Positions 1 through 64,000 of a stretch of 64,000 nt of DNA are shown here, one piece after another. The stretch is taken from assembly GCF_011040385.1 (NCBI RefSeq), contig NZ_JAAIKB010000001.1, forward strand, positions 434,001-498,000. Direction: 5' to 3'. Below the pieces are notes generated by a model. The model saw nothing but the letters and a program-made list of their open reading frames with translations. It did no database searches and had not been told where the DNA came from. The translations under genes were made by a program, and so were the position numbers. The stretch comes from Falsiroseomonas algicola. GTDB lineage: Bacteria; Pseudomonadota; Alphaproteobacteria; Acetobacterales; Acetobacteraceae. The stretch's first letter is position 1. Every line of letters begins with the position of its first letter.

Positions 1-242
1 AGGCGCTGGAGAACATCCTGGCGGTGGTGAAGGAAGCCGGGGGCGGCCCGGAACATATCGGCCGCCTGACCTGGTACGTCACCGACATGGCGGAATACCG
101 TGCCAGCCTGGCGGAGCTCGGCCCCGCCTATCGCGCCGTGATGGGCCGCAACTTCCCCGCCATGGCGCTGGTGCAGGTGGTGGCGCTGGTCGAGCCCGAA
201 GCGAAGGTCGAGATCGAGGCGACCGCCATCATCCCCGGTTAG
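1..242 (+). CDS. RidA/YjgF family protein, C-terminal part
   Basis: The reading frame is open from the left window edge (codon phase starts at base 3) to TAG at 240-242, so the 5' end lies outside. The visible 80 residues run from ALENILAVVKEAGG through a TWYVTDMAEYR segment and a FPAMALVQVVAL segment to EATAIIP at the end. This is the usual C-terminal half of Rid proteins, which hydrolyse reactive enamine/imine intermediates from PLP enzymes. The conserved Rid arginine would be expected near the RNFPA segment, and R is present there. The specific subfamily cannot be fixed from this fragment. Confidence 0.8.
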   Translation, partial: ALENILAVVKEAGGGPEHIGRLTWYVTDMAEYRASLAELGPAYRAVMGRNFPAMALVQVVALVEPEAKVEIEATAIIPG

Positions 243-454
243 ACCGCCGGCGCTTCCGGCCCGGGCTCCATCGCCTCGTCCAGCGGCGCCGCCACCGCCT
301 CATCGGCGTCCTGCTTCCAGCCGCGGCGCTCCTCGCAGAGGCGTCGCGCGAGCAGCGCCGCGCCGATCGCACCCGCGCCGACGGCCAGGGTCATCGTCGC
401 CGCCGTCGCCACAGCCATTCCCATCATCGTGCCCGTCGCCATTCGCAGCAGCAT
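239..454 (-). CDS. small single-span membrane protein
   Basis: A 71-residue frame begins at ATG 454, preceded by an AAGGAGA ribosome site about 7 bases upstream; this site favours ATG 454 over the TTG at 460. Residues about 5-33 are hydrophobic and Ala/Met/Gly-rich, followed by an Arg-rich juxtamembrane stretch (ARRLCEERRG) and an acidic, Pro/Ala-rich tail. It overlaps the convergent RidA stop by 4 bases and lies 24 bases after the small zinc-ribbon-like gene, so the two and the PAS gene may be one transcript. I do not recognise a family. Coding nature is likely but not certain. Confidence 0.5.
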   Translation of the reverse strand: MLLRMATGTMMGMAVATAATMTLAVGAGAIGAALLARRLCEERRGWKQDADEAVAAPLDEAMEPGPEAPAV

Positions 455-478
455 GGCCAAGTCTCCTTCTGGTTCGGC

Positions 479-640
479 CTATCTGGGGCCGGGCCGCTTC
501 GGGGCAAGCGGAATGGGGGGTGGTGACAGGGATCGTTCCGCCGCGCAGGAGCACACGATGGTGCCATCGGCCAGCCGGTTCGGCATCGTGACCTCCTCGC
601 AATGCGGGCAGAGCACGGGTTCGGGGCGCGTCAGTTGCAT
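479..640 (-). CDS. small zinc-ribbon-like protein
   Basis: This 53-residue frame starts at ATG 640, overlapping the stop of the PAS/HPt gene (631-633). It carries CPHC near residues 11-14 and CSC near residues 30-32, a pattern fitting a small metal-binding knuckle, and ends in a Pro/Arg-rich tail. No clear Shine-Dalgarno is visible, so translational coupling to the upstream gene would be needed. The paired cysteine motifs in such a short frame are the main argument that it is real. Function unknown. Confidence 0.45.
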   Translation of the reverse strand: MQLTRPEPVLCPHCEEVTMPNRLADGTIVCSCAAERSLSPPPIPLAPKRPGPR

Positions 641-1503
641 GCGGCAGGGTCCGTGGGCAGGCCGGCAGCGAGCATGCGGAGCTGCGTGAGCGCACCCGCG
701 GCCGCGGCTTCCTCGATGCCCTCGAGCGTCTCGGCCGCCCTCTTCCAGCCGGCATTGGCGGCGATGCCACGCAGCGCATGGGCCACGGCGCGCGCGGCGC
801 CGGTATCGCCATCCGCCGCGGCGGCCGTCAGGCGCGGCAGGCGGGCGAACCATTCCTCCGCGAAGGCGTCCTGCATGGGATTGGGCCCCGCGGCAGCGGG
901 CTTCGCCAGGACCGGCGTGTAGAGCGTGACATAGCCGCCGCCCGGCAGGGGCGTGCGGCGCAGTTCCAGCAGGCTGCCATCCGGCCTTTCCCGCTGCAGG
1001 CGCTGCGGCACGGTGCCGTCATGGAACAGGCGCATGCGCCGCTCTGTCTCGGCTTCCGGATCGACCATGCCGAACTCCCCCGCTTCCGCCTGGATGCGGA
1101 TCACTTCGCGGAGCGGCATGCCGATGCGCAGCACGCGGCGCGGCACGCCGGCATAGTCGGAAAAGCGCGGATTCCAGCCGGCCAGGCGAAGATCGGCGTC
1201 GACCACGAGGATGCCATCCGCCATGGCCGCCAGCACGCCATCCAGCATCCGGGACTTGGCCTCCGACCGCTCCGTCAGCAGGCGGAGCTCCGCATTGGCG
1301 GCGGCCAGGTGGGCGTTGCGGGCATGCAGCTGAAGTTCCCGGCGCCGCAGGCGGCGCGCCTGCCACAGCACCGCCAGCGCCGCAGCCGCGGCCGCCAGGG
1401 CCAGCAGGCCGGCGACGGCCTGGCTCACGCCCGGCTCCGCGATGCCCTGCGCCCAGGCCGGCGTCGCCAGCAGTGCCGCCATGGCGACCAGCGGGACCAG
1501 CAT
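631..1503 (-). CDS. PAS-domain protein with C-terminal HPt-like domain
   Basis: From ATG 1503 the protein has about 290 residues. GGGAG lies 6 bases before 1503; the ATG at 1509 sits directly on that site, so 1503 is preferred. The N-terminus has a signal-like hydrophobic segment ending PAWAQG, a second transmembrane segment (about 32-50), and a coiled linker (about 50-85). A PAS domain follows (about 88-200; MADGILVVDADLRLAGWN, then RRVLRIGMPLREVI), of the PAS type common in Rhodospirillales sensor proteins. The last 80 residues contain AHALRGIAANAGW, like the phospho-accepting histidine motif of HPt domains. No kinase catalytic domain is present, so it probably relays or senses rather than autophosphorylates. 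It leads the small genes at 640 and 454. Confidence 0.65.
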   Translation of the reverse strand: MLVPLVAMAALLATPAWAQGIAEPGVSQAVAGLLALAAAAAALAVLWQARRLRRRELQLHARNAHLAAANAELRLLTERSEAKSRMLDGVLAAMADGILVVDADLRLAGWNPRFSDYAGVPRRVLRIGMPLREVIRIQAEAGEFGMVDPEAETERRMRLFHDGTVPQRLQRERPDGSLLELRRTPLPGGGYVTLYTPVLAKPAAAGPNPMQDAFAEEWFARLPRLTAAAADGDTGAARAVAHALRGIAANAGWKRAAETLEGIEEAAAAGALTQLRMLAAGLPTDPAACN

Positions 1504-1712
1504 CGTCATCTCCCGCCAGGTGGTTGTCGGGTCAGCCTTGCCTTCTACCCGCGCGTGCCGAAGGCCGGCAAGGTCGCGTCGAAGGCCGCCCCGACGCTGC
1601 ACTGCGTCAGGCGGGCTTGCCGCCGGGGGGCCCGATTGGCATGTTCCGCCCACTCCCAACCCCAGGGCGCGATCGAGGTGTCCCGGCACGGGCGTTCGGC
1701 AAGGAATGAGGC

Positions 1713-2924
1713 ATGGCCAAGATCAAGGTGAAGACCCCCGTCGTCGAGATGGACGGGGACGAGATGACGCGCATCATCTGGGGGTTCATCAAGGACCGCC
1801 TGATCCTGCCCTACCTCGACATCGACCTGAAGTACTACGACCTGGGCGTCGAGTACCGTGACCAGACCGATGACCAGGTGACGGTGGATGCCGCCAACGC
1901 GACCAAGCAGTACGGCGTGGGCGTGAAGTGCGCGACCATCACCCCGGACGAGGCGCGGGTGAAGGAGTTCGGCCTGAAGAAGATGTGGCGGTCGCCCAAC
2001 GGCACCATCCGCAACATCCTGGACGGCACGATCTTCCGCGAGCCGATCATCATCAAGAACGTGCCGCGCCTGGTGCCGCACTGGTCGAAGCCGATCGTCG
2101 TCGGCCGCCACGCCTTCGGCGACATCTACCGCGCGGTGGAGATGAAGGTCCCGGGCGCCGGCAAGGTGACCATGACCTACACGCCGGAAGGCGGCGCGCC
2201 GCAGGAGATCGGCGATTTCGTGTTCAAGGGCCCCGGCGCCTTCATGGGCCAGCACAACCTCAACGCCTCGATCGAGGGTTTCGCCCGCGCCAGCTTCAAC
2301 TACGGGCTGAGCCGCGGCTATTCCGTGTACTTCAGCCACAAGAACACGATCCTCAAGGCGTATGACGGCAACTTCAAGGACATCTTCAAGTCCATCTTCG
2401 ACGCCGAATTCGCCGACCGCTTCAAGGCGAAGGGCCTAGTCTATGAGGACCGCCTGATCGACGACATGGTGGCGTCCGCCCTGAAGTGGGAAGGCGGCTA
2501 CATCTGGGCCTGCAAGAACTACGATGGCGACGTGCAGTCCGACATCGTGGCGCAGGGCTTCGGCAGCCTCGGCCTCATGACCTCCGTGCTGCTGTCCCCG
2601 GACGGCAACACGGTGGAGTCCGAGGCCGCGCACGGCACGGTGACGCGCCACTACCGCGAGCACCAGAAGGGCCGTGAGACCTCCACCAACCCGATCGCGT
2701 CCATCTTCGCCTGGACGCGCGGCCTGTCCTACCGCGGCAAGTTCGACGGCACCCAGGATGTCGTGGACTTCGCCGATGCGCTGGAGCAGGTCTGCGTGGA
2801 GACGGTGGAAGCCGGCCACATGACCAAGGACCTGGCCCTGCTGATCAGCAAGGACCAGCCCTACCTCAACACGCAGGACTTCCTCGCCAAGCTGGACGAG
2901 AACCTGAAGAAGAAGATGGGCTGA
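1713..2924 (+). CDS. icd: NADP-dependent isocitrate dehydrogenase
   Basis: The 403-residue product oxidatively decarboxylates isocitrate to 2-oxoglutarate with NADP in the TCA cycle. The N-terminus ([20 protein letters not shown]) and the [13 protein letters not shown] and [19 protein letters not shown] segments are typical of the eukaryote-like homodimeric IDH subfamily found in alphaproteobacteria. [10 protein letters not shown] carries the cofactor-site sequence. Length matches the family. AAGGA lies 7 bases upstream of the ATG. It stands alone, with no other TCA gene adjacent. Confidence 0.97.
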
Positions 2925-2970
2925 GGCCAACGGCCGCCTTCGGCGTCTCGTTGGCCTGCATGTGCATGCC

Positions 2971-3012
2971 CTCAGACGCCGGGCGCGGCCTCCGGCCGCT
3001 TGGCTTCGCGGC
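2971..3012. repeat. covarying hairpin repeat, copy 1
   Basis: Downstream of icd: conserved left flank CTCAGACGCCGG, a 6-bp stem GCGGCC/GGCCGC with loop TCC, then right flank TTGGCTTCGCGGC. The same flanks and loop recur at 53930-53970 around a different stem (GCCCGC/GCGGGC). The stem differs by paired changes while loop and flanks are kept, which is seen directly. Confidence 0.7.
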
Positions 3013-3075
3013 ATAAGCCGCGGGCCGCATTCGCGGCCTCGGCCGCCTCCGGCGGCCGCAAGGTACACGCCATCC

Positions 3076-3105
3076 GCGGCCGCCAGGGGAAACCCTGGCG
3101 GCCGC
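3076..3105. terminator. strong GAAA-loop hairpin between icd and the DUF599 gene
   Basis: A perfect 13-bp stem (GCGGCCGCCAGGG and its complement) closes a GAAA tetraloop. There is no T tract after it, so intrinsic termination is uncertain; it could protect the icd mRNA 3' end or be part of the leader of the next gene, whose ATG is 26 bases away. Confidence 0.45.
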
Positions 3106-3131
3106 TTCCGTTCCGGGGGTAGTTAGCCGGC

Positions 3132-3836
3132 ATGCAGGAACTGACCGCCTTCGACATCGCCGGCCTGATCGTCTTCGCCTTGTGCTGGATCGGCTACACC
3201 ACCGCCGTCAGCCGCGTGCCGCGCTTCCGCGAGGCCAGCGTGATCGCGGCGATGGATGAGCACCGGCGCCGCTGGATGCGCGCCATGCTGGACCGGGACA
3301 ACCGCATCGCCGACATGGCGGCGATCGGCAACCTCATGAACAGCACCAGCTTCCTGGCCACCACCAGCATCTTCATCCTGGGCGGCCTGGTGGCACTGCT
3401 GGGCGCGCCTGACCTTGGCCGCCGGGTGGTCTCCGCCCTGCCCTACGCCATGGTGCCGGACGAGGTGGTGTGGGAGCTGAAGATCGCGCTGCTGCTGCTG
3501 ATCTTCGTGAATGCCTTCTTCGAGCTGACCTGGGCGCTGCGCCAGTTCAACTACAGCTCCATCCTGGTCGGCGGCATCCCCGGCGCGCCAGCGACGCCGG
3601 AGACGATCAGCCAGGCGGAGGTCGCCGCCCGGGTCCTGAACCGCGCGGCCCGGCATTTCAACACCGGCCTGCGCAGCTACTATTTCGGCCTGGCGGCGCT
3701 GGCCTGGATCGCGCATCCGGCCCTGCTGATCCTGGCGAGCCTCTTCGTGCTGCGCGAACTCCACCGGCGGGAATTCCGGTCCGAGGTGCGGGACGCCGTC
3801 TCCGCGCCGGAGGTCACCCGCGCCTATCGGCGCTGA
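3132..3836 (+). CDS. DUF599 family integral membrane protein
   Basis: The 234-residue product has a first membrane span at about 7-23 and the family-typical MDEHRRRWMRAMLDRDNRIAD segment (about 41-61). Further spans lie at about 75-93, 115-138 and 185-210. The family is annotated DUF599 and its biochemical role is not established. The gene ends inside the 3' end of the convergent J-domain gene (23-base overlap). No operon partner is evident. Confidence 0.85.
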   Translation: MQELTAFDIAGLIVFALCWIGYTTAVSRVPRFREASVIAAMDEHRRRWMRAMLDRDNRIADMAAIGNLMNSTSFLATTSIFILGGLVALLGAPDLGRRVVSALPYAMVPDEVVWELKIALLLLIFVNAFFELTWALRQFNYSSILVGGIPGAPATPETISQAEVAARVLNRAARHFNTGLRSYYFGLAALAWIAHPALLILASLFVLRELHRREFRSEVRDAVSAPEVTRAYRR

Positions 3837-4302
3837 CCTCGGCGCCCTTCTCGATCCGGCGCAGCACGTCCCAGAACTCCTTGAACACCGCCGCGCGGAC
3901 GGCCCGGTCCTCGGCATCGTCCGGGATGCGGTCGGGGTGGAAGGCGCGGGCGAAGGCGAGCTTGGCCTGGTGGAACCGGTCATCCGCCGGGCGCTGCCAG
4001 GGCAGGCGGAGGCCGCCGCGCGGCTTCGCGGCCTCGGCCAGGGCCAGCTCGGCCCGTGCGACACGCAACTCCGTCTTCAGCCGGGCGACTTCCTCGGCCA
4101 GCGCCGTGGTGCGCGGCCCTTCCTCCGACACCACCGCCGGGGCGCGGCGCAGCCTGATCCGTCCGGCGCGGGCCAGCAGCACGCCCATCCGCTTGCGGGG
4201 CGTCCGCAGCAGCCGCCACAGGGCGCGCATCAGCCGCCAGATGGCATAGGCCACCAGGACGGGCAGGATCGCGATCAGGGTACCGGCAAGGGTGACGAGC
4301 AT
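3814..4302 (-). CDS. membrane-anchored J-domain-like protein
   Basis: The 162-residue product has an N-terminal membrane span (about 2-22), a basic segment, and a probable coiled coil (about 60-90). Its C-terminal half contains FHPDRIPDD, the HPD signature by which J-domains stimulate Hsp70 ATPase. Only the part of the J-domain around HPD and the following helix is visible, so it may be a degenerate or shortened J-domain. GGGAAGG lies just upstream of the ATG. The partner Hsp70 and substrate cannot be told from the sequence. Confidence 0.65.
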   Translation of the reverse strand: MLVTLAGTLIAILPVLVAYAIWRLMRALWRLLRTPRKRMGVLLARAGRIRLRRAPAVVSEEGPRTTALAEEVARLKTELRVARAELALAEAAKPRGGLRLPWQRPADDRFHQAKLAFARAFHPDRIPDDAEDRAVRAAVFKEFWDVLRRIEKGAEVSADRRG

Positions 4303-4359
4303 CGGGCCTTCCCTCCCCGGAAGGCCTGGGGAGGCTCGGCCAGTTTCCTCGCCCCCCTG

Positions 4360-5439
4360 TTAACAGCCCTGCAACGCCAGGACGCGATCGAGCGGCAGTG
4401 ATCGCCCGACGCAGCGGCGGCCGTTGATGCGGCTTTCGATGGTGGTCGCCATGGTCAGCGCGTTCAGCACCGCCTCCTCCGTCGCCTCCGCGGCTGCCAC
4501 GAAAAGGGGCGAGGCCTTGTCGTTCGGCAGGTCGGCGTAGTGCGCGACGCCCGCGCGGCGCGCCGATGTGCGGATCACCTCGGGATGCGTCGCGAAGGCC
4601 AGCGCATAGTCGCCGGAGCCGTCGGAGAAGGCGGCGCCGGTGCGGGCGATGCCCGCCATGGCGCGGCGCGCCAGGCGCTGGAGGTTGCGGTCCGACAGCG
4701 GTGCATCGGTGGCGAGGATGACCATGACCGACCCATCGGCATCCGCCTGCTGCGCCACATGCTCAGCGAGGTAGTATTTCTGCAGGCGGCGCCCGACCTC
4801 CAGCCCCGCCATGCAGAGCGCGCCGCCGTAATTGGCCTGGACCAGCGCGCCGACCGTCCAGCCGCCCAAGGCCGCCGGCAGCACCCGGCTCGACGTGCCG
4901 ATGCCGCCCTTCCAGCCGAAGGCCATGGTGCCGGTGCCGGCGCCGACACTGCCTTCCGCGACGGGCCCGGGTGCGGCGATGGCCAGGGCTTCCGCGCAAT
5001 GGAGGGCAGTGACGCCACGGGCGCGGATATCGTTCAAGCGGCCGTCATTGGTCTCGCCCACCACGGCATTCACGCTGCGGACCTGCCCATTGCCTGGCTG
5101 GGCGAGCGTCCAATCCACCAGCGCCTCCATCGCCCGGCCGACGGCCAGCGTGTTGGTCAGCAGGATCGGCGTCTCGAGTTCCCCTAGTTCCTGCACCTGC
5201 GTCACCCCCGCCATCTTGCCGAAGCCGTTCATGGCGAAGAGGCCGGCGGGGACGCGATCGGCGTAGGGGTTGCCTGGATGCGGGCGGATGGCGGTGACGC
5301 CGGTGCGCGTGCCCTCGCCCTCGATCACCGTGACCTGGCCGACGAGGACGCCGGCGACATCGGTGATGGCGTTCAGCGGACCGGGGGGCAGGATGCCGGG
5401 GATGAAGCCGAGGGCGCGGGCGCGGGCGCGGGCGCACAT
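4360..5439 (-). CDS. P1 family peptidase (DmpA/L-aminopeptidase D-esterase type)
   Basis: The protein has 359 residues from ATG 5439. The N-terminal LPPGPLNAITDVAGVLVGQV matches the start of P1 peptidases, self-cleaving N-terminal nucleophile hydrolases that release N-terminal residues from small peptides. The family usually cleaves itself before a Ser in the second half; TDAPLSDRNLQRLARRA, a typical C-terminal helix sequence, is present. An in-frame extension upstream reads through AT-rich DNA unlike the gene and was discarded. Residues 3-8 are encoded by four tandem GCGCCC hexamers. The gene abuts the AT-rich islet at its 5' side. Confidence 0.88.
   Translation of the reverse strand: MCARARARALGFIPGILPPGPLNAITDVAGVLVGQVTVIEGEGTRTGVTAIRPHPGNPYADRVPAGLFAMNGFGKMAGVTQVQELGELETPILLTNTLAVGRAMEALVDWTLAQPGNGQVRSVNAVVGETNDGRLNDIRARGVTALHCAEALAIAAPGPVAEGSVGAGTGTMAFGWKGGIGTSSRVLPAALGGWTVGALVQANYGGALCMAGLEVGRRLQKYYLAEHVAQQADADGSVMVILATDAPLSDRNLQRLARRAMAGIARTGAAFSDGSGDYALAFATHPEVIRTSARRAGVAHYADLPNDKASPLFVAAAEATEEAVLNALTMATTIESRINGRRCVGRSLPLDRVLALQGC
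5412..5435. repeat. tandem hexamer at the start of the P1 peptidase gene
   Basis: Four exact 6-bp units (GGGCGC on the plus strand) encode alternating Arg and Ala. Copy changes would keep the reading frame and alter only the number of Arg-Ala pairs. Confidence 0.6.
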
Positions 5440-5607
5440 GCAGTGACTATCTTCTTGTAGCAAATGAGCCACACTCTGCGTCAGAAGGGCTAGAACATTT
5501 GGATTTCGAAGCAATCCAGGGTTTAGTATGTTTCGGTGTAGCAGAGCCGCAGTCGAACAATGCCCCGCGTCAGTATGAATTAATGTAAGAAACTCCGGAT
5601 CGCCGCC
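5440..5607. other. AT-rich noncoding DNA upstream of the P1 peptidase gene
   Basis: I see no convincing gene here. The base composition drops sharply just beyond the P1 start codon and stays low to about 6310. The promoter of the P1 peptidase gene must lie here, but no clear -35/-10 pair stands out. Confidence 0.5.
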
Positions 5608-5859
5608 TCAATGTGTGGGTCTTGACAGCCTATCTATGGTCTCGACCGTCCGCCCAAGTTCCGAGTCGTAGCTAACGCTGTGATGGCCAGACCCACTACC
5701 AAAGCTAATCAACCACATCAAAAGCGGTATAACAATCAACGTAAAAACCAACAAAGGCCCAAGTATTTCCTTCACGTCAAGCACCTTTCGCCGCGCGCGC
5801 ATCGATAAGAGATTACCAGAAACACCAGCGACCTGCAATGGGTCCGAAAAATTCGACAT
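5608..5859 (-). CDS. small membrane protein in AT-rich islet
   Basis: The 83-residue product has one strong hydrophobic span at about 35-52 (LLVFTLIVIPLLMWLIS). A Ser/Gly/His segment and a polar tail follow. It follows the other islet gene by 6 bases, so the two are probably cotranscribed. Codon use is AT-rich, unlike all neighbours. No family recognised. Confidence 0.6.
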   Translation of the reverse strand: MSNFSDPLQVAGVSGNLLSMRARRKVLDVKEILGPLLVFTLIVIPLLMWLISFGSGSGHHSVSYDSELGRTVETIDRLSRPTH

Positions 5860-5865
5860 AAAAGT

Positions 5866-6243
5866 TTACCGAAATGCAGCAACGGTTTGCCGAAGAATAA
5901 ACAACAAAAAAAACACCATAGTAAAAATAGCGAACACATAAATGATTACCAAAAAAACTCGCCTTCCGTCCCCAAAATTTGCCCATCGATATTTAAGTGA
6001 AAAACTCGAATAAAACAGAAAAAAAGAAACGCCGAATCCCCAAATTAACAGATCAGCTGCGTCCAAAATTCTTTGTTTTGGTGCGGACAGTTCGCTTGAT
6101 GTGGCGGCAAATATATTGCCTGAGAACCCAGCGAGACTCGCTAGCGCCAAGCCATACATTACAAATATCTTGCCGCACGCGTCATGTATTTCAACACCGG
6201 CTGGATCTAACTTAGGCAAAACATATGAGCAAATAGGCCTCAC
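5866..6243 (-). CDS. multi-span membrane protein in AT-rich islet
   Basis: The frame encodes about three membrane spans: MYGLALASLAGFSGNIF, DLLIWGFGVSFFLFYSSF and FLVIIYVFAIFTMVFFLLF. The start is uncertain. GTG 6243 gives 125 residues and ATG 6159 gives 97. Upstream in-frame codons run into alaS, where the translated sequence is Arg-rich and looks like a shadow. The last residues lie 6 bases from the next small membrane gene. AT-rich codons mark both as likely acquired together. No family recognised. Confidence 0.6.
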   Translation of the reverse strand: MRPICSYVLPKLDPAGVEIHDACGKIFVMYGLALASLAGFSGNIFAATSSELSAPKQRILDAADLLIWGFGVSFFLFYSSFSLKYRWANFGDGRRVFLVIIYVFAIFTMVFFLLFILRQTVAAFR

Positions 6244-6310
6244 AATTCGAACAAAAATAGAACAGCCCGCTGAAATTATTGGGAGCAGTCTAGCTAGGAG
6301 TCCAGTTAAC

Positions 6311-8959
6311 CTACGCTTCAAGCGCCGACCTAACAGCCGCAAGTGCTTCCGCCGCCTTGGCCGCGTCCGGGCCGCCGGCCTGGGCCATGTCCGGCTTCCC
6401 GCCACCGCCCTTGCCGCCGATCGCCGCGCTCGCCGCGCGGACCAGGGTCACGGCATCCGTCTTGCCCTTCGCGGCCTCTCCGATGCCGACGAAGACGCTG
6501 GCCTTGCCCTCCGCCGTCGCCACCACGCCGACGACATCGGCGGTGCCGGATTGCAGGATGGCCTCGACCACGCCCTTCAGATCCTTGGGCGGCATCTCGC
6601 CCAGTTCGCGCAGCGCCACGCGGAGCCCCGCGATGGTCTCGACTTCCGCCGCTGCACCGCCCGTCGCCAGCTTCTTGCGGAGATCGGTGATCTCGCGCTC
6701 CAGCTTCTTCCGCTCCTCGAGCAGGTTCGTGATGCGGTCCGCCAGTTCCGCCGGGCGCGCCTTCAGCACGGCGGCGGCCTCGTTCAGCTGGCGGTCGCGC
6801 TCCTCGATCAGCTTGAGGGCGGCCTCGCCCGTCACGGCCTCCACGCGGCGGATACCGGCAGCGACGGCGCCTTCGGCCACGATGCGGAACAGGCCGATAT
6901 CGCCGGTGCGCTTCACATGGGTGCCGCCGCAGAGTTCCAGCGAATAGACGCCGAAACGCTCCGTCGCCATCGGGTCATGGCCCATGGAGACGACGCGCAC
7001 CTCCTCCCCGTACTTCTCGCCGAACAGCGCCATGGCGCCGATCTGCACGGCGGCGTCGGGGGTCATGAGGCGGGTGACGACCTCGGCATTCTCGCGGATG
7101 CGGCTGTTCACCTCCGCCTCCACCCAGGCGAGGTCCGCATCCGTCATCGGCGTCGGCTGGCTGACGTCGAAGCGCAGCCGGTCCGGCGCGTTCAGCGAGC
7201 CCTTCTGCGCGACATGGGTGCCGAGGCGCCGCCGCAGCGCCTCATGCAGCAGGTGGGTCGCGGAGTGGTGGGCGCGGATGGTGGAGCGGCGGGCGTGGTC
7301 GACCTCCGCCTGCACGGCGAGCCCGACCTTGGCCTCCCCATGCGCCACGACGCCGACATGGACGAAAAGGTCGCCGAGCTTCTTCTGCGTGTCGCGGACG
7401 ATGATCCGGCAGGCCTCCCCGGCCGAGATCAGGCCGGTATCGCCGACCTGGCCGCCGCTCTCGGCGTAGAAGGGCGTCTGGTTGAGGATGACGGAGACCT
7501 CGGTCCCCGCCACGGCGCTCTCCACCACCTGGCCATTGGCGACGATGGCCAGGATCTCGCCCTCCGCCGTCTCCGTGGAGTAGCCGAGGAATTCGCTCGC
7601 GCCGAGCTTCTCCTTGAGGTCGAACCAGAGCGTTTCCGTCGCTGCCTCGCCCGATCCGGCCCAGGCGGCGCGGGCGCGACGCTTCTGCTCGGCCATCGCG
7701 GCCTCAAAGCCCGCGGTATCGACCGTCTTGCCCTCGCCCCGCAGCGCGTCCTGCGTCAGGTCGAGGGGGAAGCCGTAGGTGTCGTAGAGCTTGAAGGCGA
7801 CGTCGCCCGGCAGCGTGCCGCCCTCGCCCAACCGGCCGGATTCATCGGCCAGCAGGCCGAGGCCGCGCTCCAGCAGCGACCGGAACTTCGTCTCCTCCAG
7901 CCGCAGCGTCTCCGTCACCAGCGCCTCGGCGCGGAGGATCTCGGGATAGGCGGCACCCATCTGGCGTGTCAGCGCCGGGACCAGGCGGTGCAGCAGCGGC
8001 TCCCGCGCGCCCATCATATGGGCGTGGCGCATGGCGCGGCGGAGGATGCGGCGCAGCACATAGCCGCGGCCCTCATTGGAGGGCATGACGCCATCGGCGA
8101 TCAGGAAGGTGCCGGCGCGGAGGTGGTCCGCCACGACGCGGTGGCTGGTCTTCCACTGGCCGTCCGGATCCTGCCCGGTTGCCTCGCTGCTCGCCAGGAT
8201 CAGGGCGCGGAGCGTGTCGGTGTCGTAGTTGTCGTGTTTGCCCTGCAGGATGGCGGCGAAGCGCTCCAGCCCCATGCCGGTGTCGATCGAGGGGCGCGGC
8301 AGCGGCACGCGGGTGCCGGGGGGGCCTTCCTCGAACTGCATGAAGACCAGGTTCCAGATCTCGATGAACCGGTCGCCATCCTGGTCGGCCGATCCGGGCG
8401 GGCCGCCCGGGATCTTGTCGCCATGGTCGAAGAAGATCTCGGAGCAGGGGCCGCAGGGGCCGGTATCACCCATGCGCCAGAAATTGTCGGAGGTCGGGAT
8501 GCGGATGATCCGGCTGTCCGGCAGGCCCGCGACCTTCTTCCAGTAGACGGGGGCTTCCTCATCCTCCGAATAGACCGTCACCAGCAGGCGGTCCTTCGGC
8601 AGGCCGAAATCCTTGGTCAGCAGCTCCCAGGCGTGGCTGATCGCCTGTTCCTTGAAGTAGTCGCCGAAGCTGAAATTGCCCAGCATCTCGAAGAAGGTGT
8701 GGTGGCGCGCGGTGTAGCCGACATTGTCCAGGTCGTTGTGCTTGCCGCCGGCGCGCACCGACTTCTGGGCGGTGGTGGCGCGCGAATAGGGGCGCTTCTC
8801 CTGCCCCGTGAAGACGTTCTTGAACTGCACCATGCCGCTGTTCGCGAACATCAGCGTCGGGTCGTTCCGCGGCACCAGCGGAGAGGATTCGACGACCTCA
8901 TGCCCGTTACGGCGGAAGTAGTCGAGGAAGGTGGCGCGGATGTCGTTGCTGCTGGTCAT
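6311..8959 (-). CDS. alaS: alanyl-tRNA synthetase
   Basis: The 882-residue enzyme charges tRNA-Ala. The start [15 protein letters not shown] at 8959 is the classic N-terminus; the longer frame to 9055 adds a low-complexity shadow. Class II motif segments include [20 protein letters not shown], and [14 protein letters not shown] is present. The editing domain carries [12 protein letters not shown] near residue 565 and [13 protein letters not shown] near 676, which supply zinc/editing ligands. A C-terminal coiled coil and C-Ala domain follow ([14 protein letters not shown]). It lies downstream of recA, as in many alphaproteobacteria, with an unrelated divergent gene between. Confidence 0.97.
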
Positions 8960-9181
8960 CGCCTGATCGCTGCCATCGTCGCTGCCCCCGGGCGATCTGC
9001 CCGCGGATCGGGTGCCGCCGCCCTGGCCGGACGGCCCAAGCGAAAGCCGGGTCACTTACCGCGCGATGACAGATGCGTCGAGGGTAGGCATCCGGAACCC
9101 CCGTGCCATGGCGCCGTTCGGGAAAGACAGCCGGGCCGCGAGATGCCCGGCCACCACCGAACACCCCGAGGGAGGCCCATC

Positions 9182-9673
9182 ATGGCCGAAGACTTCAAGT
9201 CGCTGATGATCGAGGCGTTGCAGGACGCCTACAGCGCAGAGACCCAGCTGGTCGAGGCGCTGCCCCAGATGGCGGAGGCCGCGCACAGCCCGACGCTGCG
9301 GCAGGCCTTCGAGGATCATCTGACCCAGACCCGCACCCATGTGGAGCGGCTGGAGCGCGCGGCCGAGCTGCTGGACGCCGATCCCGAAGGGGAGGAGTGC
9401 GAGGCGATGGAGGGGCTGACGGCCGAGGCGGAGGAGATCATGGACGACCATGACGAGGGCCCGGTCCGCGACGCCGCCCTGATCGGCGCCGCCCAGAAGG
9501 TCGAGCACTACGAGATCGCGACCTACGGCACGCTGCAGGCGATGGCCAAGGCGGCCGGGATGCAGGAGGTGGCCGACCTCTTCGGGCAGACGCTGGCGGA
9601 GGAGAAGACCGCCGATGAGAAGCTGACCGCCCTGGCGGAGCGGGAAGTGAACCCCGCCGCCCTGGCGGCCTGA
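9182..9673 (+). CDS. ferritin-like DUF892 (YciE/YciF-type) protein
   Basis: The 163-residue all-helical product begins MAEDFKSLMIEALQDAYSAE, the usual DUF892 N-terminus. Its Glu/His positions (EDHLTQTRTHVERLE; EHYEIATYGTL) are typical of ferritin-like four-helix proteins that may bind a di-metal centre. Members are often stress-induced. GGGAGG sits about 7 bases before ATG 9182. The much longer open frame upstream is the antisense shadow of alaS. The gene is followed directly by a strong terminator shared with recA. Confidence 0.9.
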   Translation: MAEDFKSLMIEALQDAYSAETQLVEALPQMAEAAHSPTLRQAFEDHLTQTRTHVERLERAAELLDADPEGEECEAMEGLTAEAEEIMDDHDEGPVRDAALIGAAQKVEHYEIATYGTLQAMAKAAGMQEVADLFGQTLAEEKTADEKLTALAEREVNPAALAA

Positions 9674-9679
9674 AACGAG

Positions 9680-9714
9680 AAGGGCGGAGGGGAACACCCC
9701 TCCGCCCTTTTCCT
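9680..9714. terminator. intrinsic terminator between DUF892 gene and recA
   Basis: A 13-bp stem (AAGGGCGGAGGGG and complement) with an AACA loop is followed by a T-rich run (TTTTCCTTTC) on the plus strand. It serves the DUF892 gene and lies where convergent recA also ends. Confidence 0.85.
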
Positions 9715-9730
9715 TTCGAGGCTCGCCGCC

Positions 9731-10765
9731 TTACTCGGCGGCCGCCGCCTCGTCATTCTCCCCGGCCAGCATGGTGCTGGCGAGGCCGTTGGCCTGGTCG
9801 CGGATGCGCTTCTCCACGCTCTCCGCCATGGCCGGGTTGTCCCGCATGAACTGTTTGGCGTTCTCGCGCCCCTGGCCGATGCGCTGGCTGTCGCAGCTGA
9901 ACCAGGCGCCGGACTTCTCCACGATGCCCGCCTTGACGCCGAGGTCGATGAGCTCGCCGACCTTGGAGATGCCTTCGCCATACATGATGTCGAAATCCAC
10001 CTGCCGGAACGGCGGCGCCATCTTGTTCTTCACCACCTTCACGCGGGTCTGGTTGCCCGTCACCGTCTCCCGGTCCTTGATGGAGCCGATGCGCCGGATC
10101 TCCATGCGGATGGAGGCGTAGAACTTCAGCGCGTTGCCGCCCGTCGTCGTCTCCGGATTGCCGAACATCACGCCGATCTTCAGGCGGATCTGGTTCAGGA
10201 AGATCAGCAGGGTGTTGGAGCGGGAGACGCTGCCCGTCAGCTTGCGCAGCGCCTGGGACATCAGGCGGGCATGCAGGCCGACATGGCTGTCGCCCATCTC
10301 GCCTTCCAGCTCCGCCCGCGGCACCAGCGCGGCCACGCTGTCCACCACCAGCACGTCGATGGCGCCCGACCGCACCAGCGTGTCGCAGATCTCCAGCGCC
10401 TGCTCGCCCGCATCCGGCTGGCTGATCAGCAGGTTCTCCACATCCACGCCCAGCTTCTTGGCGTAGCCGGGGTCCAGCGCGTGCTCGGCATCGATGAAGG
10501 CGCAGGTCCCGCCCTTCTTCTGCGCTTCCGCGATCATGTGCAGGGCCAGCGTGGTCTTGCCCGAGCTTTCCGGGCCATAGACCTCGATGATCCGGCCCTT
10601 CGGCACGCCGCCGATGCCCAGCGCCAGGTCAAGGCCGAGCGAACCGGTGGAGATGACCTCCACCTCCTCCGCCGCCGCCTTGTTGCCCATGCGCATGATG
10701 GAGCCCTTGCCGAAGGCCCTCTCGATCTGGCTCAGCGCGGCGTCCAGAGCCTTCGTCTTATCCAT
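9731..10765 (-). CDS. recA: recombinase RecA
   Basis: The 344-residue product starts [20 protein letters not shown] at 10765; the frame extension to 10822 is not family-like. Walker [10 protein letters not shown] lies near residue 70. The segments [43 protein letters not shown] and a C-terminal acidic tail ([11 protein letters not shown]) are all present. RecA forms the nucleoprotein filament for homologous recombination and LexA cleavage. The order cckA–recA–alaS is common in alphaproteobacteria. I did not find a convincing GAAC-N7-GAAC SOS box directly upstream. Confidence 0.98.
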
Positions 10766-10958
10766 GAGGCTCGCTCTCCCGAACTCCCGGGCCCGATTCC
10801 CGGTATCAACCTGGGGGCGCAATCCCCGGCTGGATCCTCACCCGCCGGTCACACCCCGCATCACAGTGGACCAGGAAGCACCGCGACTCCAAGCGCCGCG
10901 CTACCACCTGCCCCTCGACGCGGAATATGGCGCGGAACGGCCATCGCGACAAGAACAT

Positions 10959-12533
<1,575 letters not shown>

Positions 12534-12613
12534 GCGGTTCTCCTCGGCGACACCCCACCATACCCATGGCTCTTCCATGGGCGGTCAGCGAGGGCACGGG
12601 GTTGCTCACGGCG

Positions 12614-13678
12614 TCAAGCATGCCGTGTGGCGGCGCCGTTCTGGCGCCAGACATAGGCGATGATCTCGGCCACCGCCTGGTAGTGTTCCGCGGGGATCTC
12701 CGCATCGAGTTCCAGCCGCCACAGGGCGCGGGCCAGGGGCGGATTGGCCACCAGGGGCACGCCGGCCTTGGTCGCGGCCTCCCGGATCCGGGCCGCCATG
12801 GCATCCACGCCCTTGGCGACGATCTTCGGCGCGGCCTCCCCGCCGCCATAGGCCAGCGCGACGGCATAGTGGGTGGGGTTGGTGATCACGACGGCGGCGT
12901 TGGGCACCGCCGCCATCATGCGACGCCTTCCCTGCGCCTGGCGCATCTGCCTCCGGCGCGCCTTCAGCATCGGGTCGCCATCGGATTCCTTCGCCTCGTC
13001 GCGCAGGTCCTGGCGGCTCATGCGCATCTGCCGCGCGAAGCGCAGCCGCACCCAGAGCACATCAAGCACCGCGACGCCGGCGAAGGCCGCGAGCGCCGCC
13101 GTCATCAGGCGCATCGCGACATCCGCCGCCGCCGATGGCAGGGCGGCGGAGGGCTGGTGCAGCGCCGCCTGCAGCGCCGAGAGATCCGACCCCACATGCC
13201 ACAGCGCAAATCCAACGATGCCGAGCTTCACCAGCGTGCGCAGGAATTCCATGAGCGCTTCCGGGCTGACCAGGCGCTTCAGGCCGGCCCAGGGGCTGAT
13301 CTTGCTCAGCCGCGGCGTCATGGACTTGGCGGAGACGAGGCCGCCGGTCTGCACCAGCGTCGCCGCGGCGGCGCCCAGCGCGACCGCCAGCGCCACCGGT
13401 GCCACCACAAGGCCCCCCTTCCAGAACAGCACCTCGAAGGCCTCCGCCATGGTCAGGCCATGGGCGGATTCCAGCGCGCCGCGCATGGCCCGCATCAGGT
13501 CGAAGCCGATGGTCGGCAGCACGATCATCGTGGCGAGTGTCCCGGCCGCCAGGCTGGCCCAGCCCACTGCTTCCCGCGACAGGGCGACCTGCCCCTCCTC
13601 CCGCGCCCTCTGCAGACGCTTGGGTGTTGCGGCCTCCGACTTGTCATCGGCCTCGGGGCCGTCACCCTCCTCCGCCAC
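12614..13678 (-). CDS. flhB: flagellar export switch protein FlhB
   Basis: The 354-residue membrane protein of the flagellar type III export gate switches substrate class. It has an N-terminal basic segment (DDKSEAATPKRLQRAREEGQ), four membrane spans, and the autocleavage site NPTHYAVAL near residue 265. The C-terminal cytoplasmic domain continues with VPLVANPPLARALWR. It begins 3 bases after fliR ends, within flgB–flgC–fliE–fliQ–fliR–flhB. Confidence 0.96.
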   Translation of the reverse strand: MAEEGDGPEADDKSEAATPKRLQRAREEGQVALSREAVGWASLAAGTLATMIVLPTIGFDLMRAMRGALESAHGLTMAEAFEVLFWKGGLVVAPVALAVALGAAAATLVQTGGLVSAKSMTPRLSKISPWAGLKRLVSPEALMEFLRTLVKLGIVGFALWHVGSDLSALQAALHQPSAALPSAAADVAMRLMTAALAAFAGVAVLDVLWVRLRFARQMRMSRQDLRDEAKESDGDPMLKARRRQMRQAQGRRRMMAAVPNAAVVITNPTHYAVALAYGGGEAAPKIVAKGVDAMAARIREAATKAGVPLVANPPLARALWRLELDAEIPAEHYQAVAEIIAYVWRQNGAATRHA

Positions 13679-13681
13679 GGC

Positions 13682-14464
13682 TCAGCGCACCCCGGGCAGG
13701 GCGCCGAAGCCGGCGCGCAGCGCCTCCATCAGCGTCGCGATCATGGGCGGCGCCAGCAGGGCGAGGAGGCCGAGCCCCGCCAGGATCTGCCCCGGCACGG
13801 CGATGAAGAAGGTCTGCACCTGCGGCGCCAGGCGCGACAGCAGGCCGAGCGCCACGTTCAGCAGCACCGCACCGACCACGAAGGGGGCGGAGATGCGCAG
13901 CGCGAGGTCGAGCGAATCCGCCCCCATCCGCGCCACCGCCAGCGCCGCCGGGCCGGAGGGGAACGGGCTGCCCGCCGGCATCATCGCATAGCTTTCCGCC
14001 ATCGCCGCCAGCGGCACGCGGTAGAGCCCGGTGGAGAGCACCAGCACCGCCGCCATCAGCGCGAAGGCGCGGCCCAGCGCCGTGCCGCCCATGCCGAGCG
14101 AGGCGTCATAGGCGAAGAGGCTCGACAGCCCCACCAGCGTCGCGATCGCCTGGCCGGCCATGGCGAAGGCAATCACCAGGATCCGCGCCAGCGTCCCGAT
14201 CCAGAGGCCGATGACGATCTCCGTCACCACGAGCCGCGTGGTCTCCGCCAGATCCTCCGGCATCGCCGGCAGATCGGGCGCCAGCACCGGCAGCAGCACC
14301 GCCACCAGCGCAAGGCCGAGGCCGAGGCGCAGCGGGGCCGGCACCTCCGCTTCCCCGACCCCCGGCAGCAGCATCACCGCCGCGCCGAGCCGCGCAAAGA
14401 CGAGCGCGGCCTGGAAGACCAGGCCGGGCAGCATCTGCAGCAGCGCGTGGTCCGCTTCCGTCAC
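13682..14464 (-). CDS. fliR: flagellar export gate protein FliR
   Basis: The 260-residue product begins at GTG 14464, whose GTGA overlaps the fliQ stop, so translation is coupled. It has about six hydrophobic spans (FARLGAAVMLLPGVGEAEVP near the start; FVVGAVLLNVALGLLSRLAPQ later), typical of the FliR component of the FliPQR export pore. The longer frame to 14767 is a shadow over fliQ. Confidence 0.95.
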   Translation of the reverse strand: MTEADHALLQMLPGLVFQAALVFARLGAAVMLLPGVGEAEVPAPLRLGLGLALVAVLLPVLAPDLPAMPEDLAETTRLVVTEIVIGLWIGTLARILVIAFAMAGQAIATLVGLSSLFAYDASLGMGGTALGRAFALMAAVLVLSTGLYRVPLAAMAESYAMMPAGSPFPSGPAALAVARMGADSLDLALRISAPFVVGAVLLNVALGLLSRLAPQVQTFFIAVPGQILAGLGLLALLAPPMIATLMEALRAGFGALPGVR

Positions 14465-14736
14465 GGCATGCCGCCGAGCGCCACCATGCGGTCGAAGAGC
14501 GTCCCGCTCCATCCCTGCATGACGGAGGCGGTGAAGGGGCCGAGCAGCAGCATCAGCGCGCCGCCCATGATGAGCTTGGGCAGGAAGGCCAGCGTCGCCT
14601 CCTGCACCTGCGTCAGCGCCTGGACCAGGGAGACGGCGAGGCCCACCACCAGCACCGCGACCAGCGGCGGCCCCATCACCTGCATCGAGACCCAGATCGC
14701 TTCGCGAAGCGACTGGGCCATGGCTTCCTCGACCAT
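14461..14736 (-). CDS. fliQ: flagellar export gate protein FliQ
   Basis: The 91-residue protein has two hydrophobic hairpins (PPLVAVLVVGLAVSLVQAL; LPKLIMGGALMLLLGPF) as expected for FliQ of the FliPQR pore. AGGAGGG lies 4 bases before ATG 14736, supporting this start over the Met at residue 6. It sits between fliE and fliR and overlaps fliR by 4 bases. Confidence 0.93.
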   Translation of the reverse strand: MVEEAMAQSLREAIWVSMQVMGPPLVAVLVVGLAVSLVQALTQVQEATLAFLPKLIMGGALMLLLGPFTASVMQGWSGTLFDRMVALGGMP

Positions 14737-14797
14737 CCGGCCCTCCTGGCACCCCGCATCCCCTCATGGGTGCGGCGACGCGCGCGAACAGCGCGCG

Positions 14798-15106
14798 TCA
14801 GATCGGCATCCGCATCACATCCTGATAGGCAGCCACCACCCGGTCCCGCACCGCGACCGTCGTCTGCAAGGCAAGCTCGGCGCGGGAGATGGCCAGCACC
14901 GCTTCCGTCACGCTGCCCTGGCCCATCAGCGCCTGGGTGGAGGCGGCATCCGCGCTGCGGCCGAGTTCGACCGCGCTTTCCATGGCGCGCGCCAGCACGC
15001 CGCCGAAGCCGCCCTGCTCGCCACCCGGCTGCGCCACGCCACCACCGGCCTGGGCGGCATAGGCGGCGGCGGCCCGCAGCGCGCCGGTCGCGCCGGCTAC
15101 CGGCAT
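14798..15106 (-). CDS. fliE: flagellar MS-ring/rod junction protein FliE
   Basis: The 102-residue protein has an Ala/Gly-rich N-terminus, then GFGGVLARAMESAVELGRSAD. The characteristic C-terminus is VTEAVLAISRAELALQTTVA followed by VRDRVVAAYQDVMRMPI. FliE joins the MS ring to the proximal rod. It lies 25 bases after flgC in the usual flgB–flgC–fliE order. Confidence 0.94.
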   Translation of the reverse strand: MPVAGATGALRAAAAYAAQAGGGVAQPGGEQGGFGGVLARAMESAVELGRSADAASTQALMGQGSVTEAVLAISRAELALQTTVAVRDRVVAAYQDVMRMPI

Positions 15107-15131
15107 GGCAGGTCAGTCCCGCGGCGCATGA

Positions 15132-15539
15132 TCAGCGCAGCGCCTCGATCGCGCGGGTCAGCATGCCGCGCGTGGTCTCGAGCACGGAGAGGTTGGCGCT
15201 GTAGCTGCGCTGCGCCTCCCGCATGTCCATCACCTCCACCAGGCTGTCGACGTTGGGCGTCTTGACGTAGCCGCGGGCGTCGGCGGCGGGGTGGCTCGGT
15301 TCGTATCGCGTCGGGAAATCGCCCGGCGCGGTGCCGATGCGCGAGACGCCCACCATCTCCGCGCCCATGGCGCGGTCGAGGCGATTGGCGAAGCTGACGG
15401 TGCGGCGGCGATAGGGGTCGGCGCCCGGCGCCTCCCCCGTGCTGTCGCGGTTGGCGAGGTTCTCCGCCACCACGCGAAGGCGCGTGGATTGCGCCGCCAT
15501 GCCGGCGGCCGAGATGCGAAGCGCGCGATCGAGATCCAT
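15132..15539 (-). CDS. flgC: flagellar proximal rod protein FlgC
   Basis: This 135-residue rod protein has the N-terminal flagellar rod motif AAQSTRLRVVAENLANRDST and PYRRRTVSF. The C-terminal DARGYVKTPNVDSLVEVMDM and AQRSYSANLSVLETTRGML are also typical. It lies 30 bases after flgB. Confidence 0.96.
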   Translation of the reverse strand: MDLDRALRISAAGMAAQSTRLRVVAENLANRDSTGEAPGADPYRRRTVSFANRLDRAMGAEMVGVSRIGTAPGDFPTRYEPSHPAADARGYVKTPNVDSLVEVMDMREAQRSYSANLSVLETTRGMLTRAIEALR

Positions 15540-15569
15540 GCGGTGCTGCCTCCTCCTGCCGCGCCCCGC

Positions 15570-15989
15570 TCAGCCCTGGCGGCCGAGCGCGAGGCGGAAC
15601 ATGCCCATGAAGCTGCGATGCACGGCCATGGCCAGCGCATGCGCGGTGTCGGTTTCCGCCATCCGGACCGCTTCCCGGTCCAGGGAGACGGCATTGCCAT
15701 CGGGCGCCGTCTCCGGCACGCCGCGATCCTGCGCGGTCCCCGCGCGGGCCTGGCCCGTGCCGCGCAGATGCGCCGGCGAGGTCCGCGCCATCGGCGGCGC
15801 CCCTGCCGCGGCCAGCGCCTGCGCGAAGGGCATCACGTCCCGCGGCCGGTAGGCGGGGGTGTCGGCATTCGCGATGTTCTGCGCCAGCACCACCGTGCGG
15901 CGATCCAGCCAGCCCAGCCGTCGTTGCGCCAGGGCCAGCACGTCCTGCCCCGCGGCCGGTCGCCCGGCCGATGTGCCTGCTGCATCCAT
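15570..15989 (-). CDS. flgB: flagellar proximal rod protein FlgB
   Basis: The 139-residue protein starts MDAAGTSAG at 15989. It contains RRTVVLAQNIANADTPAYRP, the rod-protein signature, and ends in the helix EAVRMAETDTAHALAMAVHR. An upstream frame extension to 16268 is a shadow. It is the first gene of the minus-strand flgB–flgC–fliE–fliQ–fliR–flhB–cckA run and is divergent from the small gene at 16105; the 115-base gap should hold both promoters, but I saw no σ54 match there. Confidence 0.94.
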   Translation of the reverse strand: MDAAGTSAGRPAAGQDVLALAQRRLGWLDRRTVVLAQNIANADTPAYRPRDVMPFAQALAAAGAPPMARTSPAHLRGTGQARAGTAQDRGVPETAPDGNAVSLDREAVRMAETDTAHALAMAVHRSFMGMFRLALGRQG

Positions 15990-16104
15990 GTCCCCATCCT
16001 GGCGGCGGGGTGATGAAGGAAGGGTTTCGATCCGCTGGCCGGATCTCGCCCCGGCGAAGATGACGCCCGCGACGTAGAGGAAGCGTTCATCCGCCCATGC
16101 GCCT

Positions 16105-16365
16105 ATGGGCGCCATGCCGAAACGCGCCACCCATGCCGAGGCCGTCCATGCCGCCATCGAGGCGATGGGCGGCACCGTGGCCGTTGCCCGCGCCCTTGTC
16201 GAAGGCGGGCGACGCGTGGACCTCGAAGGGCTGGATCGCGACGCCGCCGCGCTCTGCGCCGCCGTCATGGCCCTGGCGGCGGAGGAGGCAAAGGCGCTGC
16301 GCCCGGCGCTGGAAGCGCTGCTGCGACAGGTCGATGGCCTGACCGCCGAGGTGGCGCGGCACTGA
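16105..16365 (+). CDS. small helical protein upstream of fliO
   Basis: The 86-residue frame is predicted mostly helical (THAEAVHAAIEAMGGTVAVA; AAVMALAAEEAKALRPALEAL). It lies between divergent flgB and fliO on the plus strand. No known motif is recognised. Its place suggests a flagellum-related role, but this is only contextual. The Met at residue 4 is an alternative start. Confidence 0.5.
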   Translation: MGAMPKRATHAEAVHAAIEAMGGTVAVARALVEGGRRVDLEGLDRDAAALCAAVMALAAEEAKALRPALEALLRQVDGLTAEVARH

Positions 16366-16434
16366 CAGTCGCCGGCGCAGGACGCGTCGGCCTCTCAACA
16401 CCCTGTCGAAAACGGGACTCCAGGATGGAGCGGG

Positions 16435-16710
16435 ATGAACGACATCAGCCTTCTGACCGCGGGCCTCACGGCCGGCGCCGCGCTGGTCGCGGTGCTGGCG
16501 GCGCTGCTGCTGACGGCCCGCATGGCGCGTGCCGCGGGCATCGGCGCGCGCGCCGGCCGCCGCCTGGCGCTGGAGGAGACACTGGCGCTCGACAGCCGCC
16601 GGCGCCTGGTGCTGCTGCGCTGCGATGGGCGATCCCTGCTGCTGCTGACCGGCGGCGGGCAGGACCAGGTGATCGGCTGGCTGCCGGATGGCGGGCCACC
16701 CTCCCCCTGA
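16435..16710 (+). CDS. fliO: flagellar biosynthesis protein FliO
   Basis: The 91-residue protein has an N-terminal membrane span (about 5-28) and a short cytoplasmic domain with LALEETLALDSRRRLVLLRC, DGRSLLLLTGG and GQDQVIGWLP. This matches FliO, the membrane scaffold that helps assemble FliP. It directly precedes fliP, and its TGA overlaps possible fliP start codons. Confidence 0.85.
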   Translation: MNDISLLTAGLTAGAALVAVLAALLLTARMARAAGIGARAGRRLALEETLALDSRRRLVLLRCDGRSLLLLTGGGQDQVIGWLPDGGPPSP

Positions 16711-16718
16711 TCCTGCTG

Positions 16719-17429
16719 GTGCTGCTGCTGTGGCCCGCCGGCGGCGCGCTGGCGCAGAGCGTCAACATCGACCTCGGCGCGCCGGGCACGGGACAGGCGG
16801 GCACCACCGCGCGGCTGGTGCAGCTGACGGCGCTGGTGGGCCTGCTCTCCCTCGCGCCCTCGCTGCTGGTGATGATGACGGCCTTCGGCCGCATCGTCAT
16901 CGTGCTCGCCTTGCTGCGCAGCGCGATCGGCGCGCCCTCCATCCCGCCCAACCCGGTGCTGGTGGGCCTGGCGCTGTTCCTGACCCTCTTCGTCATGGAA
17001 CCGGTCCTGCAGGCGTCCTGGACCCAGGGGATCCAGCCCCTGTCGGAAGGGCGGATCGGGGAGATCGCGGGGCTGCAGGCGGCGGCGGAGCCGTTCCGGC
17101 GCTTCATGGCATCCCAGGTGCGGCAGGCGGACCTGCAGCTGTTCATGGACCTCGCCCATCTGCCGCCCGCCACGGCCGGGGAAGCGCCGTGGCGGGTGCT
17201 GACGCCGGCCTTCATGGTCAGCGAGCTGCGCCGTGCCTTCGAGATCGGCTTCCTGATCTTCCTGCCCTTCCTGGTCATCGACCTGGTCGCGGCCAGCCTG
17301 CTGATGTCGCTCGGCATGATGATGCTGCCGCCGACCGTCGTGGCGCTGCCCTTCAAGCTCGCCTTCTTCGTGCTGATCGATGGCTGGCGGCTGGTGGCGG
17401 GCAGCCTGGTGCAGGGTTTCGTGCCATGA
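16719..17429 (+). CDS. fliP: flagellar export gate protein FliP
   Basis: FliP forms the export pore with FliQ and FliR. Clear motifs include [54 protein letters not shown] and [20 protein letters not shown]. The start is unclear: GTG 16719 gives 236 residues but clips the signal peptide (hydrophobic run ending PAGGALAQ). No ATG/GTG/TTG lies in frame between fliO's end and 16719, so a CTG near 16677 or 16707, overlapping fliO, may be used. I give the conservative coordinate. Confidence 0.93.
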
Positions 17430-17457
17430 TGGCGCCGAGGCCAGGGAGGAGCGCGCC

Positions 17458-17832
17458 ATGATCTTCACCACCACCAGCACGGTCGAGGGGCGGGAGGTCG
17501 ATCGCTACCTCGGCGTCGTCTTCGGCGATGCCGTGCTTGGCGTGAACGTCTTCAAGGACCTGCTGGGCGGGCTGCGCGACATCATCGGCGGCCGGTCCGG
17601 CACCTATGAGCGGGAACTGGGCTCGGCGCGGGACACGGCGCTGGCCAATCTCAGCCAGCAGGCCGCCGCCGTCGGCGCCGATGCCGTGGTCGGCATCGAC
17701 ATCGACTACGAGGTGCTGGGCAGCAACAACGGGATGCTGATGGTCAGCGCCTCCGGCACCGCCGTGAAGCTGAAGCCCGCCGCGGGGAGCGGCAGCGCCG
17801 GCGCGAGCCCCTGGGGACGCGCGCCGGCGTAG
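17458..17832 (+). CDS. YbjQ/DUF74 family protein
   Basis: The 124-residue product begins [20 protein letters not shown] and contains [20 protein letters not shown] and [12 protein letters not shown], the hallmark of the YbjQ (PF01906) family. This family forms a pentameric β-rich fold whose role is not established, although it is often called heavy-metal binding. AGGGAGGA lies about 7 bases before ATG 17458. It follows fliP by 28 bases on the same strand but is probably not flagellar. Confidence 0.9.
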
Positions 17833-17844
17833 CGTCCCGGCCCG

Positions 17845-18711
17845 TCAGCGCGGCAGGTGCATGCTGATATAGGGCGGCAGGTTGAAGGCGCCGACATGGA
17901 TCTCCGGCGTCCAGTAGCGCGTGGTATCCAGCACGCCCGCGACATCGGCACGCCGGCGGATCTCCTCCACCGGCACCTGGCGCAGCGACGCATCCTTGGA
18001 CGCCCAGCCCAGCGTCATGAAGCCGCCGACATAGGTCGGCACCGCCGCGACATAGGCCCAGTTGTCGGGAAAGGACTTGGCGCGGCGCAGCGCCGTCTCC
18101 CGCAGCTCATCCGCCTGCATGGCCGGCACGCCGCACTGGTTCACGATCAGCCCGCGGTCGGAGAGCAGGCGCGCGGCATTGGCGTAGAACTCGTCGGTGA
18201 ACAGCACCTCGCCGACCCCGATCGGGTCCGTGCTGTCGACGATGACGACGTCGAAGCTCCCGGCCTCCGCCTGGCGGACATAGTCGATGCCATCGCCCAC
18301 GATCACCGTCGCGCGCGGGTCGGTCCAGGCATCGCCTGCGATGCCGGGCATGAATTCCTTGGCGAGGCGGATGACCTCCCCATCGATCTCCACCATCACG
18401 GCCTTCTCCACCGTGCGGTGCTGCAGGACGCGCTTCAGCACGCCGCCATCGCCGGCGCCGATGATCAGCACGCGCTTCGCGTCGCCATGCGCCAGCAGCG
18501 GCACATGGGCGATCATCTCCTGGTAGGCGAACTCATCCATCTCCGTGATCTGGATGACGCCGTCGAGGACCATGACGCGGCCATGCGTGTAGCTCTCGAA
18601 CACCATGATGTCCTGGAAGTCGGACTTCACGCGCGCGAGCTCTCGCTTCACCAGGAAGCGCTGGCCCCATTCGGCATAGAGCGTCTCATTCACCCATGAG
18701 TCGGTCGGCAT
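17845..18711 (-). CDS. speE: polyamine aminopropyltransferase (spermidine synthase)
   Basis: The 288-residue enzyme transfers the aminopropyl group of decarboxylated S-adenosylmethionine to putrescine. It shows VLIIGAGDGGVLKRVLQH (dcSAM binding), VVIVDSTDPIGVGEVLFTDE (catalytic Asp region) and PTYVGGFMTLGWASKD. It starts at ATG 18711 and follows speD by 73 bases on the same strand, so both steps of spermidine synthesis from dcSAM are encoded together. Confidence 0.95.
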   Translation of the reverse strand: MPTDSWVNETLYAEWGQRFLVKRELARVKSDFQDIMVFESYTHGRVMVLDGVIQITEMDEFAYQEMIAHVPLLAHGDAKRVLIIGAGDGGVLKRVLQHRTVEKAVMVEIDGEVIRLAKEFMPGIAGDAWTDPRATVIVGDGIDYVRQAEAGSFDVVIVDSTDPIGVGEVLFTDEFYANAARLLSDRGLIVNQCGVPAMQADELRETALRRAKSFPDNWAYVAAVPTYVGGFMTLGWASKDASLRQVPVEEIRRRADVAGVLDTTRYWTPEIHVGAFNLPPYISMHLPR

Positions 18712-18734
18712 GGTCTTGTCCCGGGCATGAAGAA

Positions 18735-18760
18735 GGGGGCGGGCCCTGCGGCCCGCCCCC
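18735..18760 (-). terminator. GC-rich hairpin between speD and speE
   Basis: A perfect 11-bp stem (GGGGGCGGGCC and complement) with a 4-base loop stands in the 73-base speD–speE gap. The minus-strand bases after it (TTCTTCATG) are T-containing but not a true tract. It could be a partial terminator or processing site setting the SpeD:SpeE ratio. Confidence 0.5.
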
Positions 18761-18784
18761 GGCAATGACGGAAGCCTCGGCGCG

Positions 18785-19231
18785 TCAGCCGATCAGGCCG
18801 CGCTTGTGCTCGGCAAGCTGCACGCGCTCCGCCTGGAAGCCCTTCTTCAGGGCCGGCAGCGCCTTGTACGGATCGCATTCGCCGCAGACGAAGATGTCGA
18901 GCGCGGCATAGTCGCGTTCCGGCCAGGTGTGGATCGACACATGGCTTTCGGCCAGCACCAGCACACCGCTGACCCCGCCATTCGGCGAGAAGTGGTGGAA
19001 GTGCCCGTGCAGGATGGTCGCGCCCGTGGCGAGCGCGCCTTCCCGCAGGACCGCATCGATGTGGTCCGGGTCATCGAGGTTGGTGGCGCCCCACAGATCA
19101 ATGATCAGGTGGGTTCCCGCGTAGCGGACGCCATTGCGGTGGACGAAGTAGTCCTTCGTCTCACGAATCTCATCGGTCTGGGCGTCGCTCGGGAGTTCCG
19201 AGACCATCCCCAGTTGGACGAGAGCTTCCAT
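18785..19231 (-). CDS. speD: S-adenosylmethionine decarboxylase proenzyme
   Basis: The 148-residue pyruvoyl enzyme of the class 1b (short) type has the self-processing site LAESHVSIHTWPE, where Ser becomes the pyruvoyl group. TGATILHGHFHHFSPNGGVS and DIFVCGECDPYKAL are also conserved. AAGGAG lies 9 bases before ATG 19231. It is the first gene of the speD–speE pair. Confidence 0.96.
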   Translation of the reverse strand: MEALVQLGMVSELPSDAQTDEIRETKDYFVHRNGVRYAGTHLIIDLWGATNLDDPDHIDAVLREGALATGATILHGHFHHFSPNGGVSGVLVLAESHVSIHTWPERDYAALDIFVCGECDPYKALPALKKGFQAERVQLAEHKRGLIG

Positions 19232-19312
19232 AGTAAGGGCTCCTTCCAGCCAGCAGATGACCAGGGTGATCGAACATCGATCGGGTCAACGGCGCGCGCA
19301 TATGGGGCATAA

Positions 19313-19322
19313 GGGGGGGGGG
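19313..19322. repeat. G10 homopolymer upstream of speD
   Basis: Ten consecutive G residues lie about 80 bases upstream of the speD start. A tract of this length can slip in replication, and at this spacing it could vary promoter geometry. Confidence 0.5.
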
Positions 19323-19333
19323 CGCAAGCGAAA

Positions 19334-19352
19334 TCGGACCTCGGTGGTCCGA
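19334..19352 (-). terminator. possible terminator of the cheZ/TPR operon
   Basis: A 7-bp stem (TCGGACC and complement) with a 5-base loop lies 70 bases beyond the TPR gene stop. On the minus strand it is followed by TTTCG, a weak U run. Confidence 0.4.
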
Positions 19353-19421
19353 AAAAATGCGGGTTCCCCCCGGGGGGTGGCGCGGCACTCCGATTGTGAC
19401 ACCCCGGGGGGCACAAGAAGA

Positions 19422-22400
19422 TTATCGGGTCACCGGCCCATTCTCCCGCAACCCGTCCAGCCGGGTGGGCAGCAGGCGCGCAACATCCAGTTCCTGGCGC
19501 AGCCGCGGCAGGTCATCGAGCCCCGCGATGCGCGCCGCCGTGATCACGGCGAAGGCTTCTTCCAGCGGGCCACCTGCCATGCGCGGCTGCTCCGCGTCGC
19601 GCAGCGCCGCCAGCGCCGATTCGTCGCCGGCCAGCGCCAGCAGCGCGGCGGTGCGCGCGATCAGCGGCCGGTGTTCCGGTGCCAGTGCATTGCCAGGCGG
19701 CGGCAGCACGATGGCGAGATGTGTCTGCATGGCAGCGGCGGCGCCTGCCCAATCCTGCTGTTCCGCCAGCAGCGCCGCGAGTTCCGGCGCCGCCTGCGGC
19801 CCGGCCTCCCGGTAGCGCGCCACGGCGTCTGGCACGCGGCCTGCGCGCGTCAGGGCGCGGGCTTCCAGCAGCCGCCTCTCCTGCGCCAGCGCCAAGGGCA
19901 GGCCCGGTGCCGCCGTCTCCTCCAGCGCCGCCAGCGCGCCGCCGGCATCGCCGGCGCCGAGCGCCAGGTTCGCCAGCCGCACGCCGATGCGCGCCCGCGC
20001 CTCCGCCCCCGCCGCGCGCGCCACGGCGCGCTTCAGCACATGCGTGGCTCGATCCACCAGGTCGAGAGCCGCCAGGCGGTCGGCGAGCGAGGCGAGTGCC
20101 TGTTCCGTCCCCTCCCCGGGCGGCAGCAGGTCGACATGCGAATCGAACAGCGCCACGGCCTGAACCGGCGGTTCGCGCCCGATGGCGGCGACCAGGGCCT
20201 GCTGCTGGCGTGGCCGGATCGTGCTGGCCAGGTCCGGGAAGGCCGTTTCCGTCTCCCGCAGCAGGTCGAAGGCGCCGCGCGGGTCGCCGGCGGCCTCCTT
20301 GAGTTCCGCGAGGCGAAGGCGTGCGTCGCTTTCCATCGCATCGCCGCGCCACGCCGCCAGCGCCGCTTCCAGCGCGGCGGCCGCGCCGGCGGCATCGGTA
20401 CGGCCGGAGGCCAGGCGAAGCTCCGCCGCTCGGCGCATGGCGATGGCGCGGGCCCGACGGTCGCGTCCCTGGATCAGCGCGTCGTAGGCGGAGAGCGCCC
20501 CATCGACCTCCCCGGCCGCTTCCATGATGCGCGCGCGCGGCAGGGCGAGGCTTGCATCATCCTCCTCTCGTCCGGCCACAAGGCGGCGGGCGGCGGCGAT
20601 CTCCCCCTGCTCCGCCAGCGCTTCCGCCGCCATCGGCAGCACCCGCGCCAGCAGCGGTTCGGGGTAGGAGAGGAGAAGTGGCAGCGCGGCGGCCACGGCG
20701 CCGCCACCCGCCTGGCCACGGGCCACGGCGAGCAGCCCGCGCCAGAGCGCCAACTCGTCGCTGTCCGGGCCGGCATGGTCGAGGCCGGTTGCCTCCGCGA
20801 CCCGGCCCGACAGCAGCGCGGCGACGCCATGCAGGGCACGGGCACGCAGCGTTTCCGCCAGGCGGGGATCATCGCGCATGGCGATCGTCGCCATGGATTG
20901 CGCTTCCTGCGGCAAGCCGAGCGCCAGCAGCGCTTCCGCATGGCGAAGCCGCGCCGGCCCGCGCGACAGGGGCGGCGACGCGGCCACCGCGCTCGCGGCA
21001 TTGCGCACGCGTTCCTGCAGGGCAGCCGTGCTCTCCGCCGGCAGGTCGAAGAGCCGCGACATGGCGGCGGCGGCGCTGGTGGCGCCCGCGGGTTCGGCGC
21101 CCAGGACCAGGGGCGAACCCGGCGCGCCGGCGGCGATGAACTGCCCTTCCCGTGCCACAAGCGTCACCGCGTCCGATCGCGGCAGCAGCGCGGCGCCGAG
21201 GCGCGTCGGCAGCAGGTCGAAGGCCGCGCCGCGCCGGCCGAGCGGCACCGCCTCCGCCCCGTCCTTCACCGTGCCGACCAGCAGCAGGCTGCCGGTCTCG
21301 GGATCGGTGACGTTGAGGCTCATGCCCGCCTGCGCGGCGCGCAGCAGGATGCGGGGCGGCGGGCCGGGATCGAGTTCGGGCAGGATGGAGCGCAGCGCCA
21401 TGGGCTCCGCCGGCGAATCGATCACCCAGGCGGCGCCGTCCCGGCGCAGGCGGGGCGCCGCGAAGGCCGCGAGGGGCAGTCGGATCGTCGTGGATTGCGG
21501 ACTCGCGGAAACCTCGCTGCCCGCCAGCGCCGGCTGGGCCGCCAGCGGCGCAAGGTCGAGCGCGAGCGGCGCGTCGAGCACCATCACCCAGGACTGGCCG
21601 CGCCGGAACAGCGCGGCGCCCGTGCCTGCGGGGCTCGGCACGGCGACGGCAGGCCCGGCGAGCAGGCGCACGGGGGTCCCGCGCGCGGGGGCAGGCGCCG
21701 CGGCAGCAGGGGGCGTCGCGCCAGGCGCCGGCAAGGGCTGCTGCGCCACCGGGACAATCGGGGCCGTCGCGATCGGCAGGTTGGGCGGCGCGCCACTGGC
21801 GGAGCGCGCGGCGGGGCTTCCCGGCGGTCGCGCGGTGTCGGACTGGCGTGCGGCCGGTGCTTCAGCGACGCGTGGCGGCGGTTGCGCGACTGGCCGCTGG
21901 GGTGGCGGTGCCGGTGGGGGCGGCGGCGGCAACGGCGCGGCGGCCTGGCGCGGCGGCGGTGCCTGACGCGTGGCAGGCTCGGCGGCCAGTCGCGGAGCGA
22001 CGTCCGCTGCCGGTCGCGGAGCGACCTCAGGTGCCGGTCGCGGAGCGACGTCCGCTGCCGGTCGCGGAGCGACTTCCGCTGCGGGCCTTGTCGCGGCTTG
22101 CGTGGCTGCCTGCGCCGGCGGCGTGGCCTCGCCCGGATTCATGACATCGACGATGATGCGATTGCCGAGGCGGAAGTGCCGGGCGCGGGCGCCGGGGGCG
22201 AGGGTGAATTCCGCCACCTCCCCTTCCAGCGCCAGCCCGCGCAGGTTGCGCACCGGCCGGCGCGTCGCGGCTGCGTCGAATTCGGCCGGGGCGGCGAAGC
22301 GGAGCGTGAGCTTTCCCTCCGCCTCCTCCACCCGGTAGTTCACCTGGCGCGGCCAGTCAAACACCACCCGTCCATGCGTCGGGTGGTCCCCGACCCGGAT

Positions 22401-22475
22401 GGGCACCCTGTCCTGCGCCGCCGCGGAGACGGCGGGCAGGATCAGGACGAGCAGGGTGGCGGCCTGGCGGATCAA
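19422..22475 (-). CDS. large secreted TPR-like protein linked to chemotaxis genes
   Basis: The protein has 1017 residues from TTG 22475, whose TTGA overlaps the cheZ stop. This start gives a clean signal peptide (MIRQAATLLVLILPAVSAAA). After it, about residues 20-110 form a β-rich domain (HGRVVFDWPRQVNYRVEEAE; RHFRLGNRIIVDVM). A Pro/Ala-rich linker (about 120-290) includes a fourfold APRPAA-V repeat, then another β-rich domain. From about residue 520 to the end there are many helical pairs of TPR style (RLRHAEALLALGLPQEAQSM; ALTRAGRVPDAVARYREA). Similar TPR proteins accompany flagellar/chemotaxis operons in Rhodospirillales. It is likely periplasmic. Function unknown. Confidence 0.75.
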   Translation of the reverse strand: MIRQAATLLVLILPAVSAAAQDRVPIRVGDHPTHGRVVFDWPRQVNYRVEEAEGKLTLRFAAPAEFDAAATRRPVRNLRGLALEGEVAEFTLAPGARARHFRLGNRIIVDVMNPGEATPPAQAATQAATRPAAEVAPRPAADVAPRPAPEVAPRPAADVAPRLAAEPATRQAPPPRQAAAPLPPPPPPAPPPQRPVAQPPPRVAEAPAARQSDTARPPGSPAARSASGAPPNLPIATAPIVPVAQQPLPAPGATPPAAAAPAPARGTPVRLLAGPAVAVPSPAGTGAALFRRGQSWVMVLDAPLALDLAPLAAQPALAGSEVSASPQSTTIRLPLAAFAAPRLRRDGAAWVIDSPAEPMALRSILPELDPGPPPRILLRAAQAGMSLNVTDPETGSLLLVGTVKDGAEAVPLGRRGAAFDLLPTRLGAALLPRSDAVTLVAREGQFIAAGAPGSPLVLGAEPAGATSAAAAMSRLFDLPAESTAALQERVRNAASAVAASPPLSRGPARLRHAEALLALGLPQEAQSMATIAMRDDPRLAETLRARALHGVAALLSGRVAEATGLDHAGPDSDELALWRGLLAVARGQAGGGAVAAALPLLLSYPEPLLARVLPMAAEALAEQGEIAAARRLVAGREEDDASLALPRARIMEAAGEVDGALSAYDALIQGRDRRARAIAMRRAAELRLASGRTDAAGAAAALEAALAAWRGDAMESDARLRLAELKEAAGDPRGAFDLLRETETAFPDLASTIRPRQQQALVAAIGREPPVQAVALFDSHVDLLPPGEGTEQALASLADRLAALDLVDRATHVLKRAVARAAGAEARARIGVRLANLALGAGDAGGALAALEETAAPGLPLALAQERRLLEARALTRAGRVPDAVARYREAGPQAAPELAALLAEQQDWAGAAAAMQTHLAIVLPPPGNALAPEHRPLIARTAALLALAGDESALAALRDAEQPRMAGGPLEEAFAVITAARIAGLDDLPRLRQELDVARLLPTRLDGLRENGPVTR
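21991..22086. repeat. four 24-bp tandem repeats in the TPR protein linker
   Basis: Four 24-bp units, units 1 and 3 identical, encode eight-residue blocks around APRPAADV in the Pro-rich linker. This is a coding tandem repeat without spacers, not a CRISPR. Confidence 0.85.
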
Positions 22476-23107
22476 TCGAAATCCGCCAGCAGCTTGTCGA
22501 TGTCGGCCTGGCTGACGCCGGCACCGGGAAGCTGCGGGCCATTGGCCAGCCGCCGCCCCTCGGTCTCGGCATCCGCCGCGGGTGCGGGCTTCGGTGCCGG
22601 GGCGGCGGGCAGCGCATGGCCGGAGGCCACCGCGCTGAAGCGCTCCGTCACCTGCGCGACCCGCGCCTCGATCGCCTTCAGCGCCGTCACCACCTTGCCG
22701 ATGCGCTGGCCGGTGATGTCCTGGAAGCTGCAGGCCTCGTAGATGCGGGTGATGGCGCCGGACAGCGCCTCCGCCTCGCCGCCGCCGACTCGCCCCGCGA
22801 CCCCTTCGAGCACCTCGCAGCAATCGAGGATCTCGTTGGTGGCTTGGGCGGTGTGGCCGACGATCGCATCGAGCTCATCCGTCGCGGACGGGATGTGGCT
22901 GATGTTGATGTCGTCCACGCGGAGGGAGGCGATCTCCTCCTTCGCCCGCGCGACGGTGCGGCCGAGCCCTTCAAGCTCTGCCAGCAGCGCCGCCTCGGTC
23001 GCCGTCAGGTCGCCCGCCATGCTGCCGAGCACGGCGCGGACGGCGGCATCGATCCGCGCCTCCTCGGGCGTGGCGCCGGCGTTCACCGGCGCGATTCCGT
23101 CAGGCAT
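22472..23107 (-). CDS. cheZ: chemotaxis protein phosphatase CheZ
   Basis: The 211-residue product starts MPDGIAPVNAG at 23107, overlapping the cheY stop by 8 bases. The long helical region contains EACSFQDITGQRIGKVV, with the catalytic Gln of CheZ that dephosphorylates CheY. The C-terminus VSQADIDKLLADFD is the CheY-P-binding helix, after a Pro/Ala linker. Its position between cheY and the TPR gene supports the call. Confidence 0.93.
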   Translation of the reverse strand: MPDGIAPVNAGATPEEARIDAAVRAVLGSMAGDLTATEAALLAELEGLGRTVARAKEEIASLRVDDINISHIPSATDELDAIVGHTAQATNEILDCCEVLEGVAGRVGGGEAEALSGAITRIYEACSFQDITGQRIGKVVTALKAIEARVAQVTERFSAVASGHALPAAPAPKPAPAADAETEGRRLANGPQLPGAGVSQADIDKLLADFD

Positions 23108-23480
23108 GGACCATGACCTTCTCGATCTTCTCGCGCAGCGTCTCCGCATTGAAGGGCTTCACGATGTAGTTGGAGACACCGGCCTGCTTGGCGGCGACGA
23201 CGTTTTCCGTCTTGCTCTCCGCCGTGATCATGATGAAGGGCGTGTTCTTCAGCCGCGCATCGGCCCGCACTTCCTTCAGCAGGTCGAGACCCGTCATCGG
23301 CGCCATGTTCCAGTCGCTGATGACCAGGCCGAAATTGCCGGCACGCATCTTCGCCAGCGCCTCGGACCCGTCCGTCGCTTCCTCGACATTCTCGAAGTCG
23401 AGCTGCTTCAGCAGGTTCCGGATGATCCGCAGCATGGTCTTGTAGTCGTCCACGATCAGCACCGGTGTATTCTTGTCCAT
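23100..23480 (-). CDS. cheY: chemotaxis response regulator CheY
   Basis: The 126-residue single receiver domain has the acidic pair VDD at 10-12, phospho-Asp in VISDWNMAPMTG (about residue 56), Thr/Ser in MITAESK and Lys in NYIVKPF. It lacks any output domain. It overlaps cheZ and follows motE by 58 bases; the target is FliM, encoded upstream in the same run. Confidence 0.93.
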   Translation of the reverse strand: MDKNTPVLIVDDYKTMLRIIRNLLKQLDFENVEEATDGSEALAKMRAGNFGLVISDWNMAPMTGLDLLKEVRADARLKNTPFIMITAESKTENVVAAKQAGVSNYIVKPFNAETLREKIEKVMVHA

Positions 23481-23538
23481 CGGCCTCGCGCCCCTGTGTC
23501 CCGTCGATTGTCCCGTCGATCCGCCATCCTGGCGCCAG

Positions 23539-24216
23539 TCACCGCACGGTCGGCCGCTCGGCGCGCATCCGCGCCAGCTCCGCCGTCAGCAGCCTCGCCC
23601 GTTCCGGGCGCATCGCGCCCAGCACCGGGGATGCCTTCGCTTCCCGCATCCGGTCCACGATGCGGACCAGAACGGGCATCTCCAGCTCATCGAAGATCGT
23701 CGCCGCATCGCGCGGCCGCATGCCTTCGTAGAGCTTCACCAGGCCGCGCAGCCCTGCCTCCTCGCGCTCCGCGCGTTCCCGTTCCAGGGATTCGAGGCGC
23801 TGCTGCAGCGCGGTCAGTTCCTGCACCCGCTGCGCGAGGCGACGCTCCGCCGCGGCGACCACCGTCTCCCGCGCCGCGGCCTGCTGTTCACGCAGGTCGA
23901 TCTCCGCGCGCCGCGCCCGCAGCGCTTCCAGCACCGCCCGTTCGGCGACCTGCTCCGGCGTCGGGCCCGGTGGCGCGGCGGCGGGCGCAGCGGGGGGCGC
24001 GGCCGGCGCCGAGGCGGGCGCCGCCGGCGTGGCAGGTGCCGGCGCCCGTGTCGGCTCCGCCGGTGCAGGGGTGGAGGCGCGGGCCGCGCTGATCGCGACC
24101 GGCGCGCCGGCCTCCATGCGCAGCAGCCTGTCGATCTTGGCCACGACCAGCACACCGGCCAGCACGGCAGCCAGGGGCATCAGACGCAGGCGCGGCAGGG
24201 AGAGGCGGCGCATCAT
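23539..24216 (-). CDS. motE: MotE-like periplasmic motor chaperone
   Basis: The 225-residue product has an N-terminal membrane anchor (about 10-27) and a Pro/Ala-rich linker (about 45-85). A coiled coil follows (about 88-150; RRAEIDLREQQAAARETVVA). The C-terminal MgtE_N-like segment reads LVKLYEGMRPRDAATIFDEL and VLGAMRPERARLLTAEL. This architecture matches MotE, the chaperone of the stator protein MotC in alphaproteobacteria. It overlaps no gene but lies 1 base after the DUF6468 gene. Confidence 0.85.
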   Translation of the reverse strand: MMRRLSLPRLRLMPLAAVLAGVLVVAKIDRLLRMEAGAPVAISAARASTPAPAEPTRAPAPATPAAPASAPAAPPAAPAAAPPGPTPEQVAERAVLEALRARRAEIDLREQQAAARETVVAAAERRLAQRVQELTALQQRLESLERERAEREEAGLRGLVKLYEGMRPRDAATIFDELEMPVLVRIVDRMREAKASPVLGAMRPERARLLTAELARMRAERPTVR

Positions 24217-24217
24217 C

Positions 24218-24670
24218 TCAGCGCGCCTCCCTCAGCGCGCGCAGCAAGTCGCGCTCCGCCTCGCTGCGCGGCATCCCGGCCGGCAGGGGCGCGGGACGCG
24301 GCGCGGCAGGCTCCGGCGCGCGTTCCGGCAACCCGCTGGCGATCGGGCGCGCCGCACGCACCAGCCCGTCAAGGCGATCGGCCAGCGATTCCGCCCGTTC
24401 GGCGAGGTAGCGCAGATCGTCGCGCAGCGGCTCCGCCACCGCGACGCGTTCCGCCACTGAGCGTCCAGCCTGCTCCGCCGTGGCGCGCAGCCTTGCCAGC
24501 GCGGCTTCCGCGGCCTCCGTCGCCTCCGCCATGCCGGCCGCGCCATTGGTCACGGCCGCACCTTCCCGGCGCAGCGCCGCGATCTGGCGTTCCAGCCGCC
24601 AGGCGAAGGGCACGGCGACGGCCAGCAGCAGCAGCAGCGCGCCCTGGGCGAGCCATTCAAGCGTGGTCAT
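24218..24670 (-). CDS. DUF6468 flagellar-cluster membrane protein
   Basis: The 150-residue product has one N-terminal membrane span (about 8-24) and a long helical/coiled region with ERVAVAEPLRDDLRYLAERA and ESLADRLDGLV. A Pro/Arg tail ends SEAERDLLRALREAR. This pattern is known as DUF6468 and is found beside fliM/motE in alphaproteobacteria. Its ATG overlaps the fliM stop by 4 bases. A role in the motor is inferred from context only. Confidence 0.8.
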   Translation of the reverse strand: MTTLEWLAQGALLLLLAVAVPFAWRLERQIAALRREGAAVTNGAAGMAEATEAAEAALARLRATAEQAGRSVAERVAVAEPLRDDLRYLAERAESLADRLDGLVRAARPIASGLPERAPEPAAPRPAPLPAGMPRSEAERDLLRALREAR

Positions 24671-25752
24671 GCGCCCTCCTCCATCACCGGGCGGCGGCGC
24701 TCACGCTCGATCCGCACGGCCAGGCGGTTCTCCCGCCGGCCGAGCTGAGCCTCGAACAGCGGCACCTCCCCGCAGCGCAGCCGGACCGGCGCGCCGGGGG
24801 GCGAGGACAGGGTGAAGCTGTCGCCGACGTTCAGCCGGAGGATGTGCGAGAGCGGCATGGTCTGCTCATCCAGCACCACGTCGAGCGAGACCTCGGTCTG
24901 GCGCAGCTCCTCCGCCAGGTGGGTCTCCCAGATGCTGTCGCGGCCGAAGCGTTCGCCCATGAACTGCTGCAGCAGCAATTCGCGCACGGGCTCGAGCGTG
25001 GCATAGGGCAGCAGCACCTCGATCCGCCCGCCGCGATCCTCCATGTCCACCCGCATGCGGCCCAGCACCGCGGCGTTGGACAGGCGGGAAATGGCGGCGA
25101 AACGCGGGTTCACCTCCAGCCGCTCGAAGCGGAAATCGACGGGGCAGAGCGGCTCGAACGCCGCGCGCAGATCGCCCAGCACCACGCCGATCAGGCGCTC
25201 CACCAGCGTGCGTTCGATGGTGGTGTAGGGCCGCCCCTCGATGCGCATGGCCGCCGTGCCGCGGCGGCCGCCCAGCAGCACGTCCACGATGGAATAGATC
25301 AGGCTGCTGTCCACCACGATCAGCCCGTAATTGTCCCACTGCTCCGCCTTGAAGACCGCCAGCATGGCCGGCAGCGGGATGGAATTCAGGTAGTCCCCGA
25401 AGCGCAGCGACGTCATGGCATCGATGGAGATGTCCACGTTGTCGGAGGTGAAGTTGCGCAGCGTCGTCGACATCAGCCGCACCAGGCGATCGAAGACGAT
25501 TTCCAGCATCGGCAGTCGTTCGTACTGCACGAGGCCGGCGGAGATGATGCGCTCGATGCCCGACTCCGCGCGGTCCCGCGACGGGCCGGCTTCGAAGCCG
25601 AGCAGGCTGTCGATCTCGGCCTGGTTGAGCACGCGCGCCGCATCGGCAGGCAGCGGCGCGGCGGCCTGTTCCTCCGGCTGCGCCCCCTCCTCCTCCAGCG
25701 CCGCGCCCCAGGCGGCGGCGAGGTCCTCGTCTTCCGACCCGCTGCCGCTCAT
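24667..25752 (-). CDS. fliM: flagellar motor switch protein FliM
   Basis: The 361-residue C-ring protein begins at ATG 25752 (ATGA overlap with the fliL stop); the long upstream frame is a shadow. LNQAEIDSLLGF (about 43-54) is the CheY-P-binding motif. The central CheC-like domain includes RRGTAAMRIEGRPYTTIERT. The C-terminal SpoA domain has ILRLNVGDSFTL and VRLRCGEVPLFEAQLGRREN. It transmits CheY-P binding to rotation switching and lies in the fliL–fliM–DUF6468–motE–cheY–cheZ run. Confidence 0.95.
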   Translation of the reverse strand: MSGSGSEDEDLAAAWGAALEEEGAQPEEQAAAPLPADAARVLNQAEIDSLLGFEAGPSRDRAESGIERIISAGLVQYERLPMLEIVFDRLVRLMSTTLRNFTSDNVDISIDAMTSLRFGDYLNSIPLPAMLAVFKAEQWDNYGLIVVDSSLIYSIVDVLLGGRRGTAAMRIEGRPYTTIERTLVERLIGVVLGDLRAAFEPLCPVDFRFERLEVNPRFAAISRLSNAAVLGRMRVDMEDRGGRIEVLLPYATLEPVRELLLQQFMGERFGRDSIWETHLAEELRQTEVSLDVVLDEQTMPLSHILRLNVGDSFTLSSPPGAPVRLRCGEVPLFEAQLGRRENRLAVRIERERRRPVMEEGA

Positions 25753-26282
25753 TGGACCAGCATCTCCACGAACAGCACGTCCGTGACGCGGGCCGGCGCG
25801 GCGGCCAGATTGGCCCGGGCGATCAGCTCCTCCCGCAGCCGATGCGTGCCGGCGCTGCCGCGCAACTCCTCCGGCCGCACCTCCCGCAGATAGGTCTGGA
25901 ACAGGTCCTGCAGCCGCGGCATGGCGGCCTGCACGGCGGCGGTATCCTCCGCCCGCGTGATCTCCAGCTTGGCGCGCAGCCGCACGAAGCTGGCGCGACG
26001 GCCTGGCACGTTCAGGTTGGCGACGATCTCGGGCAGATCCACGAAGGCCGGCGGGCTGCGTGGCGGCGGCGCGGGCTCGGCCGCGGCCTCCGTCGTCTCC
26101 TCCGGCGGCGGGCCCATGCCCAGCAGCTTGGGCAGGATGCCCGTGAACCAAAGCCCCGCGCCCACGCCGATGAGGAGCAACAAGGGCAGCAGGATGAGCA
26201 GCAGCTTCTTCTTGCCGCCCTTCTTCGCGGCCGGCGCCTCGCCTTCCGCTGCCTCCGCCTTGGCTGGTGCTGCCGCCGCCAT
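25749..26282 (-). CDS. fliL: flagellar basal body-associated protein FliL
   Basis: The 177-residue product starts at ATG 26282 after discarding an Arg-rich extension. It has a Lys-rich N-terminus, one membrane span (about 26-46), a Pro/Ala linker and the periplasmic FliL domain (LPEIVANLNVPGRRASFVRL; LQDLFQTYLREVRPEELRGS). FliL supports the stators. It is the first gene of its minus-strand operon. Confidence 0.92.
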   Translation of the reverse strand: MAAAAPAKAEAAEGEAPAAKKGGKKKLLLILLPLLLLIGVGAGLWFTGILPKLLGMGPPPEETTEAAAEPAPPPRSPPAFVDLPEIVANLNVPGRRASFVRLRAKLEITRAEDTAAVQAAMPRLQDLFQTYLREVRPEELRGSAGTHRLREELIARANLAAAPARVTDVLFVEMLVQ

Positions 26283-26452
26283 CCTGTCGCCCGCGTCCTT
26301 CTGTCTGCGCGCCAGTTGCCCGGCGCGCCCCGCACGCCGCCGCCACCCGGAGGGGGAGCGGACATGCACCATCGCCGGTCCGGCTTAAGGAAGGATTGCG
26401 ATCGCAACGGCGGCGGACAGGGCTGCCGGGCCGGCGGCGCTTTTCACCCCCA

Positions 26453-26471
26453 GGCGGCAAGCCTTGCCGCC
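26453..26471. promoter_or_regulatory. inverted repeat, possible FlbD-type activator site
   Basis: A perfect 9-bp dyad (GGCGGCAAG, one centre base, complement) sits 26 bases upstream of the σ54 promoter of flgF, within the fliL–flgF divergent gap. Its GGCAA…TTGCC core resembles ftr elements bound by FlbD. A similar weaker motif precedes the flgI promoter. Confidence 0.5.
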
Positions 26472-26497
26472 CCGGGGCCGCGCCACCACGCGAAATC

Positions 26498-26514
26498 CTG
26501 GCACGCGCCTTGCG
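26498..26514 (+). promoter_or_regulatory. σ54 promoter of flgF operon
   Basis: CTGGCACGCGCCTTGCG matches the -24/-12 consensus YTGGCACG-N4-TTGCW at all but the last position, with GG and GC at the required 10-base separation. It lies 35 bases before the flgF ATG. Confidence 0.85.
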
Positions 26515-26548
26515 CCTTGGCCTCCGCCCTGCATCGCGGAGTTCCTGC

Positions 26549-27295
26549 ATGGACAGCCCCGGCTACATCGTCCTGTCCCGCCTGGTCGGCCAGCTGCGCG
26601 CCAACGCGGTGACGGCCAACAACATCGCCAATGCCGATACGCCCGCCTTCCGCAGCGCGCGCCCGGTCTTCGCCACGGTGCTGGAACGCCAGCAGGCCAG
26701 CGGGCTGCCGAGCGGCGCGCGGATGGTCTCCTATTCCCAGGACCGCGCCACCTGGCGCGACGAACGCGCCGGCCCGCTGAGCACCACGGGCAACCCGCTC
26801 GACATCGCCATCTCGGCGCCGGAGGGCTTCTTCGCCATCGATACGCCCCGCGGCGAACGCTACACCCGCGCCGGCCGCTTCGTGCTCGATAACCAGGGCC
26901 AGGTGGTGGACCAGCAGGGCAACACCGTGCAGGGCGCCAATGGCCGCCCGCTGCGCGTGGCCCCGGGCGACAGCCGCATCGATGTGCTGGGCGACGGCAC
27001 GCTGCGCACGGAGAACGGCGATGCCGGCCAGTTCCGCATCGTCCGCTTCGACGACGCCCAGCGGCTGAGCCAGGAAGGCGACCAGCTGATGGCGGCGCCC
27101 GACACGATGCCCGCCCGCCGCGTCGATGCGCCCGGCCTGGTCCAGGGCGCGGTGGAGGGCAGCAATGTCCGCCCCATCCTGGAAATCACGCGGATGACGG
27201 AGGAGCTGCGCGAATTCCAGTTCACCACGCAGATGGCGGAGAAGGAGGGCGAGCGCCTGGGCACGGCGGTCGAGCGCATCCTGAAGCGCCGATGA
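26549..27295 (+). CDS. flgF: flagellar basal-body rod protein FlgF
   Basis: The 248-residue protein starts MDSPGYIVLSRLVGQLRANA, with the rod motif TANNIANADTPAFRS. NPLDIAISAPEGFFAIDTPR and ERYTRAGRFVLDNQGQVVD are typical of FlgF/FlgG-like proteins. The C-terminus LEITRMTEELREFQFTTQM ends near ERILKRR. First gene of flgF–flgG–flgA–flgH. Confidence 0.94.
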   Translation: MDSPGYIVLSRLVGQLRANAVTANNIANADTPAFRSARPVFATVLERQQASGLPSGARMVSYSQDRATWRDERAGPLSTTGNPLDIAISAPEGFFAIDTPRGERYTRAGRFVLDNQGQVVDQQGNTVQGANGRPLRVAPGDSRIDVLGDGTLRTENGDAGQFRIVRFDDAQRLSQEGDQLMAAPDTMPARRVDAPGLVQGAVEGSNVRPILEITRMTEELREFQFTTQMAEKEGERLGTAVERILKRR

Positions 27296-27351
27296 GCCCC
27301 GCGACAATCATGAACGACACGACAACATCCCCGGCGAAGGACCACTGACCC

Positions 27352-28137
27352 ATGCGCAGTCTGCATATTGCTGGGACCGGGATGATGGCCCAGCAGACCA
27401 ACGTCGAGGTCATCTCCAACAACATCGCCAATATGAGCACGACGGGCTACAAGCGCCGCCGCGCCGAATTCCAGGACCTGATCTACCAGAACCTCCGCCG
27501 CGTCGGATCGCAGAGCGCGGATACCGGTAGCGTGCTGCCCTCCGGCGCGCAGATCGGGCTCGGCGTGAAGACCGGCGCGGTCTACCGCATCTCAGAACAG
27601 GGCAGCCTGTCCCAGACCGAGAACCGCTTCGACCTGGCCATCCGCGGCAATGGCTACTTCCAGGTCACGCTGCCCTCCGGCGAGACCGCCTATACGCGGG
27701 ACGGCACCTTCGCCCTGTCGCCCGAGGGCGTCATGGTCACGGCGGATGGCTTCGTCGTGCAGCCCGGCATCACCATCCCCGCCGCCGCCCGCGACGTGAC
27801 CATCAATTCCAGCGGCGAGGTCTTCGCCAAGCTCGATGGCCAGGTGGCGCCGCAGAATGTCGGCCAGATCCAGCTGGCGATCTTCGCCAACGAGACGGGG
27901 CTGGAGGCGATCGGCGACAACCTGCTGATGGCCACGCCGGGATCGGGTGCCGCCCAGGCGGCCGCCCCCGGATCGCCGGGCTATGGCCAGGTGCTGCAGG
28001 GCTTCGTCGAGACCTCCAACGTCAACGTCGTGCAGGAGATCACGAACCTCATCACCGCCCAGCGCGCCTATGAGATGAACAGCCGCGTCATCTCCGCCAG
28101 CGACGAGATGCTCTCCACCCTGACCAGGCTGCGGTGA
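27352..28137 (+). CDS. flgG: flagellar distal rod protein FlgG
   Basis: The 261-residue protein begins MRSLHIAGTGMMAQQTNVEV followed by ISNNIANMSTTGYKRRRAEF, the standard FlgG N-terminus. GNGYFQVTLPSGETAYTRDG lies centrally, and the C-terminus has VQEITNLITAQRAYEMNSRV. It is 56 bases after flgF. Confidence 0.97.
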   Translation: MRSLHIAGTGMMAQQTNVEVISNNIANMSTTGYKRRRAEFQDLIYQNLRRVGSQSADTGSVLPSGAQIGLGVKTGAVYRISEQGSLSQTENRFDLAIRGNGYFQVTLPSGETAYTRDGTFALSPEGVMVTADGFVVQPGITIPAAARDVTINSSGEVFAKLDGQVAPQNVGQIQLAIFANETGLEAIGDNLLMATPGSGAAQAAAPGSPGYGQVLQGFVETSNVNVVQEITNLITAQRAYEMNSRVISASDEMLSTLTRLR

Positions 28138-28142
28138 CGGCC

Positions 28143-29063
28143 ATGCGCGTCCTGCTCCTGCTCTCCATCCTGCTCACGGCGCCTGCCGCGGCGCAGGAGA
28201 CCGTCGCCCTCAAGCCGCTGTCGATGGTGGAGGACTCCGTCGTGCGGCTCTCCGACCTGTTCGAGACCAATGGGCCCCGCGCCGCCGTCGTGCTGGGCCC
28301 CGCCCCGGCGCCCGGCCAGCGCCAGGTGGTGGAGGCGGCGCAGCTGATGGCCATTGCGCGGCAGAACGGCATCGCCTGGCGCCCGACCGGCGGCGCGGAC
28401 CGCGTGGTGCTGGAACGCCCCGGCCGCGCGGTGGAGCGGGAGGAGGTGCTGGTCCTGCTGCGCAACGCCTTGCGGCCCCAGGGCGTGGACCCGCAGGCCG
28501 AGATCGACCTGCTGAACTTCAGCGCGCCGCTCGTGCCGCTGGCGGCCTTCGCCCAGCTGGCGGTGGAACAGGCGGTGATCGACCCGGTGGCGCAGCGCTT
28601 CTCCGCGACGCTGGTGGTGGCGGCGGATGGCATGGCGACGCAGCGCCAGCGCGTCACGGGCCGCATCCAGCCGACCGTCGCCGTGCTGGTGGCGACACGG
28701 CGCCTCGCGATCGGGGAGGTGCTGGGCCCGCATGACGTGCGGCTGGTGCGCATGCCCGCCGGGCGCCTGCGTCCGGGCGTGGCGGAGCGGCCAGAGCAGG
28801 CGCTGGGCCAGGCGGTGCGCCGCCCGACCATGGCCGAGCAGCCGCTGATGCTGGCCGATCTCACGCAACCGCTGGCGGTCGAACGGGGGGCGACGGTGAC
28901 AATGCTCTACGACATCCCCGGCATGGCGCTGACGGCGCAGGGCCGGGCCATGGAGGGTGCCGCGCGCGGCGCGGTGGTGCCGGTGATGAATCTCAGCAGC
29001 CGCATCGTGGTGGAGGCGCAGGTCATCGCGCCCGGTCGCGTCCGCGTGGGGCCCGGCCGATGA
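28143..29063 (+). CDS. flgA: P-ring assembly chaperone FlgA
   Basis: The 306-residue product from ATG 28143 has a signal peptide (MRVLLLLSILLTAPAAAQ). GTG 28134, overlapping the flgG stop, is an alternative start. The C-terminal SAF-type chaperone region contains TVAVLVATRRLAIGEVLGPH, DVRLVRMPAGRLRPG and GATVTMLYDIPGMALTAQGR. FlgA helps periplasmic FlgI assemble the P ring. Confidence 0.9.
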   Translation: MRVLLLLSILLTAPAAAQETVALKPLSMVEDSVVRLSDLFETNGPRAAVVLGPAPAPGQRQVVEAAQLMAIARQNGIAWRPTGGADRVVLERPGRAVEREEVLVLLRNALRPQGVDPQAEIDLLNFSAPLVPLAAFAQLAVEQAVIDPVAQRFSATLVVAADGMATQRQRVTGRIQPTVAVLVATRRLAIGEVLGPHDVRLVRMPAGRLRPGVAERPEQALGQAVRRPTMAEQPLMLADLTQPLAVERGATVTMLYDIPGMALTAQGRAMEGAARGAVVPVMNLSSRIVVEAQVIAPGRVRVGPGR

Positions 29064-29785
29064 AGGCCCGCCTTGCCCTGCTCGCCCTGCTGGCCCTGCC
29101 GGCCTGCGAGCGCCTGTCGGAAGTGGGCCGTCCGCCTGCCCTGGCAGCGATCGAGAACCCGACCGCGGATCCCCGCTGGCGCCCCGTCTCCATGCCCATG
29201 CCGGCGCCGCAGGAGCCGACCTCCGGCGCCAACAGCCTGTGGCGCCAGGGCAGCCGCACCTTCCTGCGCGACCAGCGCGCGGCGGCGGTGGGTGACCTGG
29301 TGACGGTGCTGGTCTCCATCGCCGATGAGGCACAGCTGCAGAACCGGACGGAGCGGGAGCGCGACGGCACGGATACGCTCGGCCTGCCGCGCCTGCTGGG
29401 GCTGGAGACCTCGCTGACCCGCCTGCTGCCCAACGCCATCGACCCCAGCGCGCTGGTGCAGACCAATGGCGCGCAGACCAGCACGGGCACCGGCACGGTG
29501 CGGCGGACGGAGACGGTGACGCTGCGCGTGGCCGCGACGGTCGCGCAGGTGCTGCCCAACGGGAACCTGGTGGTGGCCGGGCGGCAGCAGGTGCGGGTGA
29601 ATGCGGAGCTGCGGGACCTCCAGGTCAGCGGCATCATCCGCCCGCAGGACATCGCCAGCGACAACACGGTGAAGCATGACCGGCTGGCGGAGGCCCGCAT
29701 CGCCTATGGCGGCCGCGGCACGCTGTCCGACCTCCAGCAGCCGCGGATCGGGCAGCAGATCCTGGATATCATCCTGCCTTTCTGA
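29060..29785 (+). CDS. flgH: flagellar L-ring lipoprotein FlgH
   Basis: The 241-residue lipoprotein has a signal peptide ending in the lipobox LPAC (Cys 16). SLWRQGSRTFLRDQRAAAVG and DLVTVLVSI lie in the middle, with NLVVAGRQQVRVNAELRDLQ and VSGIIRPQDIASDNTV near the C-terminus, all FlgH hallmarks. Its ATG overlaps the flgA stop by 4 bases. Confidence 0.95.
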   Translation: MKARLALLALLALPACERLSEVGRPPALAAIENPTADPRWRPVSMPMPAPQEPTSGANSLWRQGSRTFLRDQRAAAVGDLVTVLVSIADEAQLQNRTERERDGTDTLGLPRLLGLETSLTRLLPNAIDPSALVQTNGAQTSTGTGTVRRTETVTLRVAATVAQVLPNGNLVVAGRQQVRVNAELRDLQVSGIIRPQDIASDNTVKHDRLAEARIAYGGRGTLSDLQQPRIGQQILDIILPF

Positions 29786-29825
29786 CCGGGTTGGCCTGAC
29801 CACAAACGCTTGGGGGGGTCTACGG

Positions 29826-29965
29826 GGGGCTCGCCCCCCGTTCCGCCCCGCATGTAGGGTTGGCGTCGCGGCTACGTGCGGGGCGGAAAAACGGCTTGGG
29901 GCTCGCCCCCCGTTCCGCCCCGACTGTAGGGTTGGTGTCGCGGCTACAGTCGGGGCGGACAAAGC
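29826..29965. repeat. 72-bp tandem repeat, two units, each with a covarying hairpin
   Basis: Two units (29826-29897 and 29898-29965) share GGGGCTCGCCCCCCGTTCCG starts and a 14-base loop beginning GGTTGG. Unit 1 folds at 29843-29886 (14 of 15 standard pairs plus one G·T-type pair). Unit 2 folds at 29915-29958 with a perfect 15-bp stem. The inner stem bases differ between units by paired substitutions. It lies between flgH and the YedK-like gene. Confidence 0.8.
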
Positions 29966-30691
29966 ATGTGCGGGCGATTCTTCTTGCAGCGGGACCCGGC
30001 GGGGCTGGCGCGGTACTTCGAGACCCAGAACCCCACGCCGAACCACGCCGCCTCCTGGAACATCGCCGTGACGCAGGAGAGCCTGGTGGTCCGCCGCCAT
30101 CCCGAGGGCGCCCGGCATCTCGATTCGCTCCGCTGGGGCCTGGTGCCGTCCTGGGCCAAGGACACCAAGGATGCGGCGAAGCTGATGAACGCCCGCGCCG
30201 ACGGGATCGCGGAGAAGCCCTCCTTCCGCGAGGCCTTCCGCAAGCGCCGCTGCCTGGTGCCGATGGACGGCTTCTACGAATGGCGGAAGGCAGAGGACGA
30301 CACCAAGCAGGCCTATGCGGTGGCGCTGGCCACGGGCGAACCGATGGCCGTCGCCGGGCTCTGGGAGGGCTGGAAGCAGCCGGATGGCAGCTGGCTGCGC
30401 ACCTTCACCGTCATCACGACCGAGGCGAATGAGAAGCAGGCCCTGGTGCACCACCGCATGCCGGTGATCCTGCCGCCGGAGGTATGGGACGCCTGGCTGG
30501 GCGCCGAGCCGGCGGAGCCGGAAGACCTGCAGGAATTGCTGGTCCCCTGCCCGGCGGAGGAACTGGCGATCTGGCCGGTGGACAACCGCGTGGGGAAGGT
30601 GGCGGAGAATGATCCCCGCCTGCTGAAGCGCGACCCGGCGGCGAAGCCGCCGCCGGAGCTTGATGACGAGCCGCCCGATCTGACGGGCTGA
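29966..30691 (+). CDS. SOS response-associated peptidase (YedK/HMCES-type)
   Basis: The 241-residue protein starts with the catalytic Cys2 (MCGRFFLQRDPAGLARYF). SLRWGLVPSWAKDTKDAAKL and MNARADGIAEKPSFREAFRK follow, with RRCLVPMDGFYEWRK and VHHRMPVILPPE later. The family crosslinks to abasic sites in single-stranded DNA through Cys2; the Asn of NARAD, the Glu of GFYEW and the His of HHRMP are present. It is unrelated to the flagellar genes around it. The tandem hairpin repeat ends at its start codon. Confidence 0.95.
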   Translation: MCGRFFLQRDPAGLARYFETQNPTPNHAASWNIAVTQESLVVRRHPEGARHLDSLRWGLVPSWAKDTKDAAKLMNARADGIAEKPSFREAFRKRRCLVPMDGFYEWRKAEDDTKQAYAVALATGEPMAVAGLWEGWKQPDGSWLRTFTVITTEANEKQALVHHRMPVILPPEVWDAWLGAEPAEPEDLQELLVPCPAEELAIWPVDNRVGKVAENDPRLLKRDPAAKPPPELDDEPPDLTG

Positions 30692-30702
30692 CCCCCCGCC
30701 CC

Positions 30703-30742
30703 TAGAGCACGATCCGTCCAGTTGGACGGATCTCGTGCTCTA
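30703..30742. repeat. palindromic repeat TAGAGCAC…GTGCTCTA
   Basis: Arms TAGAGCACGA-TCCGTCCA and its complement (with a 2-base bulge) flank a GT centre. It stands 11 bases past the YedK-like stop codon. Confidence 0.7.
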
Positions 30743-30756
30743 GAAGCTATTGTTTC

Positions 30757-30807
30757 TAAAGCACAAAATCCGATCAAGCTGATTCAGCTTGATCGGATAG
30801 TGCTTTA
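30757..30807. repeat. palindromic repeat TAAAGCAC…GTGCTTTA
   Basis: A second palindrome with arms TAAAGCAC and TCCGATCAAGCTGA, and their complements, lies 14 bases after the first. Outer arms resemble those of the first copy (TAGAGCAC/TAAAGCAC) while inner arms differ. It may also act as a terminator for the convergent dksA gene. Confidence 0.7.
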
Positions 30808-30846
30808 TCGCCCGCCGCGCAAAGGGGGATGCGTCAGCCGGCCCGG

Positions 30847-31263
30847 TCAGTCGTCGCGGTGGACGCGCTCCATGCGCTCATGGCGCTCCTGCGCCTCGAT
30901 GCTCAGCGTGGCGATCGGGCGGGCCTCCAGCCGGCGAAGGCCGATGGGTTCGCCGGTTTCCTCGCAATAGCCGTAGGTGCCGTTCTCCACCCGCTCCAGC
31001 GCCTGGTCGATCTTGGAAATCAGCTTGCGGGCGCGATCGCGGGTGCGCAGTTCCAGCGCCCGGTCGGTCTCGACGCTCGCACGGTCGGTCAGGTCGGCCT
31101 CGATGATGCCGCCCTGGCCCATGGAGGACAGGGTCTCGCCCGCCTCCCGCAGCAGCTCTCCCCTCCACTTCAACAGCTTCTGCCGGAAATACTCCAGCTG
31201 AAGGGGGTTCATGAATTCTTCGTCGCTCGACGGACGGTAATCCGGCGGCAGGGTTACGAGCAT
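30847..31263 (-). CDS. dksA: RNA polymerase-binding transcription factor DksA
   Basis: The 138-residue protein has the N-terminal YRPSSDEEFMNPLQLEYFRQ segment and a coiled coil (about 22-75). The tip sequence lies near DLTDRASVETDRALELRTRD, with the DxxDxA positions conserved. The C-terminal globular region GTYGYCEETGEPIGLRRLEA RPIATL keeps only one of four zinc-finger cysteines (T, S and A at the others). DksA works with ppGpp on RNA polymerase. It follows fliX on the minus strand, an arrangement known in alphaproteobacteria. Confidence 0.93.
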   Translation of the reverse strand: MLVTLPPDYRPSSDEEFMNPLQLEYFRQKLLKWRGELLREAGETLSSMGQGGIIEADLTDRASVETDRALELRTRDRARKLISKIDQALERVENGTYGYCEETGEPIGLRRLEARPIATLSIEAQERHERMERVHRDD

Positions 31264-31434
31264 GGCTTACTTCCCCAACCTCCGCCGCCCCAGGCCCGGC
31301 GCCCCGGTAGGCGAAAGCGGGCGGACCATAGTGGCGGCCATGGGGGGTGGGCAAGTCGTCATTTGCACGCAAGCCCCTGATGTTTGCCCCTTTTTCAGAT
31401 TGATGAATCGTATGCGGCGATAGGGAGACGGGCG

Positions 31435-31848
31435 TCAGCGCCGCCCGCGCCGCGCCAGTTCGATCCGCGCGCGCACCGCCACCTCGGCCATCACCGCGGC
31501 CAGGGCCGGGTCCAGGCCGGCATCGGTTTCAGCCGCCAGCCGCGAAAGTCGTTCCAACCCAGCGGGATTCTGCTCTCCGTCCAGCAGCGCCAATTGCAGG
31601 TCGCGCAGGTCATCGAGCGTCTCCGCGGCCCGCCGCCGGGCGCGGGCACCGCGCTCCTCCACGGCAGGCGCGCCACCTGACTCCTGCAGGGCGAGCAGGC
31701 TGCCCGGGGGGGCCGCCGCGCCGGCGGCACCCGCTTCCCGGGCCGAGTCGCTCCCGCCCGCTGCCAGGGCGAAGCCACCGGCGGGCCGGCGTGCCCGCCC
31801 GCGGTCGACTGTCCCGATCCCCGCCGGCCGAACCGGTCCCACCGCCAT
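31435..31848 (-). CDS. fliX: flagellar assembly regulator FliX
   Basis: The 137-residue protein starts MAVGPVRPAGIGTVDRGRAR at 31848. It has a Gly/Ala-rich first half and a conserved helical C-terminus (AETLDDLRDLQLALLDGEQN; MAEVAVRARIELARRGRR). Length and layout match FliX, which couples early basal-body assembly to FlbD activity and class III/IV σ54 genes. It is divergent from flgI, as in Caulobacter. No flbD is in the window. Confidence 0.85.
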   Translation of the reverse strand: MAVGPVRPAGIGTVDRGRARRPAGGFALAAGGSDSAREAGAAGAAAPPGSLLALQESGGAPAVEERGARARRRAAETLDDLRDLQLALLDGEQNPAGLERLSRLAAETDAGLDPALAAVMAEVAVRARIELARRGRR

Positions 31849-31920
31849 CCCCTGCTCCTCCACGCCCATCGAACCGGGACGGCGCCAATCCTGCCGCCCC
31901 CTGGTGAAAGCCCTGCCGCG

Positions 31921-31940
31921 CCCCGGCAAAGCCTGCCGCC
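31921..31940. promoter_or_regulatory. imperfect dyad upstream of flgI promoter, FlbD-like
   Basis: CCCCGGCAAAGCCTGCCGCC has a CGGCA/TGCCG dyad and closely resembles the perfect dyad at 26453-26471; it lies 17 bases before the σ54 promoter. The shared pattern suggests a common activator. Confidence 0.4.
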
Positions 31941-31957
31941 CCGACCCGTCCCGAGGG

Positions 31958-31974
31958 CTGGCACGCCGCTTGCG
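31958..31974 (+). promoter_or_regulatory. σ54 promoter of flgI operon
   Basis: CTGGCACGCCGCTTGCG fits YTGGCACG-N4-TTGCW except the last base. It is 50 bases before the flgI GTG and nearly identical to the flgF promoter. Confidence 0.85.
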
Positions 31975-32024
31975 CTAACGGTCCCGCGTCCCGCCACCAG
32001 GACGGCGGCGGCTCGGAGGAGAGC

Positions 32025-33161
32025 GTGGCGACAAAACATTGCCCGAAGATGAGCACGGCGCGGGGCGTGGTTTCCACGCTGCTGCTCATCCTCCTCATCC
32101 TTGCCCCCGGGGTGGCGGCCGCGCAGGTCCGCATTAAGGACATCGCGGATGTCGAGGGGGTGCGCGACAACCAGCTCGTCGGCTACGGGCTGGTGGTCGG
32201 GCTGAACGGCACCGGCGACCGGCTGCGCAGCGCCGTCTTCACCCGGCAATCCCTGATCGGCGTGCTGGAACGCCTGGGCGTGAACACGCGCGACCAGGAA
32301 CGCCAGCTGGATACGCGCAACGTCGCGGCGGTGATGGTCACGGCCAACCTGCCGCCCTTCAGCCGCACGGGGTCGCGGATCGATATCGCGGTCTCCGCGC
32401 TCGGCGATGCCACCAACCTGACGGGCGGCACGCTGCTGGTGACGCCCCTGCTGGGCGCGGATGGGGAGGTCTATGCGGTGGCGCAGGGCGCCATCGTCAC
32501 CGGTGCCGTCTCCGCCCGCGGGGCGGCAGGCTCCGTCACCCGCGGCGTGCCGACCGCCGGGCGCATCGCCAATGGTGCGACGGTGGAACGCGAGATCGCC
32601 TTCCGCTTCGCCGCCACCAACCAGCTGCGCCTGGCGCTGCGCAACCCGGACCTCACGACGGCGCGCCGCATCGCTGCCGCCATCAACCGCTTCGGCGGCG
32701 GCAGCGTCGCCACGGCCAACGACCCGCGCACCGTGACGGTGAACATGACGGGCCGCGATGCCGTCGGCTTCCTGGCAGAGATCGAGCAGCTGCGCGTCGT
32801 GCCCGACCAGATGGCGCGGGTGGTGGTGGAGGAAGCGAGCGGCACCATCGTGATGGGCGCGAATGTGCGCGTCTCCACCGTCGCCATCGCCCAGGGCAAC
32901 CTGACGATCCGCATCACCGAAACGCCCCAGGTCAGCCAGCCCAACCCGCTGTCGAACGGCGAGACGGTCGTTGTCCCCCGCACGAATGTGGAGGTGGATG
33001 ACCAGTCGGAACGCCGGCTCGGCATCCTGCGCGGTGGCGTGACGCTGGAGGAGCTGGTGCGCGGCCTGAACGGCCTCGGCGTCGGCCCCCGCGACCTCAT
33101 CACCATCCTGCAGACCATCAAGGCCGCCGGCGCGCTGCAGGCGGAGCTGGAGGTGCGCTGA
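32025..33161 (+). CDS. flgI: flagellar P-ring protein FlgI
   Basis: The 378-residue product starts at GTG 32025, 4 bases after GGAGGAGAGC; ATG 32049 is an alternative. A signal peptide ends VAAAQ. The mature protein begins VRIKDIADVEGVRDNQLVGY, then GLVVGLNGTGDRLRSAVFT, with LLVTPLLGADGEVYAVAQGA and VVVEEASGTIVMGANVRVST, all standard for FlgI. It forms the periplasmic P ring with help from FlgA. Confidence 0.97.
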   Translation: MATKHCPKMSTARGVVSTLLLILLILAPGVAAAQVRIKDIADVEGVRDNQLVGYGLVVGLNGTGDRLRSAVFTRQSLIGVLERLGVNTRDQERQLDTRNVAAVMVTANLPPFSRTGSRIDIAVSALGDATNLTGGTLLVTPLLGADGEVYAVAQGAIVTGAVSARGAAGSVTRGVPTAGRIANGATVEREIAFRFAATNQLRLALRNPDLTTARRIAAAINRFGGGSVATANDPRTVTVNMTGRDAVGFLAEIEQLRVVPDQMARVVVEEASGTIVMGANVRVSTVAIAQGNLTIRITETPQVSQPNPLSNGETVVVPRTNVEVDDQSERRLGILRGGVTLEELVRGLNGLGVGPRDLITILQTIKAAGALQAELEVR

Positions 33162-33163
33162 CC

Positions 33164-33493
33164 ATGCCCGAACCCACACCCATCGCCACCAGCGGCGCCC
33201 CCACCCTGGCCCGCACGCCACCCAACCCCGCAGCCCTTCGCCGCGCCGCGCAAGACTTCGAGGCGCAGGCGCTCGGCGCCCTGCTGCAGCCGATGTTCCA
33301 GGGGCTGGAGACGAAGGGCCCCTTCGGTGGCGGCGCGGCGGAAGCGCAATGGCGCCCCATGCTGGTGGATGCCATCGCGAAGGACATGACCCGTGCCGGC
33401 GGGCTCGGCCTGGCGGATGCGGTGCTGCGCGAACTCACCCGGCTGGCCGGCGCGTCCGGCCAGCCAACGACCACGGAGAGCACGATCCGATGA
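33164..33493 (+). CDS. FlgJ-like rod-binding protein (no muramidase domain)
   Basis: The 109-residue protein has LRRAAQDFEAQALGALLQPM and GGAAEAQWRPMLVDAIAKDM, matching the rod-binding N-terminal domain of FlgJ (PF10135). The peptidoglycan hydrolase domain found in enterics is absent, as is usual in alphaproteobacteria. It starts 2 bases after flgI and overlaps the next gene by 4 bases. Confidence 0.88.
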   Translation: MPEPTPIATSGAPTLARTPPNPAALRRAAQDFEAQALGALLQPMFQGLETKGPFGGGAAEAQWRPMLVDAIAKDMTRAGGLGLADAVLRELTRLAGASGQPTTTESTIR

Positions 33494-33891
33494 CCATGAT
33501 GCAACCCCTGTTGATCGCCGCCCAGCGCCTGGCGGAGGCGCTGCGCGCGGAGAACGAGGCGCTGGCCAAGCTCGACCTCTCGGCCGCGGCGGCGCTGGCC
33601 GGGCCGAAGAAGCAGGCTTCCGACGCCTTTGCCGCCGCCTTCGACGCGGCGAGCCGCACCGGCGCCCAGACCGAACCGCGCGACCGCGCGCGGGCGGAGG
33701 AACTCGCCGGGCGGCTGCGCGACCTCGGCGTCGAGAACCGGCGCCTGCTGGAACGCGCGATCGACCTGCAATCGCGCGTCATCGAGACCATCGCCGGCGC
33801 CGCCCGCCCGGAACGGCCCGGCACCTATGGGGAGCGTGGCGGCGTGAGGGAGGGGCGGCCCGCGCCGATCTCCCTCACCTCCCGCGCCTGA
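33490..33891 (+). CDS. FlgN-like flagellar chaperone
   Basis: The 133-residue product is mainly helical (LLIAAQRLAEALRAENEALA; LRDLGVENRRLLERAIDLQS) with a disordered tail, as in FlgN export chaperones for hook-associated proteins. The ATGA overlap with the rod-binding gene supports co-expression. Sequence signatures of FlgN are weak, so the name rests partly on size and place. Confidence 0.65.
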   Translation: MTMMQPLLIAAQRLAEALRAENEALAKLDLSAAAALAGPKKQASDAFAAAFDAASRTGAQTEPRDRARAEELAGRLRDLGVENRRLLERAIDLQSRVIETIAGAARPERPGTYGERGGVREGRPAPISLTSRA

Positions 33892-33895
33892 TGGC

Positions 33896-34981
33896 TCAGG
33901 CCGTCGGCCGTCCGGCCCGCACCTGCTGGACGATCCCCGCATTGAACCCGCGATAGGCGGCGCGCGCCAACTCCACCCAGCGCGCCTCCACGGCTTCGAC
34001 CGCGGATTCGCTCCGCGTACCGAAGCCGACCCAGGCGCCGGAGGAGCCGCCGCTGGACCGCATGGTGGCAAAAGGCTCGGCGGAGGCCGCGGGTTCGGTC
34101 ACGCGTGCCCAGCCGATATCGGAGGCGCCCATGCCCGGGCGCCGCGCGGCGTATTGGAGCATGGTGCCAGGCGCGACGGAGAAGGCCGTCGTCGCCTCCG
34201 CATTCGCCGTACCGGCCAGGAGGCTGCGGCCGGAGGAGGAGACGTTCACGTAGTCGAGCCGCAGCAGCGGCGCGAGGACGAGGCCCTGCGACGCATCGGC
34301 GACGCGCTGCAGGGCCTGGTTGCCGCCGATCGCCGCCAGCCCGCCCATACCACCGCCAGCGCCTTCGCCTGACAGCCCGGTAATGAGAGGAGCCTGCGCG
34401 GCGCCCAGCGTGCGCCACGCGGTGCTCTGCCCGCCCAGCATGGTTCCGCCCGCGGAGCCATCGGTCGCGTTGCCGGCGACACGCGGCGCGCTGGTCGCGG
34501 CGGCGGCCGCCTCCTCCGGCGTCGCCACCTCGATCCCCGCCGCGCGAAGCTGTGCGACCAGGTCGGCATGCGCCTCATCGACGATCATCTGGTAGGTCTC
34601 GGGGCGTATGCCCGTGAGGCCCGTGCGCACGCTGGCCGTGCGGGTGCTGCCGCCGCCGAAGCCGCCCATCAGCCCGCCCTGCGACACGGCGCGCGCGTTC
34701 TGGGTATGGATGTAGCTGATGCCGTAGGACGGCACGAAGACCTTGCGCGCGCCGACCAGGTTGGCAGGCATGGTGGAGGAGAAGGCGACCGGAAGTGGCG
34801 CAACCTGCCCCGTCCGCGCCGCGATCGCCTCGGCGCTCGGGCCTCCGGTAGCGGTGGTGGTGCCGGAGGCGAAGCCGCTCTGCGCCGCGACCGATGCGGC
34901 GCCGGAGGCGACCGCGGCGACGCAGCCCGACAGCAGCGGGGCGGCAGCGGCCAGCAGCACGATCCTGACTGATGCAACCAT
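33896..34981 (-). CDS. hypothetical lipoprotein
   Basis: The 361-residue product starts MVASVRIVLLAAAAPLLSGC at 34981, with AAGGAAAC about 9 bases upstream and a lipobox LSGC (Cys 20). It is Ala/Gly/Ser-rich, with a conserved-looking VFVPSYGISYIHTQNARA segment (about 79-96) and YQMIVDEAHADLVAQLRAAG (about 129-148). The C-terminal region reads WVELARAAYRGFNAGIVQQV. It converges on the FlgN-like gene. I recognise no family; an envelope or flagellar outer-ring role would be guesswork. Confidence 0.7.
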   Translation of the reverse strand: MVASVRIVLLAAAAPLLSGCVAAVASGAASVAAQSGFASGTTTATGGPSAEAIAARTGQVAPLPVAFSSTMPANLVGARKVFVPSYGISYIHTQNARAVSQGGLMGGFGGGSTRTASVRTGLTGIRPETYQMIVDEAHADLVAQLRAAGIEVATPEEAAAAATSAPRVAGNATDGSAGGTMLGGQSTAWRTLGAAQAPLITGLSGEGAGGGMGGLAAIGGNQALQRVADASQGLVLAPLLRLDYVNVSSSGRSLLAGTANAEATTAFSVAPGTMLQYAARRPGMGASDIGWARVTEPAASAEPFATMRSSGGSSGAWVGFGTRSESAVEAVEARWVELARAAYRGFNAGIVQQVRAGRPTA

Positions 34982-35105
34982 GGATGTTTCGTTTCCTTCC
35001 CTGAATGAACAGGAGACTAAACCGTAACGATCCGCGCCGCCAAGCCGACGCGCGGCCCCGCCGCATGGACAGCATCGATTTCGCGGCGCAGCATCGCGCG
35101 CATCC

Positions 35106-35657
35106 ATGCTGCGTCGTCACGCCACCTTCATCGTCATCTCGCTGCTCACCCTCTCCGCCGCCGCGGCGGTGCTGCTGCTGCGCGGGGAGGCTGCCTTCCG
35201 CCACGCGATCGAGGCGACCTGGGGCCTGGTCGTCACCGTCGCACCCTCCATCATCGGCGGCCTGCTGCTCTCCGCCGCGCTGCGGCAACTGGTGCCGCCG
35301 GGCGCGCTGGCGCGATGGATGGGCGCGGAGTCCGGGCTGCGCGGGTTGCTGGTGGCGACCGCCGCCGGCATGGCGATGCCCGGCGGGCCGGTCGCCGCCT
35401 TTCCCGTGGTGCTGGTGCTGGCGCAGGCGGGCGCGGATCGCGGCGCGCTGATCGCCTTCGTGCTCGCCTGGTCGCTGAACGGCTTCCAGCGGATCCTGGT
35501 CTGGGAACTGCCGATCCTCGGTCACGATTTCGCGCTGCTGCGCCTGCTCTGCGGCCTGCCCCTGCCCGTGCTGGCCGGGCTCCTCGCCCGCTGGCTGCCC
35601 ATCCGCTGGACGCCGGAGGATGCACCCGCCTTCAAGCCGGCGCCGGACAAGCCATGA
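35106..35657 (+). CDS. small permease, first of a duplicated pair
   Basis: The 183-residue membrane protein has about five spans. It contains GMAMPGGPVAAFPVVLVLAQ and WELPILGHDF, motifs that recur in its neighbour (LPGGPFVAFPLVLGF; WELPILGPRF). Together the two resemble the halves of UPF0718/ArsP-type permeases (PF03773). The substrate is unknown. The stop overlaps the next start (ATGA). Confidence 0.7.
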   Translation: MLRRHATFIVISLLTLSAAAAVLLLRGEAAFRHAIEATWGLVVTVAPSIIGGLLLSAALRQLVPPGALARWMGAESGLRGLLVATAAGMAMPGGPVAAFPVVLVLAQAGADRGALIAFVLAWSLNGFQRILVWELPILGHDFALLRLLCGLPLPVLAGLLARWLPIRWTPEDAPAFKPAPDKP

Positions 35658-36166
35658 CCATCGGTGTCATCGGCATGTGGGTGCTGGCGCTGGGCGCGCT
35701 CTTCCTCTGCTTGCGCCGCAGCCCGACCGTCGCCCGCCGCGCGGTGAACGAGGCCGGCACCTCGCTGGTCCGCGTCGCGCCGGTGATGATGATGGCGCTG
35801 CCGATGGCGGCGTTCGTCTCCGAACTCATCCCGGCCGGCTGGGCGGAGCGCTGGCTGGGGCCTGACAGCGGCGCGGCCGGCGTGGCGCTGGCGACGCTCG
35901 CGGGCAGCGTGCTGCCGGGCGGGCCCTTCGTCGCCTTCCCGCTCGTGCTCGGCTTTCTCAAATCCGGCGCGGGGCCCGCGCAGATGGTGGCGCTGATCTC
36001 GGGCTGGGCCGTGCTCGGGCTGCACCGGACGCTGTCCTGGGAACTGCCGATCCTCGGACCCCGCTTCATCCTGCTGCGTCTCTCGGCGAGCCTGGTGCTG
36101 CCCTTCCTGGCCGGGCTGGCGGCGGAGGCGCTGCTGCCGTTGTTCCCCGGCGCCGGCTTGCGCTGA
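35654..36166 (+). CDS. small permease, second of a duplicated pair
   Basis: The 170-residue membrane protein has about five spans, with LAGSVLPGGPFVAFPLVLGF and VLGLHRTLSWELPILGPRF paralleling the upstream protein. The two probably form a heterodimeric transporter equivalent to one full-length two-repeat permease. Translation is coupled by the 4-base overlap. It ends 40 bases before the RibD-type gene. Confidence 0.7.
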   Translation: MTIGVIGMWVLALGALFLCLRRSPTVARRAVNEAGTSLVRVAPVMMMALPMAAFVSELIPAGWAERWLGPDSGAAGVALATLAGSVLPGGPFVAFPLVLGFLKSGAGPAQMVALISGWAVLGLHRTLSWELPILGPRFILLRLSASLVLPFLAGLAAEALLPLFPGAGLR

Positions 36167-36206
36167 CGCGGGCGCCGTTGCGGTCAAGCCGCCGCTTCGG
36201 CATAGC

Positions 36207-37004
36207 GTGACGGCGATGCACCAGCACACGACAATGCCGGAGGAAGACGCCTGGGCCGCGCTGCTGCGCGCGCGCGACGGCGGCGCCGTGCCGGATGGCG
36301 CGCTGGGCGATCTCTTCGCCCCGGTTCTCGCCACGCCGATTGCCGAGGATGGCTGCATCGTGATCGGCCGGCTGGCGCAGACGCTGGATGGGCGCATCGC
36401 CTGCGCGAATGGCCACAGCCAGTGGATCGGCGGCCCGGGCGACATCCTGCACACCCATCGCCTGCGCGCGCTGTGCAACGTGGTGATGGTGGGCGCCCGC
36501 ACCGTGCATCACGACGATCCGCGCCTGACGACGCGCGAAGCCACGGGCCCCAACCCCGTGCGCGTGGTGCTCGACCCCGCGCGCCGCCTGCCCGACACGC
36601 ATCGCGTCTTCACCGATGGCGTGGCGCCGACGCTGCTCATCACCGCCACCGATGGTCCCGACCGGCACGGCCAGGCGGAGGTGCTGCGCGCTGGCGAAGG
36701 CGAGATCGACCTTCCTGCGCTGCTGCGCGCCCTTGCGGCGCGCGGCCTGCGTCGCATCTTCGTCGAGGGCGGCGGCCGCACCGTCTCCGCCTTCCTCGCC
36801 GCCGGCTGCCTCGACCGCCTGCATGTGACGCTCGCCCCCGTGATCCTCGGCTCCGGCATTCCCGCCTTCACGCTGCCGGAGGCCGTGCGCATGGACCAGG
36901 GTCTGCGCTTCCGCTGGGCGGTGCATCCGATCGGCGAGGACCTGCTGCTCGACATCCCGCTCGGGCGCCGGCGCCCGGGCAGTTGCGAAGGCGACGCGCG
37001 ATGA
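36207..37004 (+). CDS. RibD C-terminal (dihydrofolate reductase-fold) reductase
   Basis: The 265-residue product has GCIVIGRLAQTLDGRIAC, GDILHTHRLRALCNVVMVGA and TVHHDDPRLTTR, then LLRALAARGLRRIFVEGGGR and LAPVILGSGIPAF. This is the RibD_C pattern of NADPH-dependent reductases acting on pyrimidine or pterin sugar chains. The deaminase domain of RibD is absent; about 45 residues of unrelated sequence precede. It starts a tight gene run and overlaps the next start by 4 bases, suggesting a reduction step in a pterin-type pathway rather than riboflavin synthesis. Confidence 0.85.
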   Translation: MTAMHQHTTMPEEDAWAALLRARDGGAVPDGALGDLFAPVLATPIAEDGCIVIGRLAQTLDGRIACANGHSQWIGGPGDILHTHRLRALCNVVMVGARTVHHDDPRLTTREATGPNPVRVVLDPARRLPDTHRVFTDGVAPTLLITATDGPDRHGQAEVLRAGEGEIDLPALLRALAARGLRRIFVEGGGRTVSAFLAAGCLDRLHVTLAPVILGSGIPAFTLPEAVRMDQGLRFRWAVHPIGEDLLLDIPLGRRRPGSCEGDAR

Positions 37005-37984
37005 AGGCCAATGCCCTGTGGACCATCGCACCGCAGCGCGCCGAGTTGCGGGAGCAGGACCTGGCGGTGCCCGGCCCCGACCAGGTGCTGGTGGACACCA
37101 TTGCGACGGGAATCTCCCGCGGCACGGAGCGCCTGGTCTTCGAAGGCCGCGTGCCCGAAAGCCAGTGGCCCGCCATGCGCGCACCGCTGCAATACGGCGA
37201 GTTCCCCTTCCCGCTCTCCTACGGCTACAGCGCGGTCGGCCGCGTCCGTGCGGGGGCGGAGGCGCTGCTCGGCCGCCGCATCTTCTGCCTGCACCCGCAT
37301 CACGACGCCTTCGTGGCGCCGGCATCGATGTGCATTCCGGTGCCGGATGCCGTGCCGGACCATCGCGCGGTGCTGGCAGCCAATATGGAAACCGCCGTCA
37401 ACGTCCTGTGGGATGCGCGGCCGCTGGTCGGCGAGCGCGCGCTGGTCGTGGGCGCCGGCGTGGTCGGTCTCCTCGTCACCTTCCTGCTGGCCCGCATGCC
37501 GGGGGTCGAGCTCGTGGTCTGCGACATCGATGAAGGGCGCCGCTCCATTGCCGAGAGCTTCGGCGCCCGCTTCGTCGCGCCCGCCGATGCGCCCGGCGAT
37601 CGCGACCTCGTCATCCACGCCTCCGCCAGCCCCGCGGGGCTTCGCCTCGCGCTGTCCTGCTGCGGCTTCGAAGGCCGCGTCGTCGAAGCGTCCTGGTTCG
37701 GCGACAAGGAGGTTGCGCTGCCGCTCGGCGAAGCCTTCCACGCGAAGCGGCTGTCCCTCGTCTCTACCCAGGTCGGCCAGGTGGCACCCGCCATGCGCGG
37801 CCGCCGCGCCTATGCGGATCGCCTGGCGCTGGCGCTGTCGCTGCTGGATGATGCGCGGCTCGATGCACTGCTCGGCCCGGCCATCCCGTTCAAGGATCTG
37901 CCGCAATCCCTGGGCACTGTGCTGTCGCCGCCGCCTGGCGATCCGCAGCCGCTCTGCCCCTTCGTCACCTATATATATAAGTGA
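37001..37984 (+). CDS. BchC-like medium-chain dehydrogenase
   Basis: The 327-residue MDR protein contains TGISRGTERLVFEGRVPES, MRAPLQYGEFPFPLSYGYSA, FCLHPHHDAFVAP and AVLAANMETAVNVLWDARPL. These segments closely parallel BchC, which oxidises the 2-hydroxyethyl (later 3-) side chain in bacteriochlorophyll synthesis. The Rossmann motif is VVGAGVVGLLV. The usual Cys ligands of zinc alcohol dehydrogenases are missing. No bch gene is nearby, so it probably oxidises or reduces a side-chain alcohol of another product of this operon. Confidence 0.85.
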   Translation: MKANALWTIAPQRAELREQDLAVPGPDQVLVDTIATGISRGTERLVFEGRVPESQWPAMRAPLQYGEFPFPLSYGYSAVGRVRAGAEALLGRRIFCLHPHHDAFVAPASMCIPVPDAVPDHRAVLAANMETAVNVLWDARPLVGERALVVGAGVVGLLVTFLLARMPGVELVVCDIDEGRRSIAESFGARFVAPADAPGDRDLVIHASASPAGLRLALSCCGFEGRVVEASWFGDKEVALPLGEAFHAKRLSLVSTQVGQVAPAMRGRRAYADRLALALSLLDDARLDALLGPAIPFKDLPQSLGTVLSPPPGDPQPLCPFVTYIYK

Positions 37985-37997
37985 GAGATCGCGCCCG

Positions 37998-38396
37998 ATG
38001 TTCAGCCTGACCGTCGTCGACCACATCATGATCGCGCACAGCTTCCGCGGCGATGCCTTCGGCCCCGCGCAGCGCCTGCACGGCGCGACCTTCATCGTGG
38101 AGGCGGAGTTCCGCGCGCCGAAGCTGGACGACCTGCACCTGCTGGTCGATATCGGCCTCGCCAAGGATCACCTGCGCGCCATCCTGGCGCCGATGGACTA
38201 CCGCAACCTGGATGCGGAGCCCGTTTTCGCCGGCAAGAACACCACCACCGAATATCTCTGCCTGCACATCCACGGCCTGCTCGCCCAGGCCTGCCGCGAC
38301 GGCGTGCTGGGCGATGGTGGCAAGGCGGTGACGGGCCTCAAGATCCTGCTGCGGGAAAGCCACATCGCCTGGGCGGCCTTCGAGGGGCCGGTCTGA
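37998..38396 (+). CDS. divergent 6-pyruvoyl/6-carboxy-tetrahydropterin synthase homologue
   Basis: The 132-residue product shows the PTPS fold: IAHSFRG (first zinc His 14), RLHGATFIVEAEF (His 28), LAPMDYRNLD, GKNTTTEYLCLHI and a C-terminal LRESHIAWAAFEG. Compared with the canonical Cys-x3-His-Gly-His motif, the Cys is Ala 24 and the second His is Ala 30. The Asp-His pair in the next motif is Asp-Tyr. The usual QueD or PTPS activity is therefore doubtful. It follows the BchC-like gene by 13 bases and precedes the glycosyltransferase by 10. Confidence 0.85.
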   Translation: MFSLTVVDHIMIAHSFRGDAFGPAQRLHGATFIVEAEFRAPKLDDLHLLVDIGLAKDHLRAILAPMDYRNLDAEPVFAGKNTTTEYLCLHIHGLLAQACRDGVLGDGGKAVTGLKILLRESHIAWAAFEGPV

Positions 38397-38406
38397 GGCC
38401 ACGACG

Positions 38407-39447
38407 ATGCGGATCGCCTTCCTCGTCCCGGGGCCGATCACCGCCATCTCCGGCGGCTACGGCTATGATCGCCGGCTGGTCGCGGGCATGCGGGCGCTGG
38501 GCCATGAGGTCACAGTGCTGGAACTGTCGGGCCAGCACCCGCTGCCAGACGATGCCGCGCGCGACAGCGCGCGCGCCGCGCTGGCGCAGGTGCCGGCCGG
38601 CACGCACATCGTCATCGACGGCCTTGGCCTTCCGTCCTTCGAGCCGCTGCTGGATGAACTCGAACGCCGCGGCGCGGTCGGCCTGATCCATCACCCGACG
38701 GCCTTGGAGCACGGCAACCCCGGCCCGGTGCGCGACGCGCTGCGGGCGGCGGAGCAGGCGATCTTCCCGCACCTCGCGCGCCTGGTCGCGACCAGCCCGC
38801 TGACCGCGCGGCGGCTCGCGCCCGAATTCGGCGCCGATCCCGCGCGCATCGGCGTGGTGGAACCGGGCACCGATCCGGCGCCGCGCAGCGCCGGCTCCGG
38901 TGGGCCGGGCTGCGCCATAACGGCCGTCGGCACGCTGATCCCGCGCAAGGGACATGACGTGCTGCTGCGCGCCCTCGGCACGCTGCCGGACCTGGACTGG
39001 ACGCTGACCATCGTCGGTTCACCGCGCGACAAGGTGCATGCCGACGGGCTGGTCGCGCTGGCCGAGGAGCTTGGCATCAAGCAACGCGTGACCTTCGCGG
39101 GCGAGGTCGCCGAGATGGCCCCGCTCTGGGCGAAGACGGACCTCTTCGCGCTGGCGACGCATTGGGAAGGCTATGGCATGGCCGCGGCGGAAGCACTCGC
39201 GCGCGGCATCCCGGTGGCCATCACGGCCGGCGGCGCGATCGCGGAGGTCGTGCCGACCGCGGCCGGCGTCATCTCCCCGCCTGGCGACGTCGTCTCCCTC
39301 GGCAAGGCGATGCGCCGCGCCATCTTCGACACCGATCTGCGCGCGGAGATGGCGGAGGTGGCGTGGGAGGCCGGCCAGCGCCTGCCGCGCTGGGAGGACC
39401 GCGCGAGCGCCTTCGTGCAGGAGATCGAGAAGGCAGCGGACCGATGA
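38407..39447 (+). CDS. GT4-family glycosyltransferase
   Basis: The 346-residue enzyme has an N-terminal Rossmann lobe with MRIAFLVPGPITAISGGYGY and a C-terminal GT4 lobe with AVGTLIPRKGHDVLLRAL (donor loop) and HWEGYGMAAAEALARGIPVA (E-x7-E donor-binding motif). It is GT-B fold, probably retaining. Context suggests glycosylation of a small-molecule, possibly pterin-like, acceptor rather than polysaccharide. Its stop overlaps the next ATG by 4 bases. Confidence 0.9.
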   Translation: MRIAFLVPGPITAISGGYGYDRRLVAGMRALGHEVTVLELSGQHPLPDDAARDSARAALAQVPAGTHIVIDGLGLPSFEPLLDELERRGAVGLIHHPTALEHGNPGPVRDALRAAEQAIFPHLARLVATSPLTARRLAPEFGADPARIGVVEPGTDPAPRSAGSGGPGCAITAVGTLIPRKGHDVLLRALGTLPDLDWTLTIVGSPRDKVHADGLVALAEELGIKQRVTFAGEVAEMAPLWAKTDLFALATHWEGYGMAAAEALARGIPVAITAGGAIAEVVPTAAGVISPPGDVVSLGKAMRRAIFDTDLRAEMAEVAWEAGQRLPRWEDRASAFVQEIEKAADR

Positions 39448-40322
39448 CGGAAACCTTCGACGGCGATTGGCTCGACCTGCGGGAGCCCCATGACGCGGCC
39501 GCGCGCAACGTGGCGCTGGCGCAGCAACTCGCCGCCGCGCTGCCCGCCCGTCCCCGCATCCTCGACCTCGGCGCCGGCACCGGTTCGCTGCTGCGCTGGA
39601 TGGGCCACTTCATCGGCCGCGCCCAGGCCTGGACGCTGGTGGATGCCGACCCCGAACTCGTCGGCCGCGCCTTCGAGACCATCGCGGGGCGTGCGCTGGA
39701 GGCGGAGTGGACCGTCACCTGGCCCGGCCGCAAGACGCTGCTGGTCCATTCGCCCCACGGCGCCTGGCGCGTGGAAGCGCTGGTCGCCGATCTGCGGGAA
39801 GCGCCGGACAACCTCCCGCTCGACCAGGTGGATGCCGTGGTGAACACCGCGCTCTGCGACCTGGTGTCGGAGGAATGGGTGCAGCGCATCGCCGAAGGCT
39901 GCGCGGAGTATCGCCTGCCCTTCTACGCCGCGCTGAACGTGACGGGGCGGGAGCGCTTCATGCCTCCCCACCCCGCCGATGCGCTGGTGGCGCGCGGCTT
40001 CGCCCGCGACCAGCTGCGGGACAAGGGCTTCGGCGGCGTGGCGCTCGGCGCCCGCGCGCCCTCCGTGATCGCGGAGGCCTTCGCGGCGCATGGCTACAGC
40101 GTGCATCGCGCGCCGAGCGACTGGGCGATCAGCCGTCGCGATGCCGCCATGGCCGCCGAGATCGCCGATGGCCATGGCCGTGCCGCCATGGCGCATGAAC
40201 GCCGCGATCGCCGCCGCCTGCTGGACTGGATGGTGGACCGCCGTGCCCAGGCCGGGCTGCTGCGGCTCTCCGTTCGCGTCGGCCATACCGACATCCTTTG
40301 CCTGCCGCCTGAGAAGGGTTGA
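39444..40322 (+). CDS. class I SAM-dependent methyltransferase
   Basis: The 292-residue protein has RILDLGAGTGSLLRWMG (SAM motif I), WTLVDADPELVGRAFE, VDAVVNTALCDLVSEEW and PFYAALNVTGRERFMPPHPA. The substrate is not evident. It overlaps the glycosyltransferase gene by 4 bases and ends 4 bases before the kinase start, so its substrate is probably the operon's product. Confidence 0.88.
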   Translation: MTETFDGDWLDLREPHDAAARNVALAQQLAAALPARPRILDLGAGTGSLLRWMGHFIGRAQAWTLVDADPELVGRAFETIAGRALEAEWTVTWPGRKTLLVHSPHGAWRVEALVADLREAPDNLPLDQVDAVVNTALCDLVSEEWVQRIAEGCAEYRLPFYAALNVTGRERFMPPHPADALVARGFARDQLRDKGFGGVALGARAPSVIAEAFAAHGYSVHRAPSDWAISRRDAAMAAEIADGHGRAAMAHERRDRRRLLDWMVDRRAQAGLLRLSVRVGHTDILCLPPEKG

Positions 40323-40326
40323 CCCC

Positions 40327-41586
40327 ATGCCGCTCCTGCTCGGCTGCATCGCCGATGACTTCACCGGCGCCACCGATCTCGCCTCCATGCTCGTGCGCAA
40401 CGGGATGGCGACGGTGCAGGTCATCGGCGTTCCGACCGGCCCGCTGCCGGAGGCCGATGCGATCGTCGTGGCGCTGAAGTCCCGCACCGCGCCGGTGCGC
40501 GACGCGGTGGCGGAAAGCGTGGCGGCGGCGGATGCGCTGCTGGCCGCCGGCGCGCAGCAGCTCTTCTTCAAATACTGTTCTACCTTCGACAGCACGGATG
40601 CGGGCAATATCGGGCCCGTTGCGGATGCGCTGCTGAAACGCCTCGGCGCCGGCTTCGCCCTCGCCTGCCCCGCCTTCCCGGCCAACAACCGCAGCATCTA
40701 CCAGGGCCACCTCTTCGTCGGCGGGACGCTGCTGAACGAGAGCGGGATGGAGAACCACCCGCTGACGCCGATGAAGGACGCGAACCTGGTGCGCGTGCTG
40801 TCGCGCCAGACGGAGGGCGCCGTCGGTCTCGTGCCCTTCGCCGTGGTGGAGCAGGGCGCGACCTCCATCCGCCAGGCGATGACGCGCCTGGCCGAGGGCG
40901 GCCGCCGCTACGCGATCGTGGATGCCGTGAGCGACAGCCACCTGATGGCGATCGGCGAGGCGGCGGCGAGCCATCCGCTGATCACCGGCGGATCCGGCGT
41001 GGCGATGGGGCTGCCGGCGAATTTCCGCGCCAAGGGGCTGCTGCCTTCGCGCGACGATGCCGCGACCCTGCCGGAAGCAGGCGGCCTCTGCGCCGTCGTC
41101 GCCGGCAGCTGCTCCCGCGCCACGCTCGGCCAGATCGGCTTCGCCCGGGATCATGCGCCGGTGCTGGAACTGGATGTGCTCGGCACGCCGGACGCCGCCG
41201 TGCTGGCGGCGCAGGCGCTGGCCTGGGCGGAAGGCAAGCTCGACGCGCAGCGCCCCATCGTCATCGCCGCCTCCGCGCCGCCGGAGCAGGTCGCGGCCCT
41301 GCAGGCGAAGCTGGGCCGCGATGCCGCCGGCGCGCTGGTGGAGCATGCGCTGTCGAGCGTCGCCGAAGGGCTGGTGGCGCGTGGCGTGAAGCGCCTGGTG
41401 GTGGCAGGCGGAGAGACATCCGGCGCCGTCGTCTCCCGCCTTGGCGTCACAACGCTCCGCATCGGGCATGAGATCGACCCGGGCGTACCCTGGACCTTCG
41501 CGGAGCCCACGGGGATCCATCTGGCGCTGAAGTCCGGCAATTTCGGCGCGCGCGACTTCTTCCTGAAGGCCTTCGATCATGTCTGA
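40327..41586 (+). CDS. otnK: four-carbon acid sugar kinase (OtnK-like)
   Basis: The 419-residue protein has the N-terminal MPLLLGCIADDFTGATDLAS, KYCSTFDSTDAGNIGPVADA and CPAFPANNRSIYQGHLFVGG. The C-terminal nucleotide-binding domain contains LVVAGGETSGAVVSRLG. This is the DUF1537 family; OtnK phosphorylates 3-oxo-tetronates from threonate or erythronate catabolism. It overlaps the aldolase gene by 8 bases, the classic otnK–otnC pair, yet is joined without a gap to the methyltransferase operon. Dehydrogenase and isomerase partners (DenD/LtnD, OtnI) are not visible. Confidence 0.9.
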   Translation: MPLLLGCIADDFTGATDLASMLVRNGMATVQVIGVPTGPLPEADAIVVALKSRTAPVRDAVAESVAAADALLAAGAQQLFFKYCSTFDSTDAGNIGPVADALLKRLGAGFALACPAFPANNRSIYQGHLFVGGTLLNESGMENHPLTPMKDANLVRVLSRQTEGAVGLVPFAVVEQGATSIRQAMTRLAEGGRRYAIVDAVSDSHLMAIGEAAASHPLITGGSGVAMGLPANFRAKGLLPSRDDAATLPEAGGLCAVVAGSCSRATLGQIGFARDHAPVLELDVLGTPDAAVLAAQALAWAEGKLDAQRPIVIAASAPPEQVAALQAKLGRDAAGALVEHALSSVAEGLVARGVKRLVVAGGETSGAVVSRLGVTTLRIGHEIDPGVPWTFAEPTGIHLALKSGNFGARDFFLKAFDHV

Positions 41587-42214
41587 GGGCGCGCTGCGGC
41601 TTCAGCTGGCGGAGTTGGCGAAGTCGCTGTTCGACCGTGGCTACTCCGTCGGCACCGCGGGCAACATCAGCGTGCGCCTGCCCGATGGCTACCTGATGAC
41701 GCCGACCAATTCCTCGCTCGGACGGCTCGATCCCGCGCGCATCAGTCGGCTGGATGCCGAATGGCGGCATGTCGGCGGCGACAAGCCGTCCAAGGAGGTC
41801 TTCCTGCATCGCGCGGTGCTCACCGCTCGGCCGGAGGCGGGCGCAGTGGTTCACCTGCACTCCACCTACGCCACCGCCATTTCCTGCATCGCGCCGGAGG
41901 GCGGCGATGCGGAGGTCCCGCCGCTGACGCCCTACTTCGTCATGCGCATCGGCCGCCGCCTGCCCTGCGTGCCCTACTACCGCCCGGGCGACGCAGCGAT
42001 GGAGGACGACGTCCACCACGCCGCGCTGGCCGCCAAGGCGCTGCTCCTGGCCAATCACGGCCCGGTCGTCAGCGGTGCCACCCTCGTCGATGCCGTGAAT
42101 GCGGCGGAAGAGCTGGAGGAGGCTGCGCGCCTGGCGCTGCTGCTGCGCGACGTACCCGGTGTGCGGCGCCTCACACCCGCACAGGTGGACAACCTGCTGG
42201 CGACCTTTGGCTAG
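41579..42214 (+). CDS. otnC: 3-oxo-tetronate 4-phosphate decarboxylase (class II aldolase family)
   Basis: The 211-residue protein has AGNISVRLPDGYLMTPTNSS, HLHSTYATAISC (metal-binding His pair) and LLANHGPVVSGATLVDAVNA (a further His). The likely catalytic acid is E in KPSKEVFLHRAV. It is an AraD/fuculose aldolase-fold enzyme matching OtnC, which decarboxylates the OtnK product to dihydroxyacetone phosphate. Confidence 0.9.
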   Translation: MSEGALRLQLAELAKSLFDRGYSVGTAGNISVRLPDGYLMTPTNSSLGRLDPARISRLDAEWRHVGGDKPSKEVFLHRAVLTARPEAGAVVHLHSTYATAISCIAPEGGDAEVPPLTPYFVMRIGRRLPCVPYYRPGDAAMEDDVHHAALAAKALLLANHGPVVSGATLVDAVNAAEELEEAARLALLLRDVPGVRRLTPAQVDNLLATFG

Positions 42215-42217
42215 GCG

Positions 42218-42685
42218 CTACAGGGACGCGCCGGGGTCGATGCGGATCACGTAGCTCCGCCAATCCGCGCGCGTGGCGATCCGTTCATAGAGCGCGATGG
42301 CGGCGACATCGCCCTCCGGCACGATCCAGCGCAGGTGGCTCCAGCCCCGCGCCTCCCCTTCCCGCACCGCGGCGGCGATCAAGGCGCGCGCGATGCCGCG
42401 GCCGCGCGCCTCCGGCCGGACGAAGAGGTCGTCGAGGTTGCCGCAGCGCCGCGCGAAGACGACCTCGGGCAGGTCGAACAGGATCGCGAAACCGACCGCC
42501 TCGCCGCCCTCCTCCGCCAGCAGAACTTCCGCCGCCGGATGGCTCGCCAGCAGCGCCGCCTGCGCCTCCGGCGATGCGGTCGCGGCGCCATTCAGCACGC
42601 CGCGCATCTCCGCGGCGTAGAGTGCCAGCAGCGGCGCCAGGCGGTGCCGGTGGTCGCGCGGCAGCATGGTGATGGTCATCGGCAT
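42218..42685 (-). CDS. GNAT family N-acetyltransferase
   Basis: The 155-residue protein has DDLFVRPEARGRGIARALIA (acetyl-CoA pyrophosphate loop, motif A) preceded by VGFAILFDLPEVVF, and a final ALYERIATRADWRSYVI. The acceptor is unknown. It converges on otnC with 3 bases between. Confidence 0.92.
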   Translation of the reverse strand: MPMTITMLPRDHRHRLAPLLALYAAEMRGVLNGAATASPEAQAALLASHPAAEVLLAEEGGEAVGFAILFDLPEVVFARRCGNLDDLFVRPEARGRGIARALIAAAVREGEARGWSHLRWIVPEGDVAAIALYERIATRADWRSYVIRIDPGASL

Positions 42686-42705
42686 GACGGGCTCCGAACG
42701 CGAAA

Positions 42706-42738
42706 GGGGCGCCGCCCGCGTGATGCGGACGACGCCCC
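42706..42738 (-). terminator. candidate terminator of the histone-like gene
   Basis: A 14-15-bp GC-rich stem (with wobble pairs) and 4-base loop lies 23 bases after the histone-like stop; on the minus strand CCCCTTTCG follows. The T run is short. Confidence 0.5.
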
Positions 42739-42760
42739 CTCGCCGGGATCGGCAGGCGTA

Positions 42761-43351
42761 TTAGGAAGCGGATTCCGGCGTCGCGGCGGGCGCAGGAGCC
42801 GCAGCGGCGGCGGCGGCGGCCTTCTTCGCGGCGCGGGTGGCGGCGGCCTTCTTCGCGGCTTCGCTGCGCGCGGACGGCGCTGCGGCGGCAGCCTTCTTCG
42901 GGGCGGCCTTCTTGGGCGCAGCCGCCTTCTTCGGCGCAGCGGCCTTCTTGGCAGCCGGCTTCTTGGCGGCGGCCTTCTTCGGCGTCGCGGCCTTCTTGGC
43001 AGCCGGCTTCTTGGCGGCGGCCTTCTTCGGCGCGGCCTTCTTGGCGGCCGGCTTCTTGGCGGCGGCCTTCTTCGGCGCGGCCTTCTTCGCGGCAGCCTTC
43101 TTCGGCGCGGCCTTCTTCGGCGCAGCCTTCTTGGCGGCGGGCTTCTTCGCGGCAGCGGCCTTCTTCGGCGCGGCCTTCTTGGCAGCCGGCTTCTTGGCGG
43201 CAGCGGCCTTCTTCGGCGCGGCCTTCTTCGCGGCCGGCTTCTTGGCGGCGGGCTTCTTCGCCGTCTTCTTCGCAGTCGCCATCGCCATCGCCTGGGCGCG
43301 CGGCGCGGCGGCCTCGACCTCGGTCTCGGTGGTCACGGTGGTGTCGGTCAT
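42761..43351 (-). CDS. histone H1-like Ala/Lys/Pro-rich DNA-binding protein
   Basis: The 196-residue product starts MTDTTVTTETEVEAAAPRAQ at 43351, then consists of repeated AAKKPAAKK and AAPKKAA blocks (about residues 28-155). A short EAAKKAAATRAAKKAAAA segment and a Pro/Ala tail end it. Such lysine-rich repeats bind and condense DNA like the C-terminal tail of eukaryotic H1. The antisense frame is the Ala/Phe-rich shadow. Repeat number probably varies among strains. The in-frame upstream extension is compositionally different and was not used. Confidence 0.9.
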   Translation of the reverse strand: MTDTTVTTETEVEAAAPRAQAMAMATAKKTAKKPAAKKPAAKKAAPKKAAAAKKPAAKKAAPKKAAAAKKPAAKKAAPKKAAPKKAAAKKAAPKKAAAKKPAAKKAAPKKAAAKKPAAKKAATPKKAAAKKPAAKKAAAPKKAAAPKKAAPKKAAAAAPSARSEAAKKAAATRAAKKAAAAAAAAPAPAATPESAS

Positions 43352-44021
43352 GTGGTCAGGATCTCCGATCTTTTGTCCGGTGAGTGGTGTTCCGGTGGTG
43401 ATGGGCCCGCGCGGCTTGCGCCGCCTCGTACCCGCGAAAGCCGTCTGGACCGTGCGTCTTCCCAGTGGCGCGGATCCCGTATCGCGCCGTCCCGGTGCAG
43501 CCGCCGTCCCGCTTCCGCCGGCGCCGGTCAGGGATGCGATGCCTGCGGCGTCACGCCGCGTCGCGCCCTTCCCGGCTTCTCTCCCGCCAGCGCCCGGCGC
43601 CGCGATGGCGCTGGTTGCCCGCGCCGCGATGGCGCTGTTTGGCGGTGCGGAACATGGCGTGCATTGCACGATCCCCTGCTCCACGAGCCTGCGGTCCATG
43701 GACCGATCCTTCCTGCTGCGCGACACCGCCCGTGTGTTCTGCGTGACGTCGTCGCCGCGAGGATGAAGCCGCCTTGGCGCCGACGTTCACGCGAATCGCG
43801 TCAAGCGATGCGTGCATCGTCACGCTATCCGTGTGTGCAACCTGCCTGTCAAACGAAAACGCACGAACGACGTGCAGCGATGTGCATCGCGTGTGCAGCG
43901 ACGTGCGAGAGAGGCATGCGAAGGCAGTGACGCATGCCTGTTCCGCGATGCGCGGAAGCGGTCGTCGCGCCGCTTCCGCCACCGGGATGACGCCGCGCGA
44001 CGATGCGCGCGGCGTTGCCGA
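43352..44021. other. 670-base gap with palindromes and GTGCA repeats
   Basis: I find no convincing gene. Frames crossing it are Arg/Ala-rich without family motifs. The part next to 43351 should hold the histone-like promoter. A 17-bp direct repeat (43597-43613 and 43621-43637, 24-bp period) lies in the middle. From 43806 to 43939 there is a cluster of GTGCA-containing repeats and palindromes, listed separately. Confidence 0.6.
43806..43939. repeat. GTGCA repeat and palindrome cluster
   Basis: Contains CGATGC-GT-GCATCG (43806-43819) and GCGATG-TG-CATCGC (43877-43890). Two copies of GTGCAGCGAYGTGC lie at 43872 and 43893, exactly 21 bases apart. A perfect 9-bp inverted repeat AGGCATGCG/CGCATGCCT with a 10-base loop is at 43912-43939. 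The layout looks like multiple protein-binding sites on one DNA face. Confidence 0.6.
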
Positions 44022-45155
44022 TCAGCGCGCCGAGATCGGCGGCACCGGGCGCTGCTCCACACCGGTATAGTGCGACAGCGGCCGGATCAGCCGGTTGTCC
44101 GTCGCCTGCTCGAACACATGCGCGGCCCAGCCGGTGATGCGGGAGCAGACGAAGATCGGCGTGAACATCGGGATGTCGAAGCCCATGAGGTAGTAGGCAG
44201 GGCCCGCCGGGAAATCGAGGTTCGGGTGGATCTTCTTCACCCGCATCATCTTCGCCGCCAGCACACGGCTGGTCTCCATCCAGCGACGGTCGCCGACCAC
44301 CTCCGCCATCTTCTCGGCGTATTTGGTCATGGTCGGTACACGGCTGTCGCCATTCTTGTAGACGCGGTGGCCGAAGCCCATGACCAGCGCCTTGTGGTCG
44401 AACTTGCCCTCCAGCCAGTCCTCCGCCGCCTCCGGGCTGCCAATCTCGGTCAGCATGTGCATCACCGCCTCATTGGCGCCGCCATGCAGCGGGCCCTTCA
44501 GCGCGGCGATGCCGGCCGCGATGGCGCCATGGATGTCGGCCCCGGTGGAGGTCACCGTCCGCGCCGTGAAGGTGGAGGCGTTGAAGGTGTGCTCCGCGTA
44601 GAGGATCATCGAGACGTCGAAGGACTTGATGACCTCGGGCTGCGGCACCTTGCCGAAGACCAGGTGGAAGAAGTTCTCGCAGAACGGGAGCGACGCATCG
44701 GGCTCGATCGGCTCCAGCCCCTTCGACAGGCGGTTGGTCGCCGCCACCGCCGTCGGCAGCTTGGCCAGCAGCCGCATTGCCTTCCGCCGCTGCGCGGCGT
44801 CCGACACATCCGCCGTCTCCGGATCCTCCGTCCCCATGAAGGAGACGGCGGTGCGGATCGCGTCCATCGGATGCGCGTCCTTCGGGATCTCCCGCAGCAC
44901 CCGCAGCAGGGCGGGCGACAGCGCCCGGTTCGCCCGCTCCTCCGCCTGGAAGGCGGCCAGTTGCTGCGCATTCGGCAGCTCGCCGTGCCAGAGCAGGTAG
45001 GCGACCTCCTCGAAGTTGCTCTCCTCGCAGAGGTCCTGCACGGCATAGCCGCGATAGGTCAGGCTGTTCGTCTCCGGCATCACCTTGGAGACGCTGGACA
45101 CGTCGGCATAGACGCCGACCAGGCCCTTGTAGAGCGTCGGTGTGGCTTCACTCAT
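44022..45155 (-). CDS. prpC: 2-methylcitrate synthase/citrate synthase
   Basis: The 377-residue product has LYKGLVGVYADVSSVSKVMP, LTYRGYAVQDLCEESNFEEV and LLWHGELPNAQQL. Catalytic regions are ILYAEHTFNASTFTARTVTS, GPLHGGANEAVMHML, VMGFGHRVYKNGDSRVP and the C-terminal RPLSHYTG. It condenses propionyl-CoA with oxaloacetate in the methylcitrate cycle. It lies 72 bases after prpD. PrpB and a propionyl-CoA ligase are not in the window. Confidence 0.93.
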   Translation of the reverse strand: MSEATPTLYKGLVGVYADVSSVSKVMPETNSLTYRGYAVQDLCEESNFEEVAYLLWHGELPNAQQLAAFQAEERANRALSPALLRVLREIPKDAHPMDAIRTAVSFMGTEDPETADVSDAAQRRKAMRLLAKLPTAVAATNRLSKGLEPIEPDASLPFCENFFHLVFGKVPQPEVIKSFDVSMILYAEHTFNASTFTARTVTSTGADIHGAIAAGIAALKGPLHGGANEAVMHMLTEIGSPEAAEDWLEGKFDHKALVMGFGHRVYKNGDSRVPTMTKYAEKMAEVVGDRRWMETSRVLAAKMMRVKKIHPNLDFPAGPAYYLMGFDIPMFTPIFVCSRITGWAAHVFEQATDNRLIRPLSHYTGVEQRPVPPISAR

Positions 45156-45227
45156 GGCTTCACTCCCCTTGCCGCAGGGCGGGCGGAACGCGCGGTTCCG
45201 CCCGCGGATGCGGCTAGTCGTTAACGA

Positions 45228-46769
45228 TCAGAAGATACCGGGCTTCGCATCCAGCAGCGTGCCCGCCGGCAGCACGACGTTCAGTGCCGAGAGTTCGCCG
45301 GCGCCGAGGCTCGCCAGGTCCTGCGCGGCCTCCAGGAAGCGGTTCTGCTCCCGCGTCGTGATGATGCCCTCGGTCAGGATGCGGAACTTGTTGATGTACT
45401 GGTCCCGCGCGAAGGGGCGGGCGCCGTTCGGGTGGGCATTCGCCACGCCGAGCTCATCCACCAGCTTCGACCCGTCCTTGAACAGGATCTCGACCCGGCC
45501 GCCGAAGGACAGCTCATTCGGATCGCGGGAGTGGTACTTGCGCGTCCACTCCGGGTCCTCCGTCGTCTCGATCTTGTGCCAGAGGCGGACGGTATCCGCC
45601 CGGCCGGCGCGCTTCGGCGCGTAGCTGTCCACATGGTGCCAGCGCCCGTCCTGCAGGGCGACGGCGAAGATGTACATGATGGAATGGTCGAGCGTCTCGC
45701 GGCTCGCCTTCGGGTCCATCTTCTGCGGGTCGTTGGCGCCGGTGCCGATCACGTAGTGGGTGTGATGGCTGGTATGGATGATGATCTTCTCGATCGCCTC
45801 CATGTCCTGGATCTGCTCCCGCATCCGGAAGGCCAGGTCGATCAGCGCCTGGGACTGGTACTCCGCGCTGTGCTCCTTGGTGTAGCTGTCCAGGATGGCG
45901 CGCTTGGGCTCGCCGGCCTCGGGCAGCGGGACCTCGTAGTAGGTGGGGTCATAGACGGTCTTGCGGCCCTGGCTGTCCGCCTGCGTGCGGCCGGACAGGA
46001 CCCAGGCGATGACGCTGTCCTCGCCTTCGTAGATCGGGCTCGGCGCGCCCTCCCCGCGCATGCAGCGGTCCACCGCCTCGATCGCCAGCTTGCCGGCATG
46101 GGCGGGGGCATAGGCCTTCCAGGAGGAGATCTCTCCCTTCCGCGACTGCCGGAAGCTCACGGAGGTGTGGAGCGCCTGCTGAATCGATTGAAAGACCACC
46201 TCCTGCTTCAGGCCGAGCATGGTGCCGATGCCGGCGGCCGCGGCCGGGCAGAGATGGGCGATGTGGTCCACCTTGTGCTCATGCAGGCAGATCGCGCGCA
46301 CCAGGTTGATGTGCAGCTCATAGGCCGTCGCCAGGCCCCGCATCAGGTCCTTGCCCGACTTCCCCATCGCCTGCGCGACCGCCAGCAGCGGGGGAATGTT
46401 GTCGCCCGGGTGGGAGTAGTCGGCCGCCAGGAAGGTGTCGTGCATGTCGAGCTCACGCACCGCCGTGCCATTCGCCCAGGCCGCCCATTCCGGGCTGACC
46501 GTGGTGCCGGACTTCACGCCGAACACCGTCGCGCCGCCCGCCTTCTTCGCATGGCCCAGCGCCATGCCGCGGGCCGAGACGACCGGGCGGCGGTTGATGG
46601 CGGCTATGGCGACGGAGGCATTGTCGATCACGCGGTTGATGATCATCGCCTGCACGTCCTTCGGCACGGCGACCTTGTCCACGGCGACGCCGGCCATCTT
46701 CCAGGCCAGTTGGTCCTCGCGCTTCAGCAGCGCCTTGGAGGGATGGACCTTCACCGGATGCAGCTTCAT
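45228..46769 (-). CDS. prpD: MmgE/PrpD family 2-methylcitrate dehydratase
   Basis: The 513-residue product contains [40 protein letters not shown] and [37 protein letters not shown] and [20 protein letters not shown] are also PrpD-like, the length is about that of PrpD, and prpC follows. It dehydrates 2-methylcitrate to 2-methyl-cis-aconitate. It is divergent from a LysR gene across 119 bases. Confidence 0.9.
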
Positions 46770-46827
46770 CAGCGTTCCCCATTGCTTGCGGTAGTGACGC
46801 GCCGTTTTGGACCCGCTTCGCGTGATC

Positions 46828-46878
46828 GTCCATTCCGATTGGCGTGGGCGCGCGATAGTCTTTCCGTATCGGATGGAC
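46828..46878. promoter_or_regulatory. candidate LysR operator between prpD and the LysR gene
   Basis: GTCCATTCCGAT (46828-46839) and ATCGGATGGAC (46868-46878) are inverted copies with one base missing, spaced to span the divergent promoters. Their position suits autoregulation plus prpD control. Confidence 0.4.
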
Positions 46879-46888
46879 GGCAGCGCGC

Positions 46889-47806
46889 ATGGATTTCCGC
46901 CTCGTCAGGCGCCTCGGCCATTTCCTCGCGGTGGCGGAGGAAGGGCATTTCGGTCGCGCTGCCGCGCGGCTCGGCATCTCGCAGCCGCCGCTGACGGCGC
47001 AGATCCAGGCGCTGGAGAAGGAACTCGGCGTGCGGCTGCTGGAGCGCAGCGGCAAGGGCGCGCGCCCGACGCGGGAAGGCGAGGCCCTGCTGCCGCTCGC
47101 GCGCCGCATGGCGGAGGATGCGGGGCAGATCGAGGCGCTGGCGCGCGACCTCCGCGCCGGCCGCAGCGCGCCGGTGGCGCTGGCCTGCGTGACCTCCGCG
47201 CTGTTCGACTACCTGCCGCCCCTCGTCCGCGGGCTGCAGGCCGCGCGCCCCGCCTCCGCCATCGCGGTGCGGGAGATGGACACGGCCGATGCGGTGGAGG
47301 CGCTGCGTCGCGGCGAGGTGGACCTGGCGCTGCTACGCCTCGACCGGGACCGCCATCCGATCCGCCTGCGCCCGCTCGGCCAGGACGTGCTGGCGGCGGC
47401 GCTGCCGGAGGAGCATGCGTTGGCCCGGGACGACGGACCCCTGCCCCTCGCCGCGCTGGCGGATGAGCCGATGCTGGTCCTGCCCCGCGGCATCAGCCCC
47501 GCCTATTCGGACGCCATGGTCGCCGCCTGCCACGCCGCCGGCTTCACGCCGCGGGTGACGCGGGAGGTGGGGTCCGCCATGGCGCAGCTGGGCTTCGTGG
47601 CGGCGGGGCTCGGCGTGGCGCTGGTCAGCGCCGGCATGGCACGGCTGCGGCCGCCAGGGGTGGCGTTCCGGGCACTGGAAGGGCCGATTCACGCGGTCGG
47701 CGTGGCGCTGGCGTGGAATGCGGAGCGGGAAAATGAGGCGACGCGGTTGGCGCTGGAACTCGCGGAAAGGTTGTTTTTCGTGGCTCGAACAAACATGGAC
47801 AACTAG
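46889..47806 (+). CDS. LysR-family transcriptional regulator
   Basis: The 305-residue protein has the N-terminal winged helix ([60 protein letters not shown]) and a periplasmic-binding-like effector domain ([20 protein letters not shown]). Its divergence from prpD–prpC suggests it controls propionate catabolism with a methylcitrate-type ligand, although prp operons are more often controlled by PrpR or GntR proteins. Confidence 0.92.
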
Positions 47807-47833
47807 CCAGCCCGTCTGGATTGGGATAACGCT

Positions 47834-50800
47834 TTGGCAACATTCCATTTGCCGGAGCGTCTTTGCGTGAGTGACCGGGACCCGACCTGGACGGACATTG
47901 ATGCGGCCCAGTTGACCGGCACGAACGCCTGGCGCCGTCCCGAAGGGCAACTGTCTTTCCTGCCCGAGATATTCCTGGACGTTGCCGACAACGCCGGCTT
48001 CGTGGGCGGCCAGCCGGTGGACGTCTCGCGATTGGCCTTCGTCACGGTGACCTTGACGGAGGGGAACCTCTACCATTTCTGGGGTCGCATCGCCCAGAAC
48101 GCCCCGGGCACGCCCACCCTCTCGATCTATGACAGCCAAGGCTACCGGCTGCAGTCGGTCGATGGAGACGACATCTCGCCGGGCAGCGACACCCCCTGGT
48201 CCGATAGCCTTCTCTACTTCGAGCCTGACCGGACCGGCACCTACTATCTCGGCATCGGCTACAGCACGCGGCCCTTCGCCAGCGGCTTCTCGATCGAGGG
48301 CTGGGAAGACACGGGTGGCAACTTTGCCAATGACCGGGCGCCCTACTCCGCGATCGCCTCGCTCTCCGCCCCTGTGCGCATCGTGACGGAGGGCGATGCT
48401 GGATCCACGCGCTACACCGCCACCGTCACCCGCACCGGCGACCTGTCGAAGACGCAAAGCGTCGGCTGGTTCGTGGATGGGCGTGGCGACCATGCGGCCG
48501 ATGATGCCGACTTCGCGGGAGGCCTGGCGCCCGGCGGCACCATCACCTTCGGTGCCGGCCAGGCGACCGCGCAGATCACGATCGACATCGCCGGCGACAC
48601 GATCGGCGAATACGACGAGACCTTCGGCATACGCCTCTTCGCGCCCAGCACCGGCCTGCGGATCGGCACGGGCCGAATCGAGGCGACCATCGAGGATGAC
48701 GATTCGCGTCTCTGGCTGGAAGCCGCGAGCTTGACGGCGACCGAGGGTACCGGGACCGGCGGCAGCTTCACCTTCACCATCAGGGCCAACGCGCCTCAGG
48801 AAGCCTACCATAGCGTTCGCTGGGTCGTGGAGACGACCGACGTCGCGCGACCCGTCAACGCCCGCGATTTCTCGCCCAGCGTGCTGCCTTCTGGCGTCGT
48901 CACCTTTGCCCCCGGCGAAACCGCGAAGACGGTCACCATCACCTTCGCCGGCGATGCCACGCCGGAATCGGATGAGCGCTTCAGGATCAGGCTGGAATCG
49001 CGCTCCGACGCCCTCACGACCAGCGACGCGACGAGCATCATCGTCCAGATCCTCGATGATGATCGCCCCCTGGTTTCCATCGCTGCCCTGGCGGCCACCG
49101 TCGTCGAGGGCAGCGGCGAGGGCGGGACGGTCAGCTTCGAGGTCACGCGCACCAATCCTGTGACCGCGCAGACGATCGACTGGGCGGCAAGCGGCCTCAG
49201 CGCCGCCGACTTCGCCGATGGGGTGATACCCTCGGGCCGCCTGTCCTTCGCGGCCGGCGAAGCAAGCAAGACCGTGACACTCAGGCTCCGTGGCGATTCC
49301 ATCGCCGAAGGGGCCGAGACACTCACGGTCACCATCTCCTCCCCGAGCGCCGGCACGGAGTTCCGCAACACCCAGGCCTCCGTCTCGATTTTGGACGACG
49401 ACAGCGTCGTCCGCGTCCTTCCGGGCAGCCGCTCGACCACCGAGGACAGCGGCACACCCATCACCTTCGTCCTGGAGCGGTCCGGCGACGTCCTGCCCGC
49501 GGCTACGCTGACCTGGCAGGCGGAGGCCTATGCGGATACCAGTTCATCCGCGAGTGCGGATGCCAGCGACTTCGTGGGCGGCGCCTGGCCTGGCGGCGTC
49601 GTCACCTTCGGTGAGGGGCAGCGCCAGGCGACGGTGACCATCGCCGTGCAGCCGGACGCCACGCCGGAACCTGGCGAGTGGTTCAGCATCCGGCTCACGA
49701 ACCCCTCCCTCGGCATGAGTATCGAGCCCTATGGCGATCTCCTGGGCGCAGCGATCTGGACAGACGAGACTTGGCTCTCCGACAACGCCATCAGCGCCGC
49801 CCCCCATCGCGAGGGCGATGGCCTGCCTACCACGCTGAACGTCCCGATCTGGCGGCAGGGCGACTACAGCGCGGCCGAGACCTTCACCTGGCGGGTGACG
49901 ACCGCCATCCCCGGCTACACGGGTGCGTTGGCGACCGGCAGCCACTTCGCTGGCGGCGTCCTGCCATCCGGCCAGGTCACCTTCGCGCCGGGCATGCAGA
50001 CCGCCGCGATCGCGCTGTCGATCGCCTCCGACGATCGTCCCGGCGTTTCCTCCGCCGCCTTTGCCGTTGAATTCACGGCACAGCGCCCTGGCGCCGGCGC
50101 GGACCGGATCATTCGTGTCATCGAGGAGGATGACGTCCTCGTCTCGATCCAGTCCGCGACCGTGCAGCAGGCGGAAGGTGATTCGGGTGTCACGCCGTTC
50201 ACCTTCACGCTGACCCGCACCGGAGGAACGACCGGGTCCAGCGTGGTGGACTGGAGCGTCGGCACCACGACCGGACGGACGGTGGACGCCGACGATTTCG
50301 GAGACTGGCGCCTCCCCTCCGGCCAGGTCGTCTTCGCGCCCGGGGAAACCACGGCGACCCTGACGGTCAACGTGTATGGCGACTTGACGCCGGAGGCATC
50401 CGAACGCTTCGTCGTGAACCTCACCTCCGCAAGCCCGGACGTGGCCTTCGGCAACGCCTCGGCCAGGGGCATCATCCTGGCTGATGACACCGAGGTCACC
50501 GTCAGTGCCTACAATGCGGTGAAGACCGAGGGGCACACCGGCAGCACCCGGCCATTCCTGTTCACGGTCGAACGCGCCGGCGTCACCGATGTGGCGCAGT
50601 CCGTCGCCTGGTCCGTCGCGCCGGGCCGCGGAGCCGACCGGGCCAATGCCGCCGATTTCGTGGGCGGTGTCCTCCCCTCCGGCGTCGTGGACTTCGCGCC
50701 CGGAGAGGTGCGCAAGATCATCACGGTGAACGTCAACGGCGATGCCAGCCGGGAGCGCGATGAGTTCTTCTTCATCGATCTCTCCAATCCCACCAATGGG

Positions 50801-51586
50801 CTGCGGATTGGCAACTACGACGCCTATGGCCTGATCATCGCCGACGAAACGGTGATGTCCATCGCCGCCACGTCGGCCGACGCGGCCGAAGGCAGCACTC
50901 CCCACACCTTCACCGTCACCCGCAGCGGCTACCTCGACGCGGCGCAGATCGTGAACTGGTCGGTCGTGAACTGGGGTCCCAACCGCGTCTCCGCCGCGGA
51001 TTTCGAGGGCGGCGCCATCCCGCGCGGCGCGCTGCGCTTCGAGGCCGGTGAGGAAACGAAGACCATCACCATCAACATCGCCAGCGACACCGCGGTGGAG
51101 AAGGACGAGACCTTCGCGGTCAGGCTGCTCTCGGCGAGCCCTGGCGTCACCCTCGCCCCCTACTGGGCGGGCGCCACCATTCGCAACGACGACGCCAGCG
51201 TCGGCATCACCGCGCTCTCCGCCAGCAAGGCGGAAGGCAATGCGGGCACCACGCCCTTCACCTTCGCCCTGACCCGCACCGGCGTCCTGGATGCGGAGCA
51301 GTCGGTGTCCTGGGCCACGGGGTCGCTCAATCCCAACCGCGCCACCGCAGCGGATTTCGCGGGCGGCGTCCTGCCTTCCGGCACCGTCACCTTCGGCGCG
51401 GGCGAAGCCCGGAAGGTGATCACCCTCGATGTGCTCGGCGACACCACGCAGGAGGCGGCCGAGGGGTTCATCGTCCGGCTCTCCGCCCCGACCAATGGCC
51501 TGACCATCAGCGGCAGCTCCGCCACCGGGCTGATCCAGAACGACGACCTCGCCGTGGCACGCCTCGCCGCCGACTGGGTCTTGTGA
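47834..51586 (+). CDS. giant Calx-beta repeat protein, probable secreted adhesin
   Basis: The 1250-residue protein begins at TTG 47834 (GTG 47867 is an alternative). Residues about 60-170 resemble a PPC-type β domain (LSIYDSQGYRL; YYLGIGYS). Nine Calx-beta repeats of about 110-120 residues follow, ending near 289, 410, 523, 645, 767, 884, 1005, 1119 and 1238. Each carries a DF-x-GG-x-x-PSG-x-V-x-F-x-x-GE core and most end in acidic signatures such as IEDDDS, ILDDDR, IEEDDV or IRNDDA. No Sec signal peptide or RTX nonapeptides are seen. The C-terminus DWVL resembles the Asp plus hydrophobic terminus of type I secretion substrates. No secretion genes adjoin. Confidence 0.8.
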   Translation: MATFHLPERLCVSDRDPTWTDIDAAQLTGTNAWRRPEGQLSFLPEIFLDVADNAGFVGGQPVDVSRLAFVTVTLTEGNLYHFWGRIAQNAPGTPTLSIYDSQGYRLQSVDGDDISPGSDTPWSDSLLYFEPDRTGTYYLGIGYSTRPFASGFSIEGWEDTGGNFANDRAPYSAIASLSAPVRIVTEGDAGSTRYTATVTRTGDLSKTQSVGWFVDGRGDHAADDADFAGGLAPGGTITFGAGQATAQITIDIAGDTIGEYDETFGIRLFAPSTGLRIGTGRIEATIEDDDSRLWLEAASLTATEGTGTGGSFTFTIRANAPQEAYHSVRWVVETTDVARPVNARDFSPSVLPSGVVTFAPGETAKTVTITFAGDATPESDERFRIRLESRSDALTTSDATSIIVQILDDDRPLVSIAALAATVVEGSGEGGTVSFEVTRTNPVTAQTIDWAASGLSAADFADGVIPSGRLSFAAGEASKTVTLRLRGDSIAEGAETLTVTISSPSAGTEFRNTQASVSILDDDSVVRVLPGSRSTTEDSGTPITFVLERSGDVLPAATLTWQAEAYADTSSSASADASDFVGGAWPGGVVTFGEGQRQATVTIAVQPDATPEPGEWFSIRLTNPSLGMSIEPYGDLLGAAIWTDETWLSDNAISAAPHREGDGLPTTLNVPIWRQGDYSAAETFTWRVTTAIPGYTGALATGSHFAGGVLPSGQVTFAPGMQTAAIALSIASDDRPGVSSAAFAVEFTAQRPGAGADRIIRVIEEDDVLVSIQSATVQQAEGDSGVTPFTFTLTRTGGTTGSSVVDWSVGTTTGRTVDADDFGDWRLPSGQVVFAPGETTATLTVNVYGDLTPEASERFVVNLTSASPDVAFGNASARGIILADDTEVTVSAYNAVKTEGHTGSTRPFLFTVERAGVTDVAQSVAWSVAPGRGADRANAADFVGGVLPSGVVDFAPGEVRKIITVNVNGDASRERDEFFFIDLSNPTNGLRIGNYDAYGLIIADETVMSIAATSADAAEGSTPHTFTVTRSGYLDAAQIVNWSVVNWGPNRVSAADFEGGAIPRGALRFEAGEETKTITINIASDTAVEKDETFAVRLLSASPGVTLAPYWAGATIRNDDASVGITALSASKAEGNAGTTPFTFALTRTGVLDAEQSVSWATGSLNPNRATAADFAGGVLPSGTVTFGAGEARKVITLDVLGDTTQEAAEGFIVRLSAPTNGLTISGSSATGLIQNDDLAVARLAADWVL

Positions 51587-51633
51587 GCAGCGAAGCCGCA
51601 GACAAGCCGGCGCCGTTGCGCTAGACCTTGCCC

Positions 51634-51987
51634 ATGGATCTCTCCCCGGACCAGGTCAGGGCGGCCCGCGCCGCCGGCTGCACCTTCATCGCCGCCACCG
51701 AAGACCAGGTGGCCCGTCTCACCATGCAGCGGCGCGTCTTCCGCATCGATGGCGTGCCGCATCTCGCCCGCCGGGCGCAGAGCGGCTTCTACGAGACCTA
51801 TGGCACCCTCGCCCCGCTCCTCGGCCCGAGCGAGAGCGGCGAGCCCCCGGCCCCGCCGGCCGAGACGCTGCAGGAAGCCGAGGCTGCCGATGCCTCCGCC
51901 ACCCTGGCGCTGGCGGCTGAAAGCCGTGGCGGGCGTGGCGCGCAGGTGATCCGCCGCGGCCGGCCGCGCAGCCCTCGCGGCGGCTGA
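51634..51987 (+). CDS. small hypothetical protein
   Basis: The 117-residue frame begins MDLSPDQVRAARAAGCTFIA. It includes EDQVARLTMQRRVFRIDGVP and an Ala/Glu-rich then Arg/Gly-rich tail (GGRGAQVIRRGRPRSPRGG). No family recognised. It lies 13 bases before the first ABC ATPase on the same strand. The basic tail might bind nucleic acid. Confidence 0.5.
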   Translation: MDLSPDQVRAARAAGCTFIAATEDQVARLTMQRRVFRIDGVPHLARRAQSGFYETYGTLAPLLGPSESGEPPAPPAETLQEAEAADASATLALAAESRGGRGAQVIRRGRPRSPRGG

Positions 51988-52000
51988 AACGCCACCGGCG

Positions 52001-52966
52001 ATGACGGCGCCGCTGCTGGCCGTGCGCGGCTTGCGCGCGGTGTTCCCGACGCGGCGCGGCCTTCTCCGCGCCGTCGACGGCGTCGACTTCGACATCGCGG
52101 CCGGGGAGGTCCTGGCCCTGCTCGGCGAATCCGGCAGCGGGAAATCCGTCACCTCCCTCGCGCTGATGGGCCTGCTGCCGCCCTCGGCCCGCGTCGAGGG
52201 CGAGGTCCGCTTCCAGGGGCGCGACCTCCGCGCGATGGACCCGGCCTCGCTCCGCAGCCTGCGCGGCGACGCCCTCGCCATGGTGTTCCAGGAACCCATG
52301 GCGTCCCTCAACCCCGTGCTGAGCGTCGGCCGCCAGGTGGCGGAGGCGCTGGTCGCCCATGGCCGCGCCGATCGCCGCGCCGCGAAGGCCCGCGCCATCG
52401 AACTGTTCGGGGAGGTCGGGCTCTCCGACCCCGCGCGGCGCTACGACGCCTATCCGCATGAGCTGTCGGGCGGCATGTGCCAGCGCGTGATGATCGCCAT
52501 GGCCATCGCCTGCGACCCCGCGCTGCTCATCGCCGACGAACCGACGACGGCGCTCGACGTCACCATCCAGAAGCAGATCCTGGCGCTGATCGACGATCTC
52601 CGCCGTCGCCGCGGCACCGCCGTGCTGCTGATCACCCACGACCTCGGCGTGGTGGCGGAGAATGCGGACCGCGTCGCGGTGATGTATGCCGGCCGCATCG
52701 TGGAGACGGCGCCGGTGAGCGCCCTGTTCGCGGCGCCGCTGCATCCCTACACGCGCGGCCTGCTCGATTCGATGCCGGACCTCGATGACGAGGAGGCGGT
52801 GCTGCACGCCATCCCCGGCCAGGTGCCGGACCTCGCCGCGCTGCCGTCGGGCTGCGCCTTCGCCGCCCGCTGCCCCCGCAGCAGCGACCGCTGCCGGGCG
52901 GAGGCGCCACCGCTGGTCGATCACGCCCCAGGCCGCGCCGCGCGATGCTGGCACCCGCTGGCATGA
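52001..52966 (+). CDS. oligopeptide-type ABC transporter ATPase (DppD/OppD-like)
   Basis: The 321-residue ATPase has Walker [10 protein letters not shown], the Q-loop [14 protein letters not shown], signature [19 protein letters not shown], Walker [13 protein letters not shown] and the H-loop [12 protein letters not shown]. The C-terminal oligopeptide-binding segment includes [12 protein letters not shown] and a Cys-rich [16 protein letters not shown] (iron-sulfur-like motif of DppD/OppD). Its partner starts in the last codons (ATGA). Confidence 0.95.
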
Positions 52967-53928
52967 CGGCGCTGCTCAAGGCCGAGGGCCTGACCAAGCA
53001 CTACCGCCTCGCCCGCCCCCGGCTCCTGTCGCCTCGCCCGGTGCTGCGCGCGGTGGAAGACGTGTCCTTCGAGATCGCGGAGGGCGAGACCTTCGGCCTG
53101 GTCGGCGAAAGCGGCAGCGGGAAATCCACCACCGCGCGGCTGGTGCTGCGCCTGATCGCGGCCACCGCGGGGCGCGTCGAGTACCGCGGCCGCAGCATCC
53201 TCGAGCTGCCCGCGCGCGACTTCCGCCCGCTGCGGCGGGAGATGCAGATGGTCTTCCAGGACCCCGCCGGATCGCTCAACCCCAGCTACCGCGTCCGCGA
53301 CCTGATCGAGGAACCGATGATCGTCCACCGCACGCCCGCAACGGCGCGGGAACGGGCGGAGCGGGTGGCCGCGCTGCTGGCGCAGGTGGGGCTGGACCCC
53401 AGCCATGCCGCACGCTGGCCGCATGAGTTCAGCGGCGGCCAGCGCCAGCGCATCGGCATCGCGCGCGCCCTGGCGGTGGAGGCCAGGCTGCTGGTGGCGG
53501 ATGAGCCGGTCTCGGCACTCGATGTCTCCGTCCAGGCGCAGATCCTGAACCTGATGCGGACGCTGAAGGACCAGCACGGCCTCAGCTACCTCTTCATCGC
53601 GCATGACCTCGCCGTGGTGAAGCACATGAGCGACCGGGTCGCCGTGATGTATCTCGGCCGGATCGTGGAACAGGCGCCGCGCGCGGAAATCTGGCGCCGG
53701 CCCGCGCATCCCTACACGAAGATGCTGATCGCCGCCGTGCCGCGCGCCAGGGTCCCCGACCACCGCGCCGCCGCCGTGCCCCCCGGCGAGATCCCGAGCC
53801 CCGTCGCGCCGCCCCCCGGCTGCGCCTTCCACCCGCGCTGCCCCGCGCGGATGGCGATCTGTGCGCAGCAGGCGCCGGTCGCGAAGGAGATCGCGCCCGG
53901 GCATGTCGCCGCCTGTCATCTTTATTGA
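52963..53928 (+). CDS. oligopeptide-type ABC transporter ATPase (DppF/OppF-like)
   Basis: The 321-residue ATPase begins [20 protein letters not shown]. It has Walker [15 protein letters not shown]-loop MVFQDPAGSLNPSY, signature FSGGQRQRIGIARALAVEAR, Walker B LLVADEPVSALDVS, and the C-terminal HPYTKMLIAAVPRARVPD and CAFHPRCPARMAIC. It pairs with the upstream ATPase; the permeases lie beyond the convergent genes at 56091-57922. Confidence 0.95.
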   Translation: MTALLKAEGLTKHYRLARPRLLSPRPVLRAVEDVSFEIAEGETFGLVGESGSGKSTTARLVLRLIAATAGRVEYRGRSILELPARDFRPLRREMQMVFQDPAGSLNPSYRVRDLIEEPMIVHRTPATARERAERVAALLAQVGLDPSHAARWPHEFSGGQRQRIGIARALAVEARLLVADEPVSALDVSVQAQILNLMRTLKDQHGLSYLFIAHDLAVVKHMSDRVAVMYLGRIVEQAPRAEIWRRPAHPYTKMLIAAVPRARVPDHRAAAVPPGEIPSPVAPPPGCAFHPRCPARMAICAQQAPVAKEIAPGHVAACHLY

Positions 53929-53929
53929 C

Positions 53930-53970
53930 CTCAGACGCCGGCGCCCGCTCCGCGGGCTTGGCTTCGCGGC
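53930..53970. repeat. covarying hairpin repeat, copy 2
   Basis: Same CTCAGACGCCGG left flank, TCC loop and TTGGCTTCGCGGC right flank as the copy at 2971-3012, with stem GCCCGC/GCGGGC. It lies 1 base after the DppF-like stop and fills the gap between two convergent genes. Confidence 0.7.
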
Positions 53971-53980
53971 CCTTCAGCAG

Positions 53981-55693
53981 CTACCCCACCACCACCCTGA
54001 ACCCGTTCCCACGCCAGAACCCATCCGGCTCCAGGCTGCCCCGGTAATGCGCGTTCGCCTTCTCCGCCGGGGATGAGAAGCAGCCGCCGCGCAGCACGCG
54101 GCGCCAATCCCGCGACCCCTCCGCGGCCTCCCGCCCATCACCCGCGGCCCATGGATAGGCGAAGGAGGGCAGCGCCATCTCCGGCCCCCAGAGCGTGTGG
54201 CACCATTCCCAGACCTGGCCGGCCATGTCGTCCACGCCCCAGGGCGACCGCCCGCGCGGGAACATCCCGACCGCGCATGGCGCGTTGAGCCCCGCGCTGT
54301 CGCCGTTGCAGCGATCCCCATCCCAGGGCGCGGCCCAGGGATGCACGGGCGCGTCGCTCTCGGGCTGCGTGCCGCGCGCGGACCACTCCCATTCGGGCTC
54401 GCTCGGCAGGCGGACGACATCGCTCGCGCCGATGCGGCCCTCCGCCCGCCAGGTCTCCGTCAGCCATTCGCAGCAGGCGACGGCATCGCGCCAGGTCAGG
54501 TCGGTCGCCGGTGCATTGGCGAGCGAGGGGTCGTCGCGTGCCGGCGAGACCCAGGCCCGACCCGTCGCCGCCACGAAACGGGCGTAGAGCGCGTTCACCA
54601 CGGGATAGCGCCCGATGCGGAAGGCGCCGACCGCGACGCGATGGACCGGCCGCGAGGGCGCGGTCAGCGCCGATCCCATCACGACCTCCCCGCCCGGCAC
54701 ATCGACCAACTCGGCCAGGTCGCGCGGGTCGCCCCGCCGCGCCAACTCCCGCCCGGCTTGCGCGCGCTGCGGCACGCCGAGCTGCCCGCCTTCCACGATC
54801 GCGCGCAACGCCTCGACCAGGCCCGGCACAATGCCCGGCTCGATCTCGGCGGCCAGCAGCGCACCGGCATCACCCGTCCGCACCAGGGCCGCGGCCAGCG
54901 GCGCGGCGATGGAGGGATCGGCGGCGACCACGTGGCGCAGCGTGGCCGCCAGGCGCGGCCCTTCCTCCAGGAAGCGCAGCGCGAGCATGGCGGGGCTGGC
55001 ATTCTCCAGCATCCGCGCTTCCAGCAGCGGGCGCATGAAGCCGGCATCGAGGAGATCGGCCTCCGCGGGCGTCGCGCGCACAAGCAGCGTGTCCCGCAGC
55101 ACCGGCGCGCTGGTCGCCGTGACGCCGAGGCGCTGCGCGATGGCAAGATAACCGGGCAGCGCGAAGAGCGGGCCGCGCAGCGCCTCCGGCAGATGCGCCC
55201 GCTGCGCCGCCAGCAGCGGCAGCAGGCGATGCCGCCGGAACCCCTGCGGCAGCACCCAGCCGCCCGCGACCTCGGGATCCGCCACCAGCAGCCCGCGCAG
55301 GCCGGGCCGCGCGGCGATGGCATCCGGCAGCGCCGCATCTTCCGCATCATCCACCAGCAGCAGCGCGCGATCCGGCAGCGAGTCCAACGCCAGGCCCGGC
55401 GTCCAGAACACTGGCGTGACGGTGGGCGCGTCCCAGGCCTCGGGCTTGGCCACACCCGCCTCGTTCCGCACCACCGGCGTCGGGTCCGGTGCCGCGCCTG
55501 CAGCAACGCGCGCGACATGGCGCAGCATCGTCGTGCGGCCGGCGCCCGGCGGCGCCAGCAGCAGCAGCAGCGGTGCTTCCGCCGCCAGTTCCAGCGCCGT
55601 GCGGTGCACCGGCTCCGTCAGCGCGGCGGGGCCGCGGCGCAGGCCCTTGGCCGCGCGGTCCTCCTCCGTCCAGTCGGTGAGGAGGGGGATCAC
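53981..55693 (-). CDS. P-loop-like NTPase domain fused to an FGE/SUMF1-fold domain
   Basis: The 570-residue protein starts at GTG 55693, whose GTGA overlaps the VOC stop. The first 350 residues contain LLLLLAPPGAGRTTMLRHVA (Walker A-like, but Arg in the usual Lys position) and RALLLVDDAEDAALPD (Walker B-like). Helical repeats follow. From about residue 350 an FGE-sulfatase domain spans VDVPGGEVVMGSALTAP, FRIGRYPVVNALYARFVAAT, VRLPSEPEWEWSARG, DDMAGQVWEWCHTLWG and RRVLRGGCFSSPAEKANAHY to GFRVVVG. The Cys pair of true formylglycine-generating enzymes is not in place. It sits in the permease operon; function unknown. Confidence 0.75.
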   Translation of the reverse strand: MIPLLTDWTEEDRAAKGLRRGPAALTEPVHRTALELAAEAPLLLLLAPPGAGRTTMLRHVARVAAGAAPDPTPVVRNEAGVAKPEAWDAPTVTPVFWTPGLALDSLPDRALLLVDDAEDAALPDAIAARPGLRGLLVADPEVAGGWVLPQGFRRHRLLPLLAAQRAHLPEALRGPLFALPGYLAIAQRLGVTATSAPVLRDTLLVRATPAEADLLDAGFMRPLLEARMLENASPAMLALRFLEEGPRLAATLRHVVAADPSIAAPLAAALVRTGDAGALLAAEIEPGIVPGLVEALRAIVEGGQLGVPQRAQAGRELARRGDPRDLAELVDVPGGEVVMGSALTAPSRPVHRVAVGAFRIGRYPVVNALYARFVAATGRAWVSPARDDPSLANAPATDLTWRDAVACCEWLTETWRAEGRIGASDVVRLPSEPEWEWSARGTQPESDAPVHPWAAPWDGDRCNGDSAGLNAPCAVGMFPRGRSPWGVDDMAGQVWEWCHTLWGPEMALPSFAYPWAAGDGREAAEGSRDWRRVLRGGCFSSPAEKANAHYRGSLEPDGFWRGNGFRVVVG

Positions 55694-56076
55694 GCGAAGA
55701 GCTTCGCGACCTCCGGGTTGTGGAAGCGCTGCACCTCGATGGCGTAGCCGGCGGGGTCCTCGAAGAAGAAATGCTCGCAATAGGTGCCGCGCAGCAGGCC
55801 GGTGAGCTTGGCGACGCCAGCCTTCTCCATCCGCGCATGCCAGCCGGGCACGTCCTCCGCCACGATGGTCAGCAGCACGGCGCTGGTCGGCTGGTGCTTC
55901 AGATGGCCCTTCACCCCATCGACGATGCCGAAATAGCTGCCGGGCGCGATGCGGTAGATGCGCGCCATGCCCTGGTCCAGCACCAGCTCGAAGCCCAGCA
56001 CCTCCTCATAGAAGGGCACGACCGACATCATGTCCTCGTAATAGAAGAAGGTGATGGCGTAGTCGGGCTTGGACAT
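55690..56076 (-). CDS. VOC (glyoxalase/bleomycin resistance fold) family protein
   Basis: The 128-residue protein has ITFFYYEDMMSVVPFYEEVL and GFELVLDQGMARIYRIAPGS. The second βαβββ half reads TIVAEDVPGWHARMEKAGVA and FFFEDPAGYAIEVQRFHNPE (metal-site Glu in AIEVQ). Possible roles are dioxygenase, isomerase or ligand-binding; none can be chosen. It is 14 bases after the DppC-like gene and overlaps the NTPase–FGE gene. Confidence 0.88.
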   Translation of the reverse strand: MSKPDYAITFFYYEDMMSVVPFYEEVLGFELVLDQGMARIYRIAPGSYFGIVDGVKGHLKHQPTSAVLLTIVAEDVPGWHARMEKAGVAKLTGLLRGTYCEHFFFEDPAGYAIEVQRFHNPEVAKLFA

Positions 56077-56090
56077 GGGGCAGGCTCCAG

Positions 56091-56912
56091 TTACGCCGCT
56101 CTGCGGCGGGGATTGAACCAATCGGCCAGCGCGTCGCCGATCAGGTTGAAGGACAGCACGACGAGCAGGATCGCGATCCCGGGCGCCAGCGCAACCCAGG
56201 GCGCGTCGCGCAGATAGGCCAGGTTGCCCGCGACATCGGCGCCCCATTCCGCCGCCGGCGGCTGCGCCCCCAATCCAAGAAAGCCGAGGCTCGCCGTTTG
56301 CAGGATGGCGCCGCCCAGTGCCAGCGACGCCTGCACCAGCAGCGGCCCGATGCCGTTGCGCAGGACATAGCGCAGCAGCAGCCGCGGCGTGCCGACGCCG
56401 ATCGCCATCGCCGCTTCCATGTAGGGCTTCACCGAGATGGCCAGCGCCTGGCTGCGCGCCACGCGGGCGAATTGCGGCGCCAGGGTGATGGCGACCGCCA
56501 GCATCGCATTCTCCAGGCTCGGCCCGAAGGCGGCGGCCAGCGCGATGGCCAGCACGAGCCCCGGAAAGGCGAGCATGGCGTCCACCAGCCGCATCATCAC
56601 CATGTCGGTCGCGCCGCCCGCGAAGCCCGCGACGGTACCGAAGGCAACGCCCAGCACGAAGGCCAGCGCCACCACCCCGATGCCAATCGCCAGCGTCGCC
56701 CGCCCGCCATGCAGCACCCGAGCCAGCACGTCGCGCCCGAAGAAATCCGTCCCCAGCCAATGCGCGGCGGAAGGCGGCGCCAGCTTGTTGGCGATGTCGA
56801 TCGCGATCGGCGAGGTCGTGAAGAACGGCCCCGCCAGCACCGCCAGCAGGATCGCGCCCAGCAGCCCCGCCCCCATCAGCGCCAGGCGGTTGCGCGCCCA
56901 GAAGCCGCTCAT
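56091..56912 (-). CDS. oligopeptide-type ABC transporter permease (DppC-like)
   Basis: The 273-residue permease has an N-terminal span, HWLGTDFFGRDVLARVLHGG (typical DppC segment), and the EAA loop EAAMAIGVGTPRLLLRYVLR. Later spans include IAILLVVLSFNLIGDALADW. It overlaps the DppB-like stop by 4 bases. Confidence 0.94.
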   Translation of the reverse strand: MSGFWARNRLALMGAGLLGAILLAVLAGPFFTTSPIAIDIANKLAPPSAAHWLGTDFFGRDVLARVLHGGRATLAIGIGVVALAFVLGVAFGTVAGFAGGATDMVMMRLVDAMLAFPGLVLAIALAAAFGPSLENAMLAVAITLAPQFARVARSQALAISVKPYMEAAMAIGVGTPRLLLRYVLRNGIGPLLVQASLALGGAILQTASLGFLGLGAQPPAAEWGADVAGNLAYLRDAPWVALAPGIAILLVVLSFNLIGDALADWFNPRRRAA

Positions 56913-57922
56913 GACGCCATGCGCTTGCGGATGCGCGGATCAAGCAGCGCCTGGATGAGGTCCACCGCCAGCGACACCAGCATGAACATCAGCGCGAAGA
57001 CCAGCGTGGCACCCTGGATCACCGGATAGTCCCGGTTGCGGATGGCATCGAACATGAAGCGGCCGATGCCCGGCCAGGCGAATACCGTCTCCGTCAGGAT
57101 CGCGCCGCCCAGCATCTCCGCGAATTTCAGCCCCACCACCGTCACCGCCGGCAGCAGCGAATTGCGCAGCGCATGGACGAAGAACACCGCACGTTCCGGC
57201 AGCCCCTTGGCGCGGGCGGTGCGGATATAGTCCTCCCCCATCGTCTCCAGCATCGTGTTGCGCACGAAGCGGCCGAGCGTCGCCGCCAGGAAGGCCGCCA
57301 GCACCGTCGTCGGCAGCAGCAGGTGCAGGAAGGCATCCCAGGCGGCCTCCGCATCCCCATTGATCAGCCCGTCGATCACCGCGAAGCCGGTGACGGGATC
57401 ATCCAGGAAGAAGGGGCTAGTGCGCCCCGAGATCGGCAACCACCCCAGCGCGATCCCGAACACCAATTGCAGCACTAGCGCCAGCAGGAAGGCCGGCATG
57501 GAGACGCCGAGCAGCGACACCAGCCGCACCGCATGGTCGAAGGCGGTATTGGCCCGGATGGCGGAGACGACGCCAAGCGGAAGCCCGACGACGATCGCGA
57601 CCAGCAGTGCCAGCACCGACAATTCGATCGTGGCGGGCAGCCGCAGCAGGATCTCCCGCGCCACCGGCGCGCCCGTCTTCAGTGAAACGCCCAGATCCCC
57701 CCGCAACAGCCCGCCGAGATACGAGAGAAACTGCATCCCCATCGGCTCATCCAGCCGCAGTTGCGCCCGCAGCGCCGCGATCTGCACATCCGTAGCGCCG
57801 GGGCCGAGCAGCGTCACAGCCGGGTCGCCCGGGATGAAGCGCGTCAGGTGGAAGATGATGACCAGCACCAGGAACAGCACCGGAAGCAGCGCCGCCAGGC
57901 GCCGCAGCGCGTAACCGCCCAT
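56909..57922 (-). CDS. oligopeptide-type ABC transporter permease (DppB-like)
   Basis: The 337-residue permease has the DppB N-terminus (RRLAALLPVLFLVLVIIFHL; TRFIPGDPAVTLLG), LDEPMGMQFLSYLGGLLRGD, and the EAA-type loop YIRTARAKGLPERAVFFVHA. AWPGIGRFMFDAIRNRDYPV lies near the end. It follows the binding-protein gene by 12 bases. Confidence 0.95.
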   Translation of the reverse strand: MGGYALRRLAALLPVLFLVLVIIFHLTRFIPGDPAVTLLGPGATDVQIAALRAQLRLDEPMGMQFLSYLGGLLRGDLGVSLKTGAPVAREILLRLPATIELSVLALLVAIVVGLPLGVVSAIRANTAFDHAVRLVSLLGVSMPAFLLALVLQLVFGIALGWLPISGRTSPFFLDDPVTGFAVIDGLINGDAEAAWDAFLHLLLPTTVLAAFLAATLGRFVRNTMLETMGEDYIRTARAKGLPERAVFFVHALRNSLLPAVTVVGLKFAEMLGGAILTETVFAWPGIGRFMFDAIRNRDYPVIQGATLVFALMFMLVSLAVDLIQALLDPRIRKRMAS

Positions 57923-57934
57923 GATGCGGGGGTC

Positions 57935-59500
57935 CTACTCCTTGAAGACGCCGTGATACTCGTTCAGCGGCGGCGCGCTGTTCACCACCAGGCCTTTCAC
58001 ATTGGCGCGCTTGAAGACGATCAGCTTGTTGCTGAACAGCCAGGCCGCCGGCACGCGGTCCATGATCTGCCGCTGCACCTGGAAATACAGCTGCTTCCGC
58101 GCCTCGAAATCCACCGTGGTCTGCGCGCGCAGGATCAGCGCATCCAGCGCCGCATCGGCAGGCATGCGGAAGGTCATGGCGCTGTCGGCCAGGCCGGAGA
58201 GGTAGCCGATGGTGATGTGCGCGTCGGGGTCGTTGTACCAGGGCTGCCTTCCGTCCAGCGCCACCTCGAACCGCCCCGCGACATGCAGGGCCCGCAGCGC
58301 CGGGAATTCCGTCTGCGCCACCGTCGCCTCGATCCCCACCGCCGCCAGGTTCGCCTGGATGAAGGTGGCGACGGCGCCCCACAGGCTGCCCTGGAAGCTA
58401 TAGAGCGTGAGCTTCAGCTGCCCCGGCTGCACGCCCGCCTCCGCCAAAAGCGCCCGCGCCTGCGCCACGTCGTATTTCGGCGCCATCTCCCGGATAGCGG
58501 GATCGAAAGCCCAGGAATTCGTCGGCAGAGGCCCGTACACCCGGTCCGCTGTGCCCCCCAGCACGCCATCCAACAGCCCGTCATAATCAATGGCGTGGGT
58601 GATCGCGCGCCGCACCCGCACATCCCGCAGCGGCCCCTGCAGGCCGGAATTGTTGAACTCCAGTTGCCGGATGATCTGGCTCGGCACCTCGATCACCTCG
58701 ATCCCGGCGCGGCCGCGCAGCGCCCGCACATCCTGCGTCGGCAGCGCAGCCAGTTGTGCGTTCTGCTGCACCAGGTCGAGCCCGCCATTCTCCAGCTCCA
58801 GCCTGCGCGTCGAGGCATCGGGGATGATGCGGTAGATGATCCGCTGGAGCCGCGGCGCGCCGCGGAAGTAGTCCGGATTGGCGTCGAGCACGACGTCCGT
58901 GTCCGGGCGGTAGCTTCGGAACCTGAAGGGTCCCGTGCCGACCGGATTCACGTTGAACGCCGCGCCATGGCGCGCCACGCCCGCCGGGCTGACGATCGCC
59001 GCTTGCGGCTGCGCCAGCAGCGACAGGAAGACCGGCATCGGCTCCTTCAGCGTGATGCGGACCTCGAGCGGGCCCGTCACCTCGATGGCATCGATCAGGC
59101 CGAAGGTCGCGCGCATATAGGGATTGGTGTCCCGCGTGCGTTCCAGGCTGAACTTCACCGCCGCCGCGTCGCAGGCCGTATCGTCATGGAACTTCACGCC
59201 AGGGCGCAGCGCGAAGGTGAACACCTTCCCGTCGCCCGACACCGTCCAGGACCGCGCCAGCCGCCCTTCCAGCTGCGCGAAGGCGGGCGGCGTCCAGGCC
59301 ACCAGCGTGTCGAAGACGTTCAGGATGACCTCGCTGCCGATCGGCTCCGCGCGGTTCGCGCCGGGCTCCAGCCCCGCCGGATCGGCGTTCACGCCGACCA
59401 CGAGGATGCGGTTGCGCGCCGCCGCCGACTGCGCGGCCGCGCCCCGTGGCAAGGCAGCCAGCCCGATCAGGGAGGCGAGTTGACGCTTGCCGAACATCAT
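57935..59500 (-). CDS. ABC transporter substrate-binding protein (SBP family 5)
   Basis: The 521-residue periplasmic protein starts at ATG 59500 or 59497 and has a signal peptide ending PRGAAAQ. It shows RILVVGVNADPAGLEPGANR, VFTFALRPGVKFHDDTACDA, AVKFSLERTRDTNPYMR, VNPVGTGPFRFRSYRPDTDV and VRRAITHAIDYDGLLDGVLG, all typical of DppA/OppA-like family 5 proteins. It heads the SBP–dppB–dppC–VOC–NTPase/FGE operon. The ligand cannot be told. Confidence 0.93.
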   Translation of the reverse strand: MMFGKRQLASLIGLAALPRGAAAQSAAARNRILVVGVNADPAGLEPGANRAEPIGSEVILNVFDTLVAWTPPAFAQLEGRLARSWTVSGDGKVFTFALRPGVKFHDDTACDAAAVKFSLERTRDTNPYMRATFGLIDAIEVTGPLEVRITLKEPMPVFLSLLAQPQAAIVSPAGVARHGAAFNVNPVGTGPFRFRSYRPDTDVVLDANPDYFRGAPRLQRIIYRIIPDASTRRLELENGGLDLVQQNAQLAALPTQDVRALRGRAGIEVIEVPSQIIRQLEFNNSGLQGPLRDVRVRRAITHAIDYDGLLDGVLGGTADRVYGPLPTNSWAFDPAIREMAPKYDVAQARALLAEAGVQPGQLKLTLYSFQGSLWGAVATFIQANLAAVGIEATVAQTEFPALRALHVAGRFEVALDGRQPWYNDPDAHITIGYLSGLADSAMTFRMPADAALDALILRAQTTVDFEARKQLYFQVQRQIMDRVPAAWLFSNKLIVFKRANVKGLVVNSAPPLNEYHGVFKE

Positions 59501-59643
59501 GGCGGGGAATCCTTGCAGCCATTCGAACGCTAGCCCAGGCATTTGTCCGGTCAAGCAATTGGTGCAACGCAGCGTTGACGTTGCGATAGAGAGACGGGAA
59601 TGGTGATCGCGCCACGGTTGCGCTCCCCGCACCGCAGACAAGG

Positions 59644-61389
59644 ATGTCGCCCGGCGTGAGACGCCCGCGCCTCGCTTTGCTCCCGATCGCGCTCGGCACG
59701 ATGATGCCCGGCGGCGAGGCGCTTGCGCAGGTGCCACCGCCCCTGCCCGGGATCATCGAACGCGTCGCCCCGGCCGAGGCCCCTGCCCTCGGCCCCGCCC
59801 TGCTGCCGCCGGAACCGCAGGCCACCACCGGCCCCGGCGCCGCGCGCCGCCTGGTGGTTGGCCGCATCACCATCACCGGCAACACTGCCCTGCCGGCCGC
59901 GCTGCTGCGCCCCTCGCTGCTGGAGGGCCAGGACGCGACGCTGGCGGAGGTGGAGGAGGCACGGCTTGCCATCCTCGGCACCTATCGCGCCGCGGGCTTT
60001 GCCTATGTCGCCGTCGCCGCCATGGCGAGCCGGGGGGAGGCCGGGCGCATCGACCTCCGCTTCGCGGTGACGGAGGGCTTCATCGCCGATATCGCGCTGG
60101 AGGGTGCGGACATCGGCCCGGCGGAGCAGCAGGTGCGACGCTTCCTGGCGCCGCTGATCGGCCAGCGCCCCCTGCCCCATGCGGCGCTGGAGCGCGCCCT
60201 GCTGCTGGCCGGCGACATCCCGGGCATGGAGGCGCGCGGGTTGCTCCGCCCGATCGAGGGCGATCCCGGCGCGCTGCAACTCCTCGTCCGCCTCACGCGC
60301 CGGCCGCTGACGGGCTTCGCCAGCCTGGACAATCGCGGCTACAGCCTGACCGGCGCCTGGCAGGCGCTGCTGGTCGGCCAGGCAAACAGCCTGACGCGGT
60401 TCGGCGAACGCACGGAACTCGCGCTGCTGCGGACGGATGCGAATGGCCAGGGCTTCGCGCAGCTCTCGCAGGAATGGTTCATCGGCGGCTCGGGCCTCAA
60501 GCTCCGCGCCTTCGCCGGCGCCGGCCGCGCGGCGCCGGGATCGGCACTGGCGGCGCTCGGCTATCTCGGCGAGACGCGGGTGGCGGGCATCGGGCTCAGC
60601 CATCCGCTGATCCGGTCGAGGCCGCGCAACCTGCTGCTGACGGCGCAGGTCGATGCCTTCGACAGCGAGGTGCAGACCCGCCCCTTCCCCGGCACCGCGC
60701 GCCAGACCGCCAGCCGCGATTCCGTCCGCGCGCTGCGCATAGGGGCGGAGGCGCAGGCGCAGGATGCGTGGCTTCCCTTCACCCCCGCCGCCGCGACCAG
60801 CACCGCGACGCTCCGCCTGCATCGCGGGCTGGAGGCGTTCGGCGCCAGCGATGGCAGCGGCGGCGGCACGGCGCGGGCGGGCAGCGATTTCGGCTTCACG
60901 CGCATCGTGTTGGAAGCATCGCGCCTGCAGCCGCTGCTGGTGCCCGCGGAGGGCTGGCTGCTCTCCGCCTATGGCATCGCCGCCGCGCAATGGACCGACG
61001 ATTGGCTGCCGCCGGCGGAGAAGTTCTATCTCGGCGGCAACCGCCTGGGCCGCGGCTTCCATGCCGGGCAGCTGTCGGGCGACCGCGCGGTGGCCGGCAC
61101 GGCGGAGCTGCAGCTGGCCACCGAATTCGACCTGCGCTGGCCGAATGGCGGCACCAGGCTCGGCACGCAGTTCTACCTGTTCCGGGATGAGGGCCGCGCC
61201 GCCGACAATGGCAGCGATATCGCGACGCGCCACCTGGCCTCCTGGGGCGGCGGCGTGCGGCTGCAATTCGATGATCGCGCGCAGATCGATGTGGAGGCCG
61301 TCCGCCGCCTGACCCGTGCGCCGGAGGGCGCCGGCGTGCGCGTGCTGGAAGCGGACGGCGTCTATGTCCGGCTGCTGCTGCGCTACTGA
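59644..61389 (+). CDS. two-partner secretion outer-membrane transporter TpsB (ShlB/FhaC family)
   Basis: The 581-residue protein has a signal peptide (ending EALAQ), a Pro-rich stretch, and a POTRA domain starting RRLVVGRITITGNTALPAAL with a second POTRA (VTEGFIADIALEGADIG). A β-barrel follows with GFASLDNRGYSLTGAWQALL, FYLGGNRLGRGFHAGQLSGD (the RGF-type motif of the lid loop) and GTQFYLFRDEGRAADNG near the C-terminus, ending RLLLRY. It would export a TpsA exoprotein, but no gene with a TPS/hemagglutinin domain lies in the window. Confidence 0.88.
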   Translation: MSPGVRRPRLALLPIALGTMMPGGEALAQVPPPLPGIIERVAPAEAPALGPALLPPEPQATTGPGAARRLVVGRITITGNTALPAALLRPSLLEGQDATLAEVEEARLAILGTYRAAGFAYVAVAAMASRGEAGRIDLRFAVTEGFIADIALEGADIGPAEQQVRRFLAPLIGQRPLPHAALERALLLAGDIPGMEARGLLRPIEGDPGALQLLVRLTRRPLTGFASLDNRGYSLTGAWQALLVGQANSLTRFGERTELALLRTDANGQGFAQLSQEWFIGGSGLKLRAFAGAGRAAPGSALAALGYLGETRVAGIGLSHPLIRSRPRNLLLTAQVDAFDSEVQTRPFPGTARQTASRDSVRALRIGAEAQAQDAWLPFTPAAATSTATLRLHRGLEAFGASDGSGGGTARAGSDFGFTRIVLEASRLQPLLVPAEGWLLSAYGIAAAQWTDDWLPPAEKFYLGGNRLGRGFHAGQLSGDRAVAGTAELQLATEFDLRWPNGGTRLGTQFYLFRDEGRAADNGSDIATRHLASWGGGVRLQFDDRAQIDVEAVRRLTRAPEGAGVRVLEADGVYVRLLLRY

Positions 61390-62312
61390 TCCAGGCCGAG
61401 GGTCTGCAATGCTTCCGCCTCCGCGATCGCCGCCGCACGCGCGCGGGCGCCCCAGGTGGCGCCGCCGATATGCGGCGTCAGGATCACGTTCGGCAGCGCC
61501 GCGAGCCGCGCCGGCACCGCGGGCTCCCCCTCCAGCACGTCGAGTGCCGCGGCGGCGATGGTGCCGCTCTCCAGCGCCTCGATCAGCGCCTGGGTGTCCA
61601 CCTGCGGGCCGCGCCCGACATTCACCAGGATGCCCTCGCTGCCCAGCGCCTCCAGCTCGGGCTTCCCGACCACGCCCCGCGTTTCCGCCCCGCCCGGCAG
61701 CACGATGACCAGGAAGTCGGACGCCGCCGCCAGGTCGCGCATCGTCGGCAACAGCTGAAAGCCGAGGTCGCGGGCCGAGGGCCGGTCCAGCCCCACCACA
61801 GTCATCCGCGCCGCCTGCGCCCGCGCCGCGATGGCCTGGCCGATGCGCCCCAGCCCCGCGATCCCCATGGTGGAACCCGACAGCGTCTTGCCCGGCCTGA
61901 AGCGGCCCTTGGCCGCCCAGGCGCCGCCACGCGCGAAGCCATCGGCCTGCACCAGGTCACGCCCCGCCATGATGGCGAGCCCCATGGCGAGGTCCGCCAC
62001 GTCATCCGTCAGCGCCTCCCCCACCGGCCGCACCGCGATGCCGCGCGCCGCCATCCCCGCAAAATCCAGCTTGTCCGTGCCGGCACCGAGCGAGATGACC
62101 TGCCGCAGGTTGGGCAGCCGCGCCAGCATTGCCGCGTCGCAGCCGGTATTCGCCATGGTGATGAGCACCGCGACCTCCGCGCGCTCCGCCTCGCCGAGGT
62201 CGGCGACGGCGGCGGGACCGGCGACGGGGCGAAGCCGGCCGGCCTCCACCAGCTTCGGCATGCGCGCGCCGGGCAGGACATCGTAGAAGATCACGGTTCC
62301 AGGCTGCGGCAT
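61383..62312 (-). CDS. D-2-hydroxyacid dehydrogenase
   Basis: The 309-residue protein has MGIAGLGRIGQAIAARAQAA (NAD-binding Gly motif), ILVNVGRGPQVDTQALIEAL (catalytic Arg), ALDVLEGEPAVPA (Glu) and NVILTPHIGGATW (His). It interconverts a 2-hydroxy and a 2-keto acid, possibly glyoxylate/hydroxypyruvate type. It converges on the tpsB gene with a 7-base overlap and follows the enolase-superfamily gene by 53 bases. Confidence 0.93.
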   Translation of the reverse strand: MPQPGTVIFYDVLPGARMPKLVEAGRLRPVAGPAAVADLGEAERAEVAVLITMANTGCDAAMLARLPNLRQVISLGAGTDKLDFAGMAARGIAVRPVGEALTDDVADLAMGLAIMAGRDLVQADGFARGGAWAAKGRFRPGKTLSGSTMGIAGLGRIGQAIAARAQAARMTVVGLDRPSARDLGFQLLPTMRDLAAASDFLVIVLPGGAETRGVVGKPELEALGSEGILVNVGRGPQVDTQALIEALESGTIAAAALDVLEGEPAVPARLAALPNVILTPHIGGATWGARARAAAIAEAEALQTLGLDQ

Positions 62313-62365
62313 GGGCGGGGCTTTCTGCTGTGTGCGGAAGCCATGCCGCAGGCGTCGCGCGCTGG

Positions 62366-63535
62366 CTAGTCGCCCAACGCGATCTCCGCCGTCAGGAACG
62401 GCGCCACGCGGCTTTCCACGAGATCGACGCCGAGCCCCGGCCGGTCCGGGATGGCGAGGCGCCCGTTCCTCACCTGCGGCTCCAGGGCCGCATCGACGAG
62501 GTTGAAGTGGTCCGGCACCCGGAAGGGGTAGAGTTCCTGGATGAGGAAGTTCGGGATGCAGGCATCCAGCTGCAGCGCCGCCGCCGTCGCGACCGGCCCG
62601 GCGCAGAGATGTGGCTGCACCCGCATGTTGTACATCTCCGCGATGGCCGCGATCTTCTTCGTCTCCATCAGCCCGCCGACCGTGCCGATATCCGGCTGCA
62701 CCACCGCCACCGCCCGCAGCTCGAACAGCCGCCTGAAGCCGTAGCGGGTGTAGAGCCGCTCCCCGGCCGCGACCGGGCAGCGCAGCCCGTCGGCAACCGT
62801 CTTCATCCCCTCGGGATCGAAGGGATCGACCGGCTCCTCCAGGAAAGTCAGGTCGAATTCCTCCAGCCGCCGGCCCAGGCGCAATATGTCGGCGGTGGTC
62901 AGCTCCGCGCTCATATCCACCATGAGGTCGACCTTCGGCCCGACCGCATCCCGCACCGCCTTCACGCGGGCCACGGCCAGATCCTCGAAATCCCGGTCGA
63001 ATTCGCGGCGGGAGACATGGGCGAAGATGCCGTTCGGGTGGTTCCGGATCGGCGTCGCCAGCGGGTAGAATTTCAGCGCGTCATAGCCGGCCTTGAGCGG
63101 CATCTCCGTCGCCCTGGCCGTTTCTTCCGGCGTCACGGCGCGGAAGGACCAGCCATTGGCGTAGCAGCGAACTTCGCGGCGGTAGGACCCGCCCAGCAGC
63201 TGGTACACGGGCACGCCGAGCGCGCGGCCCTTGATGTCCCACAGCGCCGTCTCGATGGCGCTGATCGCGGCGAAGATGATCGGCCCGCCGCCCTTGGCCC
63301 AGAAGGTGTGGTCGTAGAGGTCCGACCAGATCGGCTCCACGTCATGCGGATCGCGCCCCAGCACGATCTTCCGCAACATCTCCTCGATCAGCGCCGCGGC
63401 GCCGGTCGCGCCGATGCCATAGGCCAGCGCCGCCTCCCCCAACCCCTGGATGCCGTCATCGGTCCAGAGGCGAAGGATGAGGGGCCGCCGCCCGTCGATC
63501 TCCGTCAGGTAGATCTGCGCGCGGGTGATCTTCAT
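62366..63535 (-). CDS. enolase-superfamily sugar-acid dehydratase (mandelate racemase/MLE family)
   Basis: The 389-residue protein begins MKITRAQIYLTEIDGRRPLI. It has ISAIETALWDIKGRALGVPV and YQLLGGSYR, then KFYPLA and VDLMVDMSAELTTADILRLG (first metal ligand Asp), FLEEPVDPFD (Glu) and CPVAAGERLYTRYGFR (third Glu). VQPDIGTVGGLMETKKIAAI and MRVQPHLCAGPVATAAAL (His) follow. The ligand and His layout recalls galactonate/gluconate-type dehydratases. Neighbouring transporter and hydroxyacid dehydrogenase suit sugar-acid use. Confidence 0.92.
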   Translation of the reverse strand: MKITRAQIYLTEIDGRRPLILRLWTDDGIQGLGEAALAYGIGATGAAALIEEMLRKIVLGRDPHDVEPIWSDLYDHTFWAKGGGPIIFAAISAIETALWDIKGRALGVPVYQLLGGSYRREVRCYANGWSFRAVTPEETARATEMPLKAGYDALKFYPLATPIRNHPNGIFAHVSRREFDRDFEDLAVARVKAVRDAVGPKVDLMVDMSAELTTADILRLGRRLEEFDLTFLEEPVDPFDPEGMKTVADGLRCPVAAGERLYTRYGFRRLFELRAVAVVQPDIGTVGGLMETKKIAAIAEMYNMRVQPHLCAGPVATAAALQLDACIPNFLIQELYPFRVPDHFNLVDAALEPQVRNGRLAIPDRPGLGVDLVESRVAPFLTAEIALGD

Positions 63536-63557
63536 GGCGGCGGCCCCTGCCGTTGCT

Positions 63558-64000
63558 TCAAGCGACTTCAGCGGTCTCGAAGGTCAGGCCGGAATAGAAG
63601 GTCAGCGCGCCCGGCATGTTCTTGAAGCCCGTGACCTGGCGGCGCATCGCATAGCCCTGGCTGCGCCAGGTCAGGCCCACGATCGGCGCCTGGTCGATGG
63701 CGATGCGCTCCATCTCCCGGTAGATGTCGCGACGCTTCGCGGTGTCGAACTCCGCGCGGCCCTGGTTCAGCAGCTCCGTGATCCGGTCGATCTTCAGGCC
63801 GAAGCTGCGGACATAGGAAGGCGAGAGCGAGCCATCGACGAAATTGGCGATGCCGTCGGGATCGTTGCTGTCCGCCGCCGTGCCCATCACCGCCATGTCG
63901 AACTGGCCGCGATTGCCGATGGACACGCGCGTCGCCCAATCCGGCATGTTCAGCTCCGCCCGGATGCCGACGGCGGCCAGGTGCTGCTGCACCACCTCCG
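63558..64000 (-). CDS. ABC transporter substrate-binding protein (family 5), C-terminal part
   Basis: The open frame runs off the right window edge, so only the last 147 residues are seen. Visible are MPDWATRVSIGNRGQFDMAV, KRRDIYREMERIAIDQAPIV and GLTWRSQGYAMRRQVTGFKN, the end of a family 5 binding protein. It lies 22 bases upstream of the dehydratase gene on the same strand, so the transporter probably imports the substrate of that enzyme. Confidence 0.88.
   Translation of the reverse strand, partial: EVVQQHLAAVGIRAELNMPDWATRVSIGNRGQFDMAVMGTAADSNDPDGIANFVDGSLSPSYVRSFGLKIDRITELLNQGRAEFDTAKRRDIYREMERIAIDQAPIVGLTWRSQGYAMRRQVTGFKNMPGALTFYSGLTFETAEVA

Follow-up and report, generated by a model that had tools for sequence, protein, structure and literature searches.

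A conserved five-gene cluster around an SCO6650-type PTPS homologue in Falsiroseomonas algicola, a candidate pathway to a glycosylated, methylated pterin-like compound

Introduction

SCO6650 of Streptomyces coelicolor is deposited in the Protein Data Bank (PDB id: 3d7j) as "Uncharacterized protein SCO6650," and its structure paper reportedly describes a protein with no zinc and no PTPS activity. No paper naming a product of an SCO6650-type gene cluster was found in the open-licence literature. Pterin glycosides are described from cyanobacteria (PMC13259868), and in Chlorobium the GT4-like glycosyltransferase CtPGT acts on a reduced pterin, tetrahydrobiopterin (PMC5683033). BrbF, a bacterial AFRPP formamidase that was first annotated as a creatininase, deformylates a GTP-derived formyl pyrimidine, and the GTP cyclohydrolase III that would match it is called yet to be discovered in the same study (PMC9478397). 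In S. coelicolor, expression of SCO6655, which is listed as a GTP cyclohydrolase II, is reported to run opposite to the predicted riboflavin flux (r = -0.61), as is that of SCO2687 (r = -0.52) (PMC2853524).

The window analyzed here is a stretch of 64,000 nucleotides from Falsiroseomonas algicola (contig NZ_JAAIKB010000001.1, positions 434,001 to 498,000), and coordinates are counted from its first letter. It carries an SCO6650-type cluster, that is, a 3d7j-type PTPS homologue flanked on the same strand by genes for a BchC-like dehydrogenase, a GT4 glycosyltransferase, and a methyltransferase. On balance, we favor the reading that five of its genes are the core of an uncharacterized conserved pathway from GTP to a glycosylated, methylated pterin-like compound, with OtnK and OtnC as a separate module.

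Gene organization of the locus

The genes of the locus are as follows.
35106..35657, + strand: half-size permease A, ArsP_1-like (ArsP_1 31.5 bits, below the cut-off of 32.3)
35654..36166, + strand: half-size permease B, ArsP_1-like (ArsP_1 25.7 bits, below the cut-off of 32.3)
36207..37004, + strand: RibD_C pyrimidine reductase paralogue (Pfam RibD_C 155.2 bits, cut-off 24.1)
37001..37984, + strand: BchC-like medium-chain dehydrogenase (nearest profile bchC, 62.7 bits)
37998..38396, + strand: SCO6650-type PTPS homologue (PF01242 67.3 bits, cut-off 22.4)
38407..39447, + strand: GT4 glycosyltransferase (Glycos_transf_1 89 bits, cut-off 26.4)
39444..40322, + strand: class I SAM methyltransferase (Methyltransf_25 28.9 bits, cut-off 27)
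40327..41586, + strand: OtnK-type 3-oxo-tetronate kinase (NCBIfam NF043035 603.9 bits, cut-off 350)
41579..42214, + strand: OtnC-type 3-oxo-tetronate 4-phosphate decarboxylase (NCBIfam NF043034 274.1 bits, cut-off 250)

From RibD_C to OtnC, the successive spacings are -4, 13, 10, -4, 4, and -8 bases, all seven genes lying on the + strand, which bears out the earlier note's claim of a seven-gene array in which neighbors overlap or are at most 13 bases apart. Upstream, permeases A and B, which are about 40% identical, overlap by 4 bases, and 40 bases separate the end of B from RibD_C. A same-strand copy of permease A stands no more than 7 kb from the cluster in 23/51 Acetobacteraceae-like loci and in 1/10 loci of the remaining genera of this family; a half-permease is also found near the cluster in one locus outside the family (L157), and in another locus (L311) 2 bases separate the tblastn matches to permease B and RibD_C. 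The transcript probably starts earlier than RibD_C, with the two half-permease genes, permease A being its first gene. Rfam at gathering thresholds gave 0 matches, as did pattern searches for promoters and for terminators.

Conservation of the five-gene cluster

The first five genes, RibD_C to methyltransferase, are a conserved cluster that is common to many distantly related bacteria. Neighbors up to a distance of 7 kb from the PTPS homologue were counted in 51 Acetobacteraceae-like loci, 10 loci of further genera of this family, and 40 other alphaproteobacterial, 14 gammaproteobacterial, and 8 actinobacterial loci; a separate neighbor clustering, which undercounts PTPS and methyltransferase genes (overlapping frames) and mixes unrelated proteins in its phosphatidyltransferase group, is not the source of the counts reported. 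The dehydrogenase is present in 39/40 other alphaproteobacterial, 13/14 gammaproteobacterial, and 8/8 actinobacterial loci. RibD_C is the least constant member and is not always clustered: in 9/40 alphaproteobacterial loci, 2 of which lie at a contig edge, and in 6/8 actinobacterial loci it was not found within 7 kb. The earlier note had proposed to look for the five genes across the Alphaproteobacteria, with and without otnK-otnC; they are neighbors far beyond that class, without otnK-otnC. The same note would have given up its idea if the genes were not neighbors in related genomes, and since they are, this genomic half of its objection falls away.

Members of the SCO6650-type PTPS family occur in 45/385 genomes from the class to which the window belongs (E ≤ 2.4e-45), in 12 of 274 genomes of the class of a Granulosicoccus genome (E ≤ 1.6e-38), and in 9 of 296 genomes of the phylum of an Actinoplanes genome (E ≤ 5.3e-34; one a fragment), each census including its center genome, a known positive. 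The remaining matches at E ≤ 0.001 are far weaker, the best being 1e-7, 9.6e-17, and 1.4e-22, respectively. A Streptomyces plasmid locus (L083) carries a row of dehydrogenase, PTPS, GT4, methyltransferase, LPG_synthase_TM, creatininase, and GTP cyclohydrolase II genes, and three small genomes of 1.4–1.6 Mb (loci L156, L158, and L159) hold creatininase, dehydrogenase, PTPS, GT4, methyltransferase, RibD_C, and RibA genes together. As the genes of the cluster stay together in lineages ranging from actinobacteria to proteobacteria with small genomes, a marginal function is unlikely.

The PTPS homologue

The PTPS homologue matches PDB 3d7j over 129 residues (E 3e-46) and belongs to the PTPS superfamily PF01242 by its score; it remains below the NCBIfam cut-offs for QueD (36.1 vs. 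89.25 bits) and 6PTHBS (26.5 vs. 125.5 bits). In PTPS and QueD, we take the AxH and HGH motifs to supply the zinc histidines, and a Cys and a His to be the catalytic positions. Eight other PTPS/QueD-type proteins keep HGH in 8/8 cases, the Asp-His pair in 7/8, and the Cys in 5/8, whereas these three sites read HGA, Asp-Tyr, and Ala in the window protein; the change of HGH to HGA is seen in all 20 aligned rows of its family. The residues E120 and T84-E85 are invariant in the same 20/20 rows, and a Glu at the place equivalent to E120 also occurs in the other PTPS/QueD-type members compared. Glu120 and the Thr-Glu motif are presumably what binds the 2-amino-4-oxo ring in ordinary PTPS. Judged from the alignment, one zinc histidine and the Cys and His of the catalytic positions are thus gone from the homologue, and the pterin-binding Glu is retained. 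Because the zinc and catalytic residues are altered, neither QueD nor PTPS activity can be assumed from a database label, and the protein may be a binder without catalysis. Several genomes, such as the small G859 and G972, hold both a member of the SCO6650-type family and a weaker PTPS/QueD-type match.

The reductase, dehydrogenase, and transferases

A Pfam search of the window RibD_C protein found no further family and no deaminase domain. Its best PDB relatives are 6p8c and 2azn, the nearest being diaminopyrimidine reductases, and it scores below the NCBIfam cut-offs of TIGR01508 (114.6 vs. 186.45), TIGR00326 (115.1 vs. 156.35), and, just, TIGR00227 (149.4 vs. 150.15). One site column holds H, Q, R, S, or L among 49 sequences, unlike the Lys of Bacillus subtilis RibD and the Asn of two aligned archaeal-type reductases, so that the substrate may differ. 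On one contig (C77), a second strong RibD_C place and a place with a GTP cyclohydrolase II domain are separated by about 1.3 kb.

The dehydrogenase stays well short of BchC membership (TIGR01202, 62.7 vs. 291.25 bits) and below the ADH_zinc_N cut-off (29.7 vs. 31.8 bits), and its conserved motifs are SRGTE, PHQ, and a META-type motif. The PDB relatives of the glycosyltransferase by sequence are GT4-type enzymes. The methyltransferase has a Rossmann SAM fold in its AlphaFold model (pLDDT 96.7), and the 50 Foldseek matches listed for this model are mostly general SAM methyltransferases of 8–20% identity, together with related enzymes, cyclopropane synthases among them.

GTP cyclohydrolase II and creatininase

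Genes for GTP cyclohydrolase II (RibA) and for creatininase-family proteins join some of the clusters elsewhere and are optional. Queries with cluster RibA, creatininase, phosphatidyltransferase, LPG_synthase_TM, MdoH, and cytochrome b561 gave no match in the window (tblastn, E 1e-4); in this genome GTP cyclohydrolase II lies on other contigs, and creatininase 64 kb upstream as well as on other contigs. A test of linkage drew on 134 GTP cyclohydrolase II places in 66 genomes: 90 were tried, the weaker places being left out, 89 aligned, 17 with lost site motifs were dropped, and 72 were classified; of a creatininase match split in two (G311), one half was omitted. Creatininase genes stand beside 13 of 27 altered-site RibA genes and 0 of 45 unaltered ones (Fisher 2.8e-7, uncorrected for shared ancestry), the 13 linked cases amounting to about six groups: five genomes with an L083-like RibA; families f141, f30, and f113; two gamma-class genomes; and G715. 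The control, 12 RibA loci from genomes without the PTPS homologue (L171–L182), gave 11 with HSEC and Tyr and one (L176) with HSAC. In some genomes, e.g., G414, G198, and G296, an HSxC-type RibA is the only classified GTP cyclohydrolase II, and because these genomes and L176 have such variants, the HSxC substitution alone is no proof of a formyl product or of a link to the cluster.

Nine cluster creatininases have invariant E, H, D, H, and E positions, which we take to be metal ligands. The pairing of altered RibA with creatininase fits a formyl-pyrimidine branch that would resemble the one served by BrbF. Counting creatininase genes over whole genomes does not mark this branch well, since many genomes with only unaltered RibA carry such a gene (by eye); these copies are possibly BrbF enzymes for riboflavin.

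Proposed pathway and alternative products

The product is likely a glycosylated, methylated pterin or 2-amino-4-oxopyrimidine. GTP cyclohydrolase II would open GTP to a 2-amino-4-oxopyrimidine ribosyl phosphate. In this genome the housekeeping RibA would do so; some other lineages would use a RibA variant of their own, dedicated to the pathway, together with a creatininase-type formamidase. The RibD_C paralogue would convert the ribosyl to a ribityl chain, leaving the 2-amino group on, and the BchC-like dehydrogenase would oxidize a side-chain hydroxyl. With its conserved Glu, the PTPS-fold protein could hold the 2-amino-4-oxo ring and, by other means than the usual zinc mechanism, aid C-C chemistry or the closing of a ring, after which a sugar from the GT4 enzyme and a methyl group from the methyltransferase would give the pterin-like compound. 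The glycosylated, methylated pterin suggested by the earlier note therefore keeps its support in the retained Glu and Thr-Glu residues, the GTP cyclohydrolase II and creatininase genes nearby in other genomes, and the GT4-like precedent; what has to be given up is the assumption of a PTPS reaction.

A ribityl-pyrimidine, lumazine, or deazaflavin-like glycoside, in which the RibD_C product is glycosylated and methylated but the pterin ring is never closed and the PTPS homologue serves just as a carrier or binder, is a possible but rather unlikely alternative. It would suit the riboflavin-type character of RibD_C and GTP cyclohydrolase II and the disappearance of the usual catalytic residues from the PTPS homologue, but Glu120 and the Thr-Glu motif are preserved, and the 2-amino group should stay because the window RibD_C has no deaminase domain. 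A still more speculative extension of the pterin reading, and an unlikely one, is a novel pterin-derived glycoconjugate that is membrane-anchored in some lineages, starts from a bacterial GTP cyclohydrolase III in several, and is made by a new ring or chain chemistry of a zinc-free PTPS-fold protein.

That the product is membrane-bound, with a polar pterin-like head joined to phospholipid by a CDP-alcohol phosphatidyltransferase and moved by a flippase-like LPG_synthase_TM protein, we consider improbable. Within 7 kb, the phosphatidyltransferase occurs in 12/40 alphaproteobacterial, 7/8 actinobacterial, and 10/14 gammaproteobacterial loci, and LPG_synthase_TM in 0/40, 6/8, and 7/14; from Streptomyces, one phosphatidyltransferase scores 49.9 bits against CDP-OH_P_transf (cut-off 22) and one LPG_synthase_TM protein 103.1 bits against its profile (cut-off 33.4). 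However, the window, the 51 Acetobacteraceae-like loci, and the compact L156, L158, and L159 yielded no match to either, and some loci have an MdoH-type glucosyltransferase (9/40 alphaproteobacterial loci).

OtnK and OtnC, which both exceed their NCBIfam equivalog cut-offs, look like a lineage add-on, a separate sugar-acid module sharing the transcript in part of the Acetobacteraceae. OtnK is near the cluster in 34/51 Acetobacteraceae-like and 9/10 other-genera loci of the family, and in 0/40 other alphaproteobacterial, 0/14 gammaproteobacterial, and 0/8 actinobacterial loci. A place in the cluster core was thus rejected, OtnK not being found near the cluster in any of the 62 loci of other groups and the pair being found beside it only in Acetobacteraceae-type loci. 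This distribution favors the second of the earlier note's two options, a separate module on a shared transcript, over the processing of a four-carbon side chain. It is doubtful that the two enzymes act in the pathway, by processing such a chain or supplying a C3/C4 unit. OtnK does follow the cluster in the 9 other-genera loci, even where tblastn found no methyltransferase (L305, L306, and L307) or no OtnC (L309, L312, and L314), but it was not found in 17 of the 51 Acetobacteraceae-like loci (8 cut by contig edges), and it occurs in genomes without the PTPS homologue, e.g., G020, G021, G024, G026, and G031. The wider region also looks syntenic by eye, citrate synthase and a histone-like gene following in L309 as in the window, and the L309 kinase has lost its DDFTGA motif.

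An ordinary queuosine, folate, or biopterin cluster is hardly credible and was ruled out by profile cut-offs and active-site residues: most annotated plasmid records label the homologue 6-carboxytetrahydropterin synthase, but its HGH has become HGA, Cys and His are lost, and the QueD and 6PTHBS cut-offs are not reached.

Implications and comparison with known systems

If the product is a pterin glycoside, the cluster would add another, second way of making these compounds to the ones present in cyanobacteria and in green sulfur bacteria; the "6-carboxytetrahydropterin synthase" label would be doubtful on the homologues seen here, and concrete genes would be at hand for testing a bacterial GTP cyclohydrolase III. 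Should that last reading be true, the enzyme still awaiting discovery according to the BrbF study would have its candidates, or its models, in the altered RibA genes.

The window PTPS homologue belongs to the same subfamily as SCO6650. Compared with the Streptomyces locus L083, the window has RibD_C in front and OtnK/OtnC behind, and it has no creatininase, GTP cyclohydrolase, or phosphatidyltransferase gene. CtPGT, likened here by description, is a GT4-like enzyme that glycosylates a reduced pterin, as the window glycosyltransferase may do; unlike CtPGT, the window enzyme has GTP cyclohydrolase II/RibD-type partners and a PTPS homologue without the usual catalytic residues. Of the AFRPP formamidases BrbF and ArfB, again likened by description, BrbF has the creatininase annotation in common with the cluster copies, but it serves riboflavin synthesis, whereas the cluster creatininases sit with an altered RibA. 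OtnK and OtnC agree with their equivalogs in score and are here placed behind a pterin-type cluster.

Gene content and extent of the operon

An earlier note had described seven genes as a tightly packed operon that might make a modified pterin glycoside, and the gene coordinates in the window bear out the packing. The window, from a genome of 6.56 Mb, contains the following genes in this region:

35106-36166: two half-size ArsP_1-like permease genes with a 4-base overlap and about 40% mutual identity
36207-37004, plus strand: RibD_C reductase
37001-37984, plus strand: BchC-like dehydrogenase
37998-38396, plus strand: PTPS homologue
38407-39447, plus strand: GT4 glycosyltransferase
39444-40322, plus strand: methyltransferase
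40327-41586, plus strand: OtnK
41579-42214, plus strand: OtnC
42761-43726, minus strand: lysine- and alanine-rich histone H1-like (HC2) repeat protein
44022-47806: citrate synthase, MmgE/PrpD-family gene and LysR regulator, adjoining

The permease pair ends 40 bases before the start of RibD_C, and of the 51 Acetobacteraceae-like loci 23 also have permease genes beside the cluster (the five genes from RibD_C to methyltransferase), as does 1 of 10 loci of other Acetobacteraceae genera. Because of this spacing and this company in relatives, the transcript may well comprise nine genes, permeases included. The half-permeases are possibly an exporter or importer of the product or substrate of the cluster. 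Histone H1-like look-alike genes are also found downstream of the cluster in L309 and L312, two loci of relatives.

OtnK and OtnC both score over their NCBIfam cut-offs, and in 9 of the 10 loci of other Acetobacteraceae genera OtnK lies downstream of the cluster. Among loci with OtnK in this place, tblastn did not detect the methyltransferase in L305, L306 and L307, nor OtnC in L309, L312 and L314. The earlier note had found this pair unexpected and left two explanations standing, of which a separate module sharing the transcript, outside the chemistry of the cluster, is the one we adopt, since OtnK occurs without the PTPS homologue in several Acetobacteraceae genomes, the cluster occurs without a nearby OtnK in 17 of 51 Acetobacteraceae-like loci (8 of the 17 at contig edges), the kinase in the cluster position of L309 (reverse complement, 9905-11041) no longer has a DDFTGA motif, and synteny, judged by eye, extends past the operon ends. 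The same distribution, motif loss and synteny speak against the other explanation, processing of a side chain. The L309 genome has other OtnK matches, stronger than this kinase. By eye, the genes inserted between methyltransferase and OtnK in L034 and L060 are cupin-like, and the one inserted between PTPS homologue and GT4 in L059 is PIN-domain-like.

Predicted functions of the core proteins

The PTPS homologue passes the Pfam PTPS cut-off (67.3 vs 22.4 bits), while in profile searches it does not reach those of QueD and 6PTHBS. Among solved structures, Streptomyces coelicolor SCO6650 (3d7j; E 3e-46) is nearest, followed by a 6-pyruvoyl tetrahydrobiopterin synthase (3i2b; E 0.032). The HGH motif is replaced by HGA in 20 of 20 rows of the SCO6650-type family. 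Eight other PTPS/QueD-type proteins have HGH in 8/8, an Asp-His pair in 7/8 and a Cys before HGH in 5/8 cases; in the window protein these positions read HGA, Asp-Tyr and Ala, with E120 and the Thr-Glu motif retained. Given that HGH is kept in all eight and Cys in five, the family is best marked by loss of the predicted zinc ligand and least well by loss of the Cys. The paper on the SCO6650 structure is said to describe the same residue losses, together with an absence of PTPS activity.

RibD_C, which lacks the deaminase, is closest to 2,5-diamino-6-ribosylaminopyrimidinone 5'-phosphate reductase (6p8c; E 4e-30) and also matches 2azn (E 9e-23), with B. subtilis RibD (2b3z; E 1e-19) more distant; it reaches none of the NCBIfam cut-offs. 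One column of its site is occupied by H, Q, R, S or L across 49 sequences. By sequence, the dehydrogenase is BchC-like in a loose sense only. The methyltransferase has a confident Rossmann fold in its predicted model, and no close relative is present among the PDB matches listed. There is a precedent for a GT4-like enzyme that acts on a pterin (PMC5683033).

Distribution and neighborhood of the cluster

The PTPS homologue family was found in 45 of 385 genomes of the window's class (E <= 2.4e-45; next match 1e-7), 12 of 274 of the class of a Granulosicoccus genome (E <= 1.6e-38; next match 9.6e-17) and 9 of 296 of the phylum of an Actinoplanes genome (E <= 5.3e-34; next match 1.4e-22), each count including its center genome, known to carry the gene. 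Because the gap in E-value to the next match is wide in all three sets, the SCO6650-type family is sharply set apart from other PTPS/QueD-type genes. The neighborhood sample covered 40 of the 44 genomes besides the center one in the first set, 8 of the 9 in the third and, in the second, 11 of 12, with L078 as the remaining one; L077, L078 and L079 were added.

Genes detected by tblastn (E 1e-4) no more than 7 kb from the PTPS homologue (several loci stop at contig edges)
Acetobacteraceae-like loci (n = 51): dehydrogenase 51, GT4 51, methyltransferase 51, RibD_C 48 (the 3 misses at contig edges), OtnK 34, OtnC 31
Alphaproteobacterial loci outside the family (n = 40): dehydrogenase 39, GT4 38, methyltransferase 35, RibD_C 31; RibA 16, CDP-alcohol phosphatidyltransferase 12, MdoH 9, cytochrome b561 9, creatininase 8, OtnK 0
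Gammaproteobacterial loci (n = 14): GT4 14, dehydrogenase 13, methyltransferase 13, RibD_C 11; phosphatidyltransferase 10, LPG_synthase_TM 7, RibA 2, creatininase 2, OtnK 0
Actinobacterial loci (n = 8): dehydrogenase 8, GT4 8, methyltransferase 7, RibD_C 2; RibA 7, phosphatidyltransferase 7, LPG_synthase_TM 6, creatininase 5, OtnK 0

In three genomes of 1.4-1.6 Mb (G195, G293 and G371; loci L156, L158 and L159), creatininase, four core genes, RibD_C and RibA are mutually adjacent. Retention of the cluster in small genomes of about 1.0-1.6 Mb (these three loci, L213 and L214) argues for an important function. The PTPS homologue is not always in a cluster: in L160, tblastn (E 1e-4) detected no GT4, methyltransferase or RibD_C within 7 kb of it, and in L089, on a Streptomyces plasmid, it adjoins cupin and MEKHLA genes with no other cluster gene within 10 kb. 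Several clusters have a cytochrome b561 gene as a neighbor (e.g., L136, L161, L162), which makes a membrane redox step possible.

Altered GTP cyclohydrolase II genes and the likely input to the pathway

Classification of 72 RibA (GTP cyclohydrolase II) genes from cluster-bearing genomes gave 45 unaltered (HSEC plus Tyr) and 27 altered genes, the latter having Met at the Tyr position (5), the Glu of HSEC changed to Ala (12), Ser (4), Gln (3) or Cys (2), or HAEC (1). A creatininase-family gene lies within 6.5 kb of 13/27 altered and 0/45 unaltered genes:

Met type: L195, L196, L197, L198, L200
HSxC type: L135, L156, L158, L159, L161, L218, L278, L280

Proximity to the PTPS homologue was seen for 16/27 altered vs 13/45 unaltered genes, and where a Met-type RibA adjoins the cluster (five genomes), the genome also carries two unaltered RibA genes. 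In L280 (G940:C4) and L278 (G715:C188), altered RibA and creatininase start 1025 and 635 bases apart, respectively, on contigs apparently without a PTPS homologue.

The pairing with creatininase genes suggests that altered RibA halts at the formyl intermediate, as the Met-type S. coelicolor enzyme SCO6655 reportedly does. In a metabolic modeling study, expression of SCO6655, listed as GTP cyclohydrolase II, opposes predicted riboflavin flux (r -0.61), the value for SCO2687 being -0.52 (PMC2853524). According to Yurgel et al. (PMC9478397), the creatininase-annotated BrbF of Sinorhizobium and Brucella deformylates the GTP-derived formyl pyrimidine, and the matching GTP cyclohydrolase III is termed yet to be discovered; altered RibA genes near creatininases are candidates for this bacterial enzyme. 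Two findings count against a formyl stop: an HSSC, HSAC or HSQC variant is the sole classified GTP cyclohydrolase II of some genomes, and 1 of 12 control RibA loci from genomes without the PTPS homologue is HSAC (L176). This control makes HSxC a weaker marker and leaves untouched the creatininase linkage, the basis of the formyl-branch reading.

Neither the operon nor the window holds a dedicated RibA or creatininase copy. In the genome of the window, an unaltered RibA lies on a separate contig, contig C77 has a RibD-type place near a GTP cyclohydrolase II-domain place, and the creatininase family is represented by six genes, one sharing 42-45% identity with the creatininases of alphaproteobacterial clusters L123, L134 and L161; a supply of the common pyrimidine intermediate is therefore to be expected. 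In 16 of 66 cluster genomes (e.g., G129, G162, G265, G872 and G983), none of the places examined (some weaker ones were left out) has a GTP cyclohydrolase II whose zinc-cysteine motif is intact.

Proposed pathway

To the observed genes, their conservation, altered sites and linkage may be added a proposed route, in which GTP would be converted to a diamino (or formyl) pyrimidine ribosyl phosphate, RibD_C would reduce it with retention of the 2-amino group, the dehydrogenase would carry out an oxidation step, and the zinc-less PTPS fold would perform ring or chain chemistry, with glycosylation and methylation following. Since two lipid-type partner genes occur beside the cluster elsewhere, a membrane-anchored end product is allowed in the lineages with phosphatidyltransferase and LPG_synthase_TM. 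No paper on the cluster was found in the open-licence literature. The synthesis of pterin glycosides is of a known kind, and the route put forward here would be new.
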